Shown here: piece by piece, positions 1-58,511 of the stretch
How the letters are laid out: each line of letters begins with the position of its first letter
Position numbering within the stretch: position 1 is the first letter of the stretch
Source of the DNA: an archaeon
GTDB taxonomy: Archaea; Nanobdellota; Nanobdellia; Pacearchaeales; GW2011-AR1
Reading direction: 5' to 3'
NCBI GenBank assembly: GCA_027343665.1
Contig: DAHWKL010000001.1
Location: forward strand, 254,783-313,293
DNA: 58,511 nt
Notes under the pieces: model-generated
What the model saw: the letters and a program-made list of their open reading frames with translations, nothing else
Told to the model about the DNA's origin: nothing
Databases searched by the model: none
Made by a program: the position numbers and the translations under genes

Positions 1-143
1 GTGGGCCTTCTCAAGCCGAGCTTGTCAAGATCATTTGCAACATTTTGATAGCAATTCCCCCATGGACTTCGAGGAAACTGAAAAGTAATCTTTCCTCCTT
101 CATGAGGCACTTCAATGAACTTCTTTTCAAGGTTTTCTGCCAT
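1..143 (-). CDS. Unknown protein, N-terminal part (cut by window start)
   Basis: The first 47 residues of a reverse-strand gene begin at an ATG at 143 and read into the window edge. A strong purine-rich ribosome site (GGAGGAGATG) lies 9-10 bases before the ATG, inside the end of the upstream gene. That gene stops one base before this ATG, so the two are almost certainly co-transcribed and translationally coupled. The visible N-terminus is hydrophilic, with no signal peptide. No family is recognised from this fragment. Confidence 0.7.
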   Translation of the reverse strand, partial: MAENLEKKFIEVPHEGGKITFQFPRSPWGNCYQNVANDLDKLGLRRP

Positions 144-144
144 T

Positions 145-525
145 TTATTTCATCTCCTCCTTTTCACCTCTGTTGGAACTCACGCTATGTGCGAGGTTCT
201 TTGAATCTGATTCTCCTATCTTGTTGACGCTTTCGACTATCTTCTCAAGACTTCCATCGCTCAATGGATCAATTGTCTGGATGGTTCCATAACTCACCAT
301 CTTAGGGATCTGGGTCTCTATCCTTGCAGAATAGATCATGCCTCCGTTCACAGAAGGAAGATTTTCGTAAACTATGGACGGGTTCAGCTCCAAATATTCA
401 GGCCCAATGTTAGAAACGAAACCTTCGTGGATGCTCCTAAGAGTCTCGACTCTCACAAGCCTTCCGCTATCTCTGTACACTTGGTACTCACTTGGGTTCT
501 TTTCAAATCCGAAGTTGTTTGCCAT
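145..525 (-). CDS. Unknown 126-residue soluble protein
   Basis: A complete reverse-strand gene starts at ATG 525, with the purine-rich site AAAGGAG about 12 bases upstream. Use of a Shine-Dalgarno here contrasts with the leaderless pattern of most neighbours. The protein is hydrophilic, has no membrane segment, and ends in a charged Glu/Lys tail. It sits 1 base before the next gene (start 143), so the pair forms an operon diverging from the Lrp-type regulator at 677; that regulator could control it, though this is only positional. I do not recognise the family. Confidence 0.75.
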   Translation of the reverse strand: MANNFGFEKNPSEYQVYRDSGRLVRVETLRSIHEGFVSNIGPEYLELNPSIVYENLPSVNGGMIYSARIETQIPKMVSYGTIQTIDPLSDGSLEKIVESVNKIGESDSKNLAHSVSSNRGEKEEMK

Positions 526-645
526 TTTGTCTTTTTTCTCCTTTGTTATTTTTCTTCAAATGATATTTTGTTATCATTTTATAATAGCATTATAATAAAT
601 AAACTAATTAAATGTTCTTAGTTAATTTTTAAATAAAATGGTAAA

Positions 646-654
646 ATATATAAA
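646..654 (+). promoter_or_regulatory. TATA box of the Lrp-type regulator gene
   Basis: An AT-only box (AATATATAA-like) is centred about 27 bases before the ATG at 677. This fits an archaeal leaderless promoter and argues against the earlier in-frame ATG at 638, which lies upstream of the TATA box. Confidence 0.6.
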
Positions 655-676
655 CTATAGACCTTATAATTTAAAT

Positions 677-1627
677 ATGGACTTAAAAGACAAAAAATTG
701 CTATATGAGCTTAGTTTGAATGCCCGCATGCCATTGAATAAACTCGCTAAAAAGATAAACGCAAGCCCTGCGACAGCTTTTTACAGGATGAACAGATTAA
801 AGGAAGAAAAAATCCTCTTAGAGTCCCAAGCGATAATTGATAACTCCCTCTTAGGATTCAAGGGTTATAGGATTTATTTTTCATTCAGCGGGGCCACGAC
901 AGAAAAAGAAAAAGAAATTGTGGACTGGTTAATAAAACAGAAACAAATTTCAATTCTTGCTCAAGCAACTGGTTTTATAGATGCCGTATTATTCTGTTGG
1001 ACAAAAAGTCGCTTGGAATTTCACAACTTCGTTAAAGAATTTAAAGAAAAATATTGTGAGTATATCAGCATAATAGAGATATGTAATTATATGAAGGTCC
1101 ATCACTTCGCGCGCAATTATCTTGTTGAGAACTCAAGGAATGACAGCATAATCACAATTGGAAACAGTGAAGAAGTCCAGGATTATGATGAAACCGATCT
1201 GAAGATACTTGAAGTCTTGTCAAAAGACGCCCGCGCGACCGCACTTGAGATTTCCGGCAAAATTAAGATCCAGCCCAAAACTGCAATAGCAAGGATAAAG
1301 AAAATGGAGAAGTCAGGCATAATCAAGGGATATGGAATAACAATTGATCTCTCTAAAATAGGCTACGAATACCACAAAGCGAACATAATCTTCAACAAGA
1401 ACATAAATTATGAGGAGCTCCTGAAGTTCACGGCGGGTTTGAAAAACAGCGTCTATGTGGATGAGACGACGACAAGATGGGATTACGAGCTCAACATGGA
1501 AGTGAAAAACGCTGAGGAAAGGGACAAGATAATAAACAAGATAAAAGACGAATTCCAGTCAATAAAAGAGGTCAGATATTTCAAGATGGGAAAATTTTTG
1601 AAACTGACGTATATTCCGGTTGAGTAA
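677..1627 (+). CDS. Double-unit Lrp/AsnC family transcription regulator
   Basis: This 316-residue protein contains two tandem Lrp/AsnC-like units. The first opens with a winged helix (residues about 4-50, containing MPLNKLAKKINASPATAFYR) followed by a ligand-binding-like RAM region. The second winged helix begins near residue 168 (ETDLKILEVLSKDARATALE) and again leads into a RAM-like region. Ordinary Lrp/AsnC proteins are about 150 residues with one unit, so this is a fused dimer-like form. It is transcribed away from the two unknown genes at 1-525 and could regulate them. The start at 677 is preferred over 638 because of TATA-box position. Family call is firm; ligand and targets are unknown. 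Confidence 0.85.
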   Translation: MDLKDKKLLYELSLNARMPLNKLAKKINASPATAFYRMNRLKEEKILLESQAIIDNSLLGFKGYRIYFSFSGATTEKEKEIVDWLIKQKQISILAQATGFIDAVLFCWTKSRLEFHNFVKEFKEKYCEYISIIEICNYMKVHHFARNYLVENSRNDSIITIGNSEEVQDYDETDLKILEVLSKDARATALEISGKIKIQPKTAIARIKKMEKSGIIKGYGITIDLSKIGYEYHKANIIFNKNINYEELLKFTAGLKNSVYVDETTTRWDYELNMEVKNAEERDKIINKIKDEFQSIKEVRYFKMGKFLKLTYIPVE

Positions 1628-2179
1628 TCACTCTTTCTTCTCGCTCTTCTCTTTCTCGACTTCAACAACTCTTATCTCACAGAGCGATAGAGGGTAGACC
1701 TTTTTGAGTTTGACTGAGAGCTCTTTCTGGATTTTTCCCTTCAGAACTTCGTCAAATATTTTTTCAGCATTCATTTCTTTTGCCCATAAAGTGAGCTCTT
1801 CCCTTGCCTTGATTCTCAATGCATTTCTTACTCTCCTTGATACTTTCCTTCTTGTCACAAGAAAAGGCTTTATTCTGACTGTTGAATCTTTTGTTTCAGA
1901 TGGGAAAGAATCTTCAACATAATTTGTTCCCCTCCTCACCATTCTTCTAAGATAATAGGGCAAAAGTTTCATATCTTTGACGGAAGCAAATACCTCGTCA
2001 CCTTTCACTCTTGTCCTGAAAGTGACTATGACTGCTTTTCCTCTCAATATCCTTGTAAGGTCATACTTTATGAATCTGTTATCCAATTCCCTAACTTCAT
2101 ATGCTTGCAGCTGAGTCTTTTTCCTGATCAATGGCAATTCGACGTTGAAAAATCTTTTTTTCTTTTTAGAAGCTGCCAT
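1628..2179 (-). CDS. rps3ae: 30S ribosomal protein eS1 (S3Ae)
   Basis: The 183-residue basic protein matches archaeal eS1/S3Ae, a small-subunit protein near the mRNA exit and platform. Seen: a Lys-rich N-terminus, then the family core with IKYDLTRILRGK and VTFRTRVKGDEVFASVKDMK, and a basic RRKVSRRVRNALRIKAREEL stretch. The C-terminus is charged and slightly longer than the conserved core. It lies 1 base downstream of eL42, forming a ribosomal pair. Its stop codon is immediately adjacent to the stop of the convergent regulator gene. The identification is secure. Confidence 0.95.
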   Translation of the reverse strand: MAASKKKKRFFNVELPLIRKKTQLQAYEVRELDNRFIKYDLTRILRGKAVIVTFRTRVKGDEVFASVKDMKLLPYYLRRMVRRGTNYVEDSFPSETKDSTVRIKPFLVTRRKVSRRVRNALRIKAREELTLWAKEMNAEKIFDEVLKGKIQKELSVKLKKVYPLSLCEIRVVEVEKEKSEKKE

Positions 2180-2180
2180 T

Positions 2181-2489
2181 TTATTCCTGTATTACCCTCC
2201 CTGCTCTTTTTCCCTTCTTTTGGTATTTTGATTTTCCGCATTCCTTACATGTGTACATGATGTTAGTCTTTTTCGTCGTCTTGGATTTTCTCTTGAACTT
2301 AGAAACAGCGGGCTTGCTCCATCTTCCGTGACTCCCAACCCCTCTAGCCTTGCCTCTCAAGGCAGCTCTTTGCTTTGAGCCTCTTTTCAGAGCTCCTCTT
2401 TTTGCACCTGTTGAGACTAATTTTATCTTCTGTTCAGTCTGCTTCTTGCAGTAAGGGCAATATCTCTTTGTTGTTTTCGGAAGTTTCAT
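2181..2489 (-). CDS. rpl44e: 50S ribosomal protein eL42 (L44e)
   Basis: The 102-residue basic protein of the large subunit carries the eL42 zinc site: CPYCKK at residues 11-16 and CKECGK near residue 80. The usual segments between are present, including GGV/GSHGRWSKPAV-like and KPAVSKFKRKSKTTKK. It functions near the E site contacting the tRNA CCA end in known ribosomes. It precedes eS1 by one base on the reverse strand, in a two-gene operon. Length is close to the family norm. No anomalies seen. Confidence 0.95.
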   Translation of the reverse strand: MKLPKTTKRYCPYCKKQTEQKIKLVSTGAKRGALKRGSKQRAALRGKARGVGSHGRWSKPAVSKFKRKSKTTKKTNIMYTCKECGKSKYQKKGKRAGRVIQE

Positions 2490-2549
2490 AGTATTTTTTG
2501 ATTATCTTCCTTTAAAAAGTTTTTTATATTGTGGTGTCGCAGTTAATCC

Positions 2550-2813
2550 ATGAGAGCCAAATTCAGAAAAGGAGAACAAAAGGAATTCATAGACAATGTC
2601 CTTGAAAAAATCGGCTGCCCGTCATTTTCAGAACTGATAAATAGGGGAGTTGAAGTGAGCAAAAGTTCATTAAAAAATTACCATTCTGAAAGAAGAGTTA
2701 TCCCTTTATCTTTGGTTGACAATCTGTGCGACATTTCAGGAATAAGAAAAGATTCACTCCTCTTTGAAGAACTAAAAGATAACTGGGGGCAGGTTAAAGG
2801 CGGAAAAGATTAA
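2550..2813 (+). CDS. Small HTH-like protein of unknown role
   Basis: This 87-residue soluble protein starts at ATG 2550, with a TATA-like stretch (TTTTTATATT) about 25 bases upstream. The pattern SKSSLKNYHSERRVIPLSLV followed by a short Cys-containing helix and a final ENWGQ-like segment (DNWGQVKGGK) resembles a small helix-turn-helix module seen, to my recollection, in archaeal proteins linked to LAGLIDADG-type or regulatory domains. No catalytic domain is attached here. It is divergent from the eL42-eS1 pair. DNA binding is inferred from the HTH-like pattern only. Confidence 0.6.
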   Translation: MRAKFRKGEQKEFIDNVLEKIGCPSFSELINRGVEVSKSSLKNYHSERRVIPLSLVDNLCDISGIRKDSLLFEELKDNWGQVKGGKD

Positions 2814-2837
2814 ATACCTAAATTTATTATTAAATAC

Positions 2838-3050
2838 ATGAGAGGCTATCCAGGTAACGGAAAAAAGATAATACTCATAATATTTGATCTTGTCTTTGGA
2901 ATCTATTTCCTCAATTCCAAGATTGCATTTTTGGGATCAATAAGTCTTCCGGCGTCTGCAGATAATATCGCTGTAATTTTAGGGGGAGTTCTTTTCCTTG
3001 CAAATTTTATATACCTAATTTTCTTCACAAGAAGAGTAAGATTGGTCTGA
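2838..3050 (+). CDS. Small two-helix membrane protein
   Basis: The 70-residue protein has two predicted membrane segments, roughly residues 10-27 and 42-64, separated by a short polar loop, and a basic C-terminal tail (TRRVRLV). It lies 24 bases after the HTH-like gene and upstream of the secreted-protein operon. A TATA-like TTAAATACC near 2812 is at the right distance for its own start. No family recognised; it is real on the basis of composition and spacing. Confidence 0.6.
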   Translation: MRGYPGNGKKIILIIFDLVFGIYFLNSKIAFLGSISLPASADNIAVILGGVLFLANFIYLIFFTRRVRLV

Positions 3051-3074
3051 AAAATAGCCTTCTTCTAAACAAAT

Positions 3075-3084
3075 ATTTATATAC
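3075..3084 (+). promoter_or_regulatory. TATA box of the secreted giant-protein operon
   Basis: ATTTATATAC is centred about 26 bases before the ATG at 3105 and is the only good promoter visible ahead of the three coupled genes ending at 14201. It predicts a leaderless transcript of about 11 kb. Confidence 0.6.
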
Positions 3085-3104
3085 GTGAATTTCATTTTTT
3101 ATTA

Positions 3105-4952
3105 ATGGGAAAAAGAGGTTCTGGGAACAGAGGCCAGGTCACTATTTTTGTGATTATCGCCTTAGTGGTTGTTGTGGGAATAGCCTTATATTTCATTTTT
3201 CTAAACGGATCATTTTCGAGAGTTAATTCCCCGACTTTCGACCCAGTTGAAAATCAGCTTTTGAATTGCATAAGCACAGACACGGCAATAGGGATACAGA
3301 CTGCAGAAGTCCATGCTGGCTACATTTACCCCCCTGCTTTCATTTCTGGTTCTGCTTACATGCCATATTCATCCCAGCTTTATTTTGCCGGGACGATGAT
3401 CCCTTATTGGCGCTCAGTTTCCGGGAACAATCTCCCGATAAATCAAGTTCCGACATTAAATGATATTGAGAACCAGATTGCAGATTATATAAACAGCCAA
3501 ATAAAAAACTGCAATTTTAATTCCTTTTATCAGGAAGGTTATTCGATAAGCACAGGAACTCCTCAGGCTAAAGTCACAATTGAAAACAACGATGTGAAGG
3601 TCACGCTATCAATGGATTTATCAATGAAAAAAGGGAACGAGACTTCAGTTATATCAAGCCATGATGTCCAAGTGAATTCCCAGCTTGGTAATCTCTACAA
3701 TGATGCGATTACTTTTTACAATACAGAAAATTCAAAGATGTTCCTGGAGAATTATTCAGTAGATGTGTTGAACCTTTATGCCCCTGTCGACGGATTTGAT
3801 CTGAGCTGCTCTCCAGAAACATGGAATGCGAATACAATCTTCAGCACGCTCAAGAACGCGACGCAGGACAATCTTATGTCGATAAAAAACAACGGGCCCT
3901 CAAACGATTATTTTGCCCTCCATCTTCCAATTGATTCAAGTGTGAGGATAATAAACTCAGCAAGCTGGCCTTCAACTTACGAAGTTGAACCGGGAAACTC
4001 ACCTATAATGGTAGCTAATCCTGTAGGTAATCAGCAAGGACTTGGAATTCTTGGATTTTGCTATGTGCCTTATCATTTTGTATATAATATGAGATATCCT
4101 GTTTTAGTCCAACTCACCAGAAACAACGAGAATTTCCAGTTTCCGCTATCCATTGACATAGAAAGTAATGTGCCGGCAGGAACAAACATAACGGGAAGCT
4201 CTTCTTCAAGTAACCTGACAGTTGATTTATGCAACGGTCCTTATTCAAATGTCACATTAAACCTCGTCGGCTCTGATGGCAATCCTGTGAACGGAAATGT
4301 GACATACAATTGCTTTGATTCCAGTTGCAATCTTGGGGAAACGGTAAACGGCACATTGACTGCGCCTTTCCCACAATGTGTAAACGGAAATATTGTAGTG
4401 AATAGTCAGGGCTATGAAGAGAATTCGCAAATCTTCACTTCATTAAATGGGGGAAGCATAACTACCATGATGAACAAGATATACCAAAAAACAGTTTTCC
4501 TTAACATGACTAACAGCAAACCTGATGACCAAGCAATAATAACTTTCTCATCAAACACTTCACAGTCACAGACAATAATGTATCCGGGTCAAAACCAAGT
4601 CAATTTAAGCAGTGGCAATTACAATATCCAAGTTTATATTTTTGATAATTCCTCAAACTTATCTTTCAATGCGACAACAATACAAACATGCGTAAATGCC
4701 CCATCAGGAGTATTGGGGATATTCGGAATCACCAGCCAGCAATGTAGTAGCACAAGTATACCTGCGCAGAATATATCCAGTGTACTTGTTGGAGGAGGAA
4801 ATGCAAATCTTTTCCTTTCGGAAAACGATCTGCAGAAAAACAATAAAATCGAAATTGATACAAAACTTTTCAATACACCTACCTCTCTGCAGGAGCTTCA
4901 AATAGCTTATACACTCGTCGAAGGACAATCAATAGGAGTCAAATTATCATGA
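3105..4952 (+). CDS. Pilin-like (class III signal) large extracellular protein
   Basis: This 615-residue protein has a short basic N-terminus, then RG followed by QVTIFVIIALVVVVGIALYF. That resembles archaeal class III (pilin/archaellin-type) signals, cut between G and Q by an EppA/PilD-like peptidase. The rest is Asn/Ser/Thr-rich and probably extracellular, with scattered cysteines and beta-rich stretches; near residue 375 a CNGPYSNVTL-like segment suggests an Ig-like or peptidase-regulatory-like fold. It is far longer than ordinary pilins. Its stop overlaps the start of the giant gene (ATGA at 4949-4952), so the two are coupled and likely act together at the surface. Role unknown. Confidence 0.8.
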   Translation: MGKRGSGNRGQVTIFVIIALVVVVGIALYFIFLNGSFSRVNSPTFDPVENQLLNCISTDTAIGIQTAEVHAGYIYPPAFISGSAYMPYSSQLYFAGTMIPYWRSVSGNNLPINQVPTLNDIENQIADYINSQIKNCNFNSFYQEGYSISTGTPQAKVTIENNDVKVTLSMDLSMKKGNETSVISSHDVQVNSQLGNLYNDAITFYNTENSKMFLENYSVDVLNLYAPVDGFDLSCSPETWNANTIFSTLKNATQDNLMSIKNNGPSNDYFALHLPIDSSVRIINSASWPSTYEVEPGNSPIMVANPVGNQQGLGILGFCYVPYHFVYNMRYPVLVQLTRNNENFQFPLSIDIESNVPAGTNITGSSSSSNLTVDLCNGPYSNVTLNLVGSDGNPVNGNVTYNCFDSSCNLGETVNGTLTAPFPQCVNGNIVVNSQGYEENSQIFTSLNGGSITTMMNKIYQKTVFLNMTNSKPDDQAIITFSSNTSQSQTIMYPGQNQVNLSSGNYNIQVYIFDNSSNLSFNATTIQTCVNAPSGVLGIFGITSQQCSSTSIPAQNISSVLVGGGNANLFLSENDLQKNNKIEIDTKLFNTPTSLQELQIAYTLVEGQSIGVKLS

Positions 4953-7900
4953 AGGGGATACAGAAAATATTAATGGGTCTTTTCATAGTCGCAGTCTTCA
5001 TGAACTTTTCATCAGCATCATATATCGTCTCAAGTCCACAATTCACTAATCCGCTTCTGACTATAACTTCTCCTACGGGGGTCACACAGACAAATATATT
5101 TAATAGTCAGATATGCCAGCAGGGGCAGGACTTCATAATGCAAATTGTTCCAGGAGGATGCACACCTACAGTCGTAAGAAGCGACTTATTAGAACAGCAG
5201 CCCGTGGAAGTTGATTGCCCTATTGAAGCGATGAAAGTCAATCCGGCAGTGAATATCAAATCAATTGTCTCCATGAGCTTTGGAGGAAATTATCCGCCTG
5301 ACGTCCAGACTGTTGCATTCATGCCAACGTACCCCGCACTTGGGATTAATACTGTTTTGAATAATATGCAGTGGAATGTCATAGGGTATGTTGCGATATT
5401 CCTGAAACAAAATGCAAACGAATCTTCAATGCCGGATTATGTAACTGGAAATCTCAGTGCAACAGTTGAGTATAATGCTTACGATGCATTCGGATCAGTT
5501 GACAGAACATTATATCTCCCACTCTTAACAGATAACCGGTTCAACAGCCAAGAAGGTGAATACGCTTTCTTCAATAATATGGGCTATCTGAGAGCAGATG
5601 ATATACAGACAGGTTCAGCAACTATATCGATATATTCAGGCACCAATGCCAACCAGCTTTCATCAAGCACAAACGTGCAGAAACAAAAATTATTGTCATA
5701 TAATCTTAATGTAGGGCAGAGTTCACCTTCATTCTTCCTGCCTGGCTTCGGATGCTTTGCTTCATCAACATTACAACTTGACTCAATAGGAGGAGCAGAC
5801 ACAAGAGCATTGATAAGTGTTAACTCAGAAGAGTTTGAAGTCGCAAAAGGTGAACAATTCCTTAACGGAACATGCACCGTGACTAGTGATCCCATAAAAG
5901 AAGGATTGAGAGAATCTGTGAGTGTATATTGCAATACTGACCAAGGTGGAAAATCTTTCACACTTAATATTGAACCAAGCATAAATCTTAAAATAACTAA
6001 TTCTACAGGAACTTTCCAGAAACCATATCAAGTAGGAGATTATCTTTACCAAGATGGCCAGAGCGGAGTCTATTTAGGTTATGTCGGAACAGACCCAAAC
6101 GCAGGATCGACAAGTCTTACAAATTCTCTTGTTTATCTTGTTTCAATTCCAGGAAAAACAGGAGGCAGACTTGACAGCTCTACCATTGATGATGTCTCAT
6201 CTGTTGCTGGAAGGCAATTAAGAACAGATCAGAGTATAACTGATTTTGCCAAAACTCTTTTCGGAAATGTTGCCCAAGGAGTCCAATGGCTGTGGAATGG
6301 GAACAATTATCAAAAGATAACTTATGGAAGCACTCAAAATGCATTCGGTTCTACAGTCCAAATAACAAGCTTTGGAACAGGAACGAACCTTGCACTCAGC
6401 AATGCAACGCTTACCGGATATTACGCAAATTCTGTCAAAAAGTATAAGCAGATACAAAGTAACTTTGCTTCAGAAGTATACCCTAATGGAAACCCCTCAA
6501 CACTTGGAGAGGAATCGCTGGCGCAATTGATCAACTTATCAAATATACTTCAGCAAAATCAGGATCTAAAACAATATTGCGACGATTTCAAAACAGAGTA
6601 TCCCTCTTCAACACTTGATGTCTCCCCTTGCAATGGAGTTCCGGAATATTCAAACACGGGAGTCTCAACTCAGCAAATATTAGTCAATGGTGGATACCTT
6701 CAGGTTTCCTTGGATGGAATAAGCGTTCCCGGCGTGAATGATTATGGAGTCGAACTTACAATAAGAAAAGGCAGTCAAGTCGAATCCGTGAAAATGACAA
6801 AAGGAGATACAATCTACCTTGACCCACTTTTCTCTTCAAACACTGCCCAGATTTTTTCCATGAATAATGCCATAGGATCAAGTGCTACAACAATAAATCA
6901 ACCCATATATTTTGATTATACTAACTTGTCAAAGAATCTCCCTCAGCAATGGTACTGGTCTACGGACCAGAAGTCATGGATACTTGCTTCTTCAAATGCT
7001 GCAGCACCAAATGGAATGGCTTTATCAGCAAATGCACTTAGCCTCATCAAATCCTTATCTGGTCAGAGTTTCACTGACGGCCAGACTAAAATCTTGGGAG
7101 GACCAGGAAATACGGTTTACTCCGATTCCGTAACTCTTGTTCAAATCACAGACCAGAACGACGCTGTTTTCAATTTCAACCTCGCAAATATATCCAAGAC
7201 AGGATCTGTAATAAACTTCCTTACTTCAAACAATTACAATCTGAAGTTGAACGTTCCGGATAATGCTCACAGCAACCAGTATGTCTTCATATTAAGCAAT
7301 GTGAGCCTGAGCAAAGTCGCTAAAGTTTCGGTGCACACAAATGTAAGAGACATGAGTAATGTGAATTTTCAATTCAAGATAGGAATAGAGAAAAGCAGCA
7401 TACAACTTTCACCAAGCCAGATAAAGTCTCAGATAACATCAACAGCAAAGCTCACCTCAAAACTTGAAAGTATCTCGAAATCCCTCGGAAGCCTTGTTAA
7501 TGTAATGCAAGATGTATGTATGGGTGTCGGGGCAATTCTCACGGTAAAAAATATGATAGCAAATTCCGGAACAGAAGCTGCCGCAAGAACTCAAGTCATG
7601 AATGGTGTCGGGGGATGGAATTCCATATGTGCAGGAGAAGTACAGAAAAAACAATATCCCACAATGGATGCATGCCTGCTTGCTAACTCCAACCAAATTG
7701 ATGACGCAGTTTCACAGATGAGTACTGCTATGGATGCACAAAACAAGGAACTCGCAGCGATGCAGCAAAATTCAGGAGTCGTCAAAAGCGGTGGACTTTT
7801 TGGAAATGACATAGTAGATCAAAATAAACTTATGACTTATTATGCTCCGAATGTTGTAAGCAGCCTTCCGTCAGTAAAATTAGCAAACCCAAACAATCCG

Positions 7901-10900
7901 AATGACCCAAACTCAGTCATCAATCCAAGTACAATAGCAGGGTATCTGACTGCTCAAAATTTCAACAATGGAGTTTACACAGTGGATCAGGCAGAGCAGA
8001 TTGAACTTTACTCAAAACTTTATGCACAGAACTCATCAAACAAAGCCTATCAAAATGGCCTTTACGCAGCTCTCAGCGCTGTACAGAACAATTACAATGC
8101 AAGAAGTTCAGTTATAAACGCTGCTAATAATCTTGGGGTTGAAGCAAGTCAGGTTGTGAGCGCTGCAATAATAAAAAATGCACAAACGCTTGCATATACA
8201 GGAAGCACGTATGGAAAACTCCCAAGTAATGCAAAAATAAATATACCCAGTTTGGATCCGAACACACCTGTCCAGATTTTTGTGGCACAACCTAGCGGCG
8301 ATGAATATCTTTTTGTGCTTAGCCAGAAAGGAACAACTTATTACACACAAAAGGATTCAAATAATAATTTTATGATTTACACTTATCCGAATGGCCAACA
8401 GGTTACTGACACAAAGGTTCTTCAATCTTTGGAAGTGTTCGACTTTCAGGCAGCTGCATCTGGTAACGCTATAAAAAACCCTGAAGTGGATTATTACAAC
8501 ACCGGAACATACACAGGTTTTCCGGGATTAGTTCCAATTGACCCGAAAAACGGATGGTATGTTTATATTCCCGACACTTCACAGACAGCCTCACCACTTC
8601 TTTCTTCTACAACAGCAACTACCTCTCCCCAGAGATCTTATGATGCATCAGGCAGGGTGAACAGTTTCTGGTTATGCAATGTTGGCCAAAATGGTCTTAT
8701 GACGCAAACAACAGATGGGTGCCAGTCGATAAATTTGGGAAATACTGGAACTTACACTAATATAGGGGGATTGACAAGTACTCAGGCAATGACTATGATT
8801 AATGATGCAGTAACCGCAATAAACCAAGCGCAAACCCAATATAAAGCAGGTGTGACAACTGTCAAGATCCTTGGAAACATATACAAAGTAGGCAATCCTG
8901 TAACAAGCACAACAACAGCACAATGCACGGATATCATGAGCCCTTCCGATTGTGAGCTCCTATTCAATTCCTGTGACCCGGTTGTTTGCCCTTCATCAAG
9001 ATGTAATTTCGGAGGAAAATATAATGTCCAAAATGTAATCCAATCAGGGGTCATAGGAAGTATCATGCTTTGTTTGCCAAATTGGAATGAAGGAGTTTAT
9101 ATACCTGTTTGTTTGACGGGGGTAAAAGCAGGAGTAGATAATATAATCTCTGTCCTGAAATCATATCAAAGCTGTCTGAACACAAGCTTAAACACTGGAA
9201 GCACGATTGGGATATGCAAAGAGATTGAAAGTGTATATCTCTGTCAGATGTTCTGGAATGAGGCAATCCCTTTAGCAAATATAGGTATTCCGAGATTAGA
9301 CAGTTTAATATTCGGAACTGGCGCAAGCGGAGGGGGGGAATATATCGGGGGGATACAGGGAGCTCTTAACAGTGCTGAAACAACAGTAAATTATTTCACA
9401 CAAAATTATGCTGTAAGTGCATTTTCAGTCTTCAAAGCGAGAAGCCAAAGTGATATAGGAACTGCTGTCTGCAAGAATGCAGCATCACTTGTATTTCCGC
9501 AATATCAGGGAGCGCTTAATGCATTGACACAGGCACAAAGCCCTCCTCAATACACGGGTAATTTCCAGACAATACCTTTTTCAACAGTCACAAATCCGCC
9601 CCAGGATCAATATAATGTTTATTACCACATTTTCGCAGGAAACGATGCAGGAGCATATTATCAAGTTTATCTAAAGAACAGCGGTGGTTCATATTATCAG
9701 GATACTTCAATCCCAAGGATTGTTGACTCAGGATACATCCCCGCAGGTCAATCTGAAGACAACACAAAATCTTTCACAGCTTCAGAAGGTTACAACCAAC
9801 TTTGCATACAGGTGAACAATCAGGAAAGTTGCGGATTTGGAACTGTAAGTACAAACTTTGCGGCAAATTATTTAAGTGATCAGTATATCCAAGACCAAGC
9901 ATCTACTACAAACATAACAACACAAAGCGCATGTCTTTCCGGAAGTCCCAACCTGCTCAGTTTGCTGAATTTGAATGCTCAAAATGGCGTGACCAATACT
10001 TTATCACCGAACATTGCATCATCAGGTATAACAAGGGTATGCGCAAGCGTGAATCCGGGAAACAAGACTGACCCTTACATGAACACCCCAAAGCAAAGAT
10101 GGATAAATGTCGGATATTGTGACAATCCTGCGGTAAGATGCTGGATAGACACACAAAGTATAGTGGGGGCGGTTAATTTCCAGACAACGGCGGGACAGAC
10201 ACTGCAAAGTTTGTCGTCGACACTTTCACAGGAGCTGGCAGCTCAGAATGGAATGATGGATGATAATACGTTTGGAACATTCGTTTCATTATTAAATAGC
10301 ATAACCAATCCGTTGACAAGAATAAACATAATAGAAGGAAATTACAGCAAAGTTTCCAAAAATAACGAAAAAGGTTATCTTAATTATCTTGAAGGCCTTG
10401 CTTATCAGAATCTTTCAATAGGATTATATCAGAATCTTATGAAGTTAGGAATGATAGCACCATGTAACAGCCCTAATGCATGTTTCAACACAAGTTTATA
10501 TTCCTGCACAAGTGGTACATCTTTCAAATCCCCAACATGTTCAGCAGGATTTATGTGCTGCCCACAAGGAAGTCTTTCCGCAACACAGCAGCAGACAGAT
10601 CAGTTTGCTAATTATATCTCAAATGTGTATAATTATATTGAACAATCAACTTCCGGATCTCCAAATAATTATAATTACTGTTATCAATTCAGAGACGGAA
10701 CATGGTATTGGGCAATAAAAACTGGAAGCAGTTGTGGAACAACAGTGACCACTTCTGCAGTTGGGTCTGTTGTTAATGGTCAAGGATTCCTTCAAGGGGT
10801 TTCCACATTGATTGATCGTGTCGAAGCTGATCCTTCACATAGATCTCTTTCGGCAGGTCAGTTCACTTTGGGTGGGGGAGATACTAATTTCAAAGGAGAC

Positions 10901-13054
10901 CAAAACACAGAAGCGACCAATTTAACATTTGATATAAGTCAAAGTGCATGGACAGCAAATTATGGTGACGGAAGAGGATTTGTAAGGATAAATAACAGTG
11001 ACCCAAGCCTGCTGAGTATGGACAATATAATGACTAATGAAGGAAAAAATATAATAGACGGTAGAACAGACTTCAGAGATCTTATTTTGAATCTTACTAA
11101 CAAAAATTTGTATCAAGGAGCATTGGTCTTGTTTGAAGGCAGAGGATTCAATTTTGCTATAACGACACAACCTGCTTCTCCAGCTTCCCCTCAAGGCGCT
11201 CCATTAACACAACAGAATGTTAATCAGTTGAGTTCTTTGACACCTTATGTTATTCAAACTTCTCCAACACCTCCTCTAGGCCAAAGTCAAGAATTTTATG
11301 TATATTCTTTTGTGTACTCCCAAAGTAACGGGTGGTATTTCAATTACACAAAAGTACAAACTATCTACGGCTCGGCTTCATCAGGATCCATCTCTTCTCC
11401 ATGGTCCAGCGTGGACAATTTTGCTTCAGGTAGCGGTTTCATAGACTTAGGTAATCTTATAATCTCTTTACAAAGTGCAAATTACTCGACCGGGATTCAA
11501 AATATAATAAATTATGTTTATCCGGAGCTATCAAAACAAAATGGAGAATACTGGTCATTAAGTTATGGAAATGTATCTATAAAGTGGAATGGCATAACTT
11601 TATCAAACCAGCCAAATGTGGGAGAAATAGATTTTGTTTATAACAGCAACGGAAACAATAAATGGATGTACGGATACACAATCAATTCTTTGTATGATGT
11701 CGCAAGCATACAAAGCAAAACTTCTGGAGGATTTTTAGGATTTTTCTCGAGCACCCAAAGTATGACTCAAGATGAACAAAATCTGGTAACATCTTTATCC
11801 GGAAAAAATCAGCTTGATGGAACAAAAGCTATACTTTTATACGGGCAAAATCAACAAACAAGTTCACAGACCGCTGCTTTTACAATTCCTTCATCATGTT
11901 CCAAATATTATTCCCAAATCCAGAATGCAGCAACAACCTACAGTACAAACGGTGTGAACATTGATCCGAAACTCATACTTGCTGTTATGATACAGGAGTC
12001 TGGATGCAATCCAATAGCAAGTTCTGGCAGTTCATATGGATTAATGCAAATAAATACTGGAGCATGGTGCGGGCAATATGGATTGAGTTCAAATCAGCAG
12101 ACTTGCACCCAACAGTTATTGGACCCTACTACCAACATCAATGTAGGGACGCAAATCATTTTACATTATTATAATCAGTATGGAAGCAAAGGTGTAACGT
12201 TCAATGGATGTAATATCCAGAAGAATTATGCCGGATGGAATGCTTCCTTGAGAGCTTACAATGGGTTAGGATGCAATTCAAACTATCCCTCTCAGGATTA
12301 TTACGTGGAAAATGTAATGAAGATTTATACTCAGCTGCAGGCAACAAATTTACCTCTTGCCATCCCCACATCAATTACTGCGACGACGACAGCGCAGCAA
12401 ACACAACCAAGCACAAATGCTATGGGAAATCATATAGTGAGCATTGCAAAAAGCCTAATAGGAACATTTACAACGAGAGTATTGAATGGGCAGATTTATT
12501 ATGATTATGTTTGTTCGACATTCACTTCCAAGGTTTTAATATCTGCAGGTGCACTTCCCCAGTTCTCATCATGTGATGCATCCGCTACCCCCGAATTGCA
12601 AATAAACAAAAACCTGAGTCAACAGGTATATCCTGCAAACAATTTCGTCCAGGTATACAATTACAAAAGCAGTTCAAATCCTTACCTTCCAACAGCAATC
12701 CAACCGGGAGATATAATAATATGGGGATGCCAGCCACTCGCATCACAAGGAGGCAAGCCATATTGTGATAGCAATGAATTCCAACATTCATCCATATTCG
12801 AAAGTTATAGCAACACAAACGCATACCAAATTATAAATGATCCTTATTCCACTTCTGGAGTTATAGAACAAAATCAGACAAACAGTTCAAGTTGGTACAT
12901 AACACATGTTTGGAGATCACAGACACCATACAAATCCCAAGCTACAAATGTTGCCACAACAACTTCACAAGGTATAACTAATTCTCAGTCAATTTCCACA
13001 GGATCACTTAACCCCATATTTGAAAATAATAACAATCAACCTGTATCAATTTAA
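4949..13054 (+). CDS. Giant secreted protein with lysozyme-like (SLT) and NlpC/P60-like domains
   Basis: This 2701-residue protein begins with a cleavable-type signal peptide (MKGIQKILMGLFIVAVFMNF, then SSAS). Most of it is Asn/Gln/Ser/Thr-rich and apparently extracellular. A Cys-rich module lies at about residues 1325-1445, and a C...C...CC motif at about 1838-1878. Near residue 2325 a lytic-transglycosylase-like domain begins: the likely catalytic Glu2350 in MIQESG, then SYGLMQIN, and RAYNG at 2435-2439. From about 2475 an NlpC/P60-like papain-fold domain follows, with Cys2522 in YDYVCSTF, PGDIIIWG, and His2613 in FQHSSIF. Both families normally cut peptidoglycan. It is the middle gene of a three-gene operon. 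There is no obvious C-terminal membrane anchor. Confidence 0.85.
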   Translation: MKGIQKILMGLFIVAVFMNFSSASYIVSSPQFTNPLLTITSPTGVTQTNIFNSQICQQGQDFIMQIVPGGCTPTVVRSDLLEQQPVEVDCPIEAMKVNPAVNIKSIVSMSFGGNYPPDVQTVAFMPTYPALGINTVLNNMQWNVIGYVAIFLKQNANESSMPDYVTGNLSATVEYNAYDAFGSVDRTLYLPLLTDNRFNSQEGEYAFFNNMGYLRADDIQTGSATISIYSGTNANQLSSSTNVQKQKLLSYNLNVGQSSPSFFLPGFGCFASSTLQLDSIGGADTRALISVNSEEFEVAKGEQFLNGTCTVTSDPIKEGLRESVSVYCNTDQGGKSFTLNIEPSINLKITNSTGTFQKPYQVGDYLYQDGQSGVYLGYVGTDPNAGSTSLTNSLVYLVSIPGKTGGRLDSSTIDDVSSVAGRQLRTDQSITDFAKTLFGNVAQGVQWLWNGNNYQKITYGSTQNAFGSTVQITSFGTGTNLALSNATLTGYYANSVKKYKQIQSNFASEVYPNGNPSTLGEESLAQLINLSNILQQNQDLKQYCDDFKTEYPSSTLDVSPCNGVPEYSNTGVSTQQILVNGGYLQVSLDGISVPGVNDYGVELTIRKGSQVESVKMTKGDTIYLDPLFSSNTAQIFSMNNAIGSSATTINQPIYFDYTNLSKNLPQQWYWSTDQKSWILASSNAAAPNGMALSANALSLIKSLSGQSFTDGQTKILGGPGNTVYSDSVTLVQITDQNDAVFNFNLANISKTGSVINFLTSNNYNLKLNVPDNAHSNQYVFILSNVSLSKVAKVSVHTNVRDMSNVNFQFKIGIEKSSIQLSPSQIKSQITSTAKLTSKLESISKSLGSLVNVMQDVCMGVGAILTVKNMIANSGTEAAARTQVMNGVGGWNSICAGEVQKKQYPTMDACLLANSNQIDDAVSQMSTAMDAQNKELAAMQQNSGVVKSGGLFGNDIVDQNKLMTYYAPNVVSSLPSVKLANPNNPNDPNSVINPSTIAGYLTAQNFNNGVYTVDQAEQIELYSKLYAQNSSNKAYQNGLYAALSAVQNNYNARSSVINAANNLGVEASQVVSAAIIKNAQTLAYTGSTYGKLPSNAKINIPSLDPNTPVQIFVAQPSGDEYLFVLSQKGTTYYTQKDSNNNFMIYTYPNGQQVTDTKVLQSLEVFDFQAAASGNAIKNPEVDYYNTGTYTGFPGLVPIDPKNGWYVYIPDTSQTASPLLSSTTATTSPQRSYDASGRVNSFWLCNVGQNGLMTQTTDGCQSINLGNTGTYTNIGGLTSTQAMTMINDAVTAINQAQTQYKAGVTTVKILGNIYKVGNPVTSTTTAQCTDIMSPSDCELLFNSCDPVVCPSSRCNFGGKYNVQNVIQSGVIGSIMLCLPNWNEGVYIPVCLTGVKAGVDNIISVLKSYQSCLNTSLNTGSTIGICKEIESVYLCQMFWNEAIPLANIGIPRLDSLIFGTGASGGGEYIGGIQGALNSAETTVNYFTQNYAVSAFSVFKARSQSDIGTAVCKNAASLVFPQYQGALNALTQAQSPPQYTGNFQTIPFSTVTNPPQDQYNVYYHIFAGNDAGAYYQVYLKNSGGSYYQDTSIPRIVDSGYIPAGQSEDNTKSFTASEGYNQLCIQVNNQESCGFGTVSTNFAANYLSDQYIQDQASTTNITTQSACLSGSPNLLSLLNLNAQNGVTNTLSPNIASSGITRVCASVNPGNKTDPYMNTPKQRWINVGYCDNPAVRCWIDTQSIVGAVNFQTTAGQTLQSLSSTLSQELAAQNGMMDDNTFGTFVSLLNSITNPLTRINIIEGNYSKVSKNNEKGYLNYLEGLAYQNLSIGLYQNLMKLGMIAPCNSPNACFNTSLYSCTSGTSFKSPTCSAGFMCCPQGSLSATQQQTDQFANYISNVYNYIEQSTSGSPNNYNYCYQFRDGTWYWAIKTGSSCGTTVTTSAVGSVVNGQGFLQGVSTLIDRVEADPSHRSLSAGQFTLGGGDTNFKGDQNTEATNLTFDISQSAWTANYGDGRGFVRINNSDPSLLSMDNIMTNEGKNIIDGRTDFRDLILNLTNKNLYQGALVLFEGRGFNFAITTQPASPASPQGAPLTQQNVNQLSSLTPYVIQTSPTPPLGQSQEFYVYSFVYSQSNGWYFNYTKVQTIYGSASSGSISSPWSSVDNFASGSGFIDLGNLIISLQSANYSTGIQNIINYVYPELSKQNGEYWSLSYGNVSIKWNGITLSNQPNVGEIDFVYNSNGNNKWMYGYTINSLYDVASIQSKTSGGFLGFFSSTQSMTQDEQNLVTSLSGKNQLDGTKAILLYGQNQQTSSQTAAFTIPSSCSKYYSQIQNAATTYSTNGVNIDPKLILAVMIQESGCNPIASSGSSYGLMQINTGAWCGQYGLSSNQQTCTQQLLDPTTNINVGTQIILHYYNQYGSKGVTFNGCNIQKNYAGWNASLRAYNGLGCNSNYPSQDYYVENVMKIYTQLQATNLPLAIPTSITATTTAQQTQPSTNAMGNHIVSIAKSLIGTFTTRVLNGQIYYDYVCSTFTSKVLISAGALPQFSSCDASATPELQINKNLSQQVYPANNFVQVYNYKSSSNPYLPTAIQPGDIIIWGCQPLASQGGKPYCDSNEFQHSSIFESYSNTNAYQIINDPYSTSGVIEQNQTNSSSWYITHVWRSQTPYKSQATNVATTTSQGITNSQSISTGSLNPIFENNNNQPVSI

Positions 13055-13055
13055 A

Positions 13056-14201
13056 ATGAAAAAAATTGCCCTTGCTTTGATGTTTTTAATCACAATCTCT
13101 TTTGTGAGTGCAAGCACCTTTTATTCCATAGGTATCGAGAACTCAAACATACCTGCACAAGAAGTTTCGCAGATAAACTCTAATTCAGAATATATTAATA
13201 ATACGTATGGAATTGGAGTCGGTTTTTATATATCAGATGCTTCAGGTTCCCCATTTTTAGATTCCCTTTCACAATTTAATGACTTCTGGGGATATCAGAA
13301 TGGACAGAAAAAAACGTGGAATCTGTTAATCTATTATAATATAAAACAGAATGAACTCCGATTCGTGACTTATAAGTATTGCAGCTATAACTTGGATGAA
13401 TTAAGATCACTCAGACAAATGGGCTCAGTTCAAAAAGTTCTTGAAGAGAATAACCCTTCGTATAATGATATTGGACAGATGTTTGTTGATTTATCAAATA
13501 GCATAAAAAGCATAATAATTTCAGCAGACCCTAATTCCGAAAATTCATGCATTCTCTCAAACACCCATATATTAAAATTAAGAAGCAATGAACAGATAAT
13601 TCCAACGGATGTACTTAAGTCACTTTACTCGGTAACGATGGGAACTTCATGGAGCGATTCAACCCCCGGTGGAATTACAATATCAAAAAACCTTTTAGCA
13701 CCAAACACAATTCTGGGGATTATCCCAATAAGCAACCCAAAAAAAGATGAATTTGAAAGTTTATTGAGAGAACACACGGCTTTCACAGACTCGCAAATTG
13801 AAAGTTATTATAATTTAATTACAACTACAAGAGGTATCTTTCTTGAACCAGATTATTCTGATTCTATACTTTTCCATGAAAGAGCACATTGGGCAATGAC
13901 TTATAATTTGACTACACAAGAACAGCAGGCACTTATTTCTGCTAGAAATGATTTCTTGGATTATTATAAGAATAACGGATACCTTTCCTCTTCCAGTCCA
14001 CCCATAGCCACATTCTTTTTCCCCGTAATCTCTCAGGGAAATTGGCAAGAGTTATATGCTTACATGGCACAGTTTCAGAAATATCCCCAAGCACAGAGCC
14101 AGTTGCAATATCTGGATCAGAAAGCGAGAGATATGTTTGCATCAATGTACCCCCAAGAATACCAAATTTACCAAAAATTTTACAATGACGCTTCTCAGTA
14201 A
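13056..14201 (+). CDS. Secreted putative zinc metallopeptidase (HExxH)
   Basis: The 381-residue protein starts at ATG 13056, one base after the giant gene, with a signal peptide (MKKIALALMFLITISFVSAS). It carries HERAH at residues 274-278, a zinc-metallopeptidase HExxH motif, and a downstream Glu332 in QELYAYMAQF, a plausible third zinc ligand of gluzincin type. The N-terminal two-thirds has no recognised domain. As the last gene of the operon it is likely exported with the giant protein and could mature it or attack partner-cell surface proteins. The motif is seen; activity is inferred. An earlier in-frame ATG at 13020 would put the signal peptide inside the protein and is rejected. Confidence 0.75.
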   Translation: MKKIALALMFLITISFVSASTFYSIGIENSNIPAQEVSQINSNSEYINNTYGIGVGFYISDASGSPFLDSLSQFNDFWGYQNGQKKTWNLLIYYNIKQNELRFVTYKYCSYNLDELRSLRQMGSVQKVLEENNPSYNDIGQMFVDLSNSIKSIIISADPNSENSCILSNTHILKLRSNEQIIPTDVLKSLYSVTMGTSWSDSTPGGITISKNLLAPNTILGIIPISNPKKDEFESLLREHTAFTDSQIESYYNLITTTRGIFLEPDYSDSILFHERAHWAMTYNLTTQEQQALISARNDFLDYYKNNGYLSSSSPPIATFFFPVISQGNWQELYAYMAQFQKYPQAQSQLQYLDQKARDMFASMYPQEYQIYQKFYNDASQ

Positions 14202-14212
14202 AATCGAGTAAA

Positions 14213-14294
14213 TGCGAGGACTAGGATTCGAACCTAGGTAGGATAAACCACTAGAGCCTAAATCTAGCCCGTTTGACCACTCCGGCATCCCCGC
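14213..14294 (-). tRNA. tRNA-Leu (anticodon TAG)
   Basis: The reverse strand folds as a class II tRNA: acceptor GCGGGGA pairs with TCCTCGC, with a long variable arm, T-arm TTCGAATC, and anticodon stem CTAGA/TCTAG enclosing loop TTTAGGC, giving TAG. CCA is not encoded and no intron is visible. A TATA-like TTATAAAAA lies about 35 bases upstream (reverse strand, near 14330). The 185 bases between this gene and the next tRNA contain no gene I can support. Confidence 0.93.
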
Positions 14295-14479
14295 ATAATT
14301 AAAATTAGAATGCAATGGTTTTTATAATTTTGCAGAAAATTTATGCAGGAGCCAGAACCAGAATCACAAACAAGTCACTATCTGAATTTTCTCTTTAGAA
14401 TAAAACCCCTCTGTGTATTGAAAATGCATCTTGTCTTAGACAAAACACAAACCTTAAGTTTAAACCAAATTCCAAAAAA

Positions 14480-14563
14480 TGCAAGAGCCAGGATTCGAAC
14501 CTGGGAATCCATAAAGGAACAAGCCTCTGAAGCTTGCGCGTTTGACCACTTCGCTACTCCTGC
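14480..14563 (-). tRNA. tRNA-Leu (anticodon CAG)
   Basis: The reverse strand folds as a second class II leucine tRNA: acceptor GCAGGAG pairs with CTCTTGC, T-arm contains TTCGAATC, and anticodon stem CAAGC/GCTTG encloses TTCAGAG, giving CAG. The variable arm is long and CCA is not encoded. Its promoter is probably the palindromic TATA box at 14587-14594, shared with the divergent gene at 14616. Confidence 0.93.
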
Positions 14564-14586
14564 ATAAGATTATGACCCTCAAAAGT

Positions 14587-14594
14587 TTTATAAA
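14587..14594. promoter_or_regulatory. Shared bidirectional TATA box
   Basis: TTTATAAA is a perfect palindrome. Its centre is about 25 bases from the ATG at 14616 on the plus strand and about 28 bases from the first base of tRNA-Leu(CAG) at 14563 on the minus strand. Both distances are right for an archaeal core promoter, so one box may serve both genes. Confidence 0.55.
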
Positions 14595-14615
14595 TTTTTT
14601 TCACTGGAAAACTTA

Positions 14616-14840
14616 ATGGAAAAAGATGAAGCAAAAATCCTAAACAATCAGTACGTCAATTATATGGTCCTAACGATAATTTTTTCAGGAATTCTTTTGG
14701 CCATATGGATCCTTAATCTTGGGTTAAGATTCACACAAAGCGGAAACTGGTTCCTCGAAGGAGGGATATTATTCTTGGCCCTTTCTGTATTCTGGTATTT
14801 CAGAATAAAAAAAATCAGGGAGATTTTGGATGGAAAATAA
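14616..14840 (+). CDS. Small two-helix membrane protein
   Basis: The 74-residue protein has two hydrophobic segments (about residues 17-35 and 46-63), a soluble N-terminus and a basic C-terminal tail containing RIKKIREIL. It starts at ATG 14616 at leaderless distance from the palindromic TATA box. It runs convergently into the tfb gene, ending 11 bases from it. No family recognised. Confidence 0.65.
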   Translation: MEKDEAKILNNQYVNYMVLTIIFSGILLAIWILNLGLRFTQSGNWFLEGGILFLALSVFWYFRIKKIREILDGK

Positions 14841-14851
14841 TCACAAAAAAT

Positions 14852-15787
14852 CTATTTTTCTTTTTTCTTCTCTTTTGATTCAGCTTCCTTCTGCTTTATC
14901 TTCTCTTCAAGGTTTAACCTTTCAATGAGTTCTTTGTAACGATTTCTTATGGTTACTTCCGTTATACCTGCTATATCAGCAACTTCTCTTTGGGTCTTTT
15001 TCTCATCATTCATCAACGCAGCGACATAAAGTGCTGCTGCTGCAATCCCTGCCGGGCCTCTTCCGGAAGTCAACTCAACATCTTTTGCATGATCAAGGAT
15101 CTTAAGAGCATCATTTTGCGTGGCAGGGGATAATTTAAGGACAGATGAAAATCTTGAGATGTAATCCTTTGGTGAACTCTGTTTCACTTTTATTCCCAAT
15201 TTTCTTATTATGAACCTGTAAGTCCTTCCTATCTCTTTTCTTTCAACATCTGAAGCTGTCGCCATCTCGTCAAGTGTCCTTGGTATGTTGTATGAACGGC
15301 ATGCCGCATAAAGACAAGCAGCAATTACTGATTCCATACTTCTTCCCCTCACAAGTCCTCTTTGAAGAACATAATTGTAAATTCTTGAAGCTTCATCCCT
15401 TACAACATTTGGCAAATCAAGATAAGAAGAGATAACTCTGAGCTCTGCCATAGCAAGACGAAGGTTCCTCTCTATGGAAGTCGAGACTCTTTCCTGCCAT
15501 TTTTTCAGCCTTAAGAATTTCCTTGTCTGCTTTGGCTCAAGCCTGTAAATATCAGAGATTTCACCGACATTTGTTGTAAGCCCTTTGTCGAACTTCTGCA
15601 TAGAAATAGGAGCTCCGCCCCTCCCCTTTTTCTCACCTTTGTCAAATTTTCCTGATAAATCTATACCTGTATCGACCATTTTCTCTTCAACAACTAGTCC
15701 ACAATCATTGCAGATAACTTCACCTAAGTGAGGATCAAAAGTCAAATTGACGCTGCCGCATTCAGGACATTCTTTTATGTTTGACAT
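14852..15787 (-). CDS. tfb: Transcription initiation factor B (TFB/TFIIB)
   Basis: The 311-residue protein bridges TBP-bound promoters and RNA polymerase. It has an N-terminal zinc ribbon (CPECG at about residues 7-11, CNDCGL about residues 26-31), a reader/linker region with KGRGGAPISMQKFDKGL, and two cyclin-like repeats (one containing VIAACLYAACRSYNIPRTL, the second GPAGIAAAALYVAALM, then a C-terminal HTH with REVADIAGITEVTIRNRYKE). The start at 15787 (MSNIKECPECG) is preferred over ATG 15814 because a TATA box (TTTATAA at 15814-15820) lies about 27 bases before it. Family and function are secure. Confidence 0.95.
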   Translation of the reverse strand: MSNIKECPECGSVNLTFDPHLGEVICNDCGLVVEEKMVDTGIDLSGKFDKGEKKGRGGAPISMQKFDKGLTTNVGEISDIYRLEPKQTRKFLRLKKWQERVSTSIERNLRLAMAELRVISSYLDLPNVVRDEASRIYNYVLQRGLVRGRSMESVIAACLYAACRSYNIPRTLDEMATASDVERKEIGRTYRFIIRKLGIKVKQSSPKDYISRFSSVLKLSPATQNDALKILDHAKDVELTSGRGPAGIAAAALYVAALMNDEKKTQREVADIAGITEVTIRNRYKELIERLNLEEKIKQKEAESKEKKKEK

Positions 15788-15990
15788 GTTAGAATCTAAT
15801 TTTTTACGTAACATTTATAAAGGAAATCGGTTTATAAAGCTTTTGGTCTTATTTTTACCGAGGGGAAATCAGAAAAACGCCGAAAAAATCTAAAAAAACA
15901 GCAAAAAATCCCTCTTTGATGCAAGAGAGGTCATTTGTCCAAAAACCTTTTAAATGGGGTGGGCTTACAGATTAGATAGGAAATTCTAAG

Positions 15991-16713
15991 ATGGAAATGC
16001 CAATTGATATACAACACCAGCAAATGGGTTATGACAGGGCTGCGACAATGTTTTCTCCAGAAGGACACCTCTTGCAGGTAGAATATGCAGAAAAGACCGT
16101 AAGACTTGGGAGTTCAAGCATAGGGATGGTATGCTCCGATGGTATTTTTATTCTCGCTGATAAAAGAAATGAAGATGCTTTGATTGTTCCTGATTCGGCC
16201 CAGAAAATATCTGAGATTGATACTCACATCATGTCAAGCGTCGCAGGATTGATGTCAGATGCGAGAGTGCTCATAGACAAAGTGCAACTTTTAGCGCAGC
16301 AGAACAGAGTGACTTATGATTCCCCTATAGAGCCTGAACTTGTGATAAAAGAAATAGCAAACCTGAAGCAACAGTTCACGCAATACGGTGGAGCAAGACC
16401 ATTCGGAGTTTCAGTGATGATTGCTGGAATACAAGATCACAAAGGCAGACTTTATACAAGTGATATAACAGGAAATTATTATGAATATTATGCAAACGCG
16501 ATAGGAGAGGATGACTCCGCAATAAAAGAGGCTCTTAGAGACAAGTATAAAAAAGAGCTCACAATAAAAAAGGGGATTGAGGTGGCCATAGAAGCGATGA
16601 AAAAAGTCAAGGGTGACAAGTTCAAAGCAGACAGGTTGGAATTAGCTTATATAGAAAATCATAAAGAAGAGATAAAAAGAATTGAAGGGAAGAAAATTCT
16701 TGAACTAAAATAA
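15991..16713 (+). CDS. psmA: Proteasome subunit alpha
   Basis: The 240-residue protein is the alpha-ring subunit of the archaeal 20S proteasome. The alpha-specific N-terminus (GYDRAATMFSPEGHLLQVEY) is intact, followed by IGMVCSDGIFILADKR and GYHIMSSVAG-type motifs. It heads the conserved archaeal order psmA-SBDS-rrp4-rrp41-rrp42 and lies 1 base from SBDS. A TATA-like CTTTTAAATG lies at about 15947-15956. The catalytic beta subunit is not adjacent; the beta-like protein at 38939 belongs to the island and is divergent. Confidence 0.95.
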   Translation: MEMPIDIQHQQMGYDRAATMFSPEGHLLQVEYAEKTVRLGSSSIGMVCSDGIFILADKRNEDALIVPDSAQKISEIDTHIMSSVAGLMSDARVLIDKVQLLAQQNRVTYDSPIEPELVIKEIANLKQQFTQYGGARPFGVSVMIAGIQDHKGRLYTSDITGNYYEYYANAIGEDDSAIKEALRDKYKKELTIKKGIEVAIEAMKKVKGDKFKADRLELAYIENHKEEIKRIEGKKILELK

Positions 16714-16714
16714 A

Positions 16715-17386
16715 ATGACTCAAACGACAGCAAGAATAAAGAAAGGCTCATTGCATTTTGAAGTTCTCGTTGATCTTGATGAGGCCTTGAAATTCAAAAA
16801 AGGCGAATCAACTTATCTCATGCCACTGACAGATAAAATTTTTGAAAGCATCAAAAGAGGAGATATTGCAGCAAAAAATGACCTTGAAGTTGCTTTTGGG
16901 ACGACAGATGCAAGCACAATCGCAAAAGAGATAGTCAAAAGAGGAGAAATAGAAAATGATCAGGCACACAGAGAAGCAGAAGATGATAAGAAGATAAAAC
17001 AGGTCATAGATTTCCTTTCCAAAAATGCTATTGATCCGCGAACAGGCAACCCGATAACCCCTGAGAGGATAAAGACAGCAATCACAGAATCAAAATTGGT
17101 CATAAAGAACACTCCAATAGAGTCCCAGGCAAAAGAGATAATCGATAAGATAAGCCTTGTCATACCAATAAAAATAGAGACGAGGAGAATAAAAATAACT
17201 GTTCCTGCAGTGCAAACAGGAAAAGTCTACGGACTTCTTTCACAATACAAAGAAAAGGAAAACTGGCTAAACGACGGAAGCTTAGAAGTTATAGTGAGCA
17301 TCCCCGCAGGGATAACCCTTGAATTTTATGACAAGCTCAATTCTATGACCCATGGTTCGGCCCTAACTGAAGATATAACAGAATAA
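16715..17386 (+). CDS. Ribosome maturation protein SBDS
   Basis: The 223-residue homologue of Shwachman-Bodian-Diamond syndrome protein helps release an anti-association factor from the nascent large ribosomal subunit in known systems. Seen: an N-terminal SBDS domain (ARIKKGSLHFEVLVDLDEAL), the central part with DPRTGNPITPERIKTAI, and a ferredoxin-like C-terminal domain containing LVIPIKIETRRIKITVP. Length is typical. It sits 1 base after psmA, in the usual archaeal exosome superoperon. Confidence 0.95.
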   Translation: MTQTTARIKKGSLHFEVLVDLDEALKFKKGESTYLMPLTDKIFESIKRGDIAAKNDLEVAFGTTDASTIAKEIVKRGEIENDQAHREAEDDKKIKQVIDFLSKNAIDPRTGNPITPERIKTAITESKLVIKNTPIESQAKEIIDKISLVIPIKIETRRIKITVPAVQTGKVYGLLSQYKEKENWLNDGSLEVIVSIPAGITLEFYDKLNSMTHGSALTEDITE

Positions 17387-17452
17387 AATGAAAAAAATTT
17401 CCAAGACCGTAGAATACACAATATTTTTAAAGGGTTTAAACGAACAAATAAA

Positions 17453-18115
17453 ATGGAAAGAAAAGTAGTAATACCTGGCGAAGTTATCGCCGAGGGAGAG
17501 GATTATCTTCCCGGGGAAAACACAGAAAAAAGAGATGGAAAAATTGTTTCTTTAAGGTATGGTCTTGCGGAAGAACAGAATAATTTAGTAAAAGTCATTG
17601 CACTCTCAGGAGTATATGCGCCGAGACGCGGGAATATTGTTGTCGGAAAGGTGGAAAATATAACACAAAACGGCTGGATAATTGATATAGGGACAGCTGA
17701 AAGCGCATTCTTATCAATAAATGAAGTACCAAGATATGTAAATAAAGATGCTATGGAAGAAGTTTTCGACATAGATGATATGATAATAGCAAAGATATGG
17801 TCTATTGGAAAAAGGGGAATCGACCTTTCAATAAAATCAAGAGATTTGGGCAGGATAGATAATGGCATGATTTTCAAAATAAACCCAAATACCGTACCAA
17901 GAGTGATAGGAAGAGAAGGAAGCATGATAAAAATAATAAAAGACGGGACGGGTTGTAATATTGACGTCGCGCAGAACGGGTTTGTAATAATAGAAGGAGA
18001 AAATGTTGATGATGAAGTTTTTGCAAAGAAAGTCATAGATAAAATAACAGAGAAACCATTTGTGAGCGGCCTTACAGAAAGGGTGACAAAATTCTTGGAG
18101 GAAAACAAAAAATGA
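17453..18115 (+). CDS. rrp4: Exosome RNA-binding subunit Rrp4
   Basis: The 220-residue protein is part of the RNA-binding cap of the archaeal exosome. It has an N-terminal domain starting VIPGEVIAEGEDYLPG, an S1 domain (around GNIVVGKVENITQNGWIIDI) and a C-terminal KH domain with the GREG motif (IGREGSMIKIIKD). Its stop overlaps the rrp41 start by 4 bases. A TATA-like TATTTTTAAA at about 17421-17430 suggests an internal promoter after SBDS. Function is secure. Confidence 0.95.
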   Translation: MERKVVIPGEVIAEGEDYLPGENTEKRDGKIVSLRYGLAEEQNNLVKVIALSGVYAPRRGNIVVGKVENITQNGWIIDIGTAESAFLSINEVPRYVNKDAMEEVFDIDDMIIAKIWSIGKRGIDLSIKSRDLGRIDNGMIFKINPNTVPRVIGREGSMIKIIKDGTGCNIDVAQNGFVIIEGENVDDEVFAKKVIDKITEKPFVSGLTERVTKFLEENKK

Positions 18116-18828
18116 GCGAAAAATTCAAACGTAGTGACGGAAGAGCGATAGATGAGTTGAGACCAGTTGAAGCTAGAGTGGGAGTTGTTCCCAATGCAGA
18201 TGGAAGTGCAATGTACAGATCAGGTGACACAATAGCAATTGCCGCTGTTTACGGGCCAAAGAAAATGCATCCCCAACACCAGCAGGATCCTTCAAGAGGT
18301 CAGTTAAGATGCGATTACAATATGCTCAGTTTCTCAGTTTCTGAAAGGATAAAACCGGGAAAGAACAGAAGAGCGATGGAAATAAGCGAGATAACAAAAT
18401 GGGCTCTTGAGCCAGTTCTACTTCTCGATAAATATCCAAACCAGGTGATTGATGTTTTCATAGACATAATCCAGGCGGATGCAGGAACAAGATGTGCCGG
18501 AATAAACGCCGCTTCACTTGCATTGGCTCACGCAGGCGTACCCATGAAGAATATGGTTTCAAGTATAGCCGTCGGAAAACTCGACAAAACACTTGTAGTT
18601 GATCTCACAAAAGAAGAGGAAGACTATGAAGAAGGTGAAGGACCCACAGATATACCCATCTCAATGACTCACGATGGAAAAATAACCCATATGCAGCTTG
18701 ACGGAAAGATAAATGCGGAGCAACTGAAAGAAGCAGTTGATCTGGCTAAAGGGGCATGTGAAAAAATATACGAAATACAAAAAAAGGCACTAAAAGATGC
18801 AGTAGATTTCGGAGGGGAGGAAAAATAA
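18112..18828 (+). CDS. rrp41: Exosome RNase PH-like catalytic subunit Rrp41
   Basis: The 238-residue RNase PH-fold protein is the phosphorolytic subunit of the archaeal exosome, degrading RNA from the 3' end and also able to add tails. The family start (KRSDGRAIDELRPVEA), the RNA-binding stretch with RGQLRCDYNMLSFS and the phosphate/metal region with DIIQADAGTRCAGINAA are all present. It is flanked by rrp4 (4-base overlap) and rrp42 (1-base overlap), consistent with coupled synthesis of complex subunits. Confidence 0.95.
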   Translation: MSEKFKRSDGRAIDELRPVEARVGVVPNADGSAMYRSGDTIAIAAVYGPKKMHPQHQQDPSRGQLRCDYNMLSFSVSERIKPGKNRRAMEISEITKWALEPVLLLDKYPNQVIDVFIDIIQADAGTRCAGINAASLALAHAGVPMKNMVSSIAVGKLDKTLVVDLTKEEEDYEEGEGPTDIPISMTHDGKITHMQLDGKINAEQLKEAVDLAKGACEKIYEIQKKALKDAVDFGGEEK

Positions 18829-19637
18829 TGGACAAAGTGATGACCACACCTGAACCAACCGGAGAGAGGATAAGAAGTTATCTGAAGGATGGGAAAAGAT
18901 TCGATGGGAGGAACCTTCTTGGTTTTAGGAGAATAACAATAGACAAAGATGTTTCGAAAAAAGCGGAAGGTTCAGTAAGAGTGAAAATAGGAAAAACTGA
19001 GGTGGTCGTTGGTGTAAAACTTGATGTCTCAGTGCCTTATGCAGATTCTCCAAATAAGGGTAACCTTATGGTCACAGCAGAAATGCTTCCATTGAGCTCC
19101 CAAAGATTTGAATCCGGTCCGCCGAAATTTGATGCGATAGAACTTGGCAGAGTGACTGACAGAGGAATAAGAGAATCAAAATTCATAGAGCTGGAAAAAT
19201 TATGCATAAAAGAAGGAGAAAAAGTATGGACAGTTTTCATTGATGTTTATTCCATAAATGATGATGGGAACCTTATGGATGCAGCGACAATAGGAGCTAT
19301 AGCTGCACTCAAGATAGCAAAAATCCCAAAATATGATGAAGAAAGCGGAAAAGTACTTTATGGGGAGCTTAGCGAAATGGATGTTCCCTTATCTGACAGC
19401 ATGCCAATAGCAGTAAGCGTGCATAAAGTTGGCGACTCACTAATAGTCGATCCGACCAGGCAGGAAGAGGATTTAAGTGAATGCAGAGTAACATTGACGA
19501 ATCATGACGGAGCAATATCTTCTCTTCAAAAAAGCGAATCAAAAGAGCTTGAGATAGAAGAGATGAAAAAGATATTTGACATATCAGAAGAAGTCTCAAG
19601 AAAAATCCTGAAAGAGATTGAAAACAACCTTAAGTAA
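18828..19637 (+). CDS. rrp42: Exosome RNase PH-like subunit Rrp42
   Basis: The 269-residue RNase PH-fold partner of Rrp41 forms the hexameric ring but is normally non-catalytic. Features seen: RSYLKDGKRFDGRNLLGFR near the N-terminus, LGRVTDRGIRESKFIELEKL, and DVYSINDDGNLMDAATIGA. Its start shares the final A of the rrp41 stop codon. It is followed by rpoK, which has its own promoter. Length is typical for Rrp42. Confidence 0.95.
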   Translation: MDKVMTTPEPTGERIRSYLKDGKRFDGRNLLGFRRITIDKDVSKKAEGSVRVKIGKTEVVVGVKLDVSVPYADSPNKGNLMVTAEMLPLSSQRFESGPPKFDAIELGRVTDRGIRESKFIELEKLCIKEGEKVWTVFIDVYSINDDGNLMDAATIGAIAALKIAKIPKYDEESGKVLYGELSEMDVPLSDSMPIAVSVHKVGDSLIVDPTRQEEDLSECRVTLTNHDGAISSLQKSESKELEIEEMKKIFDISEEVSRKILKEIENNLK

Positions 19638-19668
19638 GCTTTTAAAACACAAAAAAATTAATATTAAT

Positions 19669-20061
19669 ATGACAAAAGAAGTTTTCACAAAATATGAAAG
19701 AGCAAGGATACTCGGGGCAAGAGCTCTCCAGATTGCAATGAATGCACCATTGTTGATAAAGATAAAAAAAGAGGATCTCGAAGTCATAAACTTCGACGCT
19801 CTAAAGATTGCAGAGATAGAATTCGAATCTGATGTCCTTCCGATTTCTGTCCATAAGCCAATGCCGAAAAAGAAGGAAGGCGCTCTCAAGAGACTTAAAG
19901 CTCCGCAAGTGAACGATGAGAAAAAAGAGGAAAGTGAGGAAAAAATTGAGAAGGAAATAATTGAAGAAGGAGAAATCATGGAACTTGCACAGCCCGATGA
20001 TGAAGAGGCTGAAGAAGCTGCAGGAAATGAAAGTGCAGGCGAAGACCCCGGTGAAGATTAA
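19669..20061 (+). CDS. rpoK: RNA polymerase subunit K (Rpo6/RpoK) with long acidic tail
   Basis: The 130-residue protein begins at ATG 19669, about 25 bases after a TATA-like TTTTAAAA. Residues 1-65 are the RpoK/Rpb6 core (FTKYERARILGARALQIAMN, then ALKIAEIEFESDVLPISVHK), which stabilises the RNA polymerase assembly. Archaeal RpoK is usually only 55-70 residues. Here a tail of about 60 residues, rich in Glu, Lys and Asp, follows. The function of the tail is unknown. Placement beside enolase is a known archaeal arrangement. Confidence 0.9.
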   Translation: MTKEVFTKYERARILGARALQIAMNAPLLIKIKKEDLEVINFDALKIAEIEFESDVLPISVHKPMPKKKEGALKRLKAPQVNDEKKEESEEKIEKEIIEEGEIMELAQPDDEEAEEAAGNESAGEDPGED

Positions 20062-20124
20062 CTAAAGTTGCATAAGAGCTCAGGAATTCTAAACATTTAT
20101 TAATGTCTTTTGCTTTTTTTCCGT

Positions 20125-21288
20125 ATGATTATAAAAGAGGTCACGGGGAAGATAATAAAAGATTCCAGGGGGGACCAAACCGTCGAGGTTTCAATAAAAA
20201 CTGACGCCGGAAGATTCAGCGCTTCAGCCCCAAACGGAAAATCAAAAGGGAAATACGAGTCTAAACCTTATATAAAATCAATCTCAAAAGATATAGAATC
20301 TCTTGAAAAATTATCGGATTATTTCTCTGAGGAATATTTTGAAAAGTTCGATGACCTGATGAGACTTGAGGATATAGTGAAAGGCCATATAGGGGCAAAT
20401 ACCCTTTTTGCGTTTGAATCCGCCGTACTTAAAGCGATATCAAAAGAACAGAAAAAAGAGATATGGGAACTCATAAACCCAAACCAAAGAAAATTCCCGC
20501 GATTTGTCGGAAACTCGATAGGTGGAGGATTGCATTCAGAAACAAACAAAAAACCGGACTTTCAGGAGTTCCTCCTCATTCCGGATTCAAATTTGCCGTC
20601 AGATAACTTCCGGATTAATCTTGAAGCAAAAGATAAAGAAAGGTATATCCTCAAATCCAAGGATTCAAAATTCAATGAGAAAAAAAATGATGAGAATGCC
20701 TGGGTGACTTCTCTCAATGAAAAGGAAGTTCTTGAAATACTTTCAGAACTGAAAATCCCGTTCGGGATAGACGCCGCAACTTCAACTTTCTACAAGAGAA
20801 AAAAATACCATTATAAGAATCCTCCCCTGGATAGGACACCTGAAGAGCAACTGATGTATATGAAGAATCTCCTAAAAAATTTCAATATGCTTTATGTAGA
20901 GGATCCGTTTGATGAAGAAGATTTTGAGAGTTTTGCGAAACTGCTTAAGGCTTTCCCCGGCACACTTATCGTCGGTGATGATCTTACCGTGACAAATTAC
21001 AAAAGGCTGGATAAAGCAATAGAAATGAAATCTATAAATGCATTGATTGTAAAACCTAATCAGAATGGGTCATTGATTGAAGTCTCACGTGTAGTTGAAC
21101 TTGCAAAGTCAAAAGATATAAAGACTGTATTTTCACATAGGAGCGGAGAGACAAAAGAAGATATAATCGCCGACCTTGCTTTCGGATTCGGAGCTGATTT
21201 CCTTAAATGCGGAATAACCGGGAAGGAAAGAGAAGTTAAGATAAAAAGATTGATTGATATTGAGAAAAGCCTGAAGAAGAAAAATTAA
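20125..21288 (+). CDS. eno: Enolase (divergent, short)
   Basis: The 387-residue protein converts 2-phosphoglycerate to phosphoenolpyruvate. Family motifs are seen in order: KDSRGDQTVEVSI, the mobile loop in altered form (APNGKSKGKYE), a His in GGLHSETN, QEF, DEN (for the usual DEGGF), metal ligands in GIDAAT, YVEDPF and VGDDL, the catalytic Lys in IVKPNQ, SHRSGET, and a final Lys in LKCGI. It is 30-40 residues shorter than usual. The start at ATG 20125 is chosen because a TATA-like ACATTTATTA lies about 27 bases before it. Likely active, but the altered loops allow an enolase-like paralogue. Confidence 0.85.
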   Translation: MIIKEVTGKIIKDSRGDQTVEVSIKTDAGRFSASAPNGKSKGKYESKPYIKSISKDIESLEKLSDYFSEEYFEKFDDLMRLEDIVKGHIGANTLFAFESAVLKAISKEQKKEIWELINPNQRKFPRFVGNSIGGGLHSETNKKPDFQEFLLIPDSNLPSDNFRINLEAKDKERYILKSKDSKFNEKKNDENAWVTSLNEKEVLEILSELKIPFGIDAATSTFYKRKKYHYKNPPLDRTPEEQLMYMKNLLKNFNMLYVEDPFDEEDFESFAKLLKAFPGTLIVGDDLTVTNYKRLDKAIEMKSINALIVKPNQNGSLIEVSRVVELAKSKDIKTVFSHRSGETKEDIIADLAFGFGADFLKCGITGKEREVKIKRLIDIEKSLKKKN

Positions 21289-21418
21289 AATCATTTCTGC
21301 CCGACTCTGACATTTTTAATAAACATTTGGGTTTTTCAGTTAAAATTCTCAGCGGAGCGTCAGGACAAATTTCAATTCATAACGATTAATTATTAAATTT
21401 TCAAGCAATGGTTATGAT

Positions 21419-22210
21419 ATGAAGATAAATCAGGAAAGAGTTGACAAAATCGGAGCAGATCTTGAAAGAAAATATCTTTGGTGGTTCCTGAAGAACCTGA
21501 AAGTTTTTGGTGAAGAAAATCTTAAAGGTATTAATGAAAAGAGAATTCTTTACCTGCCAAACCACCTAAGCCATTTTGATTATGTAATAATACCTTACAT
21601 TCTGAACCGCAATAGAATAAGACACCCTGCAATAATTGCCGGAAAAAATCTTGACCATTGGCCTGCCAATGAATTAATTTCAGAAGAGACTGGCGCTGTT
21701 TTTGTCGATAGGAAAAATATCATGAAGAGGTATATTGGTGAAAGAGAAAGGAAAAAACTAAAGAGAAATATAGAGGAGATAGTATCAGAAGAGAGAGACC
21801 TGATGATATTCATAGAAGGTGGAAGGGTCCATAAAAATGGAGAAATCATGAAAAACCCTAAAAGCGGTTACACAAAGAATTATTTTCATGAGATAAAAAG
21901 ACAAAACAAAAACCTTGATGATTATTACGCTGTGAACATAGCTGTCAATTACGAACCTTATACAATTGAAAAGCCCTTCTCCGATGCGATAAGATTCTTC
22001 AAGGAAAAATTTTTTCCATTATATTTCGGACTGGATGTTTTTGCGATACTTTCACAGCCTTTTCGGGCAAAGCCCATAGCTCATGTAAACTTCGGAGAAC
22101 CTTATCCGCTAGGAGAATTCATAAAAAAACAGGATTACAAGGGGCTTATTGATTTCGCCGCGGGGGATGTGAGAAGACTATACGAGGAAATATCTTTGGA
22201 ACAAATCTGA
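21419..22210 (+). CDS. PlsC/PlsB-like acyltransferase (LPLAT superfamily)
   Basis: The 263-residue protein has the LPLAT HX4D motif as NHLSHFD (His49, Asp54) and a block II/III-like IEGGR (Glu132-Arg135), with FVDRKN between. These are hallmarks of glycerophosphate or lysophospholipid acyltransferases, which transfer fatty acyl groups to glycerol phosphates. Archaeal membranes are normally ether-isoprenoid, so the substrate is unclear. No clear membrane helices; probably peripheral membrane. It starts at ATG 21419 about 25 bases after TATTAAATTTT. Family is firm, substrate unknown. Confidence 0.8.
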   Translation: MKINQERVDKIGADLERKYLWWFLKNLKVFGEENLKGINEKRILYLPNHLSHFDYVIIPYILNRNRIRHPAIIAGKNLDHWPANELISEETGAVFVDRKNIMKRYIGERERKKLKRNIEEIVSEERDLMIFIEGGRVHKNGEIMKNPKSGYTKNYFHEIKRQNKNLDDYYAVNIAVNYEPYTIEKPFSDAIRFFKEKFFPLYFGLDVFAILSQPFRAKPIAHVNFGEPYPLGEFIKKQDYKGLIDFAAGDVRRLYEEISLEQI

Positions 22211-22225
22211 AAAATCAGAAACCGC

Positions 22226-22299
22226 ATAATTTATAAACCAACATTTCCCAGTATTTTCATAAGGCCTTAGAGCCGATCTATCTCCGAAAGGAGAGATAA
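22226..22299 (+). promoter_or_regulatory. Promoter and structured leader of the eS19 operon
   Basis: An AATTTATAAA box at about 22227-22236 would start RNA near 22255, leaving a leader of about 50 bases, unlike the leaderless neighbours. In it, TCTCC (22281-22285), loop GAAA and GGAGA (22290-22294) form a hairpin. Its 3' arm contains the Shine-Dalgarno-like GGAGAG, 12-13 bases before the ATG at 22308. Folding could hide the ribosome site and provide autoregulation. Confidence 0.5.
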
Positions 22300-22307
22300 G
22301 AATCAAA

Positions 22308-22733
22308 ATGGCATCGATATACGAGATGAATCCGCACGAATATAATCTTAAGCTAGCTGAAGCTCTTAAGAAAGTTCCTGAATTCGATCAACCGGAATGG
22401 TCAAGGCTTGTCAAGTCCGGACCTTCAAAGGAAAGGCCCATAAATGATCCCGACTTCTGGTACAAAAGAGCAGCAAGCATTCTCAGAAATGTTTACAAGA
22501 AAAAGATAGTCGGTGTCAACAGGTTAAGGACAAAATATGGTTCCAAGAAAAATAGAGGAATGAAACCGGAAAGGTTCATGAAATCCGGCGGGAAAATAAT
22601 AAGAACGATTCTCCAGCAATCTGATAAAGCCGGCTTCACAGAGATAGCGAAGAACATAAAAGATGTCAGAAGCAGAAAGCCTGGAAGACAAATGACAAAG
22701 AAAGGAAAAGAATTCCTGGAGGCCATAAACTGA
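22308..22733 (+). CDS. rps19e: 30S ribosomal protein eS19
   Basis: The 141-residue small-subunit protein shows typical eS19 features: an N-terminal ALKKVPEFDQPEW segment, DFWYKRAASILRNVY, VGVNRLRTKYG and a C-terminal GRQMTKKGKEFLE. Length is normal. It is first in an eS19-eL39-eL31 operon, with its stop overlapping the eL39 start by 1 base. Its leader contains a possible regulatory hairpin. Confidence 0.95.
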   Translation: MASIYEMNPHEYNLKLAEALKKVPEFDQPEWSRLVKSGPSKERPINDPDFWYKRAASILRNVYKKKIVGVNRLRTKYGSKKNRGMKPERFMKSGGKIIRTILQQSDKAGFTEIAKNIKDVRSRKPGRQMTKKGKEFLEAIN

Positions 22734-22936
22734 TGGGAATCAGATATAAAGGCAAAAAAGAAAAGCTATCTAAATTAGGAAGGAAGACAAAATGGGCTCC
22801 GTTCTGGTCAGTCCTTAAAAAATACGGTCCTGGGAAAAAAATCCATCCTTCGGCCATGACAAGACAGAAAAGATCATGGAGAAGAACAAAACTCCACGTT
22901 AAACCTGGGATAAGGAGAAAATCACACTTCGGATAA
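22733..22936 (+). CDS. rpl39e: 50S ribosomal protein eL39
   Basis: The 67-residue, very basic protein lines the exit tunnel of the large subunit in archaea and eukaryotes. The core KLGRKTKWAPFWSVLKK and the signature C-terminal segment RQKRSWRRTKLHV are present. It is slightly longer than the usual 50 residues at both ends. It sits between eS19 (1-base overlap) and eL31 (1-base gap). Confidence 0.92.
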   Translation: MGIRYKGKKEKLSKLGRKTKWAPFWSVLKKYGPGKKIHPSAMTRQKRSWRRTKLHVKPGIRRKSHFG

Positions 22937-22937
22937 A

Positions 22938-23534
22938 ATGGCAAAGAAAGAAGAAGTCAAAGAAGAAAAAATCGAAAGAGAATATATCATACCTTTAAGA
23001 GAAAAGGGCAGAGTCGTCCCAAGATACAAAAAAACCCCAAAAGCAATAAGGACGGTGAAAGAGTTTCTTTTAAGGCACATGAAAGTAAGAGACGGAGACT
23101 CAAACAGCATAAGAATAGATAGCTACCTAAATGAACAACTCTGGATGAGAGGGATAAAAAATCCGCCATACAAGGTGAAAGTGAAAGCTGTAAAAGAAGG
23201 TGATGTGGTCAGGGTATATTCAGCTGATCTTCCTCAGAATATAAAATTCAAAAAAGCAAGAGAAGAAAAAATAGAGGAAAAGGCAAAAGAAGAACTTGAA
23301 AAGAAAAAAACCCTGATGGAGAAAGCAAGAGAGACCATGAAAGGAAAAGGAGAAGAGAAAAAAGCTGATGAAGAGAAAAAAGAAGAAACTGAAAAAGAAA
23401 AATCCTCGCAAGTTGCCGAAGAAACTATTGAGAAAGAAAGTGCTAAAGCAATGAAACACACTGCAAAGACAAATCTCCAGAAACAGAAAGGAATGGAAAG
23501 AAAAGGTTACGACGCGACCTCAAGGGGACATTAA
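22938..23534 (+). CDS. rpl31e: 50S ribosomal protein eL31 with long charged C-terminal tail
   Basis: Residues about 12-98 match eL31 (EREYIIPLREKGRVVPRYKK, KTPKAIRTVKEFLLRHMKV, and a final VVRVYSADLP), a protein at the tunnel exit of the large subunit. The family is normally about 80-95 residues; here about 100 more residues follow, nearly all Lys/Glu/Ala and probably one long helix or a disordered tail. It is third in the eS19-eL39-eL31 operon. The eIF6 gene that often follows in other archaea is absent. Confidence 0.93.
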   Translation: MAKKEEVKEEKIEREYIIPLREKGRVVPRYKKTPKAIRTVKEFLLRHMKVRDGDSNSIRIDSYLNEQLWMRGIKNPPYKVKVKAVKEGDVVRVYSADLPQNIKFKKAREEKIEEKAKEELEKKKTLMEKARETMKGKGEEKKADEEKKEETEKEKSSQVAEETIEKESAKAMKHTAKTNLQKQKGMERKGYDATSRGH

Positions 23535-23656
23535 TTTTTCTGAATTTTTCCGGCCTTTTGGCGAGAAAAAATTTTGGTGAAGATTGGTATAAAATTCAAA
23601 GTTATTTTTATGCACTTTTGGTATGATAATTCAATTAAATTTGTGATGGGCAAAGA

Positions 23657-24334
23657 TTATTTCAAAACTTTCCCTGTCTCGAGGTACCACAAATACAAAT
23701 CAAGCTCTCCGAGATGAAGACCTGACCGGCGCGAGATCTCGCGCAGTACATTCTCGATCTCAAGATATTTTTTAGGCGTCAGACTCTTGCTTTTTGGTTC
23801 TTCTATCAAATTGTGCTTCACAAGGAGGTCAATTATGTGAAAATCGATTATCGCGAGATTTTTGTAGCCGATGTTTCGGAGAAAGTGCGAAGCCTCTTTC
23901 ATCCCGACGCCCTTTATATTTTTCACTATCCACTCTCTCAGAATAAGGTCATCATCAATTTCCTTCAGCATCTTTATGAGCTCATCTTTTTTTGCTCTTG
24001 ACTCTACAACATACCTTGCTCTTGCGTTCGGAAACCTGTGGCCTAGTTCGGCGAGTTTTTTTGCCAAATCCCCTTCATTAAGATTGAAAAAACCGTCTCC
24101 TATTGCATTCTGAATTTTCATCCCGCCTGTGGCGGAGAAATTTGCAGTCATGAAACAAAAGCAAAGTTCGCTGAAGATTCCCTCAGAACCAGAAGATCTG
24201 ACAGATTCAAATTCTTTCATCCTTTGATCAATCGTTGATTTTATGGGGTGACCCTTAAGATGGTTTATATCTTCAAGAATTGGCTCGAATTCTTTCTCTC
24301 TTTTTTTATTTGAAGGGAAAAGTGATGATTGCAT
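23657..24334 (-). CDS. ogg: N-glycosylase/DNA lyase, Ogg2 type
   Basis: The 225-residue helix-hairpin-helix glycosylase is of archaeal Ogg2 type and removes 8-oxoguanine from DNA with beta-lyase activity. The catalytic Lys lies in GVGMKEASHFLRNIG and the catalytic Asp in LAIIDFHIIDLL. The C-terminus, containing YLWYLETGKV, is typical. It heads a reverse-strand set of small genes including peroxiredoxin and Nth, a coherent oxidative-damage group. The start is ATG 24334; a TATA-like AAAATATAAA lies about 25 bases upstream. Confidence 0.9.
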   Translation of the reverse strand: MQSSLFPSNKKREKEFEPILEDINHLKGHPIKSTIDQRMKEFESVRSSGSEGIFSELCFCFMTANFSATGGMKIQNAIGDGFFNLNEGDLAKKLAELGHRFPNARARYVVESRAKKDELIKMLKEIDDDLILREWIVKNIKGVGMKEASHFLRNIGYKNLAIIDFHIIDLLVKHNLIEEPKSKSLTPKKYLEIENVLREISRRSGLHLGELDLYLWYLETGKVLK

Positions 24335-24379
24335 CTTATAATCCCGCTGAAACAGTTTTTATATTTTGGGAACCTAAAG

Positions 24380-24682
24380 TTATCTAAGGCCAAGTAACCT
24401 CAGGAATCTCTTTTCAGATTCAGAGTCTAATGGAGTTGCAAGACTCCTTCCTTTTGATTCCCGAAATCTAGCCTCAGATTCGGTTGGACCATTAGAATAA
24501 ACAATATCACCTTTCACTCCTTTTATTAAAGGGCGTAATCTTTCGGAAACTTCTTCCAGCGTGCTAAACTCAATTGAAACTTTACTTTCAAAATTTCCTT
24601 TGCTCCCCCGCGCATAATTGTATTCAAGTACAGCACAATAGAAATTATCTGCCTTATAATACCTTAAAGATTGTTTTTCCAT
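24380..24682 (-). CDS. Unknown 100-residue protein
   Basis: A soluble protein with a Lys/Arg-rich character, starting at ATG 24682 and lying between peroxiredoxin and Ogg2 on the same strand. The first half looks alpha/beta (YCAVLEYNYA, then KVSIEFSTLEEV). The C-terminus is helical and ends RFLRLLGLR. There are no membrane segments and no known motif. The reading frame and spacing support a real gene; no function is proposed. Confidence 0.6.
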   Translation of the reverse strand: MEKQSLRYYKADNFYCAVLEYNYARGSKGNFESKVSIEFSTLEEVSERLRPLIKGVKGDIVYSNGPTESEARFRESKGRSLATPLDSESEKRFLRLLGLR

Positions 24683-24716
24683 TTTAATAATGGAACAAAA
24701 GAGTTATTAAATTTTC

Positions 24717-25172
24717 CTAATAAGATTCTTTGATCTCCTTGAGTTTTTTCAATACTTCTCCGGCATGGCCTAAAGGTTTCACACTTTTCCATGAGAAAGC
24801 AAGTTCACCTTCGGGATTTATCAAAAAGGTCGAACGCATGACCCCCTCAAACTCTTTTCCGTACATTTTCTTCTTTCCCCAAGCTCCGAACTGGTTTATC
24901 ACTTTTTTTTCTTTGTCCGAAAGAAGATTCAATTTCAACTTTTCTTTATCATAAAAATTACAATGACTATCCTCTGAATCTGGGCTTATCCCAAGAACAA
25001 CTGCGCCTTCTTTCGCAAATCCCGGAAGTTCTCTTGAGAATTCGTGCGCTTCAATCGTGCAGCCGGGAGTCATATCCTTAGGATAAAAATAAACAATGAC
25101 CCATTTTCCCCTGAAACCTGCAAGTGAAACCAGCTTCCCATCTTTATCCGGCAATGTAAATTCAGTTTTCAT
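24717..25172 (-). CDS. bcp: Peroxiredoxin, Bcp/PrxQ type
   Basis: The 151-residue thiol peroxidase reduces hydrogen peroxide and organic peroxides. The peroxidatic Cys38 sits in YPKDMTPGCTIEAHEF. The usual resolving Cys five residues later is missing, but Cys71 (DSHCNF) is at a position used by some PrxQ proteins, so an atypical 2-Cys mechanism is possible. MRSTFLI and the FRGKWVIVYFYP strand are typical. It lies between Nth and Ogg2 on the same strand. Confidence 0.92.
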   Translation of the reverse strand: MKTEFTLPDKDGKLVSLAGFRGKWVIVYFYPKDMTPGCTIEAHEFSRELPGFAKEGAVVLGISPDSEDSHCNFYDKEKLKLNLLSDKEKKVINQFGAWGKKKMYGKEFEGVMRSTFLINPEGELAFSWKSVKPLGHAGEVLKKLKEIKESY

Positions 25173-25233
25173 GCATCAATAGAACATCTTACATATTTAA
25201 ATTTTATGAACATATGAAAAAAATTACATGGGA

Positions 25234-25848
25234 CTATTCAATCTTTTTTATCTCATCAAGAAACCTGTTTTTTTCCGACAGCGAAGTGTAAGTTTTTCCG
25301 AATCGGACAAGTGCAGGATTCACACGACTCCAGATATTTTTTGGAAACAATTCTTTCAATTCACGCTCAATCAATTCCTGTTTGTCTGAGTCAGCCCATC
25401 CAAGATAATTAGAAATATAAGTCACATGCGTATCAACACCAAGGGCATCGTGATCGAATTCGGAGAGAAAAACATTGGCGGTTTTCCTTCCAACCCCCGG
25501 AAGTTCAGTCATCCTTTCAATTGAGTCAGGAATTTTTGAATTGAAATTTTTAACAAGATCCTGAGCACATTTCACGATATTTTTGGATTTGTTCTGGAAG
25601 AAATTTACGGGATTTATCACTTTTTCAACTTCTTTAGGATCTGCTTTTGAAAGTTTATCTGCCGTCGGGAATTTCTCGAAAAGCCTTTTGCATACCTCTA
25701 TGACTGTTTCATCTCTTGTTCTTGCCGAAAGGACTATTGCGATCAAAGTCTGGAACGGAGAATCCCATCCTTCAGCTGCGAGCCTCATCTTTTTCCCCAT
25801 AGATTCAATTCTTTCAAGTTGTTTAATCGCTCTTTCACGCGGGAACAT
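25234..25848 (-). CDS. nth: Endonuclease III (Nth) lacking the Fe-S cluster
   Basis: The 204-residue HhH-GPD glycosylase/AP lyase acts on oxidised pyrimidines. The catalytic Lys is in ELPGVGRKTANVFLS and the Asp in LGVDTHVTYI, with ILSARTRDETV upstream. The C-terminal four-cysteine Fe-S motif normal for Nth is absent: the protein ends shortly after FGKTYTSLSEKNRF with no cysteines. Fe-S-less variants are known in the superfamily. It diverges from AlkD with a short shared promoter region. Confidence 0.9.
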   Translation of the reverse strand: MFPRERAIKQLERIESMGKKMRLAAEGWDSPFQTLIAIVLSARTRDETVIEVCKRLFEKFPTADKLSKADPKEVEKVINPVNFFQNKSKNIVKCAQDLVKNFNSKIPDSIERMTELPGVGRKTANVFLSEFDHDALGVDTHVTYISNYLGWADSDKQELIERELKELFPKNIWSRVNPALVRFGKTYTSLSEKNRFLDEIKKIE

Positions 25849-25880
25849 AGATTTTTAACGGGAATTTGCTATAAAAATTT

Positions 25881-26573
25881 ATGTTGGACGAGCTCTTAGA
25901 AGAAATACAAAAATTATATTCAAAAGAAAGGTCTGAAAAGGCAAAAAGATTCTTCAAGACAGGCAAAGGAGAATACAGTGAAAGTGATATTTTCCTAGGG
26001 TTGACAGTTCCAGAAGAAAGGAAAATCGCATCAAAATACGCGGGACTCTCCATTTCAAATGTCCAGAAGCTCCTAGATTCTAAGATTCACGAGCATCGGA
26101 TGATAGCAGGAATTGTGATGAACATCAAATCTAAAGATAAACCAGAAGAAATGTTTAACCTGTATATGAAAAATGCAAAAAGATTCAACAATTGGGACTT
26201 GGTTGACATGACTGCCGCTGAAATATCCGGAAAATTCCTCTTAAACAAAAGCAGGAGAATTCTTTATGACCTCGCCAAGTCTAAGAACATTTGGGAGAGA
26301 AGAATTGCTATAGTCTCAACTTACACTTTCATAAAAAACGGTGAATTCGGTGACACACTCAAGATATCTGAGATACTTTTCAATGATAAAGAAGATCTCA
26401 TACATAAAGCAACAGGCTGGATGCTCAGAGAAGTCGGAAAAAGGGAGATTGAGATACTGAAAGATTTCCTGCAAACAAATTACGGGAAAATCCCACGCAC
26501 AACCCTGCGTTATGCGATAGAAAGATTTCCGAAAAATGAGAAGGAGAAATTTCTTAGGGGGAAGTTTGAATGA
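25881..26573 (+). CDS. DNA alkylation repair protein, AlkD-like
   Basis: The 230-residue HEAT-repeat protein is of the AlkC/AlkD family, which removes cationic alkylated bases such as 3-methyladenine. The conserved catalytic-site segment NNWDLVD (Trp and Asp) is present, as are the helical repeats with WERRIAIVSTYTFI and HKATGWMLREVGKR. Length is typical. Its stop overlaps the next gene (radical SAM) by 4 bases, so the two are coupled. It faces away from nth. Confidence 0.9.
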   Translation: MLDELLEEIQKLYSKERSEKAKRFFKTGKGEYSESDIFLGLTVPEERKIASKYAGLSISNVQKLLDSKIHEHRMIAGIVMNIKSKDKPEEMFNLYMKNAKRFNNWDLVDMTAAEISGKFLLNKSRRILYDLAKSKNIWERRIAIVSTYTFIKNGEFGDTLKISEILFNDKEDLIHKATGWMLREVGKREIEILKDFLQTNYGKIPRTTLRYAIERFPKNEKEKFLRGKFE

Positions 26574-27592
26574 AAAAAACGCCTTATGAATCATACCTCT
26601 CCGGAAAACTTGTAAAAGGATGCGAACTCTGCGTCGAAGGCCGCAAGATGGTCTTGTTCGTGACGGGAATGTGCTCACGCGGATGCGATTTTTGCCCGTT
26701 GTCTAAACTGAGAAAAAATGTCGACGATATATATGCAAACGAAAGGCCCGTGAAATCAATAAAAGACCTCATAAAAGAAGTTGAAGTGTCAGGCGCAAAA
26801 GGCTGCTCACTCACAGGAGGGGATCCTCTATTAAAGCTTGACAGGACAGTGAAACTCGCAGGGGAGCTCAAGAGAAGATTCGGAAAAGATTTTCATATAC
26901 ATATCTATTTATCTACAAAACTAGTCGATGAAAAAAAACTCAGAGCACTTTCAAAAGTGGTTGATGAGGCGAGATTTCACCCTGACTTCGACAAAGATCC
27001 TGAAGATGAACTAGCGAAAATCAAACTCGCAGGGAAATTCTGGAAAAAAAGTAATATTGGGATAGAGATCCCTTCTTTTCCTGACAAGACTGAAATAATA
27101 TATGATTTCATAAAAAGAGCCCGTAATTATATATCCTTTGTGAACTTAAACGAACTTGAAGCCGGAGAAGTAATGGGCCCTTTGATGGCAAGAAAGTACA
27201 AAATTGACAAAAAGGGTTATGTTGTCAGGGATTCCGTATCGGAAGGAAAAAAACTTGGAAAAAGACTGGAAAAAGAAATGCCTGAGATTAATATCCACCT
27301 CTGCACTTCAAGACTAAAGAACTGGCACCAATACGGCAACAGACTCAAGAATTATGAGATTCCAAAATTCTCAAAAATGACAGACGATGGCACAATTGTT
27401 TATTTTTCTGCAGATGAAAAAAACAAAGAAGCCTTAATGGAAAAAGATTTCACTGATGATCCAAAGAAAAAACAGATAATATTAAACCCGGAGGTTGCAC
27501 TGGCAATTAAAGCAAAAGTTTACAGGGTGGAAGAATATCCGACTTACGACCGGGAAGAAGTATTGAGGGAAATATATAATAGGGCAGAATAA
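26570..27592 (+). CDS. Radical SAM protein of unknown reaction
   Basis: The 340-residue protein has the radical SAM cluster site CSRGCDFC (CX3CX2C, about residues 35-42) after a GCELC motif (residues about 17-21) that could bind an additional metal. SLTGGDPLL matches the SAM-binding GGE-like region. The C-terminal part is charged, with a CTSRLKNWHQYGNRL segment. Coupling to AlkD (4-base overlap) may mean a nucleic-acid or repair link, but this is speculation. Superfamily is firm, substrate unknown. Confidence 0.85.
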   Translation: MKKTPYESYLSGKLVKGCELCVEGRKMVLFVTGMCSRGCDFCPLSKLRKNVDDIYANERPVKSIKDLIKEVEVSGAKGCSLTGGDPLLKLDRTVKLAGELKRRFGKDFHIHIYLSTKLVDEKKLRALSKVVDEARFHPDFDKDPEDELAKIKLAGKFWKKSNIGIEIPSFPDKTEIIYDFIKRARNYISFVNLNELEAGEVMGPLMARKYKIDKKGYVVRDSVSEGKKLGKRLEKEMPEINIHLCTSRLKNWHQYGNRLKNYEIPKFSKMTDDGTIVYFSADEKNKEALMEKDFTDDPKKKQIILNPEVALAIKAKVYRVEEYPTYDREEVLREIYNRAE

Positions 27593-27623
27593 AACTTATA
27601 ACTTGATTTTCATAGGAATTAAA

Positions 27624-27977
27624 ATGAGTCTAAAAATAATATTAAGAGACACCGGACTCATCTTTCTTGGCGCACCTGCAGGGTATTTCGTCGGGATGGA
27701 ACTGGGATCCCTTCTTTATAGTTATTTGCCTCAGGTCAACAGGTTGGTTCAGGATGCAGGAATACTTCTCAACATAAAAGGTTACCCTCAGCAACTTCTT
27801 GAATTTGCAGGGATATTCCTTGGGCCAAATGCGGTTTATCATCATCTGAAGAACAAAACAATCAAAGAAGAACTTGAAAACAGGATATATGAACTTGAAG
27901 ATACGATTGAAAATCTCGATGAGAGAAGGCCAAAGATTATCTTCCTCAAAAAAGAGGATTATCAAAAGATACAATAG
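27624..27977 (+). CDS. Small membrane-associated protein with coiled coil
   Basis: The 117-residue protein from ATG 27624 has a hydrophobic N-terminal half (DTGLIFLGAPAGYFVGMELG, and again around LLEFAGIFLGPNAVY) and a charged, probably coiled-coil C-terminal half (about residues 78-105). A TATA-like AAAACTTATAACTTG lies about 25-30 bases upstream. No family recognised; it may anchor a coiled coil to the membrane. Confidence 0.6.
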   Translation: MSLKIILRDTGLIFLGAPAGYFVGMELGSLLYSYLPQVNRLVQDAGILLNIKGYPQQLLEFAGIFLGPNAVYHHLKNKTIKEELENRIYELEDTIENLDERRPKIIFLKKEDYQKIQ

Positions 27978-28018
27978 ACAGAATAAATTCTTTTAAACAA
28001 ATAGGAATAGATTAATCA

Positions 28019-28621
28019 ATGGGGGATGATGAATATTTTGTTTTTCTGGGAGACAGATTCAGGAAAATGCCTCTCAAAGAGATCGCAGAAATTGCGGGGC
28101 TTCCGCCAGAATTGAAAATATCGTTTTACAAGAATAAAGGACTTTACATGAAGATTTGGTCGGCAAGACTTACGACAGGGGTATTCGGAAGCCCGGGATG
28201 CTTTGTCGGGAATAAGGGCGTTAAAGGTTTTGAAAATGTAATATTATCAATGGGGGATAAAGGACTTGAAAAATTCACCGAACTCGGATTTATACCATGC
28301 GATTCGTGCCATCCTGAAAATGTCGACGGTTTTTGGGAAATAGTCAGCGAAAAAGTCCACTCAAAGTACAAGCTAAAGAATTTGAAAGAATTCACAAACA
28401 AAGATATCCTCATGTATGACGCAGGGAGAATAAGCTGGGAAGAAATACTCCCGATAACAGGTAAAGTCCCGGACAGGATCTACCTTCTTGAAGGACTTGC
28501 CAAAGAGGAAGTGGACAGATTCAGGATGAGATTCGAAAGACTCGGATTCAAAGCCGAAAATGTCGGATATTTCAATCATAATCCAGAATTCAAGATAGGT
28601 TTCAAAGAATACGATTTTTAG
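28019..28621 (+). CDS. Unknown 200-residue soluble protein
   Basis: This cytoplasmic-looking protein lacks a signal peptide and has mixed alpha/beta composition. A PCDSCHPENVDGFWE segment near residue 98 contains a CxxCH pattern and may be a metal site. Another recurrent-looking part is DAGRISWEEILPITGKVPDR. It starts at ATG 28019 with a weak TATA-like AATTCTTTTAAACAAA about 27 bases before. It lies upstream of cbf5 with its own spacing. I do not recognise the family. Confidence 0.6.
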   Translation: MGDDEYFVFLGDRFRKMPLKEIAEIAGLPPELKISFYKNKGLYMKIWSARLTTGVFGSPGCFVGNKGVKGFENVILSMGDKGLEKFTELGFIPCDSCHPENVDGFWEIVSEKVHSKYKLKNLKEFTNKDILMYDAGRISWEEILPITGKVPDRIYLLEGLAKEEVDRFRMRFERLGFKAENVGYFNHNPEFKIGFKEYDF

Positions 28622-28672
28622 ATTTGGACAAGAATCACCACTAATATAAACCCATTTTTCTAAGATATCTCC

Positions 28673-29560
28673 ATGAAAGTCGATATTGAGAAAATAAAAG
28701 AAGGAAAATCAACTGCAGAACTTCTTGAGTTCTCAATAGTGAATATAGACAAACCTTCGGGCCCGACAAGTTTTGATGTATCAGATTTTGTAAGGAAAAC
28801 CCTGGGACTTCGGAAGACTTCTCATTTCGGGACACTTGATCCTAAAGTCACAGGTGTCCTTCCTGTCGCACTGAACAGGGCATGCAAACTCACAGGATAT
28901 TTTTTGGGGGAAGACAAGACCTATGTTGGTATAGCAAGATTCCATGAAGAGGTCACCCTACCTCGGGTTGAAAAAGTTATAAAAGAAAAATTCTCGGGCG
29001 TGATAAAACAACTTCCGCCGGTCAAATCACGTGTTAAAAGAGAAGTAAGAGAAAGAGAAGTCCACTCGTTCAGGCTCCTTGAAGCAGACGGAAAAGATGT
29101 TCTCTTTGAAGCAAAAGTCCAGGGCGGAACTTATATAAGAAAACTGATCGATGACCTTGGAAAAGAGATGGAAATGGGGGCACATATGCTTGAGCTTAGG
29201 AGAACAAATGCCGGGATATTTTATGAGGATGATGAAAAATATCCATCGGTGAATCTTTATGACTTTGAAAAAGCAGCCGAAGAATACAAAAATGGAAATG
29301 ACTCTCTTCTAAGAGATATTCTGATACCCGCAGAGATAATTTCGGAAGTATATGACCCCGTGCTCATAAAAGAGAAAAATCTGAAAAAGATATATACAGG
29401 AAAACCCATACAACCTGAGGACCTTGAAGAGAAAATCAGACCTGAAAAAGGGAAAAAGATATCTGTTTTTTGCGGCGAAAAATTTGTCGGAGTTTATGAA
29501 ATTGCAAGCGAGAAAGACATCTTCGCAAAGTCTAAGTTTACGTTACAGCCGATAGAATGA
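28673..29560 (+). CDS. cbf5: Pseudouridine synthase Cbf5/TruB
   Basis: The 295-residue protein is the catalytic subunit of archaeal H/ACA RNPs and can also modify tRNA U55. Seen: VNIDKPSGPTSFDV, the catalytic Asp in HFGTLDPKVTGVLPVAL, GEDKTYVGI, QLPPVKSRVKREVREREV, and YIRKLIDDLGKEM. The C-terminal 80 residues match a PUA domain (PVLIKEKNLKKIYTGKPI onward). Its stop overlaps a lipoprotein-like gene by 4 bases, an odd partner. Confidence 0.95.
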   Translation: MKVDIEKIKEGKSTAELLEFSIVNIDKPSGPTSFDVSDFVRKTLGLRKTSHFGTLDPKVTGVLPVALNRACKLTGYFLGEDKTYVGIARFHEEVTLPRVEKVIKEKFSGVIKQLPPVKSRVKREVREREVHSFRLLEADGKDVLFEAKVQGGTYIRKLIDDLGKEMEMGAHMLELRRTNAGIFYEDDEKYPSVNLYDFEKAAEEYKNGNDSLLRDILIPAEIISEVYDPVLIKEKNLKKIYTGKPIQPEDLEEKIRPEKGKKISVFCGEKFVGVYEIASEKDIFAKSKFTLQPIE

Positions 29561-29916
29561 AAATAAAAACACTTCAAGCAATTGCACTTGGATTATTCCT
29601 ATCAGGATGCGGAATGAGCCTGAACACCTTAAAAGTAGATATAGGAAAAGAGGGATCACCTGCAGTCTCGATGAATATAAAACTCAAGGACTTCGACATG
29701 AACAGATTATATTATTCTCTTGGAATACAGATAAATGGGATAGGCAAATACCTAGACCGTGATGGCAATGGATACCTTGACCCAAAAGATTTCGAAGAGA
29801 ATTATATATCACTTACAGACGGGGATCTTGCGGAATATTTCAAAAGATATTTTGATAGGAAACCTCAGAAAGATAGTTCTTCATATAAAATTTTTTACAG
29901 ATTCGAACAAAAATAG
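29557..29916 (+). CDS. Putative lipoprotein with one EF-hand-like loop
   Basis: The 119-residue protein has a short hydrophobic N-terminus ending in a lipobox-like LSGC (Cys18), as in bacterial and haloarchaeal lipoproteins. Residues 67-78 (DRDGNGYLDPKD) form a canonical EF-hand calcium loop. The remainder is polar. It overlaps the end of cbf5 by 4 bases and precedes a second lipobox-plus-calcium-loop gene, so the two probably form a functional pair on the cell surface. Start ATG 29557. Confidence 0.7.
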   Translation: MKIKTLQAIALGLFLSGCGMSLNTLKVDIGKEGSPAVSMNIKLKDFDMNRLYYSLGIQINGIGKYLDRDGNGYLDPKDFEENYISLTDGDLAEYFKRYFDRKPQKDSSSYKIFYRFEQK

Positions 29917-29950
29917 GAAAATATATATACTTCAAAATATATATTAGAAT

Positions 29951-30700
29951 ATGCAAAAAGAAAGGAAACTTTCTAAAGTTGCAAAGTCACTTCTGACCAA
30001 GTTAATTCTTCCAGTCGCTCTCATGACAGCAGGATCAGGATGCTATACTGTCTTTGAAAACCCTGTCCTGACAAAATCAGAACAGGACAGCACATATACC
30101 CAAAATAAAAATTATCTTGATTCAGACGGGGATGGCATAGAAAATTTTTATGATCCTTATCCTTATTTATACGGACCTTATACAGATTTGAATGGCAATG
30201 GTATCATAGATGAGGGGGATGCTTATATCGGACTTGGCATGAATAATTGCTGCACTTACCCCCTATGGATAAATTCGTGGGACTGGAGATATCCCTACCT
30301 TGGATTCATGAGCTACTTAAATTACACGATGTATTACGGAGGATATTTCTCAAGGATTTATTACCCAAACCCCATAGATGTGAGAGGACATGAAAAAGCC
30401 AAAGAAACCCCTGCAAGGCCAAGAGGTGAAATTCAGAATATAGGACAAAGAGATGGGATAAATATAACAAGGGTGAGGGTTCCTGAAAGTGTGAAAACAA
30501 ACAATCCAAAGGTCAGAGCTATTTATATCCCTCCGCAGGTGAATAGTCCTCCTCAGCCAAGAGTCAGATATAACTCCCTGCCGAATGCGGGGGAAAATCC
30601 TCAAATCAGAGTGAGGGCAATATCTCCCCCGGAAACAAGAAGCAATCCTCCTGCGCCAAGACCCAGTGCACCACCACAAAATAATAGGGTGAGATATTAA
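29951..30700 (+). CDS. Putative surface protein with calcium loops and Pro-rich tail
   Basis: The 249-residue protein has a basic N-terminus, a hydrophobic stretch (LLTKLILPVALMTAGSG) and Cys31, an imperfect lipobox. Two EF-hand/thrombospondin-3-like loops follow: DSDGDGIENFYD (57-68) and DLNGNGIIDEGD (79-90). The middle is Tyr-rich, and the C-terminal 90 residues are Pro/Arg/Asn-rich and likely disordered. Its own promoter is plausible: ATATATATAC-like DNA about 25 bases before ATG 29951. Role unknown. Confidence 0.7.
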   Translation: MQKERKLSKVAKSLLTKLILPVALMTAGSGCYTVFENPVLTKSEQDSTYTQNKNYLDSDGDGIENFYDPYPYLYGPYTDLNGNGIIDEGDAYIGLGMNNCCTYPLWINSWDWRYPYLGFMSYLNYTMYYGGYFSRIYYPNPIDVRGHEKAKETPARPRGEIQNIGQRDGINITRVRVPESVKTNNPKVRAIYIPPQVNSPPQPRVRYNSLPNAGENPQIRVRAISPPETRSNPPAPRPSAPPQNNRVRY

Positions 30701-30743
30701 GGGATATCAATAATTTTATAACCTGCCTGCGTTTTTACCTTTA

Positions 30744-31328
30744 ATGAGACATTTCATTTACTTTTCATCGTCCGCGGCAACGTCAGGGAAAGCGCTTTCG
30801 GATGGTAATCTGATGAAAGCTGGAAGGATGGACATTGCGATACATTCACTTATACAGGGAGTCTTTCTTTCGCACGGTTTCAGGAAAGACGTGACCTTCC
30901 ATTTTGTTTTCTACGGGATGCCAGACCCGCCCAAACACATCGAGATAACAGTAAAAGACGGAACACCCATATCGAAAAAAGACGTCGGGAACATGATAAA
31001 AAAAATACTCTACAAATACAAGCATGGGGAAAAAACTGAAGTTTTTCCGGGATGCTTTGTCGAGAAAAAATCTTTCCTTAAAGTGGTCGAGGAAATGACT
31101 GAAAAAAAGATCGAATGCTTCATATTGGATAAAGAAGGCGAATCGATAAGGGAAATAAACATACCCGAAGAGTCATGTTTCATATTGGGAGATCACGAGG
31201 GTCTTCCGAAAAAAGAGATTAAGAGGCTCAAAGATTTTCTCACTCCCGTTTCTGTAGGGCCAAAAATGTATTTTGCATCACAGACAGTCGCCGTCGTGAA
31301 CAATGAATTGGATGTCAGAGGTTTATGA
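30744..31328 (+). CDS. trmY: tRNA pseudouridine(54) N1-methyltransferase TrmY
   Basis: The 194-residue SPOUT-class methyltransferase converts pseudouridine 54 of archaeal tRNA to N1-methylpseudouridine. Family features are MRHFIYFSSSAATSGKA at the start, DVTFHFVFYG, the knotted SAM site with FILGDHEGLPKKE, and the C-terminal VSVGPKMYFASQTVAVVNN. Length is typical. It ends with a 6-base overlap with the convergent gene at 31323. Confidence 0.94.
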   Translation: MRHFIYFSSSAATSGKALSDGNLMKAGRMDIAIHSLIQGVFLSHGFRKDVTFHFVFYGMPDPPKHIEITVKDGTPISKKDVGNMIKKILYKYKHGEKTEVFPGCFVEKKSFLKVVEEMTEKKIECFILDKEGESIREINIPEESCFILGDHEGLPKKEIKRLKDFLTPVSVGPKMYFASQTVAVVNNELDVRGL

Positions 31329-31619
31329 TCTTTCAGAGCTGTAATCCGTCTTTATTTCAATCTTCCCGAACATCTTCTCATACTCTTTTCCAAATCTCAA
31401 AAGTTCCTCCATGATAATTTTACTTGAATAGACTGTCATAATGGCGGGATTTGTATCCATAAAACTTAAAAGCAGATTCGCGCCGTGATAGATCTGCACA
31501 AATGAACCCGCACTAGTAGGAAGCCCGATCGGGAAATGCTTTTCCAAAAATTTTATCTTTTTCTCGAGCAGATTTTTTCTTTCACTCTCTTGCGCAGTTA
31601 TATCAGTTATCTTCACCAT
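31323..31619 (-). CDS. Unknown 98-residue protein
   Basis: This small soluble alpha/beta protein starts at ATG 31619 and ends 6 bases into the convergent trmY gene. Seen: a charged N-terminal helix, a glycine/serine segment (IGLPTSAGSFVQIYHGANLL) and a C-terminal helix with MEELLRFGKEYEKMFG. A TATA-like TTATTAATTTATTATT lies about 25 bases upstream on the reverse strand. No family recognised. Confidence 0.6.
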   Translation of the reverse strand: MVKITDITAQESERKNLLEKKIKFLEKHFPIGLPTSAGSFVQIYHGANLLLSFMDTNPAIMTVYSSKIIMEELLRFGKEYEKMFGKIEIKTDYSSERS

Positions 31620-31654
31620 AATAGTCTCAGGAATAATAAATTAATAAGCATTTC

Positions 31655-32206
31655 TTATAAAGAAATTTCATTCAGGACATTCACCAGCCCTTTAAAATCG
31701 TCAACTTTAAATCCTTTCATCGAAACCTGGAGCCTCCTCCTGTGAGAATCTCCCTTGAACCATTTAGCCTCTTCTTTCGCTTCTTCAATAGGTCTTTTCA
31801 CCCACCTTTCAGGAGTCGGGATGTAAATATTTTTTATCCCGAGCCTCTCAAGATAAGGAATGCATACTGAGCAGGTGTAAAGGTTATGCAAAAAAAGCTG
31901 TTTCTCATTTCGGAAATATCCTGCTGAATAGACATCACTTCCACGCACATCCCAGCCTTCCCTTCTGGCATCCAAGACCGCCTCAACTTCGGCATGATTG
32001 GAGTATCCCTGCACAATCTCCCTATCAAGTTTGAAATATCTATGGACAACAGCCCTGTTTCTTCCTGTGCCGATGAAAAGATTGTCTTTCATCACCCTGC
32101 TGCCATAAATTTCAGGGCTTCTCGACTCTGAAGCGAGGATCAGGCATGAGCGATAGATGGGATCATTTAAGATAGGCGCGGCATCAAAGAGTTTTTCTAT
32201 CTTCAT
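31655..32206 (-). CDS. Cytidine/deoxycytidylate deaminase-superfamily protein
   Basis: The 183-residue protein carries the zinc deaminase signature: HAEVEAV (His and the proton-shuttle Glu) followed by CSVC, with a 40-residue gap. RSCLILASESRS-type helices and VYSAGYFRNEKQLFLHN match the fold. The substrate could be a free nucleotide or RNA and cannot be told from sequence alone. The start at ATG 32206 is preferred; a longer frame to 32281 encodes a non-conserved hydrophobic stretch. It is monocistronic, divergent from acylphosphatase. Confidence 0.8.
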   Translation of the reverse strand: MKIEKLFDAAPILNDPIYRSCLILASESRSPEIYGSRVMKDNLFIGTGRNRAVVHRYFKLDREIVQGYSNHAEVEAVLDARREGWDVRGSDVYSAGYFRNEKQLFLHNLYTCSVCIPYLERLGIKNIYIPTPERWVKRPIEEAKEEAKWFKGDSHRRRLQVSMKGFKVDDFKGLVNVLNEISL

Positions 32207-32299
32207 ATTAACTGAAAAAACGCAAGATAATTTAAAAACAAATATACCTTCCAAACTATATATCACAAAATTTAAAATCAATTCTTTCCTCGTTAAGAT

Positions 32300-32575
32300 A
32301 TGAAGAAATCTGTAAGACTGTATATCTCCGGACTGGTTCAGGGAATATTTTTCAGGGGTTTCATAAAAGAGAATGCGGAAAAACTCAACATAAAAGGATT
32401 TGTCAGGAATCTTGAGGATGGAAGAGTTGAGGTTTTCCTTGAAGGCAACTCAGAAGATGTAAGGAAGATGATAGAGATATGCAAAAAGGGGCCGAAGCAT
32501 TCAGAGGTGAAAAATGTCGAGGAAAAACCTGAGAGGGATCAGGATTTCAAATCTTTCAAGATATTACATATATGA
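32300..32575 (+). CDS. acyP: Acylphosphatase
   Basis: The 91-residue enzyme hydrolyses acyl phosphates. The active-site loop GLVQGIFFRGF (phosphate-binding Arg) and the catalytic Asn in GFVRNLEDGRVEVFLEG are intact. Length is normal. It starts a four-gene operon (acyP, 2H phosphoesterase, RNase HI-like, GNAT) in which every gene overlaps the next by 4 bases. Confidence 0.92.
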   Translation: MKKSVRLYISGLVQGIFFRGFIKENAEKLNIKGFVRNLEDGRVEVFLEGNSEDVRKMIEICKKGPKHSEVKNVEEKPERDQDFKSFKILHI

Positions 32576-33159
32576 TATACAAAAGATGCACCGATCCGAA
32601 AGTGTTTGGCTTCGGAGTTTTGGTGCCAAAAAAGGATTACAGGAAAATATTAAAATACAAAAAAGAGATCAAACCCTATGTAGATTGGTTTGTTAAAACC
32701 CAAAATTATCCCAAATCCAACAGTATGGTTCCTCACTTGTCAATAAAATATTTAGGATACCATGAGAATTATTCAAACGAGGAAATTATGGAAATTGCCA
32801 AGGACATAAAAAAAATATCAAAGAGGTACCTCCCGATAAAAATGAAATTCCATGGGATAAAAATCGGGACCAAGAGAGATAATCTAGGAGTTCTACTTAA
32901 TTCAAAGTTCCCAACAAGTGTGAAAGAATTTCACAATGAAGTGATTTCTAAATTAAGAAATAAAATAGATATTTTTAAAGATATTGACGGCAGAAATTTT
33001 GAACCGCATATCACCATCGCATCTGGCAAGAAAAACAAAGAGAACATGAAAGCTCTAAGACTTGTGAAAAAAAAGAGCAAGAAAGATAAAGTCACAAAGA
33101 TTGAATTGAAAGATATGTACATTTATCTCAAAAAGAAGGGACCAATAATATTAAAATGA
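32572..33159 (+). CDS. 2H phosphoesterase (LigT/ThpR-like)
   Basis: The 195-residue protein has the two His-x-Ser/Thr motifs of the 2H superfamily: HLSIKYLG (near residue 60) and HITIASGKK (near residue 145). Members include ThpR (2'-5' RNA ligase/cyclic phosphodiesterase) that acts on RNA 2',3'-cyclic phosphates. It lies between acyP and an RNase HI-like gene with 4-base overlaps, an RNA-metabolism context. Divergence leaves the exact reaction open. Confidence 0.82.
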   Translation: MIYKRCTDPKVFGFGVLVPKKDYRKILKYKKEIKPYVDWFVKTQNYPKSNSMVPHLSIKYLGYHENYSNEEIMEIAKDIKKISKRYLPIKMKFHGIKIGTKRDNLGVLLNSKFPTSVKEFHNEVISKLRNKIDIFKDIDGRNFEPHITIASGKKNKENMKALRLVKKKSKKDKVTKIELKDMYIYLKKKGPIILK

Positions 33160-33572
33160 TATACACGAATTCTGACGGCGGGGCTAGAGGCAACCCCGGA
33201 CCTGCGGCGATAGGCGTTTTAGTGAGAGACGGAGAGAACATAATTGAAGAATGCGCCGAGGTCCTGAAAAAACCAACGACAAACAACATCGCGGAATATA
33301 TGGCTCTCCTCAGGGCATTGGAGACAGCATCGAAACATACGCAGGGAGAGATCACATGCGTCCTGGATTCTGAACTTGTAGTGAACCAGCTCCTTGGAAA
33401 ATACAGAGTCAGGAACCCGGCTCTCATGAGACTTTTTCTGGAAGTCCAGAAGATGCAAAACAGATTTGACAAGATAACTTATGTCCACGTGAGAAGAACA
33501 GACAGATTCCAAAAACGCGCGGATTATATCCTTAACCAGAAACTCGATGAAGCTTTCGGGAAGAAAAAATGA
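33156..33572 (+). CDS. rnhA: RNase HI-like protein (RVT_3 type)
   Basis: The 138-residue protein has the archaeal RNase HI fold. The active-site Asp lies in SDGGARGNPGPAAIGV, the Glu in NIAEYMALL, another Asp in VLDSELVVN, and the final Asp in KRADYILNQ. It should cleave RNA in RNA/DNA hybrids. It overlaps the 2H gene upstream and a GNAT gene downstream by 4 bases each. Confidence 0.9.
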   Translation: MIYTNSDGGARGNPGPAAIGVLVRDGENIIEECAEVLKKPTTNNIAEYMALLRALETASKHTQGEITCVLDSELVVNQLLGKYRVRNPALMRLFLEVQKMQNRFDKITYVHVRRTDRFQKRADYILNQKLDEAFGKKK

Positions 33573-34021
33573 TAGAGAAACTCAAAAAGAAGGACATAGA
33601 AGAAGCTTCAATGGTCTACTCCAAAGGTTTGTCCATGGAGATTCCAAAAGGCTTTGAGCCTATCAAAGAGATAGAAGTGCGGCTCAGAGATGAATTGATC
33701 GTGTATGTCAGCAAAGAGAAAGAAAAAATAAACGGTCTTGTCTCATTCGAGATAAAAGACTCTAAGATCACCCTTGATTTCATATGCGCGCTTCAGACAA
33801 GGAAAGGAATAGGAAGAAAACTTCTCGTAAAAATTGCGGAATTCGCTTTGAAAAAAGAAATCAAATTCGTGTATTCCAACGTCTCTTCCATGGACAAAAG
33901 AGTCATGTCTTTTTACCGGAAGATGGGTTTTACAAAATATTCAAGTTACCACGCGACGAAAAATTTTCTTCTTTACAGGATAAAAGCCAGGCCTGAAACA
34001 ATAATAGAAAAAGGATCCTAA
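33569..34021 (+). CDS. GNAT-family N-acetyltransferase
   Basis: The 150-residue protein has the GNAT acetyl-CoA binding motif as QTRKGIGRKLLVKI (R/Q-x-x-G-x-G) after a beta strand TLDFICAL, and the C-terminal SFYRKMGFTKY typical of the fold. It is the last gene of the acyP-2H-rnhA operon. Its acceptor is unknown; RimI-like protein acetylation or small-molecule acetylation are both possible. Confidence 0.85.
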   Translation: MIEKLKKKDIEEASMVYSKGLSMEIPKGFEPIKEIEVRLRDELIVYVSKEKEKINGLVSFEIKDSKITLDFICALQTRKGIGRKLLVKIAEFALKKEIKFVYSNVSSMDKRVMSFYRKMGFTKYSSYHATKNFLLYRIKARPETIIEKGS

Positions 34022-34074
34022 AACTATAAAATTTATAAAAGACTTTTCCTTCGGCATTATATCTGAATTGAAAG

Positions 34075-35232
34075 ATGGATTTAGTGAAAAAAAGTGCTGA
34101 TGTGATAAAAAGGCTTCAAGTTGAGAACGGAGGCATACTTGCGACGCCCAAAGACGGAGCTTATCCTTATGTTTATGTAAGAGACGCTGTCATAATGACA
34201 AAAGCCCTCAACAGGATGGGATTTTCGAAAAATTCCAAAAAGTTCTATTATTTTTTCAAGAAGATATCCAAACTTGAGAATTACAATGAAGTTTTCCACA
34301 GGTACAATCCTGACGGGACGCCGAGGGTCACGAGAAAAAATGAAAACGACAATACCGGCCTGGTGATCCACGGAATATATGACACTTACCTCTCGAGCAA
34401 AGACGATGAATTCTTAAAAGAGATGTGGCCCGTCGTGCAAAAGATATCTGATATCATCATATCCTACATGAAAAGAGGGCTTGTCAAGACCAACACAAGC
34501 ATACATGAGTATGAGGAACTCGAAAAAGGATACGAGATATGGTCGAACTCGGCATGCGCAAGAGGCCTTCTCGACGCTTCAGAGATAGCAAAAAAAATGG
34601 GCATGCAAAAGCAGGAGAAGCTCTGGAAGAAAAAAGCTGAAAAGATAAAGAGCAAGATGCAGAAAAAACTTTTCAACAAAAAGCTCGGCGTCTTCATAAA
34701 GAACAAAAAATATCCTTCAGCTCCGGATATATCCCAGCTCGCGCCTTTCTATTTCGGACTTATCGACTCGAAAGAAATACTGAAAAAAACCCTCGAAGAA
34801 GTCGAGAAGTATCTATGGAACGAGGAGATAGGGGGTTACAGAAGGTTCAGGAAGTTTGAGATATGCAAAGACTGGCATTGGTACACAGGCGGAAGCGGAA
34901 GCTGGGGAGTCCTTACCGCATGGGTCGCCGAATCATACAGGATCCTTGGCGATAAGAAAAATTACAGAAGATGCATAAACTGGGTGGAAAAGATCGCGGA
35001 AAAATCCGGCGGACTCATCCCTGAGCACATAGCGACAAAAGACGAGTATTATGAATGGAAAAACCATGAGATAGAATTCGAATCCAGGATAATAGACGGC
35101 ATGAAGAAAGCCGAGGGCAATGTCGAAAAGATAAACGGCAAGGATATCTATTACTGGGCCAATCCGCTGGGATGGAGCCACGCCGAATACATTCTAGCTA
35201 AAACCCCTGCGAAAGATCAGGATATAAAGTGA
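34075..35232 (+). CDS. Glycoside hydrolase family 15-like glucoamylase
   Basis: The 385-residue alpha/alpha-barrel protein starts at ATG 34075 with a TATA-like AAATTTATAAA about 40 bases before. GH15 features: YPYVYVRDAVIMTKALNRMG at the N-terminus, a likely catalytic acid in SIHEYEE, a WYTGGSGSWGVLTAWVAE segment, and the second Glu in GGLIPEHIATKDEY, with ANPLGWSHAEYI at the end. Such enzymes release glucose or trehalose units. There is no signal peptide, so it is probably cytoplasmic and acts on stored glycogen or trehalose. DNA here is richer in C/G codons than the flanking accessory genes. Confidence 0.85.
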   Translation: MDLVKKSADVIKRLQVENGGILATPKDGAYPYVYVRDAVIMTKALNRMGFSKNSKKFYYFFKKISKLENYNEVFHRYNPDGTPRVTRKNENDNTGLVIHGIYDTYLSSKDDEFLKEMWPVVQKISDIIISYMKRGLVKTNTSIHEYEELEKGYEIWSNSACARGLLDASEIAKKMGMQKQEKLWKKKAEKIKSKMQKKLFNKKLGVFIKNKKYPSAPDISQLAPFYFGLIDSKEILKKTLEEVEKYLWNEEIGGYRRFRKFEICKDWHWYTGGSGSWGVLTAWVAESYRILGDKKNYRRCINWVEKIAEKSGGLIPEHIATKDEYYEWKNHEIEFESRIIDGMKKAEGNVEKINGKDIYYWANPLGWSHAEYILAKTPAKDQDIK

Positions 35233-35234
35233 TT

Positions 35235-36023
35235 TTATTTCTTCCTGAAATAGAAATAAGTCGCGATGAGGCCGATCATGAAAAGTATTATCCCTATCCA
35301 ATTCTGGTTCGAATCGCTCACTATCCTTATCGCATTGCCTGTGAAATTCGGGGAAAGGAAAAATATTGCTCCAAGAAGCCCGAGAACAGCCGCTGCAGAC
35401 TCGGCCTTCCTCTCAAGCCCCGAGGATGGTTTCATCCTGTCAGGGATCTTTTCTATGGAGCCCATCCATTCCCTGTAACCTTTTTCAGAAAGTATCCTGT
35501 GCTTCAGATTGTATTTTCCCAGAAAATCATTGAGGCCTCTGAATGAGAAATCACGGTAATCCACATTGCTCAGCGAAAGATCGCTTGAATCTATATTCTC
35601 AAGCTCTTTTGAATCTTCTCTCAGGCTTTTCATGGTATATCCACTCCCTGAAATCTTCGGAGTATCATTTGTCTTCGAGAAAACATTGTACCCAAGGATT
35701 TTTCCCGTGTCTTTATCCCTCACAGCGACGGCAAGACCGTCCTCGTACGGGTTCGAGATAAATTCCTGCATGTCTTCAGAAAGCGGGATGGCATTTTTGT
35801 CAGCTCCGCCGAAATTTGTCTTTATCCTCGTGTAATGTCTTCCCCTGCTTTCATTTATGAGAGCCCTGACTTTGTACATGTCGTCGGAAACAGACGAAAG
35901 GCCTGATTCACCTGTCACTTCGACAGGCTCTTTCCCACCGTATTTTATGAAAGAATGCCCCCTTTTATGATCCGTCCTCTCAATCACCTCTTTTGAGCTT
36001 CTTCTTCTCCCTGAATGCGCCAT
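35235..36023 (-). CDS. Unknown protein with C-terminal double membrane segment
   Basis: The 262-residue protein has a long basic, polar cytoplasmic-looking N-terminal part and a C-terminal membrane region: one helix in AAAVLGLLGAIFFLSP, a short FTGNAIRIVSDSN loop, and a second in WIGIILFMIGLIATYFYF ending RKK. This kind of tail, with TGN between two helices, recurs in DPANN proteins as far as I recall, and could be a shared anchor. It converges on the GH15 gene with a 2-base gap. No enzyme motif seen. Confidence 0.65.
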   Translation of the reverse strand: MAHSGRRRSSKEVIERTDHKRGHSFIKYGGKEPVEVTGESGLSSVSDDMYKVRALINESRGRHYTRIKTNFGGADKNAIPLSEDMQEFISNPYEDGLAVAVRDKDTGKILGYNVFSKTNDTPKISGSGYTMKSLREDSKELENIDSSDLSLSNVDYRDFSFRGLNDFLGKYNLKHRILSEKGYREWMGSIEKIPDRMKPSSGLERKAESAAAVLGLLGAIFFLSPNFTGNAIRIVSDSNQNWIGIILFMIGLIATYFYFRKK

Positions 36024-36105
36024 ATTTTAGATAAAATTTCTGGATTTAAATAAATATCCAAGATATCTCACAAATCCTTAAATACCATTTTCCGATTTTT
36101 ATGAG

Positions 36106-36396
36106 ATGGAGCTCTCTGAACTCGCTTACGAGAACGGCACTTATTACAGGATAAAAGAGGTCACAGAATCCGCTTTCAAAGTGAGAAGAGAGAAAGAAAA
36201 AGTCGAAGTGAAAAAACTCGGCTACCCCCAATTTCTCGAATACCATCTTGACGGTCCGCCAAAGAAAATAGGAGAACTCATGAAAGGCATGTCCAACTTC
36301 CCGAGCGACGCGAACGCTTATCTTATGGGCAGCCCGACAACAGTGAAGGACATGAGATGCTACATACCTGTCGAGTTTTACATTATAATCGGATGA
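36106..36396 (+). CDS. Unknown 96-residue protein
   Basis: A small soluble, charged protein with a basic segment (VRREKEKVEVKKLGYPQF) and a conserved-looking GSPTTVKDMRCYIPVEFYIIIG end. A TATA-like CCTTAAATACC lies about 27 bases before ATG 36106. It is upstream of lysS but separated by its own promoter region. Function unknown. Confidence 0.6.
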   Translation: MELSELAYENGTYYRIKEVTESAFKVRREKEKVEVKKLGYPQFLEYHLDGPPKKIGELMKGMSNFPSDANAYLMGSPTTVKDMRCYIPVEFYIIIG

Positions 36397-36450
36397 GTTG
36401 GCGGGCCCAAACCCCAATAAAAATATAAACTACATTTTTCTCATGATTTG

Positions 36451-37950
36451 ATGGGACGTGAAGAGCAAATTGTTGAAGAGAGGATAAGGAAAGTCAATGA
36501 AATAAGGAATTCAGGGATGAACCCATACCCCGACAGGTTCCCTCTTCATGAGAAAAGGAACTGGTCGCAGGAGATAAAAGAGAAATATTCAAAACTCAAA
36601 GCTGAAGAGAAATCGAAGTCTTCAGAGATAGTCGCCGGGAGAGTGATGACTATGAGGGATTTCGGCAAGATCTCTTTCGTGACCCTGCAGGACCTTCACG
36701 GGACGATACAACTCGTATTCCAGAAAGACGAGACTCCAAAAGAAGTTCTTGAACTTTTCAAAAAGACCGACGCGGGAGATATCGTAGGCGCCAAAGGAAA
36801 TCCCTTGAAGACAAAGACAGGCGAGATCTCTGTTCTTGTGAAGGAATTTTATATACTCACTAAATCTATACTCCCTCTCCCTGACAAGCACAAAGGCCTC
36901 AAAGATGAAGATGAGAGACTGAGAAAAAGATATCTTGACATAATAATGAATGAAGACGTGAAAGAGATATTTTTGAAAAAGCAGGTCTTCTGGTCGGCAA
37001 TGAGGAACTTTCTGCTGAATAAGGGCTTCCTTGAAGTTGAGACGCCTGTCCTTGAGAATTCCGCCGGCGGAGCGGCGGCGACCCCTTTCTCGACTCATCA
37101 TAATGCGCTCGATATGAATGTCTACCTCAGGATATCAATGGGAGAGCTCTGGCAGAAGAAACTCCTTGTCGCGGGCTACGAGAAGACATTCGAGATAGGA
37201 AGGCAGTTCAGGAACGAAGGGATGGACGCAGAGCACTTGCAGGATTACACGCAGATGGAGTTCTATTGGGGATACGCGAACTATGAAGACGGGATGAAAC
37301 TAGTCGAAGAGATGTACAAAGAGATTGCAAAAGCTGTCCTCGGGACCCTGAAGTTCGAAAGAGCGGGGCACAAGATAGATCTATCTAAAAAATGGGTCAA
37401 TTATGATTTCGAGTCTCTCATAAAAGAGAAGACAGGTATAGAAATCTACGAAGCGGACAGCGGGAAGATAATAAAGAAACTCAACGAGCTCAAGGTCGAG
37501 TTCGATCCTAATGTAGAGAAATGGAGACTAGTAGACGCTCTCTGGAAATATTGCCGTAAGCAATTGAGCGGTCCCGGATTCCTGACTGGACAGCCTGTTG
37601 AACTAGCGCCTCTGGCTAAAAGAAACCCAAAAGACCCGAGAAAAGTGGAGCAGTTCCAGGTTATACTCGCGGGAAGCGAAGTAGGAAACGGATATTCAGA
37701 ACTTAATGACCCGATGGATCAGGAAGAGAGATTCATCGAGCAGAGGAAACTGGGTGAAAAAGGTGACAGCGAAGCTATGGAGCACGACGTGTCATTTGTT
37801 GAAGCATTGAAATACGGTATGCCTCCGGCGTGCGGATTCGGCGTCTCGGAGAGATTGTTCAGCTTTCTCATGGACAGGCCGATAAGAGAATGCGTCGTGT
37901 TTCCGCTGATGAAACCCGTCGATACAGAACCGCAGGATAAAAAGAAATAA
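36451..37950 (+). CDS. lysS: Lysyl-tRNA synthetase, class II
   Basis: The 499-residue enzyme charges tRNA-Lys. It has an N-terminal OB-fold anticodon-binding domain (IVAGRVMTMRDFGKISFVTL) and the class II core: motif 1 in FLLNKGFLEVETPVL, motif 2 with KTFEIGRQFRNEGMDAEH, and motif 3 with GFGVSERLFSFLMDRPIRE. Many archaea use the unrelated class I LysRS, so this bacterial/eukaryal-type enzyme is notable. The start is ATG 36451, about 25 bases after AAAATATAAAC. It is the last ordinary gene before the island. Confidence 0.95.
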   Translation: MGREEQIVEERIRKVNEIRNSGMNPYPDRFPLHEKRNWSQEIKEKYSKLKAEEKSKSSEIVAGRVMTMRDFGKISFVTLQDLHGTIQLVFQKDETPKEVLELFKKTDAGDIVGAKGNPLKTKTGEISVLVKEFYILTKSILPLPDKHKGLKDEDERLRKRYLDIIMNEDVKEIFLKKQVFWSAMRNFLLNKGFLEVETPVLENSAGGAAATPFSTHHNALDMNVYLRISMGELWQKKLLVAGYEKTFEIGRQFRNEGMDAEHLQDYTQMEFYWGYANYEDGMKLVEEMYKEIAKAVLGTLKFERAGHKIDLSKKWVNYDFESLIKEKTGIEIYEADSGKIIKKLNELKVEFDPNVEKWRLVDALWKYCRKQLSGPGFLTGQPVELAPLAKRNPKDPRKVEQFQVILAGSEVGNGYSELNDPMDQEERFIEQRKLGEKGDSEAMEHDVSFVEALKYGMPPACGFGVSERLFSFLMDRPIRECVVFPLMKPVDTEPQDKKK

Positions 37951-38060
37951 GGTTGAATCGATGGGATGAGGGCTGTGGGGAAGAAGAGAAAGGGAGATGT
38001 TATACGAATTTACAATTATGTGAGATAGGGAGGGGGAGATAAATTTTTATGAAGGCATAA

Positions 38061-38105
38061 ATTTATATATCTCTTTAGGGTACTATTTGTATACTATTTG
38101 TACCC
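38061..38105 (+). promoter_or_regulatory. Promoter with tandem operator before the RHH-methylase pair
   Basis: A TATA-like ATTTATATAT (38061-38070) is followed by two perfect, adjacent 11-base copies of TACTATTTGTA (38081-38091 and 38092-38102). The pair is framed by GGGTAC (38078-38083) and its reverse complement GTACCC (38100-38105), ending at the ATG of the 50-residue gene. The copies cover the predicted transcription start, ideal for autorepression. Confidence 0.6.
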
Positions 38106-38258
38106 ATGGAAAAGAAAGTTAGAATAAGAACGGATTTGCTTAAGCTAATAAAAAAGGTAAGGACAAAATCTACGCCAAACAAAGTTAGGTACACGTCCGA
38201 CAAACAATTTGTTGAGATTGCAGTAATGAATTTACTTAAAGAGGAGAAGGTAATATGA
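38106..38258 (+). CDS. Small RHH-like (ribbon-helix-helix) DNA-binding protein
   Basis: This 50-residue protein has a basic N-terminal strand (KVRIRTDLLKLIKKVR), a turn, and a helix (TSDKQFVEIAVMNLLKEE) in the RHH/antitoxin-like pattern. Its stop overlaps the methylase start by 4 bases, so the two are coupled. The tandem 11-base repeats just before its ATG are a plausible binding site, suggesting that it controls the methylase gene. RHH assignment is by pattern only. Confidence 0.65.
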   Translation: MEKKVRIRTDLLKLIKKVRTKSTPNKVRYTSDKQFVEIAVMNLLKEEKVI

Positions 38259-38962
38259 AGAACCAGGAAGCCAAATTTAAGAAATTAAAAGAATTAGAAG
38301 ACAAGAAGATAGAGTTAAGTAGTGTCTGGAATTTTGGTAAGAGGGGAAAGGGCTTTGGTTCCCATATCTTCCACGGAAACTGCATCCCCCAGGTAGTGGA
38401 GCAATGTATTTTGAGGTACAGCAAGATGGGGGATGTTATTCTTGATAGCATGGCCGGCTCTGGAACAACCTTGGATGTAGCAAAAAATCTAAATCGCAAA
38501 TGCTTAGCTTTTGATATAAATCCAACAAGAAGAGAAATAAGAAAGGCTGACTCAGAGCACTTACCTTTAAAGGATAACTCTATATCAATGATATTCATAC
38601 ATCTACCCTACTGGAATATGGTTAAATATTCTGATGAAAAAGAAGATTTAAGTAGAAAAAACCTGAAAGAGTTTTTTGAAAAATTGGAGAGAATATTTTT
38701 AGAACTAAGAAGAATTCTCAAAAAAGAGGGTCACATATGTGTGCTCGTCGGAGATAAAATTAAGGATGGGAGAAATATCCCCCTTTGTTTTGAGACTTAT
38801 AATTTAATGTCAAAATATTTTACATACCAGGACTATGCTGTCAAGATTACAATAAACTCAAATAGTGTGATTAATAGGGGAAGAGTTATCCTAGCAGAAC
38901 TAGCTTGGAATAACTTATTAAAACCGACTCATGATCTATTATTCGTCTTCAGAAAGAATTGA
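38255..38962 (+). CDS. DNA (N4/N6) methyltransferase-like protein
   Basis: The 235-residue protein has the SAM motif as ILDSMAGSGTTLDVAKNL and a motif IV-like IHLPYWNMVKYSD, where the usual HPPY/DPPY is changed to HLPY. The segment preceding motif I (HGNCIPQVVEQCILRYSKMG) and the later LRRILKKEGHICVLVGD fit the N6/N4 methylase family. It could protect the element's DNA or be a weakened enzyme. It follows the RHH gene (4-base overlap) and converges on the Ntn-hydrolase gene, overlapping by 24 bases. Confidence 0.78.
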   Translation: MKNQEAKFKKLKELEDKKIELSSVWNFGKRGKGFGSHIFHGNCIPQVVEQCILRYSKMGDVILDSMAGSGTTLDVAKNLNRKCLAFDINPTRREIRKADSEHLPLKDNSISMIFIHLPYWNMVKYSDEKEDLSRKNLKEFFEKLERIFLELRRILKKEGHICVLVGDKIKDGRNIPLCFETYNLMSKYFTYQDYAVKITINSNSVINRGRVILAELAWNNLLKPTHDLLFVFRKN

Positions 38963-39637
38963 GCTAGACTCCATTATGCTCACTAAGTCCCTCTGTTCTA
39001 TCCTTTCCACGTAAATTTTTTCATCGGTCTCGCTTACACCATACTCGGTTATTGAAACAAGATGCATCTTTCCACCTGATTCTCCATCTATTTTCTCTGT
39101 GTCATACAAACATTGCACTATCAATTCAGTCATCTTCTCTGAGGATAAAGAATACTCATCATACTTTTTACTAAAGAGGTAGTTTGAAATGTCATTTTTC
39201 CCCACGATCGCATATTCTCTTTCTTCTCCGACAAAAAACCAGTCATCTCTGGTGATGGTAAAGATTCGCGGGATAGAATTCTTGCCCTCATTATCTTTAT
39301 CAAGGCCTGCTAAAATAAAGTATAATCTTGGGGAGTTTTTCATAAGAGATATATTCATAGAGTACGGTTCATATTCTTTCCTACAAAATTTGTTAAATTT
39401 CTTACTTATGACACTCACGGTATCATCTGGTTTAACATCTTTCTTGAATTCTTCTAAAAGACGTACACTAGCTTGAGAATCTCCTGCAATTAGAAGGCAT
39501 GAATAGTCATTAAGTTTAATTAACTTGTCTGTCGCATCTCGAATATATCTTGCGCCTACCCCATCCGTAGATATAGACCTACTGTCCGAGCCTAAGACAA
39601 GTCCATCTTTGCATTTCGAGGCGATTATTAGAGTCAT
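38939..39637 (-). CDS. Proteasome-beta-like Ntn hydrolase
   Basis: The 232-residue protein begins Met-Thr-LIIASKCKDGLVLGSDSRS, closely following the proteasome beta pattern of an N-terminal Thr nucleophile and an Asp at position 17 (numbering Thr as 1). A Lys37 in DKLIKL, followed by CLLIAGDSQASVRLLEEF, matches the catalytic Lys33 region and its following strand. The start at 39637 makes a 4-base ATGA overlap with the upstream ParB gene, so Met removal alone exposes Thr1 with no propeptide. It is last in the five-gene operon. Similarity to the HslV/beta superfamily is clear by motif; substrate and oligomer are unknown. Confidence 0.8.
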   Translation of the reverse strand: MTLIIASKCKDGLVLGSDSRSISTDGVGARYIRDATDKLIKLNDYSCLLIAGDSQASVRLLEEFKKDVKPDDTVSVISKKFNKFCRKEYEPYSMNISLMKNSPRLYFILAGLDKDNEGKNSIPRIFTITRDDWFFVGEEREYAIVGKNDISNYLFSKKYDEYSLSSEKMTELIVQCLYDTEKIDGESGGKMHLVSITEYGVSETDEKIYVERIEQRDLVSIMESSSILSEDE

Positions 39638-40200
39638 TTTTTGTTTTCCAACCATGGAAATATAATTTTATTTACAATGAATTTTTCTGGACTCTCCCCA
39701 AACCTATCTGCTTCCTTCTTTAATCTTTGATAATCTTCTTTTTTTAGGGGGATAACTGTTAGATTAACTTTTTCTATTTCTAATCGCGAACTTTTAAATT
39801 TTCTTACATAATCCTCTACATCCATCTTTGGATTTTTCCTATAGATTCTAACTATATCTCTCGCATTATGCGCATCTAAGCCTGCAACGGCTTTAGCAAC
39901 TTTTATTTGAGATTCTTTATCTTTTATGCCCTCTATTCTCCAAGCAACTTCGTGCTTCAGACGTTCTTCCTTGACCATACCTTGCACTTCTTTTGGCAGA
40001 TTTAATAATTTCAGAGTTTCTCTGACTGTTTCAGGGGATAAGCCCAACTTTTTTGCTAATTCGACATAAGAACCATAATGTTCACTCAATTTTTTTAATA
40101 GGTTTGCAAGGTATATCCAATCATGGACCTTCTTCTTTTTTCCTCTAAAATTTGCATATAAAATTGCAATTATCTTTTCTTCATCAAATTCATTTTTCAT
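39634..40200 (-). CDS. ParB-like HTH protein lacking the N-terminal CTPase domain
   Basis: This 188-residue protein matches only the central ParB/KorB helix-turn-helix region (VELAKKLGLSPETVRETLKL, then LPKEVQGMVKEERLKHEVAW) and has a C-terminal RHH-like segment (around VNLTVIPLKKEDYQRLKKEA). The N-terminal GxRR/ENxQR nucleotide-binding module found in its neighbour is absent. It overlaps full ParB upstream and the Ntn hydrolase downstream by 4 bases each. Probably DNA binding and possibly a partner of the longer ParB. Confidence 0.8.
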   Translation of the reverse strand: MKNEFDEEKIIAILYANFRGKKKKVHDWIYLANLLKKLSEHYGSYVELAKKLGLSPETVRETLKLLNLPKEVQGMVKEERLKHEVAWRIEGIKDKESQIKVAKAVAGLDAHNARDIVRIYRKNPKMDVEDYVRKFKSSRLEIEKVNLTVIPLKKEDYQRLKKEADRFGESPEKFIVNKIIFPWLENKK

Positions 40201-41045
40201 TCGGAAGTCCTTGAGATATAATCCTCAATTATTTGTTTAATTAAATCTCCTAGGGGAATGCCTTTTTTGTGTCCATGTGCTCTTGCTATTTCCTCCGCCC
40301 TTGTTTCTAAACTCTTTAGAGTATCTGGGTCAAATGAAACAGTGATTTGATATTCTTTAACCGATTTTTTGGAATCTTCTATAATCTCTTCAGTAGTAGC
40401 TTGAGGCTTTTTTCTCGCGATGTTTAATGCCCTTTCCCAGGTGGACTTTGGAACTTTTGAGGTATACTCTGCTATTTTTTCAATTTTACTTGCGTCGGGC
40501 CAAAAAGCAGTAGTAATTTTATAAGCGGCATCACGTGAAATTTTATCCTCTTCCACCATCTCCCTAACTTTCTCGGGGATCAACCTATACCCTAAATATT
40601 TGGTAACAGTTTCGTACGAAACTCCTATCTCCTTCGAAATTTTATCTATCCTTTCCTTTTCTGTACCCGTATAAGACTTATATAGATCATCACAAACTTT
40701 TATTGTATCCCCATAGGGCAAATCTCTTCTTTGCACATTTTCAGTAAAAGAAAGTATTTTCTTTGACAGGGGGTCAAGACCATTAACAATAATAGCAGGG
40801 ATTGTTTTTTCCCCAAGAGCTTGAAAAGCTAAAAATCTTCTTTGTCCTGCTATAAGTTCGAACCGCCCATTTTTTGGCATTAAGACTACTGGGTGTATTA
40901 AACCTATCCTTTGTATGCTAGTTTTTAATTCTTCTAAATTCGATCGTTGTTTCTCGGTTCTAACATTATGCTCTTCTGATACTTCTATGAGCCCAAGCTG
41001 AACTTCCTTAATTTCTCTCTTTGTAATTTTGCTCTCAACTACCAT
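40197..41045 (-). CDS. ParB-family protein (CTPase-type N-domain plus HTH)
   Basis: The 282-residue protein has a ParB N-domain: IHPVVLMPKNGRFELIAGQR with the GQRR motif (67-70) and the ENVQRRDLP motif (102-110) that bind CTP in characterised ParB proteins. An HTH follows (ISKEIGVSYETVTKYLGYRL, 136-155). The C-terminal 50 residues (YQITVSFDPDTLKSL to EDYISR) look like an RHH dimerisation or DNA-binding unit. No ParA ATPase is nearby. It is the third gene of the reverse-strand operon. Confidence 0.88.
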   Translation of the reverse strand: MVVESKITKREIKEVQLGLIEVSEEHNVRTEKQRSNLEELKTSIQRIGLIHPVVLMPKNGRFELIAGQRRFLAFQALGEKTIPAIIVNGLDPLSKKILSFTENVQRRDLPYGDTIKVCDDLYKSYTGTEKERIDKISKEIGVSYETVTKYLGYRLIPEKVREMVEEDKISRDAAYKITTAFWPDASKIEKIAEYTSKVPKSTWERALNIARKKPQATTEEIIEDSKKSVKEYQITVSFDPDTLKSLETRAEEIARAHGHKKGIPLGDLIKQIIEDYISRTSE

Positions 41046-41290
41046 ATTAAATTATGCTCCTTTTCCCATTTAGTTCGTAAGCCCCTCATCTCTTCAGCAC
41101 TTATCTGCCCATTTCGAAACATTAGAGTTAGCTCTTTCATATAATCAAGAAGCCTCCTTATTTTAATATCTTTCTCTTTCTTCTCATTAACCTTTAGATT
41201 ATATTCTTCAATTGAAGAGATATTATGCTTTATTACGACATGGCTTAAAAAATCCGTAAACCCTTTATCACATAATTCACAAATTGCCAT
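41039..41290 (-). CDS. Small C2H2 zinc-finger protein
   Basis: The 83-residue protein opens with CELC (Cys4, Cys7) and HVVIKH (His17, His22), a CX2CX9HX4H finger of MucR/Ros-like appearance followed by ISSIEEYN, then a charged helical C-terminus. It is probably a DNA-binding regulator. It overlaps parB by 7 bases and starts 1 base after the GIY-YIG gene, so it belongs to the same transcript. Small zinc fingers of this kind are common in archaeal viruses and plasmids. Confidence 0.78.
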   Translation of the reverse strand: MAICELCDKGFTDFLSHVVIKHNISSIEEYNLKVNEKKEKDIKIRRLLDYMKELTLMFRNGQISAEEMRGLRTKWEKEHNLIW

Positions 41291-41291
41291 T

Positions 41292-42134
41292 TTACAATTT
41301 CTTCCAATTTGAGTTTACAATTTTGTAACCTTCAAGGTTAAGACTAGGATATTTTTTATCATTCTTCAAGATTGATGCAATAGTTCTTATGGTGTGGTCT
41401 TCAATTCTTTCCAGGATATTGGAGTATTCAGGTCTTACAATATCATATTTGAAGAGGTCCCAGTCTCCAGGCATACCCTGGTGATCCCTTCCAGGTTTTA
41501 CACGCTGGCCTAAAACATTTGCTTTTCCAATGTATATAAATTTCTTCTTTGTATTCACAAGATAATAAATCACATTAACAGCATTAACATGCTTTTTGAA
41601 TTCTTGAACCTTCATCCAATTTGTGCTCCTAGAGATTAAATATTCTTTATCTTTAGCAAACATCCATCCAAAAACATTTTCTTCTGTGAGCCTTCTGAAA
41701 AGAGCATTCCATTCGTTTTCAATTTTAATGAAAACCTCTGCCTTAATTGTCTTTGAGTCTATTGGAGAAAATAAAATTGCCTCTTGGGATTCTTTAGTTC
41801 TAAAGTGACCACCAACTTTTTTATTTTCGACATCAAAAATTTCTTTTTGACTTTTTAGGATGATATAACTTTGAATAAAAGTCTTCCTAAGCTTTTGTAA
41901 AAAATTATTATTCCCATTCCAGAGAATCTGATGAACTGCGGGATAATTCTTTCTTCCCACATTACGCAATCTTACAGGGTATTTTTTATTATCCCAAACA
42001 ATATTGACTATCCTTGATGAACCTGCTTCCACGGGTTGGCCTGCTTCAAACTCCTTAATGAAATTTTTAGGAACGGTAAACCCCCATTCCATCATAGATC
42101 GGTCTATCTTCTTGCAATAAGGCTTATACGCCAT
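41292..42134 (-). CDS. GIY-YIG nuclease-like protein with N-terminal unknown domain
   Basis: The 280-residue protein has a C-terminal GIY-YIG-like domain from about residue 186: IYYLV (188-192), FIYIGK (199-204), an Arg in GQRV (211) and a Glu-rich helix ERIEDHTIR (242-250) supplying the likely metal-binding Glu. The first 180 residues show no known domain and may recognise DNA. It is the first gene of the island operon, with a TATA-like CTAAATATG about 25 bases before ATG 42134. Cleavage target unknown; a restriction or homing-type role is conceivable next to the methylase. Confidence 0.78.
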   Translation of the reverse strand: MAYKPYCKKIDRSMMEWGFTVPKNFIKEFEAGQPVEAGSSRIVNIVWDNKKYPVRLRNVGRKNYPAVHQILWNGNNNFLQKLRKTFIQSYIILKSQKEIFDVENKKVGGHFRTKESQEAILFSPIDSKTIKAEVFIKIENEWNALFRRLTEENVFGWMFAKDKEYLISRSTNWMKVQEFKKHVNAVNVIYYLVNTKKKFIYIGKANVLGQRVKPGRDHQGMPGDWDLFKYDIVRPEYSNILERIEDHTIRTIASILKNDKKYPSLNLEGYKIVNSNWKKL

Positions 42135-42169
42135 AGATCTTTTATTGATTGGAGCATATTTAGATCTTT
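42134..42169 (-). promoter_or_regulatory. Island operon promoter flanked by a repeated 9-mer
   Basis: The identical 9-mer TAGATCTTT (plus-strand reading) occurs at 42134-42142 and 42161-42169. Between them lies the TATA-like box (near 42157, reverse strand). One copy abuts the TATA box and the other covers the start codon, so both could be operator half-sites for a regulator such as the zinc-finger or ParB proteins of the same operon. Confidence 0.5.
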
Positions 42170-42223
42170 CTCACCCCCTCCTCACACAAAAACCCTTATA
42201 ATCATCATCTTCCTTGTCGCTTC

Positions 42224-42688
42224 ATGAAGATAGACTGGAAAATCCTCGTCGTGTCGGTCGTCGTCACTTTCGCTGTCGGGGCGGCGGGAAGCCTTTTCAC
42301 TTCGGGGAACACGAGCGGGGCGTGGTACAATTCGATAAAGCCCACCATCACTCCTCCCGGTTTCGTCTTTCCTATCGTGTGGAATATCCTTTTCCTTCTC
42401 ATAGCTATATCCCTTTACCTCGCATGGACAGCTTCTGGCAGGAAAGAGAGGCCTAAGGTCGCATGGGTCTTCGGGATAAATTTCTTCCTCAACATATTGT
42501 GGAGCGCGCTTTTCTTCACGCTCAAGATTCCTGTCGCATCATTTTTCGAGATAATCCTCCTCTGGGCATCCATACTCTCGATGATATTCATCACATGGAA
42601 GATAAGGAAAGCGTCTTCATGGCTTCTTGTCCCCTATCTAGCATGGGTCGCTTTCGCCGCAGTCCTGAACTTTTTGGTCGCTTTCTGA
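42224..42688 (+). CDS. tspO: TspO/MBR family membrane protein
   Basis: The 154-residue protein has five hydrophobic segments and the TspO signature WYNSIKPTITPPGFVFPIVW, NILFLLIAISLYLAW, and NFFLNILWSALFF. The family binds porphyrins and may take part in oxidative stress or tetrapyrrole handling. It is the first gene to the right of the island, and its GC content is distinctly higher than the island's. Start ATG 42224. Confidence 0.92.
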   Translation: MKIDWKILVVSVVVTFAVGAAGSLFTSGNTSGAWYNSIKPTITPPGFVFPIVWNILFLLIAISLYLAWTASGRKERPKVAWVFGINFFLNILWSALFFTLKIPVASFFEIILLWASILSMIFITWKIRKASSWLLVPYLAWVAFAAVLNFLVAF

Positions 42689-42736
42689 CTTTAATGCCCC
42701 GCAATAAATATAAACCCCGGATATGAATAAATCTTC

Positions 42737-43126
42737 ATGGCAGGGGAAGACGACATCGCCGAAAAGATCCATTCAGTCGCTAGAGAATTCGTGAAAGAGG
42801 TGGATTATGACAGGAAATTCTTCTCTTATTACAATCCTGCCGGCGGGGAGCTCATAGCGGAGATGGGATATGAAAGCGGGGATGACGCCGGGAACGTGGT
42901 GCGCGCTGTCCACAAGCTCTCAGAAATCTTCAGTTATAAGCCTTTTTGCAGATACTCAAAAGACCTCCTTGAGATAGGAAGCGCGGCATATGAAGAGAGA
43001 GTGTCTGAAATAGGCAAGATGTCTTTCATTGTATACAGATGGAACGAAAAAGATATGGAAGGCAAATTCTCCATGATGAAAGATTATCTCGAAAAAGGAT
43101 ACATATCTGAACTTGTGAAACTCTAG
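42737..43126 (+). CDS. Unknown 129-residue soluble protein
   Basis: An acidic, helical protein with segments such as AREFVKEVDYDRKFFSYYNP and DAGNVVRAVHKLSEIF. There are no membrane segments and no catalytic motif. It starts at ATG 42737, with a TATA-like AATAAATATAAACC about 27 bases before, so it is likely leaderless. No family recognised. Confidence 0.6.
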   Translation: MAGEDDIAEKIHSVAREFVKEVDYDRKFFSYYNPAGGELIAEMGYESGDDAGNVVRAVHKLSEIFSYKPFCRYSKDLLEIGSAAYEERVSEIGKMSFIVYRWNEKDMEGKFSMMKDYLEKGYISELVKL

Positions 43127-43205
43127 AAAAACTCTTATTCGAAATGTTATCACACAATAATTACAAAATCAAAAGATTTATATATTTTAATACTCATAAA
43201 GATCC

Positions 43206-43964
43206 ATGAATCAAAAGATATTTGATTCGAGATATCTCTTGGGCTTCATACCATCAGTCAATGGAAGAGTAGACCCCCCAATACTAAGTGTTGTCTATGG
43301 TTCCAGAAAGGATGGTTCAGATATAGATTTATTCTTAATATATCAAGATGAACCCCTGGAAAAAGCCCAGATAAAGGACGGGATTGATTGCCTTCAAAAT
43401 GGAATCAAAGATTTTTTTAATAGATTTTCAAGCAGAGACATTGAATTAACTGAACCGATAATAAACGGGGAATATCTGCAGGGGAACAGAGAAATATTTG
43501 AGTGGGCAAAAAATTTTCTGGATATTTCAGAAGTAAGTCAAAAGAATATTACATATCTCAAGGAAAGAAGTCTAGAATCATACTTGCAAGCAAATCTTTT
43601 CAGAGATATGGGAATAAACGAGCATTTTTCTGAACAAGCAATTAAAACCCCCTTGGAAGATGGAGTGATTGATGTCTTAGGTGAGCAAACAAGGTTCAAC
43701 AACTTTAATATATACAGAGGCCTTGGCATATTGACTTATTGCCTGAGCTATCTTACAAGTTCTAAAAGATATGAAGAGGGCGCTAAGAAAGTTACGTTGA
43801 AAGATATGATACAAAATCCCGTTAATGATGAAGAAAAGACCTTGAAGACTCTTCGGATATACTATAAAGAAAGGGGTAAAAGTTTTGGGCCCATCTCAAA
43901 TGAAGAATTAGATTATTTCTATAGTGCGGCTAAATCTTTTTTGAGAAAAGGGGGTTCTCATTAG
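43206..43964 (+). CDS. Minimal nucleotidyltransferase-like protein
   Basis: The 252-residue protein has the Pol-beta nucleotidyltransferase motif as VVYGSRKDGSDIDLFLIY (Gly32-Ser33, Asp39 and Asp41), with RDIELTEPI supplying a possible third acidic residue. The C-terminal 130 residues form a helical region of unknown type. Such proteins often add nucleotides to RNA, proteins or antibiotics, and many belong to toxin-antitoxin or defence loci. It starts at ATG 43206 about 25 bases after TTATATATTTTAA and is 1 base before the disordered-protein gene at 43966. Confidence 0.72.
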   Translation: MNQKIFDSRYLLGFIPSVNGRVDPPILSVVYGSRKDGSDIDLFLIYQDEPLEKAQIKDGIDCLQNGIKDFFNRFSSRDIELTEPIINGEYLQGNREIFEWAKNFLDISEVSQKNITYLKERSLESYLQANLFRDMGINEHFSEQAIKTPLEDGVIDVLGEQTRFNNFNIYRGLGILTYCLSYLTSSKRYEEGAKKVTLKDMIQNPVNDEEKTLKTLRIYYKERGKSFGPISNEELDYFYSAAKSFLRKGGSH

Positions 43965-43965
43965 C

Positions 43966-44961
43966 ATGACTTCTATGCTCCCTAAATCCTGCGGGTTTGG
44001 GTTTGCTCCAACCAAAGCTCCCTCAGGAGGAGGCAGCTTAATGGATAAACTCAGACCAGTTTACTTCACGGGAGAAGTCCCATCCGGATCAAGTCTTCCG
44101 TCTCTGCCACCTATCTCATACAGACAGTCATTCGGGATTTCAGTAACCGGGCCTAAGAGCGATATTTCTCCTGATCTTGACCCTGAAAGTTTTGCAAGGG
44201 GGGGTGAGAAAGTCGGAATCGGATTCAGAAGCGCAAGCCGAACCGGGGTAAGCGATGAAATATTAAAGGTGATAAGAGAAAATAGATTTTATTTAGAACC
44301 CCAAGAAGAAAACAAACCACGACCCGTTGTGGAGTTCTGGAAAATGCCCGAGATAGAACTAGAAAATAGACTGGAAAGACTTGCAGTCATACCATTAGCG
44401 TCACCATCAAGATCTAATTTCGAGACCTCTTATGAACCAGGATTTCCTGAACCATGGCATAATCCAATAGAAGAAAAAAGCTGGGTGGAAAGGGATTTCT
44501 CTGAACCTGGGAGGGCATTCATTCCAAGTTATACTACCCCCTTTGAAGATCAAAGGAGGAATGAATTGGATAGAATAATGGAAAAAGTTGAAGAGCGGAT
44601 TAAAAGAGATGCCAAACGTTTCAGTATAAATCCTTTAACCCCGGACTATTCTGGATCAAGTAAGTACTTTTTAGATGCAGACCAAATTGGAGCTCCTGCG
44701 CTGAGGTTGGATCTTGGTCACCCCACGCATAATCAGTTTCCTCACTTACATGTTAGAACAGAACCACCCTTGCCCATAAACCCCCCGGAATCTGTGGATA
44801 TTTATACGAATATTTTATTAAATCCAAAGAATCGTTTTCCAGGTTACAAAGAAGATAATTTTTCGTTTACCAATCAACCAAGCCAATCAGACAATGCATC
44901 ATTTGATGAAGAATCAGAAGAACCTAGCCTCTTTTCAAAAATTCTTGGTTGGTTTTTTTAA
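43966..44961 (+). CDS. Pro/Ser-rich, largely disordered unknown protein
   Basis: The 331-residue protein is rich in Pro, Ser, Glu and Asn, has no membrane helix and few predicted helices, apart from a charged stretch near residues 195-220. It ends in a short hydrophobic tail (LFSKILGWFF) directly before the next gene (1-base gap). Its position just after the nucleotidyltransferase (1 base) suggests it is a partner, substrate or scaffold. I cannot assign a function. Confidence 0.65.
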   Translation: MTSMLPKSCGFGFAPTKAPSGGGSLMDKLRPVYFTGEVPSGSSLPSLPPISYRQSFGISVTGPKSDISPDLDPESFARGGEKVGIGFRSASRTGVSDEILKVIRENRFYLEPQEENKPRPVVEFWKMPEIELENRLERLAVIPLASPSRSNFETSYEPGFPEPWHNPIEEKSWVERDFSEPGRAFIPSYTTPFEDQRRNELDRIMEKVEERIKRDAKRFSINPLTPDYSGSSKYFLDADQIGAPALRLDLGHPTHNQFPHLHVRTEPPLPINPPESVDIYTNILLNPKNRFPGYKEDNFSFTNQPSQSDNASFDEESEEPSLFSKILGWFF

Positions 44962-44962
44962 A

Positions 44963-45367
44963 ATGAAAATAAAAATAGCAGACACATCACATGAATCCCT
45001 CGGGACTTTTTCAGAAAGCAAAGTCGATGAAGTAAAGTTCTCGGATGAAAAAACCCCTGTCCTTTACACCGGAGATTATATAATAAAGATTAAGCCTGAA
45101 GGACAAAAAGACCTGGACACTTTTTTCGCAACTCTTTTCCCGGAGGAGTACAAAATTCTTGACCCCCCTAGAGTCTGGTTCATACTCAAAAAGAGAAAAG
45201 ACGGAAAAATCCTGAGAGAAGGAGTTTATTCATATCATGAAGAGCTTGGAAAAGACCTTCTTATATCAACTCAGGCTAAGCAATTCCTTCACTTTGACAT
45301 GATTTTCATTCCTGATGGCAAAGAGACTTCTGAAAGCTTCATGAGAGATATTTTCAGAAGACAGTAA
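44963..45367 (+). CDS. Unknown protein, family A (also present as a decayed copy at 46055)
   Basis: The 134-residue protein starts at ATG 44963 (MKIKIADTSHESLGTF), 1 base after the previous gene. It is a charged, probably alpha/beta protein with PRVWFILKKRKDGKILREG and a C-terminal SESFMRDIFRRQ. About 135 bases of its 5' end recur, nearly identical, at 46055-46190 as a broken copy. It belongs to the same gene block as the nucleotidyltransferase. Function unknown. Confidence 0.65.
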   Translation: MKIKIADTSHESLGTFSESKVDEVKFSDEKTPVLYTGDYIIKIKPEGQKDLDTFFATLFPEEYKILDPPRVWFILKKRKDGKILREGVYSYHEELGKDLLISTQAKQFLHFDMIFIPDGKETSESFMRDIFRRQ

Positions 45368-45371
45368 GAAA

Positions 45372-45413
45372 ATGGCACCATTTACTAAACTCAAGAGGTT
45401 TTTCTCATGGTAG
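45372..45413 (+). CDS. Possible 13-residue leader peptide
   Basis: ATG 45372 opens a 13-codon frame (MAPFTKLKRFFSW) whose stop codon lies 4 bases inside the next gene (ATG 45407), a typical coupling overlap. A related sequence in the same frame position (FTKFKEFLEW before a stop) occurs just before the second copy at 45752 but without a start codon. It could be a coupling peptide or only conserved upstream DNA. Confidence 0.3.
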   Translation: MAPFTKLKRFFSW

Positions 45414-45679
45414 TCTATAAGAATTCAATGGGGTATGAGTTAAACAAAAAAACCCGAAAGAAGTTAATCAGTTTGTACAAGCAATATTTAGAAGATCCTG
45501 AGCTTAAGTACATGAAATCAGCTTCAGATCCTTTTGTCAGTTCCGCAACTCATTTTTATACCGGGGCTGTTGAGTCAGCAATGGTTGGGGCAATAGAAAT
45601 CTACACAAACAACTTACCAAGAGAGAAAGCTAAAAAGATCCTTGCAGATTTAGAGAAAGAAGAAGCAGAGGATCCGTAA
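45407..45679 (+). CDS. Unknown small protein, family B
   Basis: The 90-residue protein starts YKNSMGYELNKKTRKKLISL and ends in a helix KAKKILADLEKEEAED. It is paralogous to the frame-shifted gene at 45752, sharing the GY-x-x-NKK-x-RK-x-LI-x-LY-x-x-Y pattern and the ILADLEKE ending. It is soluble and charged, without known motif. It follows family A and lies in the nucleotidyltransferase block. Confidence 0.6.
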   Translation: MVVYKNSMGYELNKKTRKKLISLYKQYLEDPELKYMKSASDPFVSSATHFYTGAVESAMVGAIEIYTNNLPREKAKKILADLEKEEAEDP

Positions 45680-45751
45680 GAAGATTATGAAAGGATAATT
45701 AATTTCACAGGTCTTGTAATCATTTTTCACCAAATTTAAGGAATTTTTGGA

Positions 45752-46044
45752 ATGGTAAGCAAAAACACGGCAGGATATCATGTGAATAAAAAGGTCAGGA
45801 AACAGCTAATTTATCTATACAGAAGGTACATAGAGGATTCAGATAATTCAGATGATTACTTCACAAAGAACGCAGTTGATTTTGACTCAAGTCATCCGAT
45901 AATGCATACTGATATTGTCAATAAAGCCCTAAATTCTACTTGGAGGATGCAAAAAAGTTTTATGAAGGAGAAAAGCTTTCAAAAGAAGAAGCCCAGGATA
46001 TCTTAGCGGATTTGGAAAAAGAAGATGCTGAAGACACTGAATAA
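45752..46044 (+). pseudogene. Frame-shifted second copy of family B
   Basis: The reading frame from ATG 45752 matches family B (GYHVNKKVRKQLIYLYRRY) but stops early at 46006. In another frame, EDAKKFYEGEKLSKEEAQ and the family ending DILADLEKEDAEDTE continue to a stop at 46044. A one-base loss (or two-base gain) at about 45930-45955 therefore broke the gene. The intact C-terminal coding suggests recent damage. Confidence 0.7.
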
Positions 46045-46054
46045 ATCTGTTAAT

Positions 46055-46190
46055 ATGAAAATAAAAATAGCAGACACATCGCAGAATCCCTCGGTACTTT
46101 TTCAGAAAGCAAAGTCGATGAAGTAAAGTTCTCGGATGAGAAAAACCCGGTCATCTACACCGGAGATTATATAATAGAAATTAAGCCTGC
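46055..46190 (+). pseudogene. Truncated, frame-shifted copy of family A
   Basis: The DNA from ATG 46055 repeats the first 135 bases of the gene at 44963 almost base for base, but lacks one base around 46080-46085 and stops matching at about 46190. The reverse-strand gene at 46181 uses a stop codon inside this remnant. Together with the copy at 45752, the order is A-B-B'-A'. Confidence 0.75.
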
Positions 46191-46339
46191 CCGGTCTCAT
46201 TGAACTTCTTCATGAGCTTCTCAGTGATGACCTGAGGTGCAAAGCCTTTCCTGCTGCAATTCTTCACAAATTCATCGTATACTTTCTTGTCGATGATGTA
46301 ATCTATCTTCATCTTTTGAGCGCCAGGTGGTGTTGATGC
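46181..46339 (-). CDS. Small RHH/antitoxin-like protein
   Basis: The 52-residue protein from ATG 46339 contains KIDYIIDKKVYDEFVKNCSR and GFAPQVITEKLMKKFNETG, the strand-helix-turn-helix pattern of small archaeal RHH regulators. TTTTATATAC on the reverse strand, about 27 bases before 46339, supports this start; a longer frame to 46444 is less likely. Its last codons and stop read into the A' remnant, so the native C-terminus may be lost. Partner unknown. Confidence 0.55.
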   Translation of the reverse strand, partial: ASTPPGAQKMKIDYIIDKKVYDEFVKNCSRKGFAPQVITEKLMKKFNETGQA

Positions 46340-46433
46340 CATATAAGGATTAGACAAATCCGGTATATAAAACTTAAGGCCGGAACCCTGATATCGCCAG
46401 ATATTTAAAGCGTCCATGCGTTTCATTTTGACT

Positions 46434-46493
46434 ATGAAGGTCATGGAGATCGTGAAACTTCATACAGGTAAAAGGGGGGACGCGAAAAAATGA
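46434..46493 (+). CDS. Possible 19-residue leader ORF
   Basis: ATG 46434 opens a 19-codon frame (MKVMEIVKLHTGKRGDAKK) whose stop TGA overlaps the next ATG at 46490 as ATGA. A TATA-like ATATTTAAAG lies about 27 bases upstream. It may be a translated leader coupled to the 44-residue gene, or an accident. Confidence 0.35.
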   Translation: MKVMEIVKLHTGKRGDAKK

Positions 46494-46624
46494 TTGACTG
46501 GTGGAAGTTCGTTGTCGGACTTGTCGGCACTGTAGGAGTTGTATGGCAAATGCCAACTGATGTAGGCTCATGGCTTGTCGGAGTGGCTTTCCTTGCAATG
46601 TTTGTAAGCAGCTTCTTCAAATAA
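46490..46624 (+). CDS. 44-residue membrane protein
   Basis: A short frame encodes a small hydrophobic protein: MIDWWKFVVGLVGTVGVVWQ followed by PTDVGSWLVGVAFLAMFVSS and FFK. It has two membrane-spanning segments. A GGGGGG purine run lies 7-12 bases before the ATG. Use of polar turn residues and balanced codons suggests it is real. It overlaps the 19-codon frame by 4 bases. No family recognised. Confidence 0.5.
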   Translation: MIDWWKFVVGLVGTVGVVWQMPTDVGSWLVGVAFLAMFVSSFFK

Positions 46625-46711
46625 GGCCGCTTTGATATAGTTTAATTTTTATTCTTGTTTTTTATTCCGGATAATACATCTCTTTATAAATTACGAACAC
46701 AGAAGAGATTC

Positions 46712-46999
46712 ATGAGACTTGATGAATTCAAGAGAAAAGGATTTAAGAGAGGAGATCTTGTGGAAATTACTTTATCTTCAAATGCAACTGAGTATGGGGA
46801 TGGAGAGACATATTACCTTCCTGATATGTTCACAAATGAGCCGGGAAGACTGAAATCAGGTTATTATCTGTCAAATGACAGTGTATTTGTTGTTTTGGCA
46901 AATGAGTGGGACAAGACAGCAAATTCCTTCAAAGAAGGCTCAACCAGGATAATATACGATTTCGATGTCGTCGAATCTGCAGAAAAAAAACAAAATTAA
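46712..46999 (+). CDS. Unknown 95-residue protein with SH3-like appearance
   Basis: Starting at ATG 46712 (MRLDEFKRKGFKRGDLVEIT), about 25 bases after CTTTATAAATT, this small protein is beta-rich, with a short KRGDLVEI opening typical of small SH3/OB-like barrels and a SVFVVLANEWDKTA core. It is soluble and charged. No family recognised; interaction with nucleic acid or protein is possible but unproven. Confidence 0.55.
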   Translation: MRLDEFKRKGFKRGDLVEITLSSNATEYGDGETYYLPDMFTNEPGRLKSGYYLSNDSVFVVLANEWDKTANSFKEGSTRIIYDFDVVESAEKKQN

Positions 47000-47084
47000 A
47001 TCGGATTATTCTGAAGATTTTATTGGATCTTGCCGTAAAAAATATATCCCTAAGATTTATATAACCTCAGCGGATGATTCAAAA

Positions 47085-47408
47085 ATGGGAAATCTGGAAT
47101 TTTACAAAGAACTCAATGGGAAACTAAATGATACGGGGAAGGCTTACCTGAAAGCTTTGGATGAACACAGGAGCGAAGATGCCGACAGGCTGAGAGATAA
47201 TTTTTTCGAACTTGCCGACAATGGATACAATTCAATTGCAATAGAGATAAAAACGTCAATTGAGATGGCAGAGAGAGAATCCGATCATAATCTGAAAGAA
47301 GGGTACAAACACCACGCAGATGAACTTGAATCACTTGTCATAAAGAACAGCAGCATAGTGGATGAAGTCCTGAAAAAGCAAAAAAGTCTTCTTGACAAAT
47401 TCGGTTAA
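47085..47408 (+). CDS. Unknown 107-residue helical protein
   Basis: From ATG 47085 (MGNLEFYKELNGKLNDTGKA), about 27 bases after TTTATATAACC, the protein is almost entirely helical and charged, ending EVLKKQKSLLDKFG. A longer frame to 46965 is less likely given promoter position. It converges on the P-type ATPase remnant with a 4-base overlap of stops. No motif recognised. Confidence 0.55.
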   Translation: MGNLEFYKELNGKLNDTGKAYLKALDEHRSEDADRLRDNFFELADNGYNSIAIEIKTSIEMAERESDHNLKEGYKHHADELESLVIKNSSIVDEVLKKQKSLLDKFG

Positions 47409-48463
47409 GCCTGATTTCCCGCTCTTCCAAAGAAAAAAACTTTTACGAAGTCATTTATTAATATTGAAAAAATTACAAAGCCCAGGACAAAAATTATTAT
47501 AGGGAGGGGAAGGCTGGTGATTATAAAACCCGTGAGGAGCATAGTTATGACAATAGCTGAACTTGCAGTAACAGAAAGCAAGAGGGCATTTCCCGGACGC
47601 GATTCCCACATGTGACCTTTCTCTCTTATGATAAGAACATCAAGTATGCTAAAGAAAAAGAGGATAGCAAATCCAAAACTCTCAAGTTCGGAAACATTTG
47701 AAAATATGCCAAAAAAACCCTGAGCAAGATAAAGGATACCCAAGGATTCGGCAAGTGTGAGAAGACCTATAAGGACACTTACTTTCGCAGTGTCTTTTAT
47801 CCGGAATATTTCAGGCTTTGCACCTACCCTGACATTGTCCGTGGAGAAAGATATTGTCGTAAAATCAACGAATATAAGAAGAAGAACCACATCAAGGGCT
47901 GACGCGATATATTTTCCCGTAAGTATATAAGCAAGACAGACAAAAAAGACCACCTGGAAAGTTTTCATTATCTTGTTAGTTATCCAGTTGGACACCCCCC
48001 TATGTATCTCCCTTCCTGTTTTTATGAGGGAAAGCACGCCATCAAGGCTATCATTTACAAGGACGACACTCGCGGATTTTTTAGCGATATCCGTAGCATT
48101 TTTGACGGCAATTCCGACTTCAGCTTCCTTTAGGGCAGGAGCATCATTGACACCATCTCCTGTCATGCCTACAGTCTCGCCCTCAGTCTGTATAGATTTC
48201 ACTATATCAAATTTATCTTCAGGCAAAACCTCACAGAATACATCAGCGCGGGAAAGGCTCTGGCCCATTTTCCCTTCGCGGAGGCTTACGACTTCGCCTG
48301 AACCGGACAATATCCCCGTCTCTTTTGCTATGTCACGGGCAACAGGCGCCGCATCTCCCGTGAGCATTTTCACTTTGACACCTAAAGATTTGATTTTATC
48401 AATAAAATCGCGCGAATCTTTTCTCGGAGCATCATAAAGCGCAACCAACCCGACACTTAACAA
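47405..48463 (-). pseudogene. P-type ATPase remnant (C-terminal part only)
   Basis: The reverse-strand frame carries only the back half of a P-type cation ATPase: VKMLTGDAAPVARDIAKETG, the hinge MTGDGVNDAPALKEAEVGIA, and about six membrane helices to the C-terminus. The N-terminal membrane helices, the actuator domain and the DKTGT phosphorylation motif are missing, so it cannot pump. Its first codon is a TTG at 48463 directly after the stop of an unrelated truncated frame at 48470. It most resembles the H+-ATPase-like (P3A) group. Confidence 0.8.
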
Positions 48464-48469
48464 CCGAAC

Positions 48470-48655
48470 CTAACCACCCGTAAAATTACCAATGCCTTCA
48501 GTCCTTTTCATTTTCCCCTTCTCGTTTGTTACGATCCATGGATGAGAAGCAAAAGGGAAAGGCCACGAGACTTTCGAAACCAGGAAGAACACCTGGGAGG
48601 AATTTTTCTTCACTAGTTTCATGAATTCTTTCTCGCTGTATATCTTCCTCTTCAT
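48470..48655 (-). pseudogene. N-terminal fragment of an unknown gene fused to the ATPase remnant
   Basis: A 61-codon frame (MKRKIYSEKEFMKLVKKNSS, then SWPFPFASHPWIVTNEKGKM) has the look of the N-terminal third of a larger protein, then stops abruptly 7 bases before the ATPase fragment starts. A deletion between two genes facing the same way would produce exactly this arrangement. Weak alternative: a complete small gene. Confidence 0.5.
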
Positions 48656-48758
48656 TTTTTTACGAACAGAATTTATTTTAATTAGTTTATGGATCCCATA
48701 AAGAGAAATTTGAAATGATTATCCATAAATCTTAAAATACCCCAGCCCTTCAAAAATC

Positions 48759-49346
48759 ATGATGAACCTCCCGATAACAAGAGAAAAAGCCGTGGAAGTG
48801 CTTAGGTCATACCACCCTGAAGAGTTCGATATGATACATTATCTTGAATCCGAGGCTGTCATGAAAGAAGTCGCGAAACTCCTCGGAGAAGATGAAGACT
48901 ATTTTGGGATGCTTGGCCTTCTTCATGACATAGACTGGACAATAACAAAATCAGAGGTCTCAACCCACCTTACTAAAGCTCCGGATATGTTAAAAAGATT
49001 GGGATTCGATGATGAATTCATACAGATAATCCTTTCCCATGGCTATGGTTTCGAGGAGCTTCCGCAGCTCAAAGACAAAGAAAGGACAAAGAAAATCGAA
49101 TACGCTCTCGCAGCTTCAGAGACCATAACGGGACTTGTCTACACTTACGCCCTCATGAGGGGAAAAAAAGTCTCCGACATGGAAGCAAAAGGCCTGAAGA
49201 AAAAGTTCAAAGACAAGGCTTTTGCAGCGGGCTGCCGCAGGGATGTGATAGCAGAGATAGAGAAAACAGGGCTCACTCTTGACCAGCTATTTGAAGCTGC
49301 GATAAGGGGCGTGACAAAGATAAAAGACGAGATAGGATTAATATGA
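48759..49346 (+). CDS. HD-domain phosphohydrolase-like protein
   Basis: The 195-residue helical protein has HD-type metal motifs: LLHDIDWT (near residue 50), with SHGYGFEELP following (near residue 88). Substrates of HD proteins include nucleotides and cyclic phosphates. It starts at one of two adjacent ATGs (48759 or 48762), about 27 bases after CTTAAAATAC. It precedes a histone-fold gene in the same direction with a 40-base gap. Confidence 0.82.
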   Translation: MMNLPITREKAVEVLRSYHPEEFDMIHYLESEAVMKEVAKLLGEDEDYFGMLGLLHDIDWTITKSEVSTHLTKAPDMLKRLGFDDEFIQIILSHGYGFEELPQLKDKERTKKIEYALAASETITGLVYTYALMRGKKVSDMEAKGLKKKFKDKAFAAGCRRDVIAEIEKTGLTLDQLFEAAIRGVTKIKDEIGLI

Positions 49347-49386
49347 TAAGCATTAATTTAATAAATTCCGGCAAATTATACAAATC

Positions 49387-49575
49387 GTGGCACTCATAAT
49401 AAAATCCAACATAAAAAAAGTCGTGAAAGAGCTTCAGGGAGAAAACGAAGACGTGACTTCAGTCGCCGAAGAAGTCGAGACAGAACTTGAGAAAAAAGCC
49501 GAAGACCTCATTCGTGCTGGAATAGAGCGGGCGAGGGCGAACAAAAGAAGGACGCTTCAGGCCCGGGACTTGTGA
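49387..49575 (+). CDS. Single-domain histone-fold protein (DUF1931-like)
   Basis: The 62-residue protein, starting with GTG at 49387 (MALIIKSNIKKVVKELQGEN), has a histone-fold-like second half: VAEEVETELEKKAEDLIRAG, then ERARANKRRTLQARDL. Archaeal single-histone-fold proteins of the DUF1931 type end with just such a KRKTVxPRDL-like motif. It likely binds DNA as a dimer. The following 146-base gap to 49722 shows only AT-rich promoter-like DNA. Confidence 0.7.
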   Translation: MALIIKSNIKKVVKELQGENEDVTSVAEEVETELEKKAEDLIRAGIERARANKRRTLQARDL

Positions 49576-49721
49576 TTTTTGGGGCTAGGTTGTATATTAT
49601 AACACAATATAGTCTTTGAAAAAGATATTTTGTATAATATATTATGCAATAGGTATTTTCTATAACAACTTTTCAGAAAATTTTATAATAAACTTTTTAA
49701 TCCGGAAAAATATCTAAGTTC

Positions 49722-50147
49722 ATGCCAAAAGATGTGAAAACAGCTCAACCCGTCGTGAGTGTCAAAGATAAGAGAAAAGTCTCAACAAAATTCGCAGGAA
49801 TACTAGCGATAATTTCCATGATAGGATTTTTAGAGATAATACTTTCAAGTTTCTTTAATATATCAATCAAAGATTATTCAGCATTTTTATGGCTCATGAC
49901 CATGGGGATAGGTTTCATAGTTATTGCAAAGCCCAAGAATCTTTACAAGACATCCAAAAAGAAATTCGACGAAGGAAGTTTCTCGCGACTTACCACTTTA
50001 GTCCTGGGTACGATGGCGATAATCTCTGCTATACTGAGCCTGCCTTTTGTCGGGATACAAAGTGCGATACTCTCAGCATTCAGGGGTATAATCTCCATAA
50101 TCTCGATAAGATTCATTGTTGTGCAGACATGGATAATAAGGAATTGA
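49722..50147 (+). CDS. Four-helix membrane protein of unknown function
   Basis: The 141-residue protein has a basic cytoplasmic N-terminus (DKRKVSTKFAG) and four hydrophobic segments: about residues 24-45, 53-68, 90-108 and 113-137. There is no signal peptide and no known transporter motif. A TATA-like CTTTTTAATCC lies about 27 bases before ATG 49722. It seems monocistronic. Confidence 0.6.
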   Translation: MPKDVKTAQPVVSVKDKRKVSTKFAGILAIISMIGFLEIILSSFFNISIKDYSAFLWLMTMGIGFIVIAKPKNLYKTSKKKFDEGSFSRLTTLVLGTMAIISAILSLPFVGIQSAILSAFRGIISIISIRFIVVQTWIIRN

Positions 50148-50207
50148 AAGACACCTTCTTCATGCAACAATCTTTATAATGACCTGAATTTCTCCTGATT
50201 TGAGAAA

Positions 50208-50945
50208 ATGGATTATCTTGAAAAATTAGTCAAGGACGCCTTCATTGATAATGAAGCGAATAGTTTATTTTTGTATGCTTCAACTCACCCAGAATGCAGA
50301 CAAGATATGGCGCAACAGCTTGCAGACATGGATGAAATAAATGATTATATTTCCACGAGGGACTGGAAAAAGATCAAAGAGATCAGAAGTAAAAGAGATT
50401 TTAAAATGAAAATGATACAAATATCCTTGGAGAATGAATCCGAACTCAGAGAGAAAGCTTACAATAATATAACCGAGATATTCCTTACAACCGATGATTT
50501 GAGAGATAAGATAAAAACAGAGCTGGATGAATTGAAAGCTGACGGTAACGGCCTAAACAGAGAAGAGGAATCAAGATATCGTAAAGCATCTCAGGAATTG
50601 TTCAGGTTCACAAAGGCAAATGACGAAATCATAAATCTCTTGATCGTGAATTCAAAAAAAGAGGGTGTTGAAAACACAATAAAAACTGAAGGAATAGAAA
50701 AAACGATAAGAACGGTCTTTGGAACATCCGAAAGATATATCGCGCATATGAAAGAATTTTTCGGGGCTGTAAAAAAGGCTGAAATTATAATCAATAAGAT
50801 CGTAATGACTGAAGATTACCTTAGGACAAGAAGAGGGAAACTCATCAAAATGAAGATGGAGGAAGTGAATGACAGAACAAACAAAATGAATATGAATTAT
50901 ATTTTATCAAGAGCGGGTGAGATATGGGAAGCTCCTGCTCAATAA
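50208..50945 (+). CDS. Unknown 245-residue coiled-coil-rich protein
   Basis: This soluble, highly charged protein is predicted to be nearly all helical, with long Lys/Glu heptad-like stretches (for instance ELDELKADGNGLNREEESRY) and a GTSERYIAHMKEFFGAVKKA segment. No catalytic motif or membrane region. It starts at ATG 50208 with an AT-rich promoter about 27 bases upstream. Unknown function. Confidence 0.6.
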   Translation: MDYLEKLVKDAFIDNEANSLFLYASTHPECRQDMAQQLADMDEINDYISTRDWKKIKEIRSKRDFKMKMIQISLENESELREKAYNNITEIFLTTDDLRDKIKTELDELKADGNGLNREEESRYRKASQELFRFTKANDEIINLLIVNSKKEGVENTIKTEGIEKTIRTVFGTSERYIAHMKEFFGAVKKAEIIINKIVMTEDYLRTRRGKLIKMKMEEVNDRTNKMNMNYILSRAGEIWEAPAQ

Positions 50946-51007
50946 TATTAACAGCATCTCATCAGATTAATTTGTTTTCGGCAGGCCCAAAATCTTCTCC
51001 GTAACCC

Positions 51008-51022
51008 GCCCACTTCGTGGGC
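51008..51022. repeat. GC-rich hairpin GCCCAC-TTC-GTGGGC in an AT-rich gap
   Basis: A perfect six-base-pair stem with a three-base loop lies in the 156-base gap between 50945 and 51102. Its surroundings (51000-51050) are GC-rich unlike nearby noncoding DNA. It might be a small dispersed palindrome or part of an RNA; no promoter can be tied to it. Confidence 0.35.
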
Positions 51023-51101
51023 ATATGCGTCGCATTCACAGGATAGGAGAATAAATCCCTGCTCCAGAAAATCTTTAATAGTTATTGCAATTAATGTCAT
51101 C

Positions 51102-51641
51102 ATGGAGAAACTCAAAAAAGAGGATGTCGAAAAATTTCTTGAAAGGGAGAAAAAAGCGGGAGACCCAGAAAATTACGAGACTTCATGGAATGAACAAGGC
51201 CTTCCGGTTTCAAAGAAAAAATCAGAAGTAAAAAAAGGACGTTCTGCGCGCACACGAGGCGCACGCTTCGAACTGAAAGTCCGGCGTGATCTAGAAGAGA
51301 AAGGAAGGATAGTGGACAAATGGGGGAATAATGTCGAATTCGGCGAGGACGGCGGAAAAATTATCATCGCCAAAAGAAAATATAATCCTTTCACTAAGTT
51401 CATGGCTCTGGGAACCGGTTTTCCTGATTTCATATCGATAAAGAGAGTACATGACGGACTCTATAGTGTCATAGGAGTCGAAGTGAAGATAAACGGGATA
51501 TTATCAAAAGAAGAAAAAGAGAAATGCAGATGGTATCTGGGAAAAGGAACATTCTCTGAGATATGGATCGCGAAAGAGAAGAAAAACGGAAGGAGATCTG
51601 AAATTGAATACATAGATTTCAAAGAAAGATATATGAAATGA
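51102..51641 (+). CDS. PD-(D/E)XK nuclease-like protein
   Basis: The 179-residue protein has a basic N-terminal part and a nuclease-like core: ARFELKVRRDLEEKG (Glu helix), GFPDFISIKR (the PD element) and GVEVKINGILSKEEKEKCRW (the E-x-K element). This is the metal site of restriction-endonuclease and Hjc-type folds. It may repair or process DNA. It lies 41 bases before a surface HhH protein, possibly linking DNA processing with uptake. Confidence 0.72.
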   Translation: MEKLKKEDVEKFLEREKKAGDPENYETSWNEQGLPVSKKKSEVKKGRSARTRGARFELKVRRDLEEKGRIVDKWGNNVEFGEDGGKIIIAKRKYNPFTKFMALGTGFPDFISIKRVHDGLYSVIGVEVKINGILSKEEKEKCRWYLGKGTFSEIWIAKEKKNGRRSEIEYIDFKERYMK

Positions 51642-51682
51642 ATTCCAACAAAACTTAAAAATATTTTCCTGCTAAGATAATC

Positions 51683-52255
51683 ATGGAAAAATTCGCTCTT
51701 TTGGGGATTCTCACTTTGATGCTTTTGGGGCTTGTGTCTGCTTCATGTTCCCAGGGACAAATCGATATAAACAGCGCTTCACTTGAAGATCTGGACAACC
51801 TTACAGGGATAGGACCTGCAAAAGCTCAAGCAATAATAGATGCGAGACCATACAATTCTATTGACAGCCTTTTAGATGCAAATGGCATAGGGCCTTCTAC
51901 CCTCCAAAAGATAAAAGATCAGGGCCTTGCATGTGTTTCAGAAAACACAGCTATTAATTATCAGGAAAGCCAATCAACCGAAAGCACGAACACCACAATT
52001 CAACCCCAAAGCACAGCTCCAACGCAAAACCAAGTTTACAATCCCGCAGATTTCCCAGTCAACAACGTTCAAACGGAGAAACAAGACAACCAGGTCATCT
52101 ATCTGGATTCAGCCCCGCAAGATATAAAAACAACCAATTCCGGGAATAGTTCAGAGATAAATTACCCAGCATATTCAATAGCAGTCTTTTGCATCCTGCT
52201 CGGTGTATTATATTTCTTAAAACCAAGGAAAAAGGAAAATGAGTTCAAAAGATGA
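51683..52255 (+). CDS. Membrane-anchored extracellular ComEA-like HhH protein
   Basis: The 190-residue protein has an N-terminal signal peptide or anchor (FALLGILTLMLLGLVSASCS), then a ComEA-type helix-hairpin-helix DNA-binding domain (INSASLEDLDNLTGIGPAKA, then ALIID/ARPYNSIDSLLDANGIGP), a Gln/Thr/Asn-rich linker and a C-terminal membrane helix (SIAVFCILLGVLYFL) with a basic tail. This topology puts the DNA-binding domain outside the cell. In bacteria ComEA captures DNA for uptake. The neighbouring PD-(D/E)XK nuclease may be a partner; inference. Confidence 0.82.
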   Translation: MEKFALLGILTLMLLGLVSASCSQGQIDINSASLEDLDNLTGIGPAKAQAIIDARPYNSIDSLLDANGIGPSTLQKIKDQGLACVSENTAINYQESQSTESTNTTIQPQSTAPTQNQVYNPADFPVNNVQTEKQDNQVIYLDSAPQDIKTTNSGNSSEINYPAYSIAVFCILLGVLYFLKPRKKENEFKR

Positions 52256-52760
52256 AGAAAAGAAAATTGTCGCAGTGATGATAATAGAAGTCTTAGGAAG
52301 GCCTGAAAAGTATCTTATAGAAACTCTTGAGGATATAATAAAACAGATAAGTGCGGAACAGGGGATAAAGGTTGTCAAGACTAAGATAAGGGAACCGCAT
52401 CTCCTGAAAGACCAAAAAGACCTTTTCACTTCTTTCGCAGAGATAGAAGTAGAATCAGATGAGATACTTCCTGTAATAGGTCTGACCTTCAAATATATGC
52501 CCTCACATATTGAGATCATAGAACCTGAAAAGTTCAGCATCACTAATTATGATCTGGGAGATATGCTGAATGAAATAACAAGAAGACTCCATAGATATGA
52601 AGAGCTTGTAAAAGGGATGCAGTTCCAGCTCCAGAATCCGCAACTCAATATCGAGCCTGAGATAGAGAAGCTTAAGGAAAAACTTAAAGCTGAAAGCGAG
52701 CCAAAAGGTGCAAAGCCCGGAAAAAAAGATGAAGCGGGAAAAAAACCTGAAAACTTATAA
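52239..52760 (+). CDS. Unknown 173-residue soluble protein
   Basis: The protein has an alpha/beta N-terminal part (KIVAVMIIEVLGRPEKYLIE, then EILPVIGLTFKYMPSHIEII) reminiscent of small ferredoxin-like ACT/regulatory folds, and a charged helical C-terminal half with a disordered GKKDEAGKKPEN tail. Its ATG at 52239 lies inside the end of the HhH gene, overlapping by 17 bases, so the two are likely co-expressed. No family recognised. Confidence 0.6.
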   Translation: MSSKDEEKKIVAVMIIEVLGRPEKYLIETLEDIIKQISAEQGIKVVKTKIREPHLLKDQKDLFTSFAEIEVESDEILPVIGLTFKYMPSHIEIIEPEKFSITNYDLGDMLNEITRRLHRYEELVKGMQFQLQNPQLNIEPEIEKLKEKLKAESEPKGAKPGKKDEAGKKPENL

Positions 52761-52825
52761 TCTGTTGTAATTCTAAAAAGATAACGAATGAAAAAATTTA
52801 TAACATTCTTTAATCTTATATCCGA

Positions 52826-53539
52826 ATGGTCAGTTGCGTAAAATTTACAGATGAAAAAGGAGAATTCCTGGCAAGATTCCTCGATAAGGGAAAAAAAGAA
52901 GACAGAGGACTCATAGAAGACGCTTTTTCAAAGATTGGGAATAAATATGGCAAAGAAAGCCATGCATACAAGTCGGTCATAAACGGGATAAGCCTATCCA
53001 ATCTTACAGGCTCACAGACTTTCTTCAGTATAGAGCTTGGATTCACATTACCTGAAGACATGAGAGTGGCTTCCCTGGAAGATTGGGGGAAAATTTTCTC
53101 AGAGCCAAGAAATAAAACATTTATGCATGGCTTTTGCAGCAGCATACCTGAGATAATCCTGAGGAGTGGTGAAGAGTATTTCAAAAAAGACATCATGATA
53201 GCAAGAGACCTTGGAAAAAAACTGGCTTTGGAAAATTATGAATTTTCACCGGAAAGACCATTGCTTATGCACGGAATAAACCTTGAGGAATCACAAAATG
53301 GATCAAATGCGTACGGGGTCTCTTTCAAAATCGATGGGGCCGATATAAAAAACGATGAAAGATTTGCCGCCAAAAGAGATGAGATAGGAATCGGGAAAGT
53401 GACAAAGAAACTGATCACGGACTTCTACGGACTTTCAGGGCTCGAGATCATAGGCGCAAGATATGTGAATTCAAAAGTCAAGGATCTTGCGAAGTCCGAT
53501 CCAAGAGGAAGGATAGTCCTTATTGAAAGAATCAGGTGA
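52826..53539 (+). CDS. Unknown 237-residue soluble protein
   Basis: The protein has no signal peptide or membrane helix and mixes helices and strands (DAFSKIGNKYGKESHAYKSV, IGKVTKKLITDFYGLSGLEI). No motif is recognised. It starts at ATG 52826 with a TATA-like AAAATTTATAACA about 30 bases upstream. Its stop is immediately adjacent to the stop of the reverse-strand surface gene at 53540. Confidence 0.6.
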   Translation: MVSCVKFTDEKGEFLARFLDKGKKEDRGLIEDAFSKIGNKYGKESHAYKSVINGISLSNLTGSQTFFSIELGFTLPEDMRVASLEDWGKIFSEPRNKTFMHGFCSSIPEIILRSGEEYFKKDIMIARDLGKKLALENYEFSPERPLLMHGINLEESQNGSNAYGVSFKIDGADIKNDERFAAKRDEIGIGKVTKKLITDFYGLSGLEIIGARYVNSKVKDLAKSDPRGRIVLIERIR

Positions 53540-54679
53540 TTACCTTATTCTGCCGTAAGCTAAGGAAGAGATTCTTCTTGTCCTGGAAAATCTAAAGACA
53601 AAAAACAGGACTAAAAGGATAATGACCGCGCCGATTATTATCCACCCGATTGTCCCGAGAGAACCACCGGAACTTTGCGCGACACACTCACCATTGCAAC
53701 ATTGAGCATCAAGCCCGTTCACAAGCGAACCGCTGCATTGCTGGGAATAGTTACACACGGGAAAGCCCATCTCAGAACATGTCTGGAGAGTGCCAGAGTT
53801 TGAATTGTTCGCGGAAGAATTCTGAGTTCCATTTATAGTCTTATTAAAAGAAGCATTTGATGGGATCACATTCGTTTTGTTTGTTTCATTCGTCAAATTG
53901 GTTTTTGCATTCCCTTTGCCGAAAAGTATATCCCATATGCTTGGCGAAGTTGTATTCGTTTCATTGGTTGTGTTTGAAGAATTTCCGGACGGATTCTCTG
54001 AAACCGGATTTTTATAAACTTCGAGGGAATTTCCGTTAAGCTCTGAATAAGTCAGGGAAGAATAAGTCTCATCGCTGTAAGTATAAAGAATATTTTCAAA
54101 AGTCCCGTTTGAGGGTGTTGGAAGAGTTATGATCTTTGTCTCATATGGTCCTAGTGTCACATTGCTGAACTGATTGTTAGGCGGACCGTAAGCGACTGTG
54201 ATACTGTTACCAAGATTATTTGTGACAGAAAGATTGTAATAATAATCTTTTGATATAATGAAAGCAGGTGAAACAGAAGCAAAAGCCATCGAGTCTGTTA
54301 TCGAGAAATCTTCTCTGACTGTTGTGTCCACAGGAGAAGACGAAGATGGCGGACCATTATAATATGCAGCACCCTCTATACTTATTATATAAACTCCCGG
54401 AGATTTTCCGACGGGAATTGGAAAAGATACATAATAATCATATGGGTCAGTCTGGCTGAGATTGAATAAAAAAGAGGTGGGGTTGCCAGCATTTTCATAA
54501 TAAAATTTTATTTCAGAAGCTGTTAGAGGATATTCAAAACTTCCCGAAACTTTCGCTATGAAATCTTCGCCTCGGGAATAATTGGCTTTTGTTTGTATAG
54601 AAAGAGAAGATGCGAAACTTAAAGTCATGAGCATCAAAACAAATGAGAAAATAAAAAGGGACAGGAACTTCTTTTCCAT
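53540..54679 (-). CDS. Membrane-anchored Cys-rich surface protein
   Basis: The 379-residue protein has a signal peptide (FLSLFIFSFVLMLMTLSFAS), a Ser/Thr/Asn-rich beta-type ectodomain, a Cys-rich module (CSEMGFPVCNYSQQCSGS with later QCCNGECV), and a C-terminal membrane helix (IGWIIIGAVIILLVLFFVF) with a basic tail. The Cys pattern is shared with the larger neighbour upstream and with the giant protein at 4949. Its start lies 1 base after the neighbour's stop, so they form an operon. Probably a surface contact protein. Confidence 0.78.
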   Translation of the reverse strand: MEKKFLSLFIFSFVLMLMTLSFASSLSIQTKANYSRGEDFIAKVSGSFEYPLTASEIKFYYENAGNPTSFLFNLSQTDPYDYYVSFPIPVGKSPGVYIISIEGAAYYNGPPSSSSPVDTTVREDFSITDSMAFASVSPAFIISKDYYYNLSVTNNLGNSITVAYGPPNNQFSNVTLGPYETKIITLPTPSNGTFENILYTYSDETYSSLTYSELNGNSLEVYKNPVSENPSGNSSNTTNETNTTSPSIWDILFGKGNAKTNLTNETNKTNVIPSNASFNKTINGTQNSSANNSNSGTLQTCSEMGFPVCNYSQQCSGSLVNGLDAQCCNGECVAQSSGGSLGTIGWIIIGAVIILLVLFFVFRFSRTRRISSLAYGRIR

Positions 54680-54680
54680 T

Positions 54681-56720
54681 TTACTTACCTATTTCTTTTA
54701 ATTTCCTGAGAACTTCATCCATCTCTTCGGAAGATCTTTGTTTAGGCAATTGCCTTTGAAGAGGTCTTTGAGGAGATGAAGAAGGCATAATCTTTCTGGG
54801 CATAGGAGCTCCGATTTGGGGAGATCTTTCATAAGGAGGAGGATACCTTGGAGGGAGATTTCCTCCATTCATTCCGGGCGAACCTCTGCCTCCGCGAGAG
54901 CCCTTTCTTGCCTGCATCTTCTGAAGAAATTCCTTTATCTTATCTCTGTAAAGGATTCCTACAACTGCGAGCACTACAAGGATAAAAAGAACCCAAACCC
55001 ACCAATATGAAGTTGAAGAAGATGGGACGTTTGGAGAAACAACGCAACAAACTTCAGTTGAATCACTGCAAGTGTAAGAAGAACTTGCACTGTAACCTGT
55101 AGAGCATGCAGAAGCACAAATGCCGCCGTTTGAAGAACATGTTGAAGAGGGGGTGTTACTATTGTTATTATTTGTATTTGCACATACTCCCGGAGAAAGG
55201 CAGCAAGTCTGACCATATTGCAAACCGGAAGCTGTCGTCAAAGGTTCTCCACCTGAACAATATTGATTTGATTGACACACTACTCCTCCCTGCTGACTGC
55301 ATGTTTGGGAGTTTACCTGTGAACTACAGCAAATCGTCGCAGAAGGACATGAATTTGAATATTGGCTTACTACAGCCCCCGCAGCACATTGCGAAGAAAA
55401 GATGCAACTACCTCCGTTTGAGGTACACAAATTTGTCGGTCCGCTTGGATTCGGATTACAGCAAATCCCGGAACTGCATGTGTATTGATTTTCAACTGTT
55501 CCCGTACATGATGAGGCACCGCTTACACATTGATACTGGACATCGGAACATGAAAGTGCTCCACCATTGCCATTCTGATTCGGCCACAAAGAATAAAGGA
55601 GGAAAGACGTAGATACTATGCTGTTAGAGTCCCAGCATCCGTCAGGCATCTGACTGTTTGCAAGCCAGTTCTCAGCATTCTGCACCTGCGTAAGCCCAGT
55701 CCTTCCCTGGAAAGGGAGCAATGCGAGAGCAGTATCATAATATTGGCCTCTTCCAGTTATACCATTCCATGCACCAGTCGTAACTGACTGGAGATTGAAT
55801 ATATTCGTGCTATATTGAGGATTCCCGGTTAGGAGATATAAGAATGAACTTGGAAAATCCTGAGGGTTATCCTGCGCAATTGTTGAAAGGTAAGGAATAA
55901 ATTTTGAATAGCTGTTTCCGACGATATCAAGGGCGATAGAACCCCAGAGAGTCCCAAGATAATTACAACTTGCGCCGCTCCTAAGACAATAAGAATTCAC
56001 GAAATTTGAGATTATCCCTCCTGTTGAGGTGTTAACATTTTGCGAAACGTAATAAGTTGGCGGAGAATTGGGATTTGCATCCTGAAAAAGCACTGTGGTC
56101 TTGAAAGTCCCATTGCAATGCGTCTGGAATTCCCTGTCAAAACATGAAGGATTTATGGAAAACCAATAATTGCCATTGCTCAGAGAAAGGCAATTTCCCG
56201 CGGAGGAATTTATAACACCACTGCTGTTTATTGTGAAAGGATAATACGAAAAGGATGTGGAAACGCCAGGAGTTGTCTCATATCCGACGCTGCACGACTG
56301 AGCCCCGCTGGTCGCGTCAACTTCAAGGAACCAATTAAGATCAGTTGAAGTTATTGTCTGGTTCAAAAGCCATTGCTCAGGAAGGCTTGTGTCCACATCT
56401 GAATTGTTCAGAGCAATTATAGCTTCAGCAGTCATCTGAACACTGCAAGACATATCTCCGGGTTGTGCTGGCCAGCAAATACTATTATTTGAAGAGTCTT
56501 TTATTGCCGCATTTATCAGATTAGTTTTACAAAGACCCGTGGAAAGGACCGAAAAAATCTGCTCTTCAATTCCCATAGATGAACAAGTGGTGTTTCCTAT
56601 CTGATTCTCAAGGCAGGTATAAGCTTTGCCAACATCAACCTGACTTGCACCAAGGACTCCCGCAACTGCAAAAATCGAAATTAGGAATAAAACAGCAAAT
56701 ATCAGCGCCCCTTTTTTCAT
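54681..56720 (-). CDS. Large membrane-anchored protein with alpha/alpha-toroid-like and Cys-rich repeats
   Basis: The 679-residue protein has a signal peptide (GALIFAVLFLISIFAVAGVL), then a domain with a toroid-like helical repeat (IALDIVGNSYSKFIPYLSTI, GQYYDTALALLPFQ, and a QW-like LANSQMPDGCWDS, residues about 240-385) as in terpenoid-cyclase or prenyltransferase folds. Four related Cys-rich segments follow (about 392-575), with a C...C...C...CC pattern, then a membrane helix (WVWVLFILVVLAVVGILY) and a Pro/Arg-rich cytoplasmic tail. It is first in a two-gene operon with the smaller anchored protein. Confidence 0.75.
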   Translation of the reverse strand: MKKGALIFAVLFLISIFAVAGVLGASQVDVGKAYTCLENQIGNTTCSSMGIEEQIFSVLSTGLCKTNLINAAIKDSSNNSICWPAQPGDMSCSVQMTAEAIIALNNSDVDTSLPEQWLLNQTITSTDLNWFLEVDATSGAQSCSVGYETTPGVSTSFSYYPFTINSSGVINSSAGNCLSLSNGNYWFSINPSCFDREFQTHCNGTFKTTVLFQDANPNSPPTYYVSQNVNTSTGGIISNFVNSYCLRSGASCNYLGTLWGSIALDIVGNSYSKFIPYLSTIAQDNPQDFPSSFLYLLTGNPQYSTNIFNLQSVTTGAWNGITGRGQYYDTALALLPFQGRTGLTQVQNAENWLANSQMPDGCWDSNSIVSTSFLLYSLWPNQNGNGGALSCSDVQYQCVSGASSCTGTVENQYTCSSGICCNPNPSGPTNLCTSNGGSCIFSSQCAAGAVVSQYSNSCPSATICCSSQVNSQTCSQQGGVVCQSNQYCSGGEPLTTASGLQYGQTCCLSPGVCANTNNNNSNTPSSTCSSNGGICASACSTGYSASSSYTCSDSTEVCCVVSPNVPSSSTSYWWVWVLFILVVLAVVGILYRDKIKEFLQKMQARKGSRGGRGSPGMNGGNLPPRYPPPYERSPQIGAPMPRKIMPSSSPQRPLQRQLPKQRSSEEMDEVLRKLKEIGK

Positions 56721-56770
56721 GATTAAATTACATCAGCATTCCTTTTAAATATTTCTTAATTCCAGAGGGG

Positions 56771-56790
56771 ATTTTCGCACCAGCGAAAAT
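56771..56790. repeat. Perfect 8-bp hairpin between two reverse-strand genes
   Basis: ATTTTCGC (56771-56778), loop ACCA, GCGAAAAT (56783-56790) is a perfect inverted repeat. It directly abuts the stop codon (56791-56793) of the primase gene and lies about 50 bases upstream of the next gene's start. It might end the primase transcript or be a dispersed palindrome; no T-run follows it in the direction of the primase transcript. Confidence 0.4.
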
Positions 56791-58356
56791 TTATTTTTTA
56801 TTTTCAAGAGAATTTTTCTTGATGACAAAATTAACGGGATTCTTCATATTTATCTCCTCGCCTGTCGGCTCAATGCCTATCCCTCTGTAATAATCTTTGT
56901 CAAAATTAGGAGGCGGAACAATTTTGTGATTGTAACTCCATGAAAGCTGCGCATTTATGTAAGCTTTTCTTAGCGGAACCTCATTTTTATCGTTCCATTC
57001 AAAAATCTTTTTTTCAAAATCTTCTTTGGGAACACCTATGCTTCTAAAAAAGTTTATGAGAACAAAAAGGGCTCTTTTCCTCCCGTCATGGACTCCTTCA
57101 AGTATTTTCAATATTGAAGGAGGGAACTGGGAATCCTTTAAGTTTTCTAGTTTCACTGTCTTATAATTTTCGTATTTGCCCGACGCCTTTTTTTCAACCT
57201 CCTTGTCAAGACCTTCTGTCTTTGCCCAATCAAGAGCTTGCATAACAAACTCTTTTGCTTCTCCTTCTCTTGAATCAGGCATGAAATTTCTTATTTTGAC
57301 TTTCATAGGATCGGCTTTTTTCAGATCAAAACTACCTATCTCATCCGGAGATATTACGACACTTGCAAGGGCAGTCTTTTCGTGAAGTGAATATGGCATC
57401 CTGAACAAATGACGGGGTGAAGTGAGGACCAAGTCAAGACCCATGATACCAAAGATATCCAGTTCTTCAGTCTCCTGAAACTTTGAGTCATTTTTATTTA
57501 TTTCAAGGTCCCTTTTCGGATTGAACTTAGAAGTGATGTCACAACGGGAACAATGGTAAACCTTTTTTGAGTTTATCCTCTCCATAATCCTCCTGCACTC
57601 AGGACACCTGAACTCTTTTTCTTCATTATTGTATATTTTTTTTATCTCACCTGTTTTGCAGAATTTACAAAATAGTTCAACTTCATCATAACTATCGGCA
57701 ATCTCTCCGCAATTCAGACATTTAACTCCTCTTTTCACATCTGTATTCTTGAATTCCTCACGATAATTTTCCGGAAGGAATTCTGTCATGACTTTTTCAG
57801 AATATCTTCTTAGATAAGCAACAAGTGTCCTTGGAACTTCCGGAAACATATCCTTTAATTCAACCCCGTTTACCGATTTAGGAAAAGCTTTCCACGGAAG
57901 AAGAATGTGAAATCCTTTTGACCCTGAAAATTTTATCCCCACATTTTTCACGCCGTGGCGGCGGAAAGTTTCTATTATAGATTTTGCGGCAAGTTTTGAA
58001 TAATCGAACCATTTGCAGTCAATATCAATAAGAAGATCCCAGCCGATCCTTAGGGAATCGGCCTCTTTTTTGTCCATGCCTGTTTTTATCTTAAGAGGAT
58101 CGGACCAAAGCTCTTCTGAACAATGAAAAGATGTCGCGCCTTTTTTCGCAAGGCTCAGAACATCTCCCCTGAACTGGAAAGAGTCCGGTCTTTTGCCGAA
58201 CCCCTCGAAATATCTTGGAGAAATCTCCCTGTATTTTGAGAAATTATAGATTACTTCCTGGATGTCTGGTCTTGAGTAATAAAGTTGCGTGATCTTCCTT
58301 ATCCTTTTCTCATTTTCGCTTTGAGGAACTTTCTCGGCGGAAGTCTCATTTTCCAT
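56791..58356 (-). CDS. Primase: PriS domain fused to a PriL-like C-terminal domain
   Basis: The 521-residue protein combines an archaeal primase small-subunit catalytic domain (catalytic Asp111 and Asp113 in LIDIDCKWFDY, the SGSKGFHILLPW motif at 144-155, and HLFRMPYSLHEKTAL at 316-330) with two zinc ribbons (CLNCG/CKFC, 213-233; CPECR/CSRC, 251-272). Residues about 411-495 (PPSILKILEGVHDGRKRALF, then FEWNDKNEVPLRKAYINAQL) match the PriL C-terminal domain, but the four Fe-S cysteines are replaced (FPPSIL, PPNFDK, no CxxxxxxG). It should prime DNA synthesis. A fused, Fe-S-less enzyme resembles, from memory, the Nanoarchaeum-type primase. Confidence 0.8.
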   Translation of the reverse strand: MENETSAEKVPQSENEKRIRKITQLYYSRPDIQEVIYNFSKYREISPRYFEGFGKRPDSFQFRGDVLSLAKKGATSFHCSEELWSDPLKIKTGMDKKEADSLRIGWDLLIDIDCKWFDYSKLAAKSIIETFRRHGVKNVGIKFSGSKGFHILLPWKAFPKSVNGVELKDMFPEVPRTLVAYLRRYSEKVMTEFLPENYREEFKNTDVKRGVKCLNCGEIADSYDEVELFCKFCKTGEIKKIYNNEEKEFRCPECRRIMERINSKKVYHCSRCDITSKFNPKRDLEINKNDSKFQETEELDIFGIMGLDLVLTSPRHLFRMPYSLHEKTALASVVISPDEIGSFDLKKADPMKVKIRNFMPDSREGEAKEFVMQALDWAKTEGLDKEVEKKASGKYENYKTVKLENLKDSQFPPSILKILEGVHDGRKRALFVLINFFRSIGVPKEDFEKKIFEWNDKNEVPLRKAYINAQLSWSYNHKIVPPPNFDKDYYRGIGIEPTGEEINMKNPVNFVIKKNSLENKK

Positions 58357-58406
58357 GAAAATAAAGAACAGAAAAGATTTATATAATTAGCCATGCCAGA
58401 AGATTC

Positions 58407-58511
58407 ATGACAATAACACTGGATTATAAAATAGGCGACACGATGAGCTACAGACCTAAAGGAATAATAGATTTCTATTATGAAGCGGCAAGAGGCATAA
58501 AAAATTACGCT
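58407..58511 (+). CDS. Unknown protein, N-terminal part (cut by window end)
   Basis: The first 35 codons of a forward gene are visible from ATG 58407 (MTITLDYKIGDTMSYRPKGI, then IDFYYEAARG). TTTATATAATT lies about 27 bases before it, typical of a leaderless start; it diverges from the primase gene. The visible part looks cytosolic. No family can be named from this fragment. Confidence 0.65.
   Translation, partial: MTITLDYKIGDTMSYRPKGIIDFYYEAARGIKNYA

Follow-up and report, generated by a model that had tools for sequence, protein, structure and literature searches.

An AT-rich seven-gene cassette with a ParB pair and a proteasome-like hydrolase in a restriction-modification hotspot of an archaeal genome

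What could bring a DNA methylase, a GIY-YIG nuclease, two ParB proteins and a proteasome-like hydrolase together in seven closely packed genes? An AT-rich island with this content occupies 38106-42134 of the 58.5-kb stretch of DNA analysed here (the window), in an archaeal genome of 812 kb that is 88% complete. A reading made from the DNA letters before the present analysis had offered two answers, a defence system or the maintenance module of a plasmid or virus remnant. The best explanation is that the island is a horizontally acquired cassette of restriction-modification type, lying in a hotspot that adjoins the gene for lysyl-tRNA synthetase (LysRS). We put the probability that it is a defence or restriction cassette at about three in four.

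Organization and composition of the island

The genes and two sequence elements are summarized in Table 1. All seven open reading frames were confirmed. Adjacent genes overlap by 4-24 nt or are separated by a 1-nt gap. The plus-strand pair encoding the RHH-like protein and the methylase converges at 38939-38962 on five minus-strand genes, and the overlaps imply that these five form one operon. The methylase, the Ntn hydrolase and both ParB proteins exceed curated family cut-offs; the GIY-YIG and zinc-finger assignments are weaker. Family and repeat searches at the island revealed no ParA, integrase, toxin family, tRNA or flanking direct repeat, and no replication gene, virus gene or att-like repeats were found there. 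The sequence-only reading had described seven tightly packed genes in two convergent units, lacking ParA, integrase and toxin homologues, and was correct on each point.

Table 1. Genes and sequence elements of the island, with positions in the window
Feature	Position	Strand	Basis or remark
RHH-like small protein, 50 aa	38106-38258	+	Sequence pattern only; candidate regulator
DNA methylase, N6_N4 amino-methylating type	38255-38962	+	PF01555
Ntn hydrolase, proteasome fold, 232 aa	38939-39637	-	PF00227
ParB2	39634-40200	-	HTH_ParB 44 bits
ParB1	40197-41045	-	ParB_N 53 bits, parB_part 80.6 bits
C2H2-like zinc-finger protein, 83 aa	41039-41290	-	Residue pattern
GIY-YIG nuclease with N-terminal domain of no recognised type	41292-42134	-	Catalytic motif
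Exact tandem 11-bp repeat, TACTATTTGTA x2	38081-38102		Ends 3 bases before the first start codon
Perfect 16-bp palindrome, AGTTTCGTACGAAACT	40608-40623		Within the ParB1 gene; parS-like arms GTTTC-N4-GAAAC

At 34.7% GC the island lies below all other 4-kb stretches of the window, whose lowest value is 36.8%, and GC3 of its genes is 0.26-0.37 compared with 0.53-0.64 in the immediate flanks. It had been described as AT-rich between more GC-rich flanks, and in GC and GC3 it is indeed distinct. The tetranucleotide profile is not distinctive, however, since 39 of 184 windows deviate from the mean as much or more.

The corresponding slot in related species

The strongest evidence for a defence cassette comes from the location of the island. 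The matching slot was resolved in two genomes of the same genus. In G008, the nearest same-genus genome examined, the slot is bounded by LysRS (92% identical) and the gene orthologous to that at 42737; a GmrSD enzyme and a D12 adenine methylase lie there together with small genes. The slot of G002 extends from LysRS to TspO, where DUF4238 is accompanied by a C5-methylase, a Bsp6I-type restriction enzyme and further genes. Three species therefore carry three different restriction sets in one slot, which identifies it as a restriction-modification hotspot in the genus. The methylase, the GIY-YIG nuclease and both ParB proteins are absent from G002, G006, G008, G009 and G010, the same-genus members of a 371-genome sample, and the Ntn gene is absent from ten same-genus genomes.

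The methylase, the nuclease and the zinc-finger protein

The methylase scores 81 bits against its Pfam family and is matched as MTase_II by PADLOC. It has the permuted order, with motif I = DSMAGSGTT and motif IV = HLPYW, and judged from these residues it looks active. Motif IV departs from the usual (D/N/S)PP(Y/F), and we have counted this against a restriction-modification reading. HLPYW is kept in a relative with 75% identity in G283, which converges on the gene for an Hsp90-type ATPase protein and has a type IIG enzyme after it. Relatives in G259 and G281 (35-38%) lie within a methylase-BsaWI-methylase locus.

The GIY-YIG protein scores 13.4 bits against its family, under the cut-off of 22.6, and matches no restriction-enzyme family in PADLOC. 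Three homologues keep Y190/Y191, Y201, G203, R211 and E245 without change. The AlphaFold model of the protein has a pLDDT of 39. A relative in G387 (47%) is the last gene of a type I operon of order GmrSD-HsdR-HsdS-HsdM, overlapping HsdM by 4 nt; here HsdM was assigned by PADLOC and the remaining members were read from sequence. Another relative, in G118 (68%), stands alone in a region that includes an integrase-like gene. A profile scan of viral contigs gave no matches to the GIY-YIG protein. The adjacent zinc-finger protein is assigned solely by its CxxC...HxxxxH (C..C..H..H) spacing, all family matches being sub-threshold.

The ParB pair

ParB1 comprises a ParB_N domain with the CTPase motifs GQRR and ENVQR, a helix-turn-helix (HTH) and a C-terminal RHH-like, dimerisation-like end. 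Its relatives in the PDB are Spo0J, Noc and ParB, and its GQRRFLA and ENVQRRDL sequences correspond to GERRxRA and ENLQRxDL of Spo0J/ParB, a match that makes nucleotide binding likely. ParB-type folds may bind CTP, ATP or GTP (PMC12704722). ParB2 has the ParB-type HTH and a C-terminal dimerisation-like end without the CTPase domain.

A genome-wide scan found a ParB1-ParB2 cassette in Planctomycetes (MHYY01000030) and in Woesearchaeota (DUFZ01000085). In each case full-length ParB1 is followed by ParB2, as in the island, and the genes that come next encode a DUF6602/PD-(D/E)XK-like protein and a PAPS reductase whose closest match is SspD. The two cassettes are laid out alike and their ParB2 proteins are 72% identical across domains, which suggests either transfer or contamination on one side, in a metagenome-assembled genome (MAG). 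The Woesearchaeota MAG belongs to the same class as the host of the island. Two Akkermansia MAGs have a full-length ParB1 relative inside an SspB-SspC...SspF-SspG-SspH phosphorothioation locus, with ParB2 reduced to a ParB2-like remnant.

The four ParB1s form one group with 97/97 support in a tree that includes 19 further ParBs. With this support the island ParB1 groups with the ParB1s of modification cassettes, and it is nearer to these than to the plasmid ParBs sampled. Profile comparison of the island ParB2 with cassette ParB2 gave E = 4e-6 over 144 columns, against E = 0.02 with ParB1. Single-sequence searches found nothing for ParB1 in viral contigs or for ParB2 in plasmids. A ParB1 profile scan of viral contigs returned mostly longer phage-type ParBs without a ParB2 neighbour, and scans of these contigs with profiles of ParB2 and of an enlarged ParB1 alignment gave no matches. 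A ParB2 match in G176 was rejected as a chance match within a membrane protein. Recurring beside varied modification enzymes in both archaea and bacteria, the ParB1-ParB2 pair may be a shared defence component that has gone unrecognised.

The Ntn hydrolase

The Ntn hydrolase scores 33.8 bits against the proteasome family, where the cut-off is 22.4. In an alignment of 25 sequences T2, D18, K38 and D184 are invariant, and by our mapping they are equivalent to T1, D17, K33 and D166 of the proteasome. S187 fits S169 of the proteasome, and the S129 position is altered. The AlphaFold model has a pLDDT of 85, and the best Foldseek matches are proteasome beta subunits with E of about 1e-11. This agreement is partly built in because the alignment fed to AlphaFold contained PsmB sequences; the sequence match to the family is independent of the model.

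The start of the gene is most likely an internal ATG at 39637, forming an ATGA overlap with the ParB2 stop codon. From there the protein begins MTLI, with the catalytic threonine directly following methionine and no propeptide, and therefore removal of the methionine would expose the nucleophile. The protein is 20-29% identical to archaeal PsmB-type sequences, and the host genome has separate PsmA and PsmB candidates. Compared with a 20S proteasome beta subunit, it has the fold and Thr1, Asp17 and Lys33, but neither the propeptide nor orthology to PsmB. With the stand-alone proteasome homologues (Anbu, BPH, WPH, PHI, PMI and others; PMC8665760) it shares the fold, T1/D17/K33 and the lack of an adjoining AAA+ partner gene. 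What sets it apart from them is that ParB and a nuclease are encoded in its operon. For 22 new families, a survey of proteasome homologues from 2021 reported no gene context pointing to function (PMC8665760).

Single-sequence searches of about 85,000 genomes, viral contigs, phages and plasmids found no close relative. Matches at 1e-4 to 1e-6 in relatives were rejected as ordinary PsmB, most of them beside a KH-beta-CASP gene. The sole non-proteasomal relative is encoded in G204 (27% identity), directly downstream of a tyrosine recombinase (integrase) and a resolvase; the remaining matches examined are PsmB. No second ParB-Ntn neighbourhood was found in the genomes searched, and the peptidase could be associated with the rest of the island at random, as unrelated cargo.

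Comparison with known systems

Only one genome was found to have all seven genes. None of PADLOC, Pfam, NCBIfam and PHROGs, searched with the proteins singly, gave a named system made of these genes, nor is the set described in the papers found on phosphorothioation and BREX, on ParB folds, on proteasome homologues and on archaeal immunity. The combination of a methylase, a DNA-cutting enzyme, a ParB pair and its own proteasome-like peptidase is thus new to description.

The island resembles type II restriction-modification in having a DNA methylase of a restriction-associated family and a nuclease in a restriction hotspot. It departs from it in that the GIY-YIG protein is outside the PADLOC restriction families, and in five extra genes that include two ParBs and the peptidase. 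With the PAPS-reductase cassettes and Ssp loci it shares the ParB1 clade, the ParB2 homologue, the gene order, a nuclease and an enzyme of DNA-modification type. Yet the island has a methylase as its modifying enzyme, a nuclease of GIY-YIG type and, in addition, an Ntn hydrolase; the PAPS reductase (DndC/SspD) and SspB (DUF4007) of Ssp/Dnd phosphorothioation were not found in the host genome. The domains of ParB1 are those expected in ParABS, but no ORF in the island or next to it is ParA-like, the second ParB has no nucleotide domain, and the locus is a chromosomal restriction hotspot. According to a 2025 survey of the ParB fold, archaeal ParBs of canonical architecture rarely adjoin ParA and are unlikely to act in chromosome segregation (PMC12704722).

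Possible function of the cassette

From the gene content, the relationships of the proteins and the hotspot we infer the following mechanism. The methylase would mark host DNA, under the control of the small RHH protein encoded at its start, and the GIY-YIG nuclease would be the effector, cutting DNA without the mark. This restriction-modification core is the best-supported step. ParB1, partnered by a ParB2 devoid of the nucleotide domain, would form a nucleotide-switched clamp loaded on DNA. The pair might position, license or transcriptionally regulate the nuclease operon, a role suggested by its architecture and by the modification loci in which ParB relatives occur. With its nucleophile exposed by removal of methionine, the Ntn hydrolase, encoded in the operon of the nuclease, would serve as a dedicated control peptidase: when modification of host DNA falls short, it would trim or eliminate either the nuclease or the ParB clamp. 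Its operon position points this way, as does the analogy with ClpXP, which restrains a type I nuclease via HsdR in restriction alleviation (PMC12707154). In both cases a protease would restrain a restriction nuclease; ClpXP, however, is a host quality-control protease, whereas the island peptidase, with its presumed function, is encoded in the cassette itself.

Read loosely, as a methylase that marks, a nuclease that cuts, a ParB pair that marks or regulates DNA and a peptidase that restrains, we lean slightly towards the scheme as a whole. The specific step in which the peptidase acts on the nuclease or ParB is rather doubtful. It is unlikely, though worth stating, that the island is a self-contained defence system of a new kind, in which a nucleotide-switched ParB clamp pair places the GIY-YIG nuclease on unmodified DNA and the dedicated operon peptidase switches the nuclease or the clamp off (or on). 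If true, a stand-alone proteasome homologue of this group would for the first time have a functional context. The island unites such a homologue, an archaeal ParB and a nuclease in one operon, at a locus that restriction systems occupy, making the functions of both protein groups testable with a single cassette. Unless the ParB-Ntn link proves general, the island is a variation on the known restriction-modification theme.

Three other explanations were weighed. In a decayed plasmid or provirus module the ParBs would clamp or partition the element, the methylase and nuclease would protect it and the peptidase would be cargo. Mobile elements often carry ParB proteins, two related ParBs in G082 adjoin tyrosine recombinases, and the G204 relative of the Ntn hydrolase follows an integrase and a resolvase. 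We nevertheless consider such a remnant improbable, given the lack at the island of ParA and of any replication gene, integrase, virus gene or flanking repeat, and the other restriction systems that sister species hold in the slot. Furthermore, ParB1 groups with the ParBs of modification cassettes, and the sampled plasmid ParBs have ParA or an AAA ATPase as a neighbour. Relatives of the ParB pair beside PAPS reductase and Ssp genes raise another prospect, that a phosphorothioate-like or other sulfur-modification ParB module was captured by, or is degenerating beside, a methylase-GIY-YIG system, the ParB pair and Ntn hydrolase being functionally separate. We think this quite unlikely. Overlaps or abutting ends join the ParB, zinc-finger and GIY-YIG genes into one operon, and neither PAPS reductase nor DUF4007/SspB is present in the host genome at its 88% completeness; DUF4007 is likewise absent from the two genomes with the PAPS-reductase cassette.

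It is also conceivable, if somewhat unlikely, that a methylase-nuclease system and an unrelated ParB/Ntn pair were stacked in the hotspot by chance as independent defence genes. The parts do recur apart in different loci and the full set occurs once; yet the five minus-strand genes overlap tightly, and the low GC is similar across the genes with no relic genes between them. A defence cassette remains our preferred reading because of the hotspot and because relatives of the methylase, nuclease and ParB pair are found in restriction or modification loci. Of the two original proposals the defence system is thus supported and the maintenance remnant is disfavoured. The accompanying remark that the genes match no known system holds for the full combination, and the neighbourhood singled out there recurs in part, in that the ParB1-ParB2 pair is found elsewhere but the ParB-Ntn link and the full set only here.

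Sequence elements in the island

The palindrome within the ParB1 gene resembles parS, a likeness noticed after the fact that is a lead only. GTTTCN4GAAAC has one copy in the 812-kb genome, and we estimate that about one would be expected by chance. A match to GTTTCN4GAAAC in an Akkermansia ParB1 gene was rejected, its centre being non-palindromic and its codon position different.

The RHH-like protein gave no family match in Pfam, PADLOC, NCBIfam and PHROGs searches. The TACTATTTGTA repeat upstream of its gene sits within GGGTAC...GTACCC (38078-38105); no other exact tandem repeat with a period of 10-14 occurs in the window. It is a plausible candidate for an operator.

Related loci and other features of the window

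Within the archaeal genus of the host, the interval following lysyl-tRNA synthetase is a hotspot for restriction systems. The neighbourhood of the 75% relative of the island methylase (G283) is another unusual restriction neighbourhood. There the methylase is convergent with an 836-aa Hsp90-type ATPase protein, beyond which lie two small genes and then a type IIG enzyme.

One Planctomycetes MAG and one Woesearchaeota MAG share the cassette ParB1-ParB2-DUF6602-PAPS reductase, and an Akkermansia Ssp locus contains ParB1 plus a remnant resembling ParB2. The ParB1-ParB2 cassettes and the Ssp-locus ParB1 represent a defence-type module that has apparently not been described so far.

In G204, the genome with a 27% relative of the island Ntn hydrolase, tyrosine recombinase, resolvase and Ntn hydrolase genes are consecutive; this hydrolase is possibly mobile-element cargo. 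The host genome encodes a fourth proteasome-fold protein of 228 aa (Pfam score a modest 26.4 bits, above cut-off), beginning MTTLVG without a propeptide and flanked by archease-like and RtcB-like genes.

Elsewhere in the window, a protein of 2701 aa, whose N-terminus is hydrophobic and resembles a signal sequence, carries a lytic-transglycosylase SLT domain (residues 2336-2443, 52.5 bits), and might be an archaeon-encoded peptidoglycan hydrolase. A GC-rich perfect palindrome of 16 bp, GCGCGAGATCTCGCGC, lies within a minus-strand ORF.

Coordinates of the features discussed (L-numbers, loci outside the window with their own numbering)
Feature	Sequence	Positions	Strand
Post-lysyl-tRNA synthetase interval, host	window	37951-42223	
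Same, same-genus genome	L086	5333-8547	
Same, same-genus genome	L087	3607-10137	
Methylase/Hsp90-type ATPase, G283	L122	7478-14931	
ParB cassette, Planctomycetes	L069	6979-10067	
ParB cassette, Woesearchaeota	L023	513-3609	
ParB locus, Akkermansia	L072	1445-16413	
Recombinase-resolvase-Ntn hydrolase, G204	L143	6386-8931	
Fourth proteasome-fold protein, host	L022 (G000:C4:137103)	1378-2064	minus
2701-aa protein	window	4949-13054	plus
Palindrome	window	23729-23744
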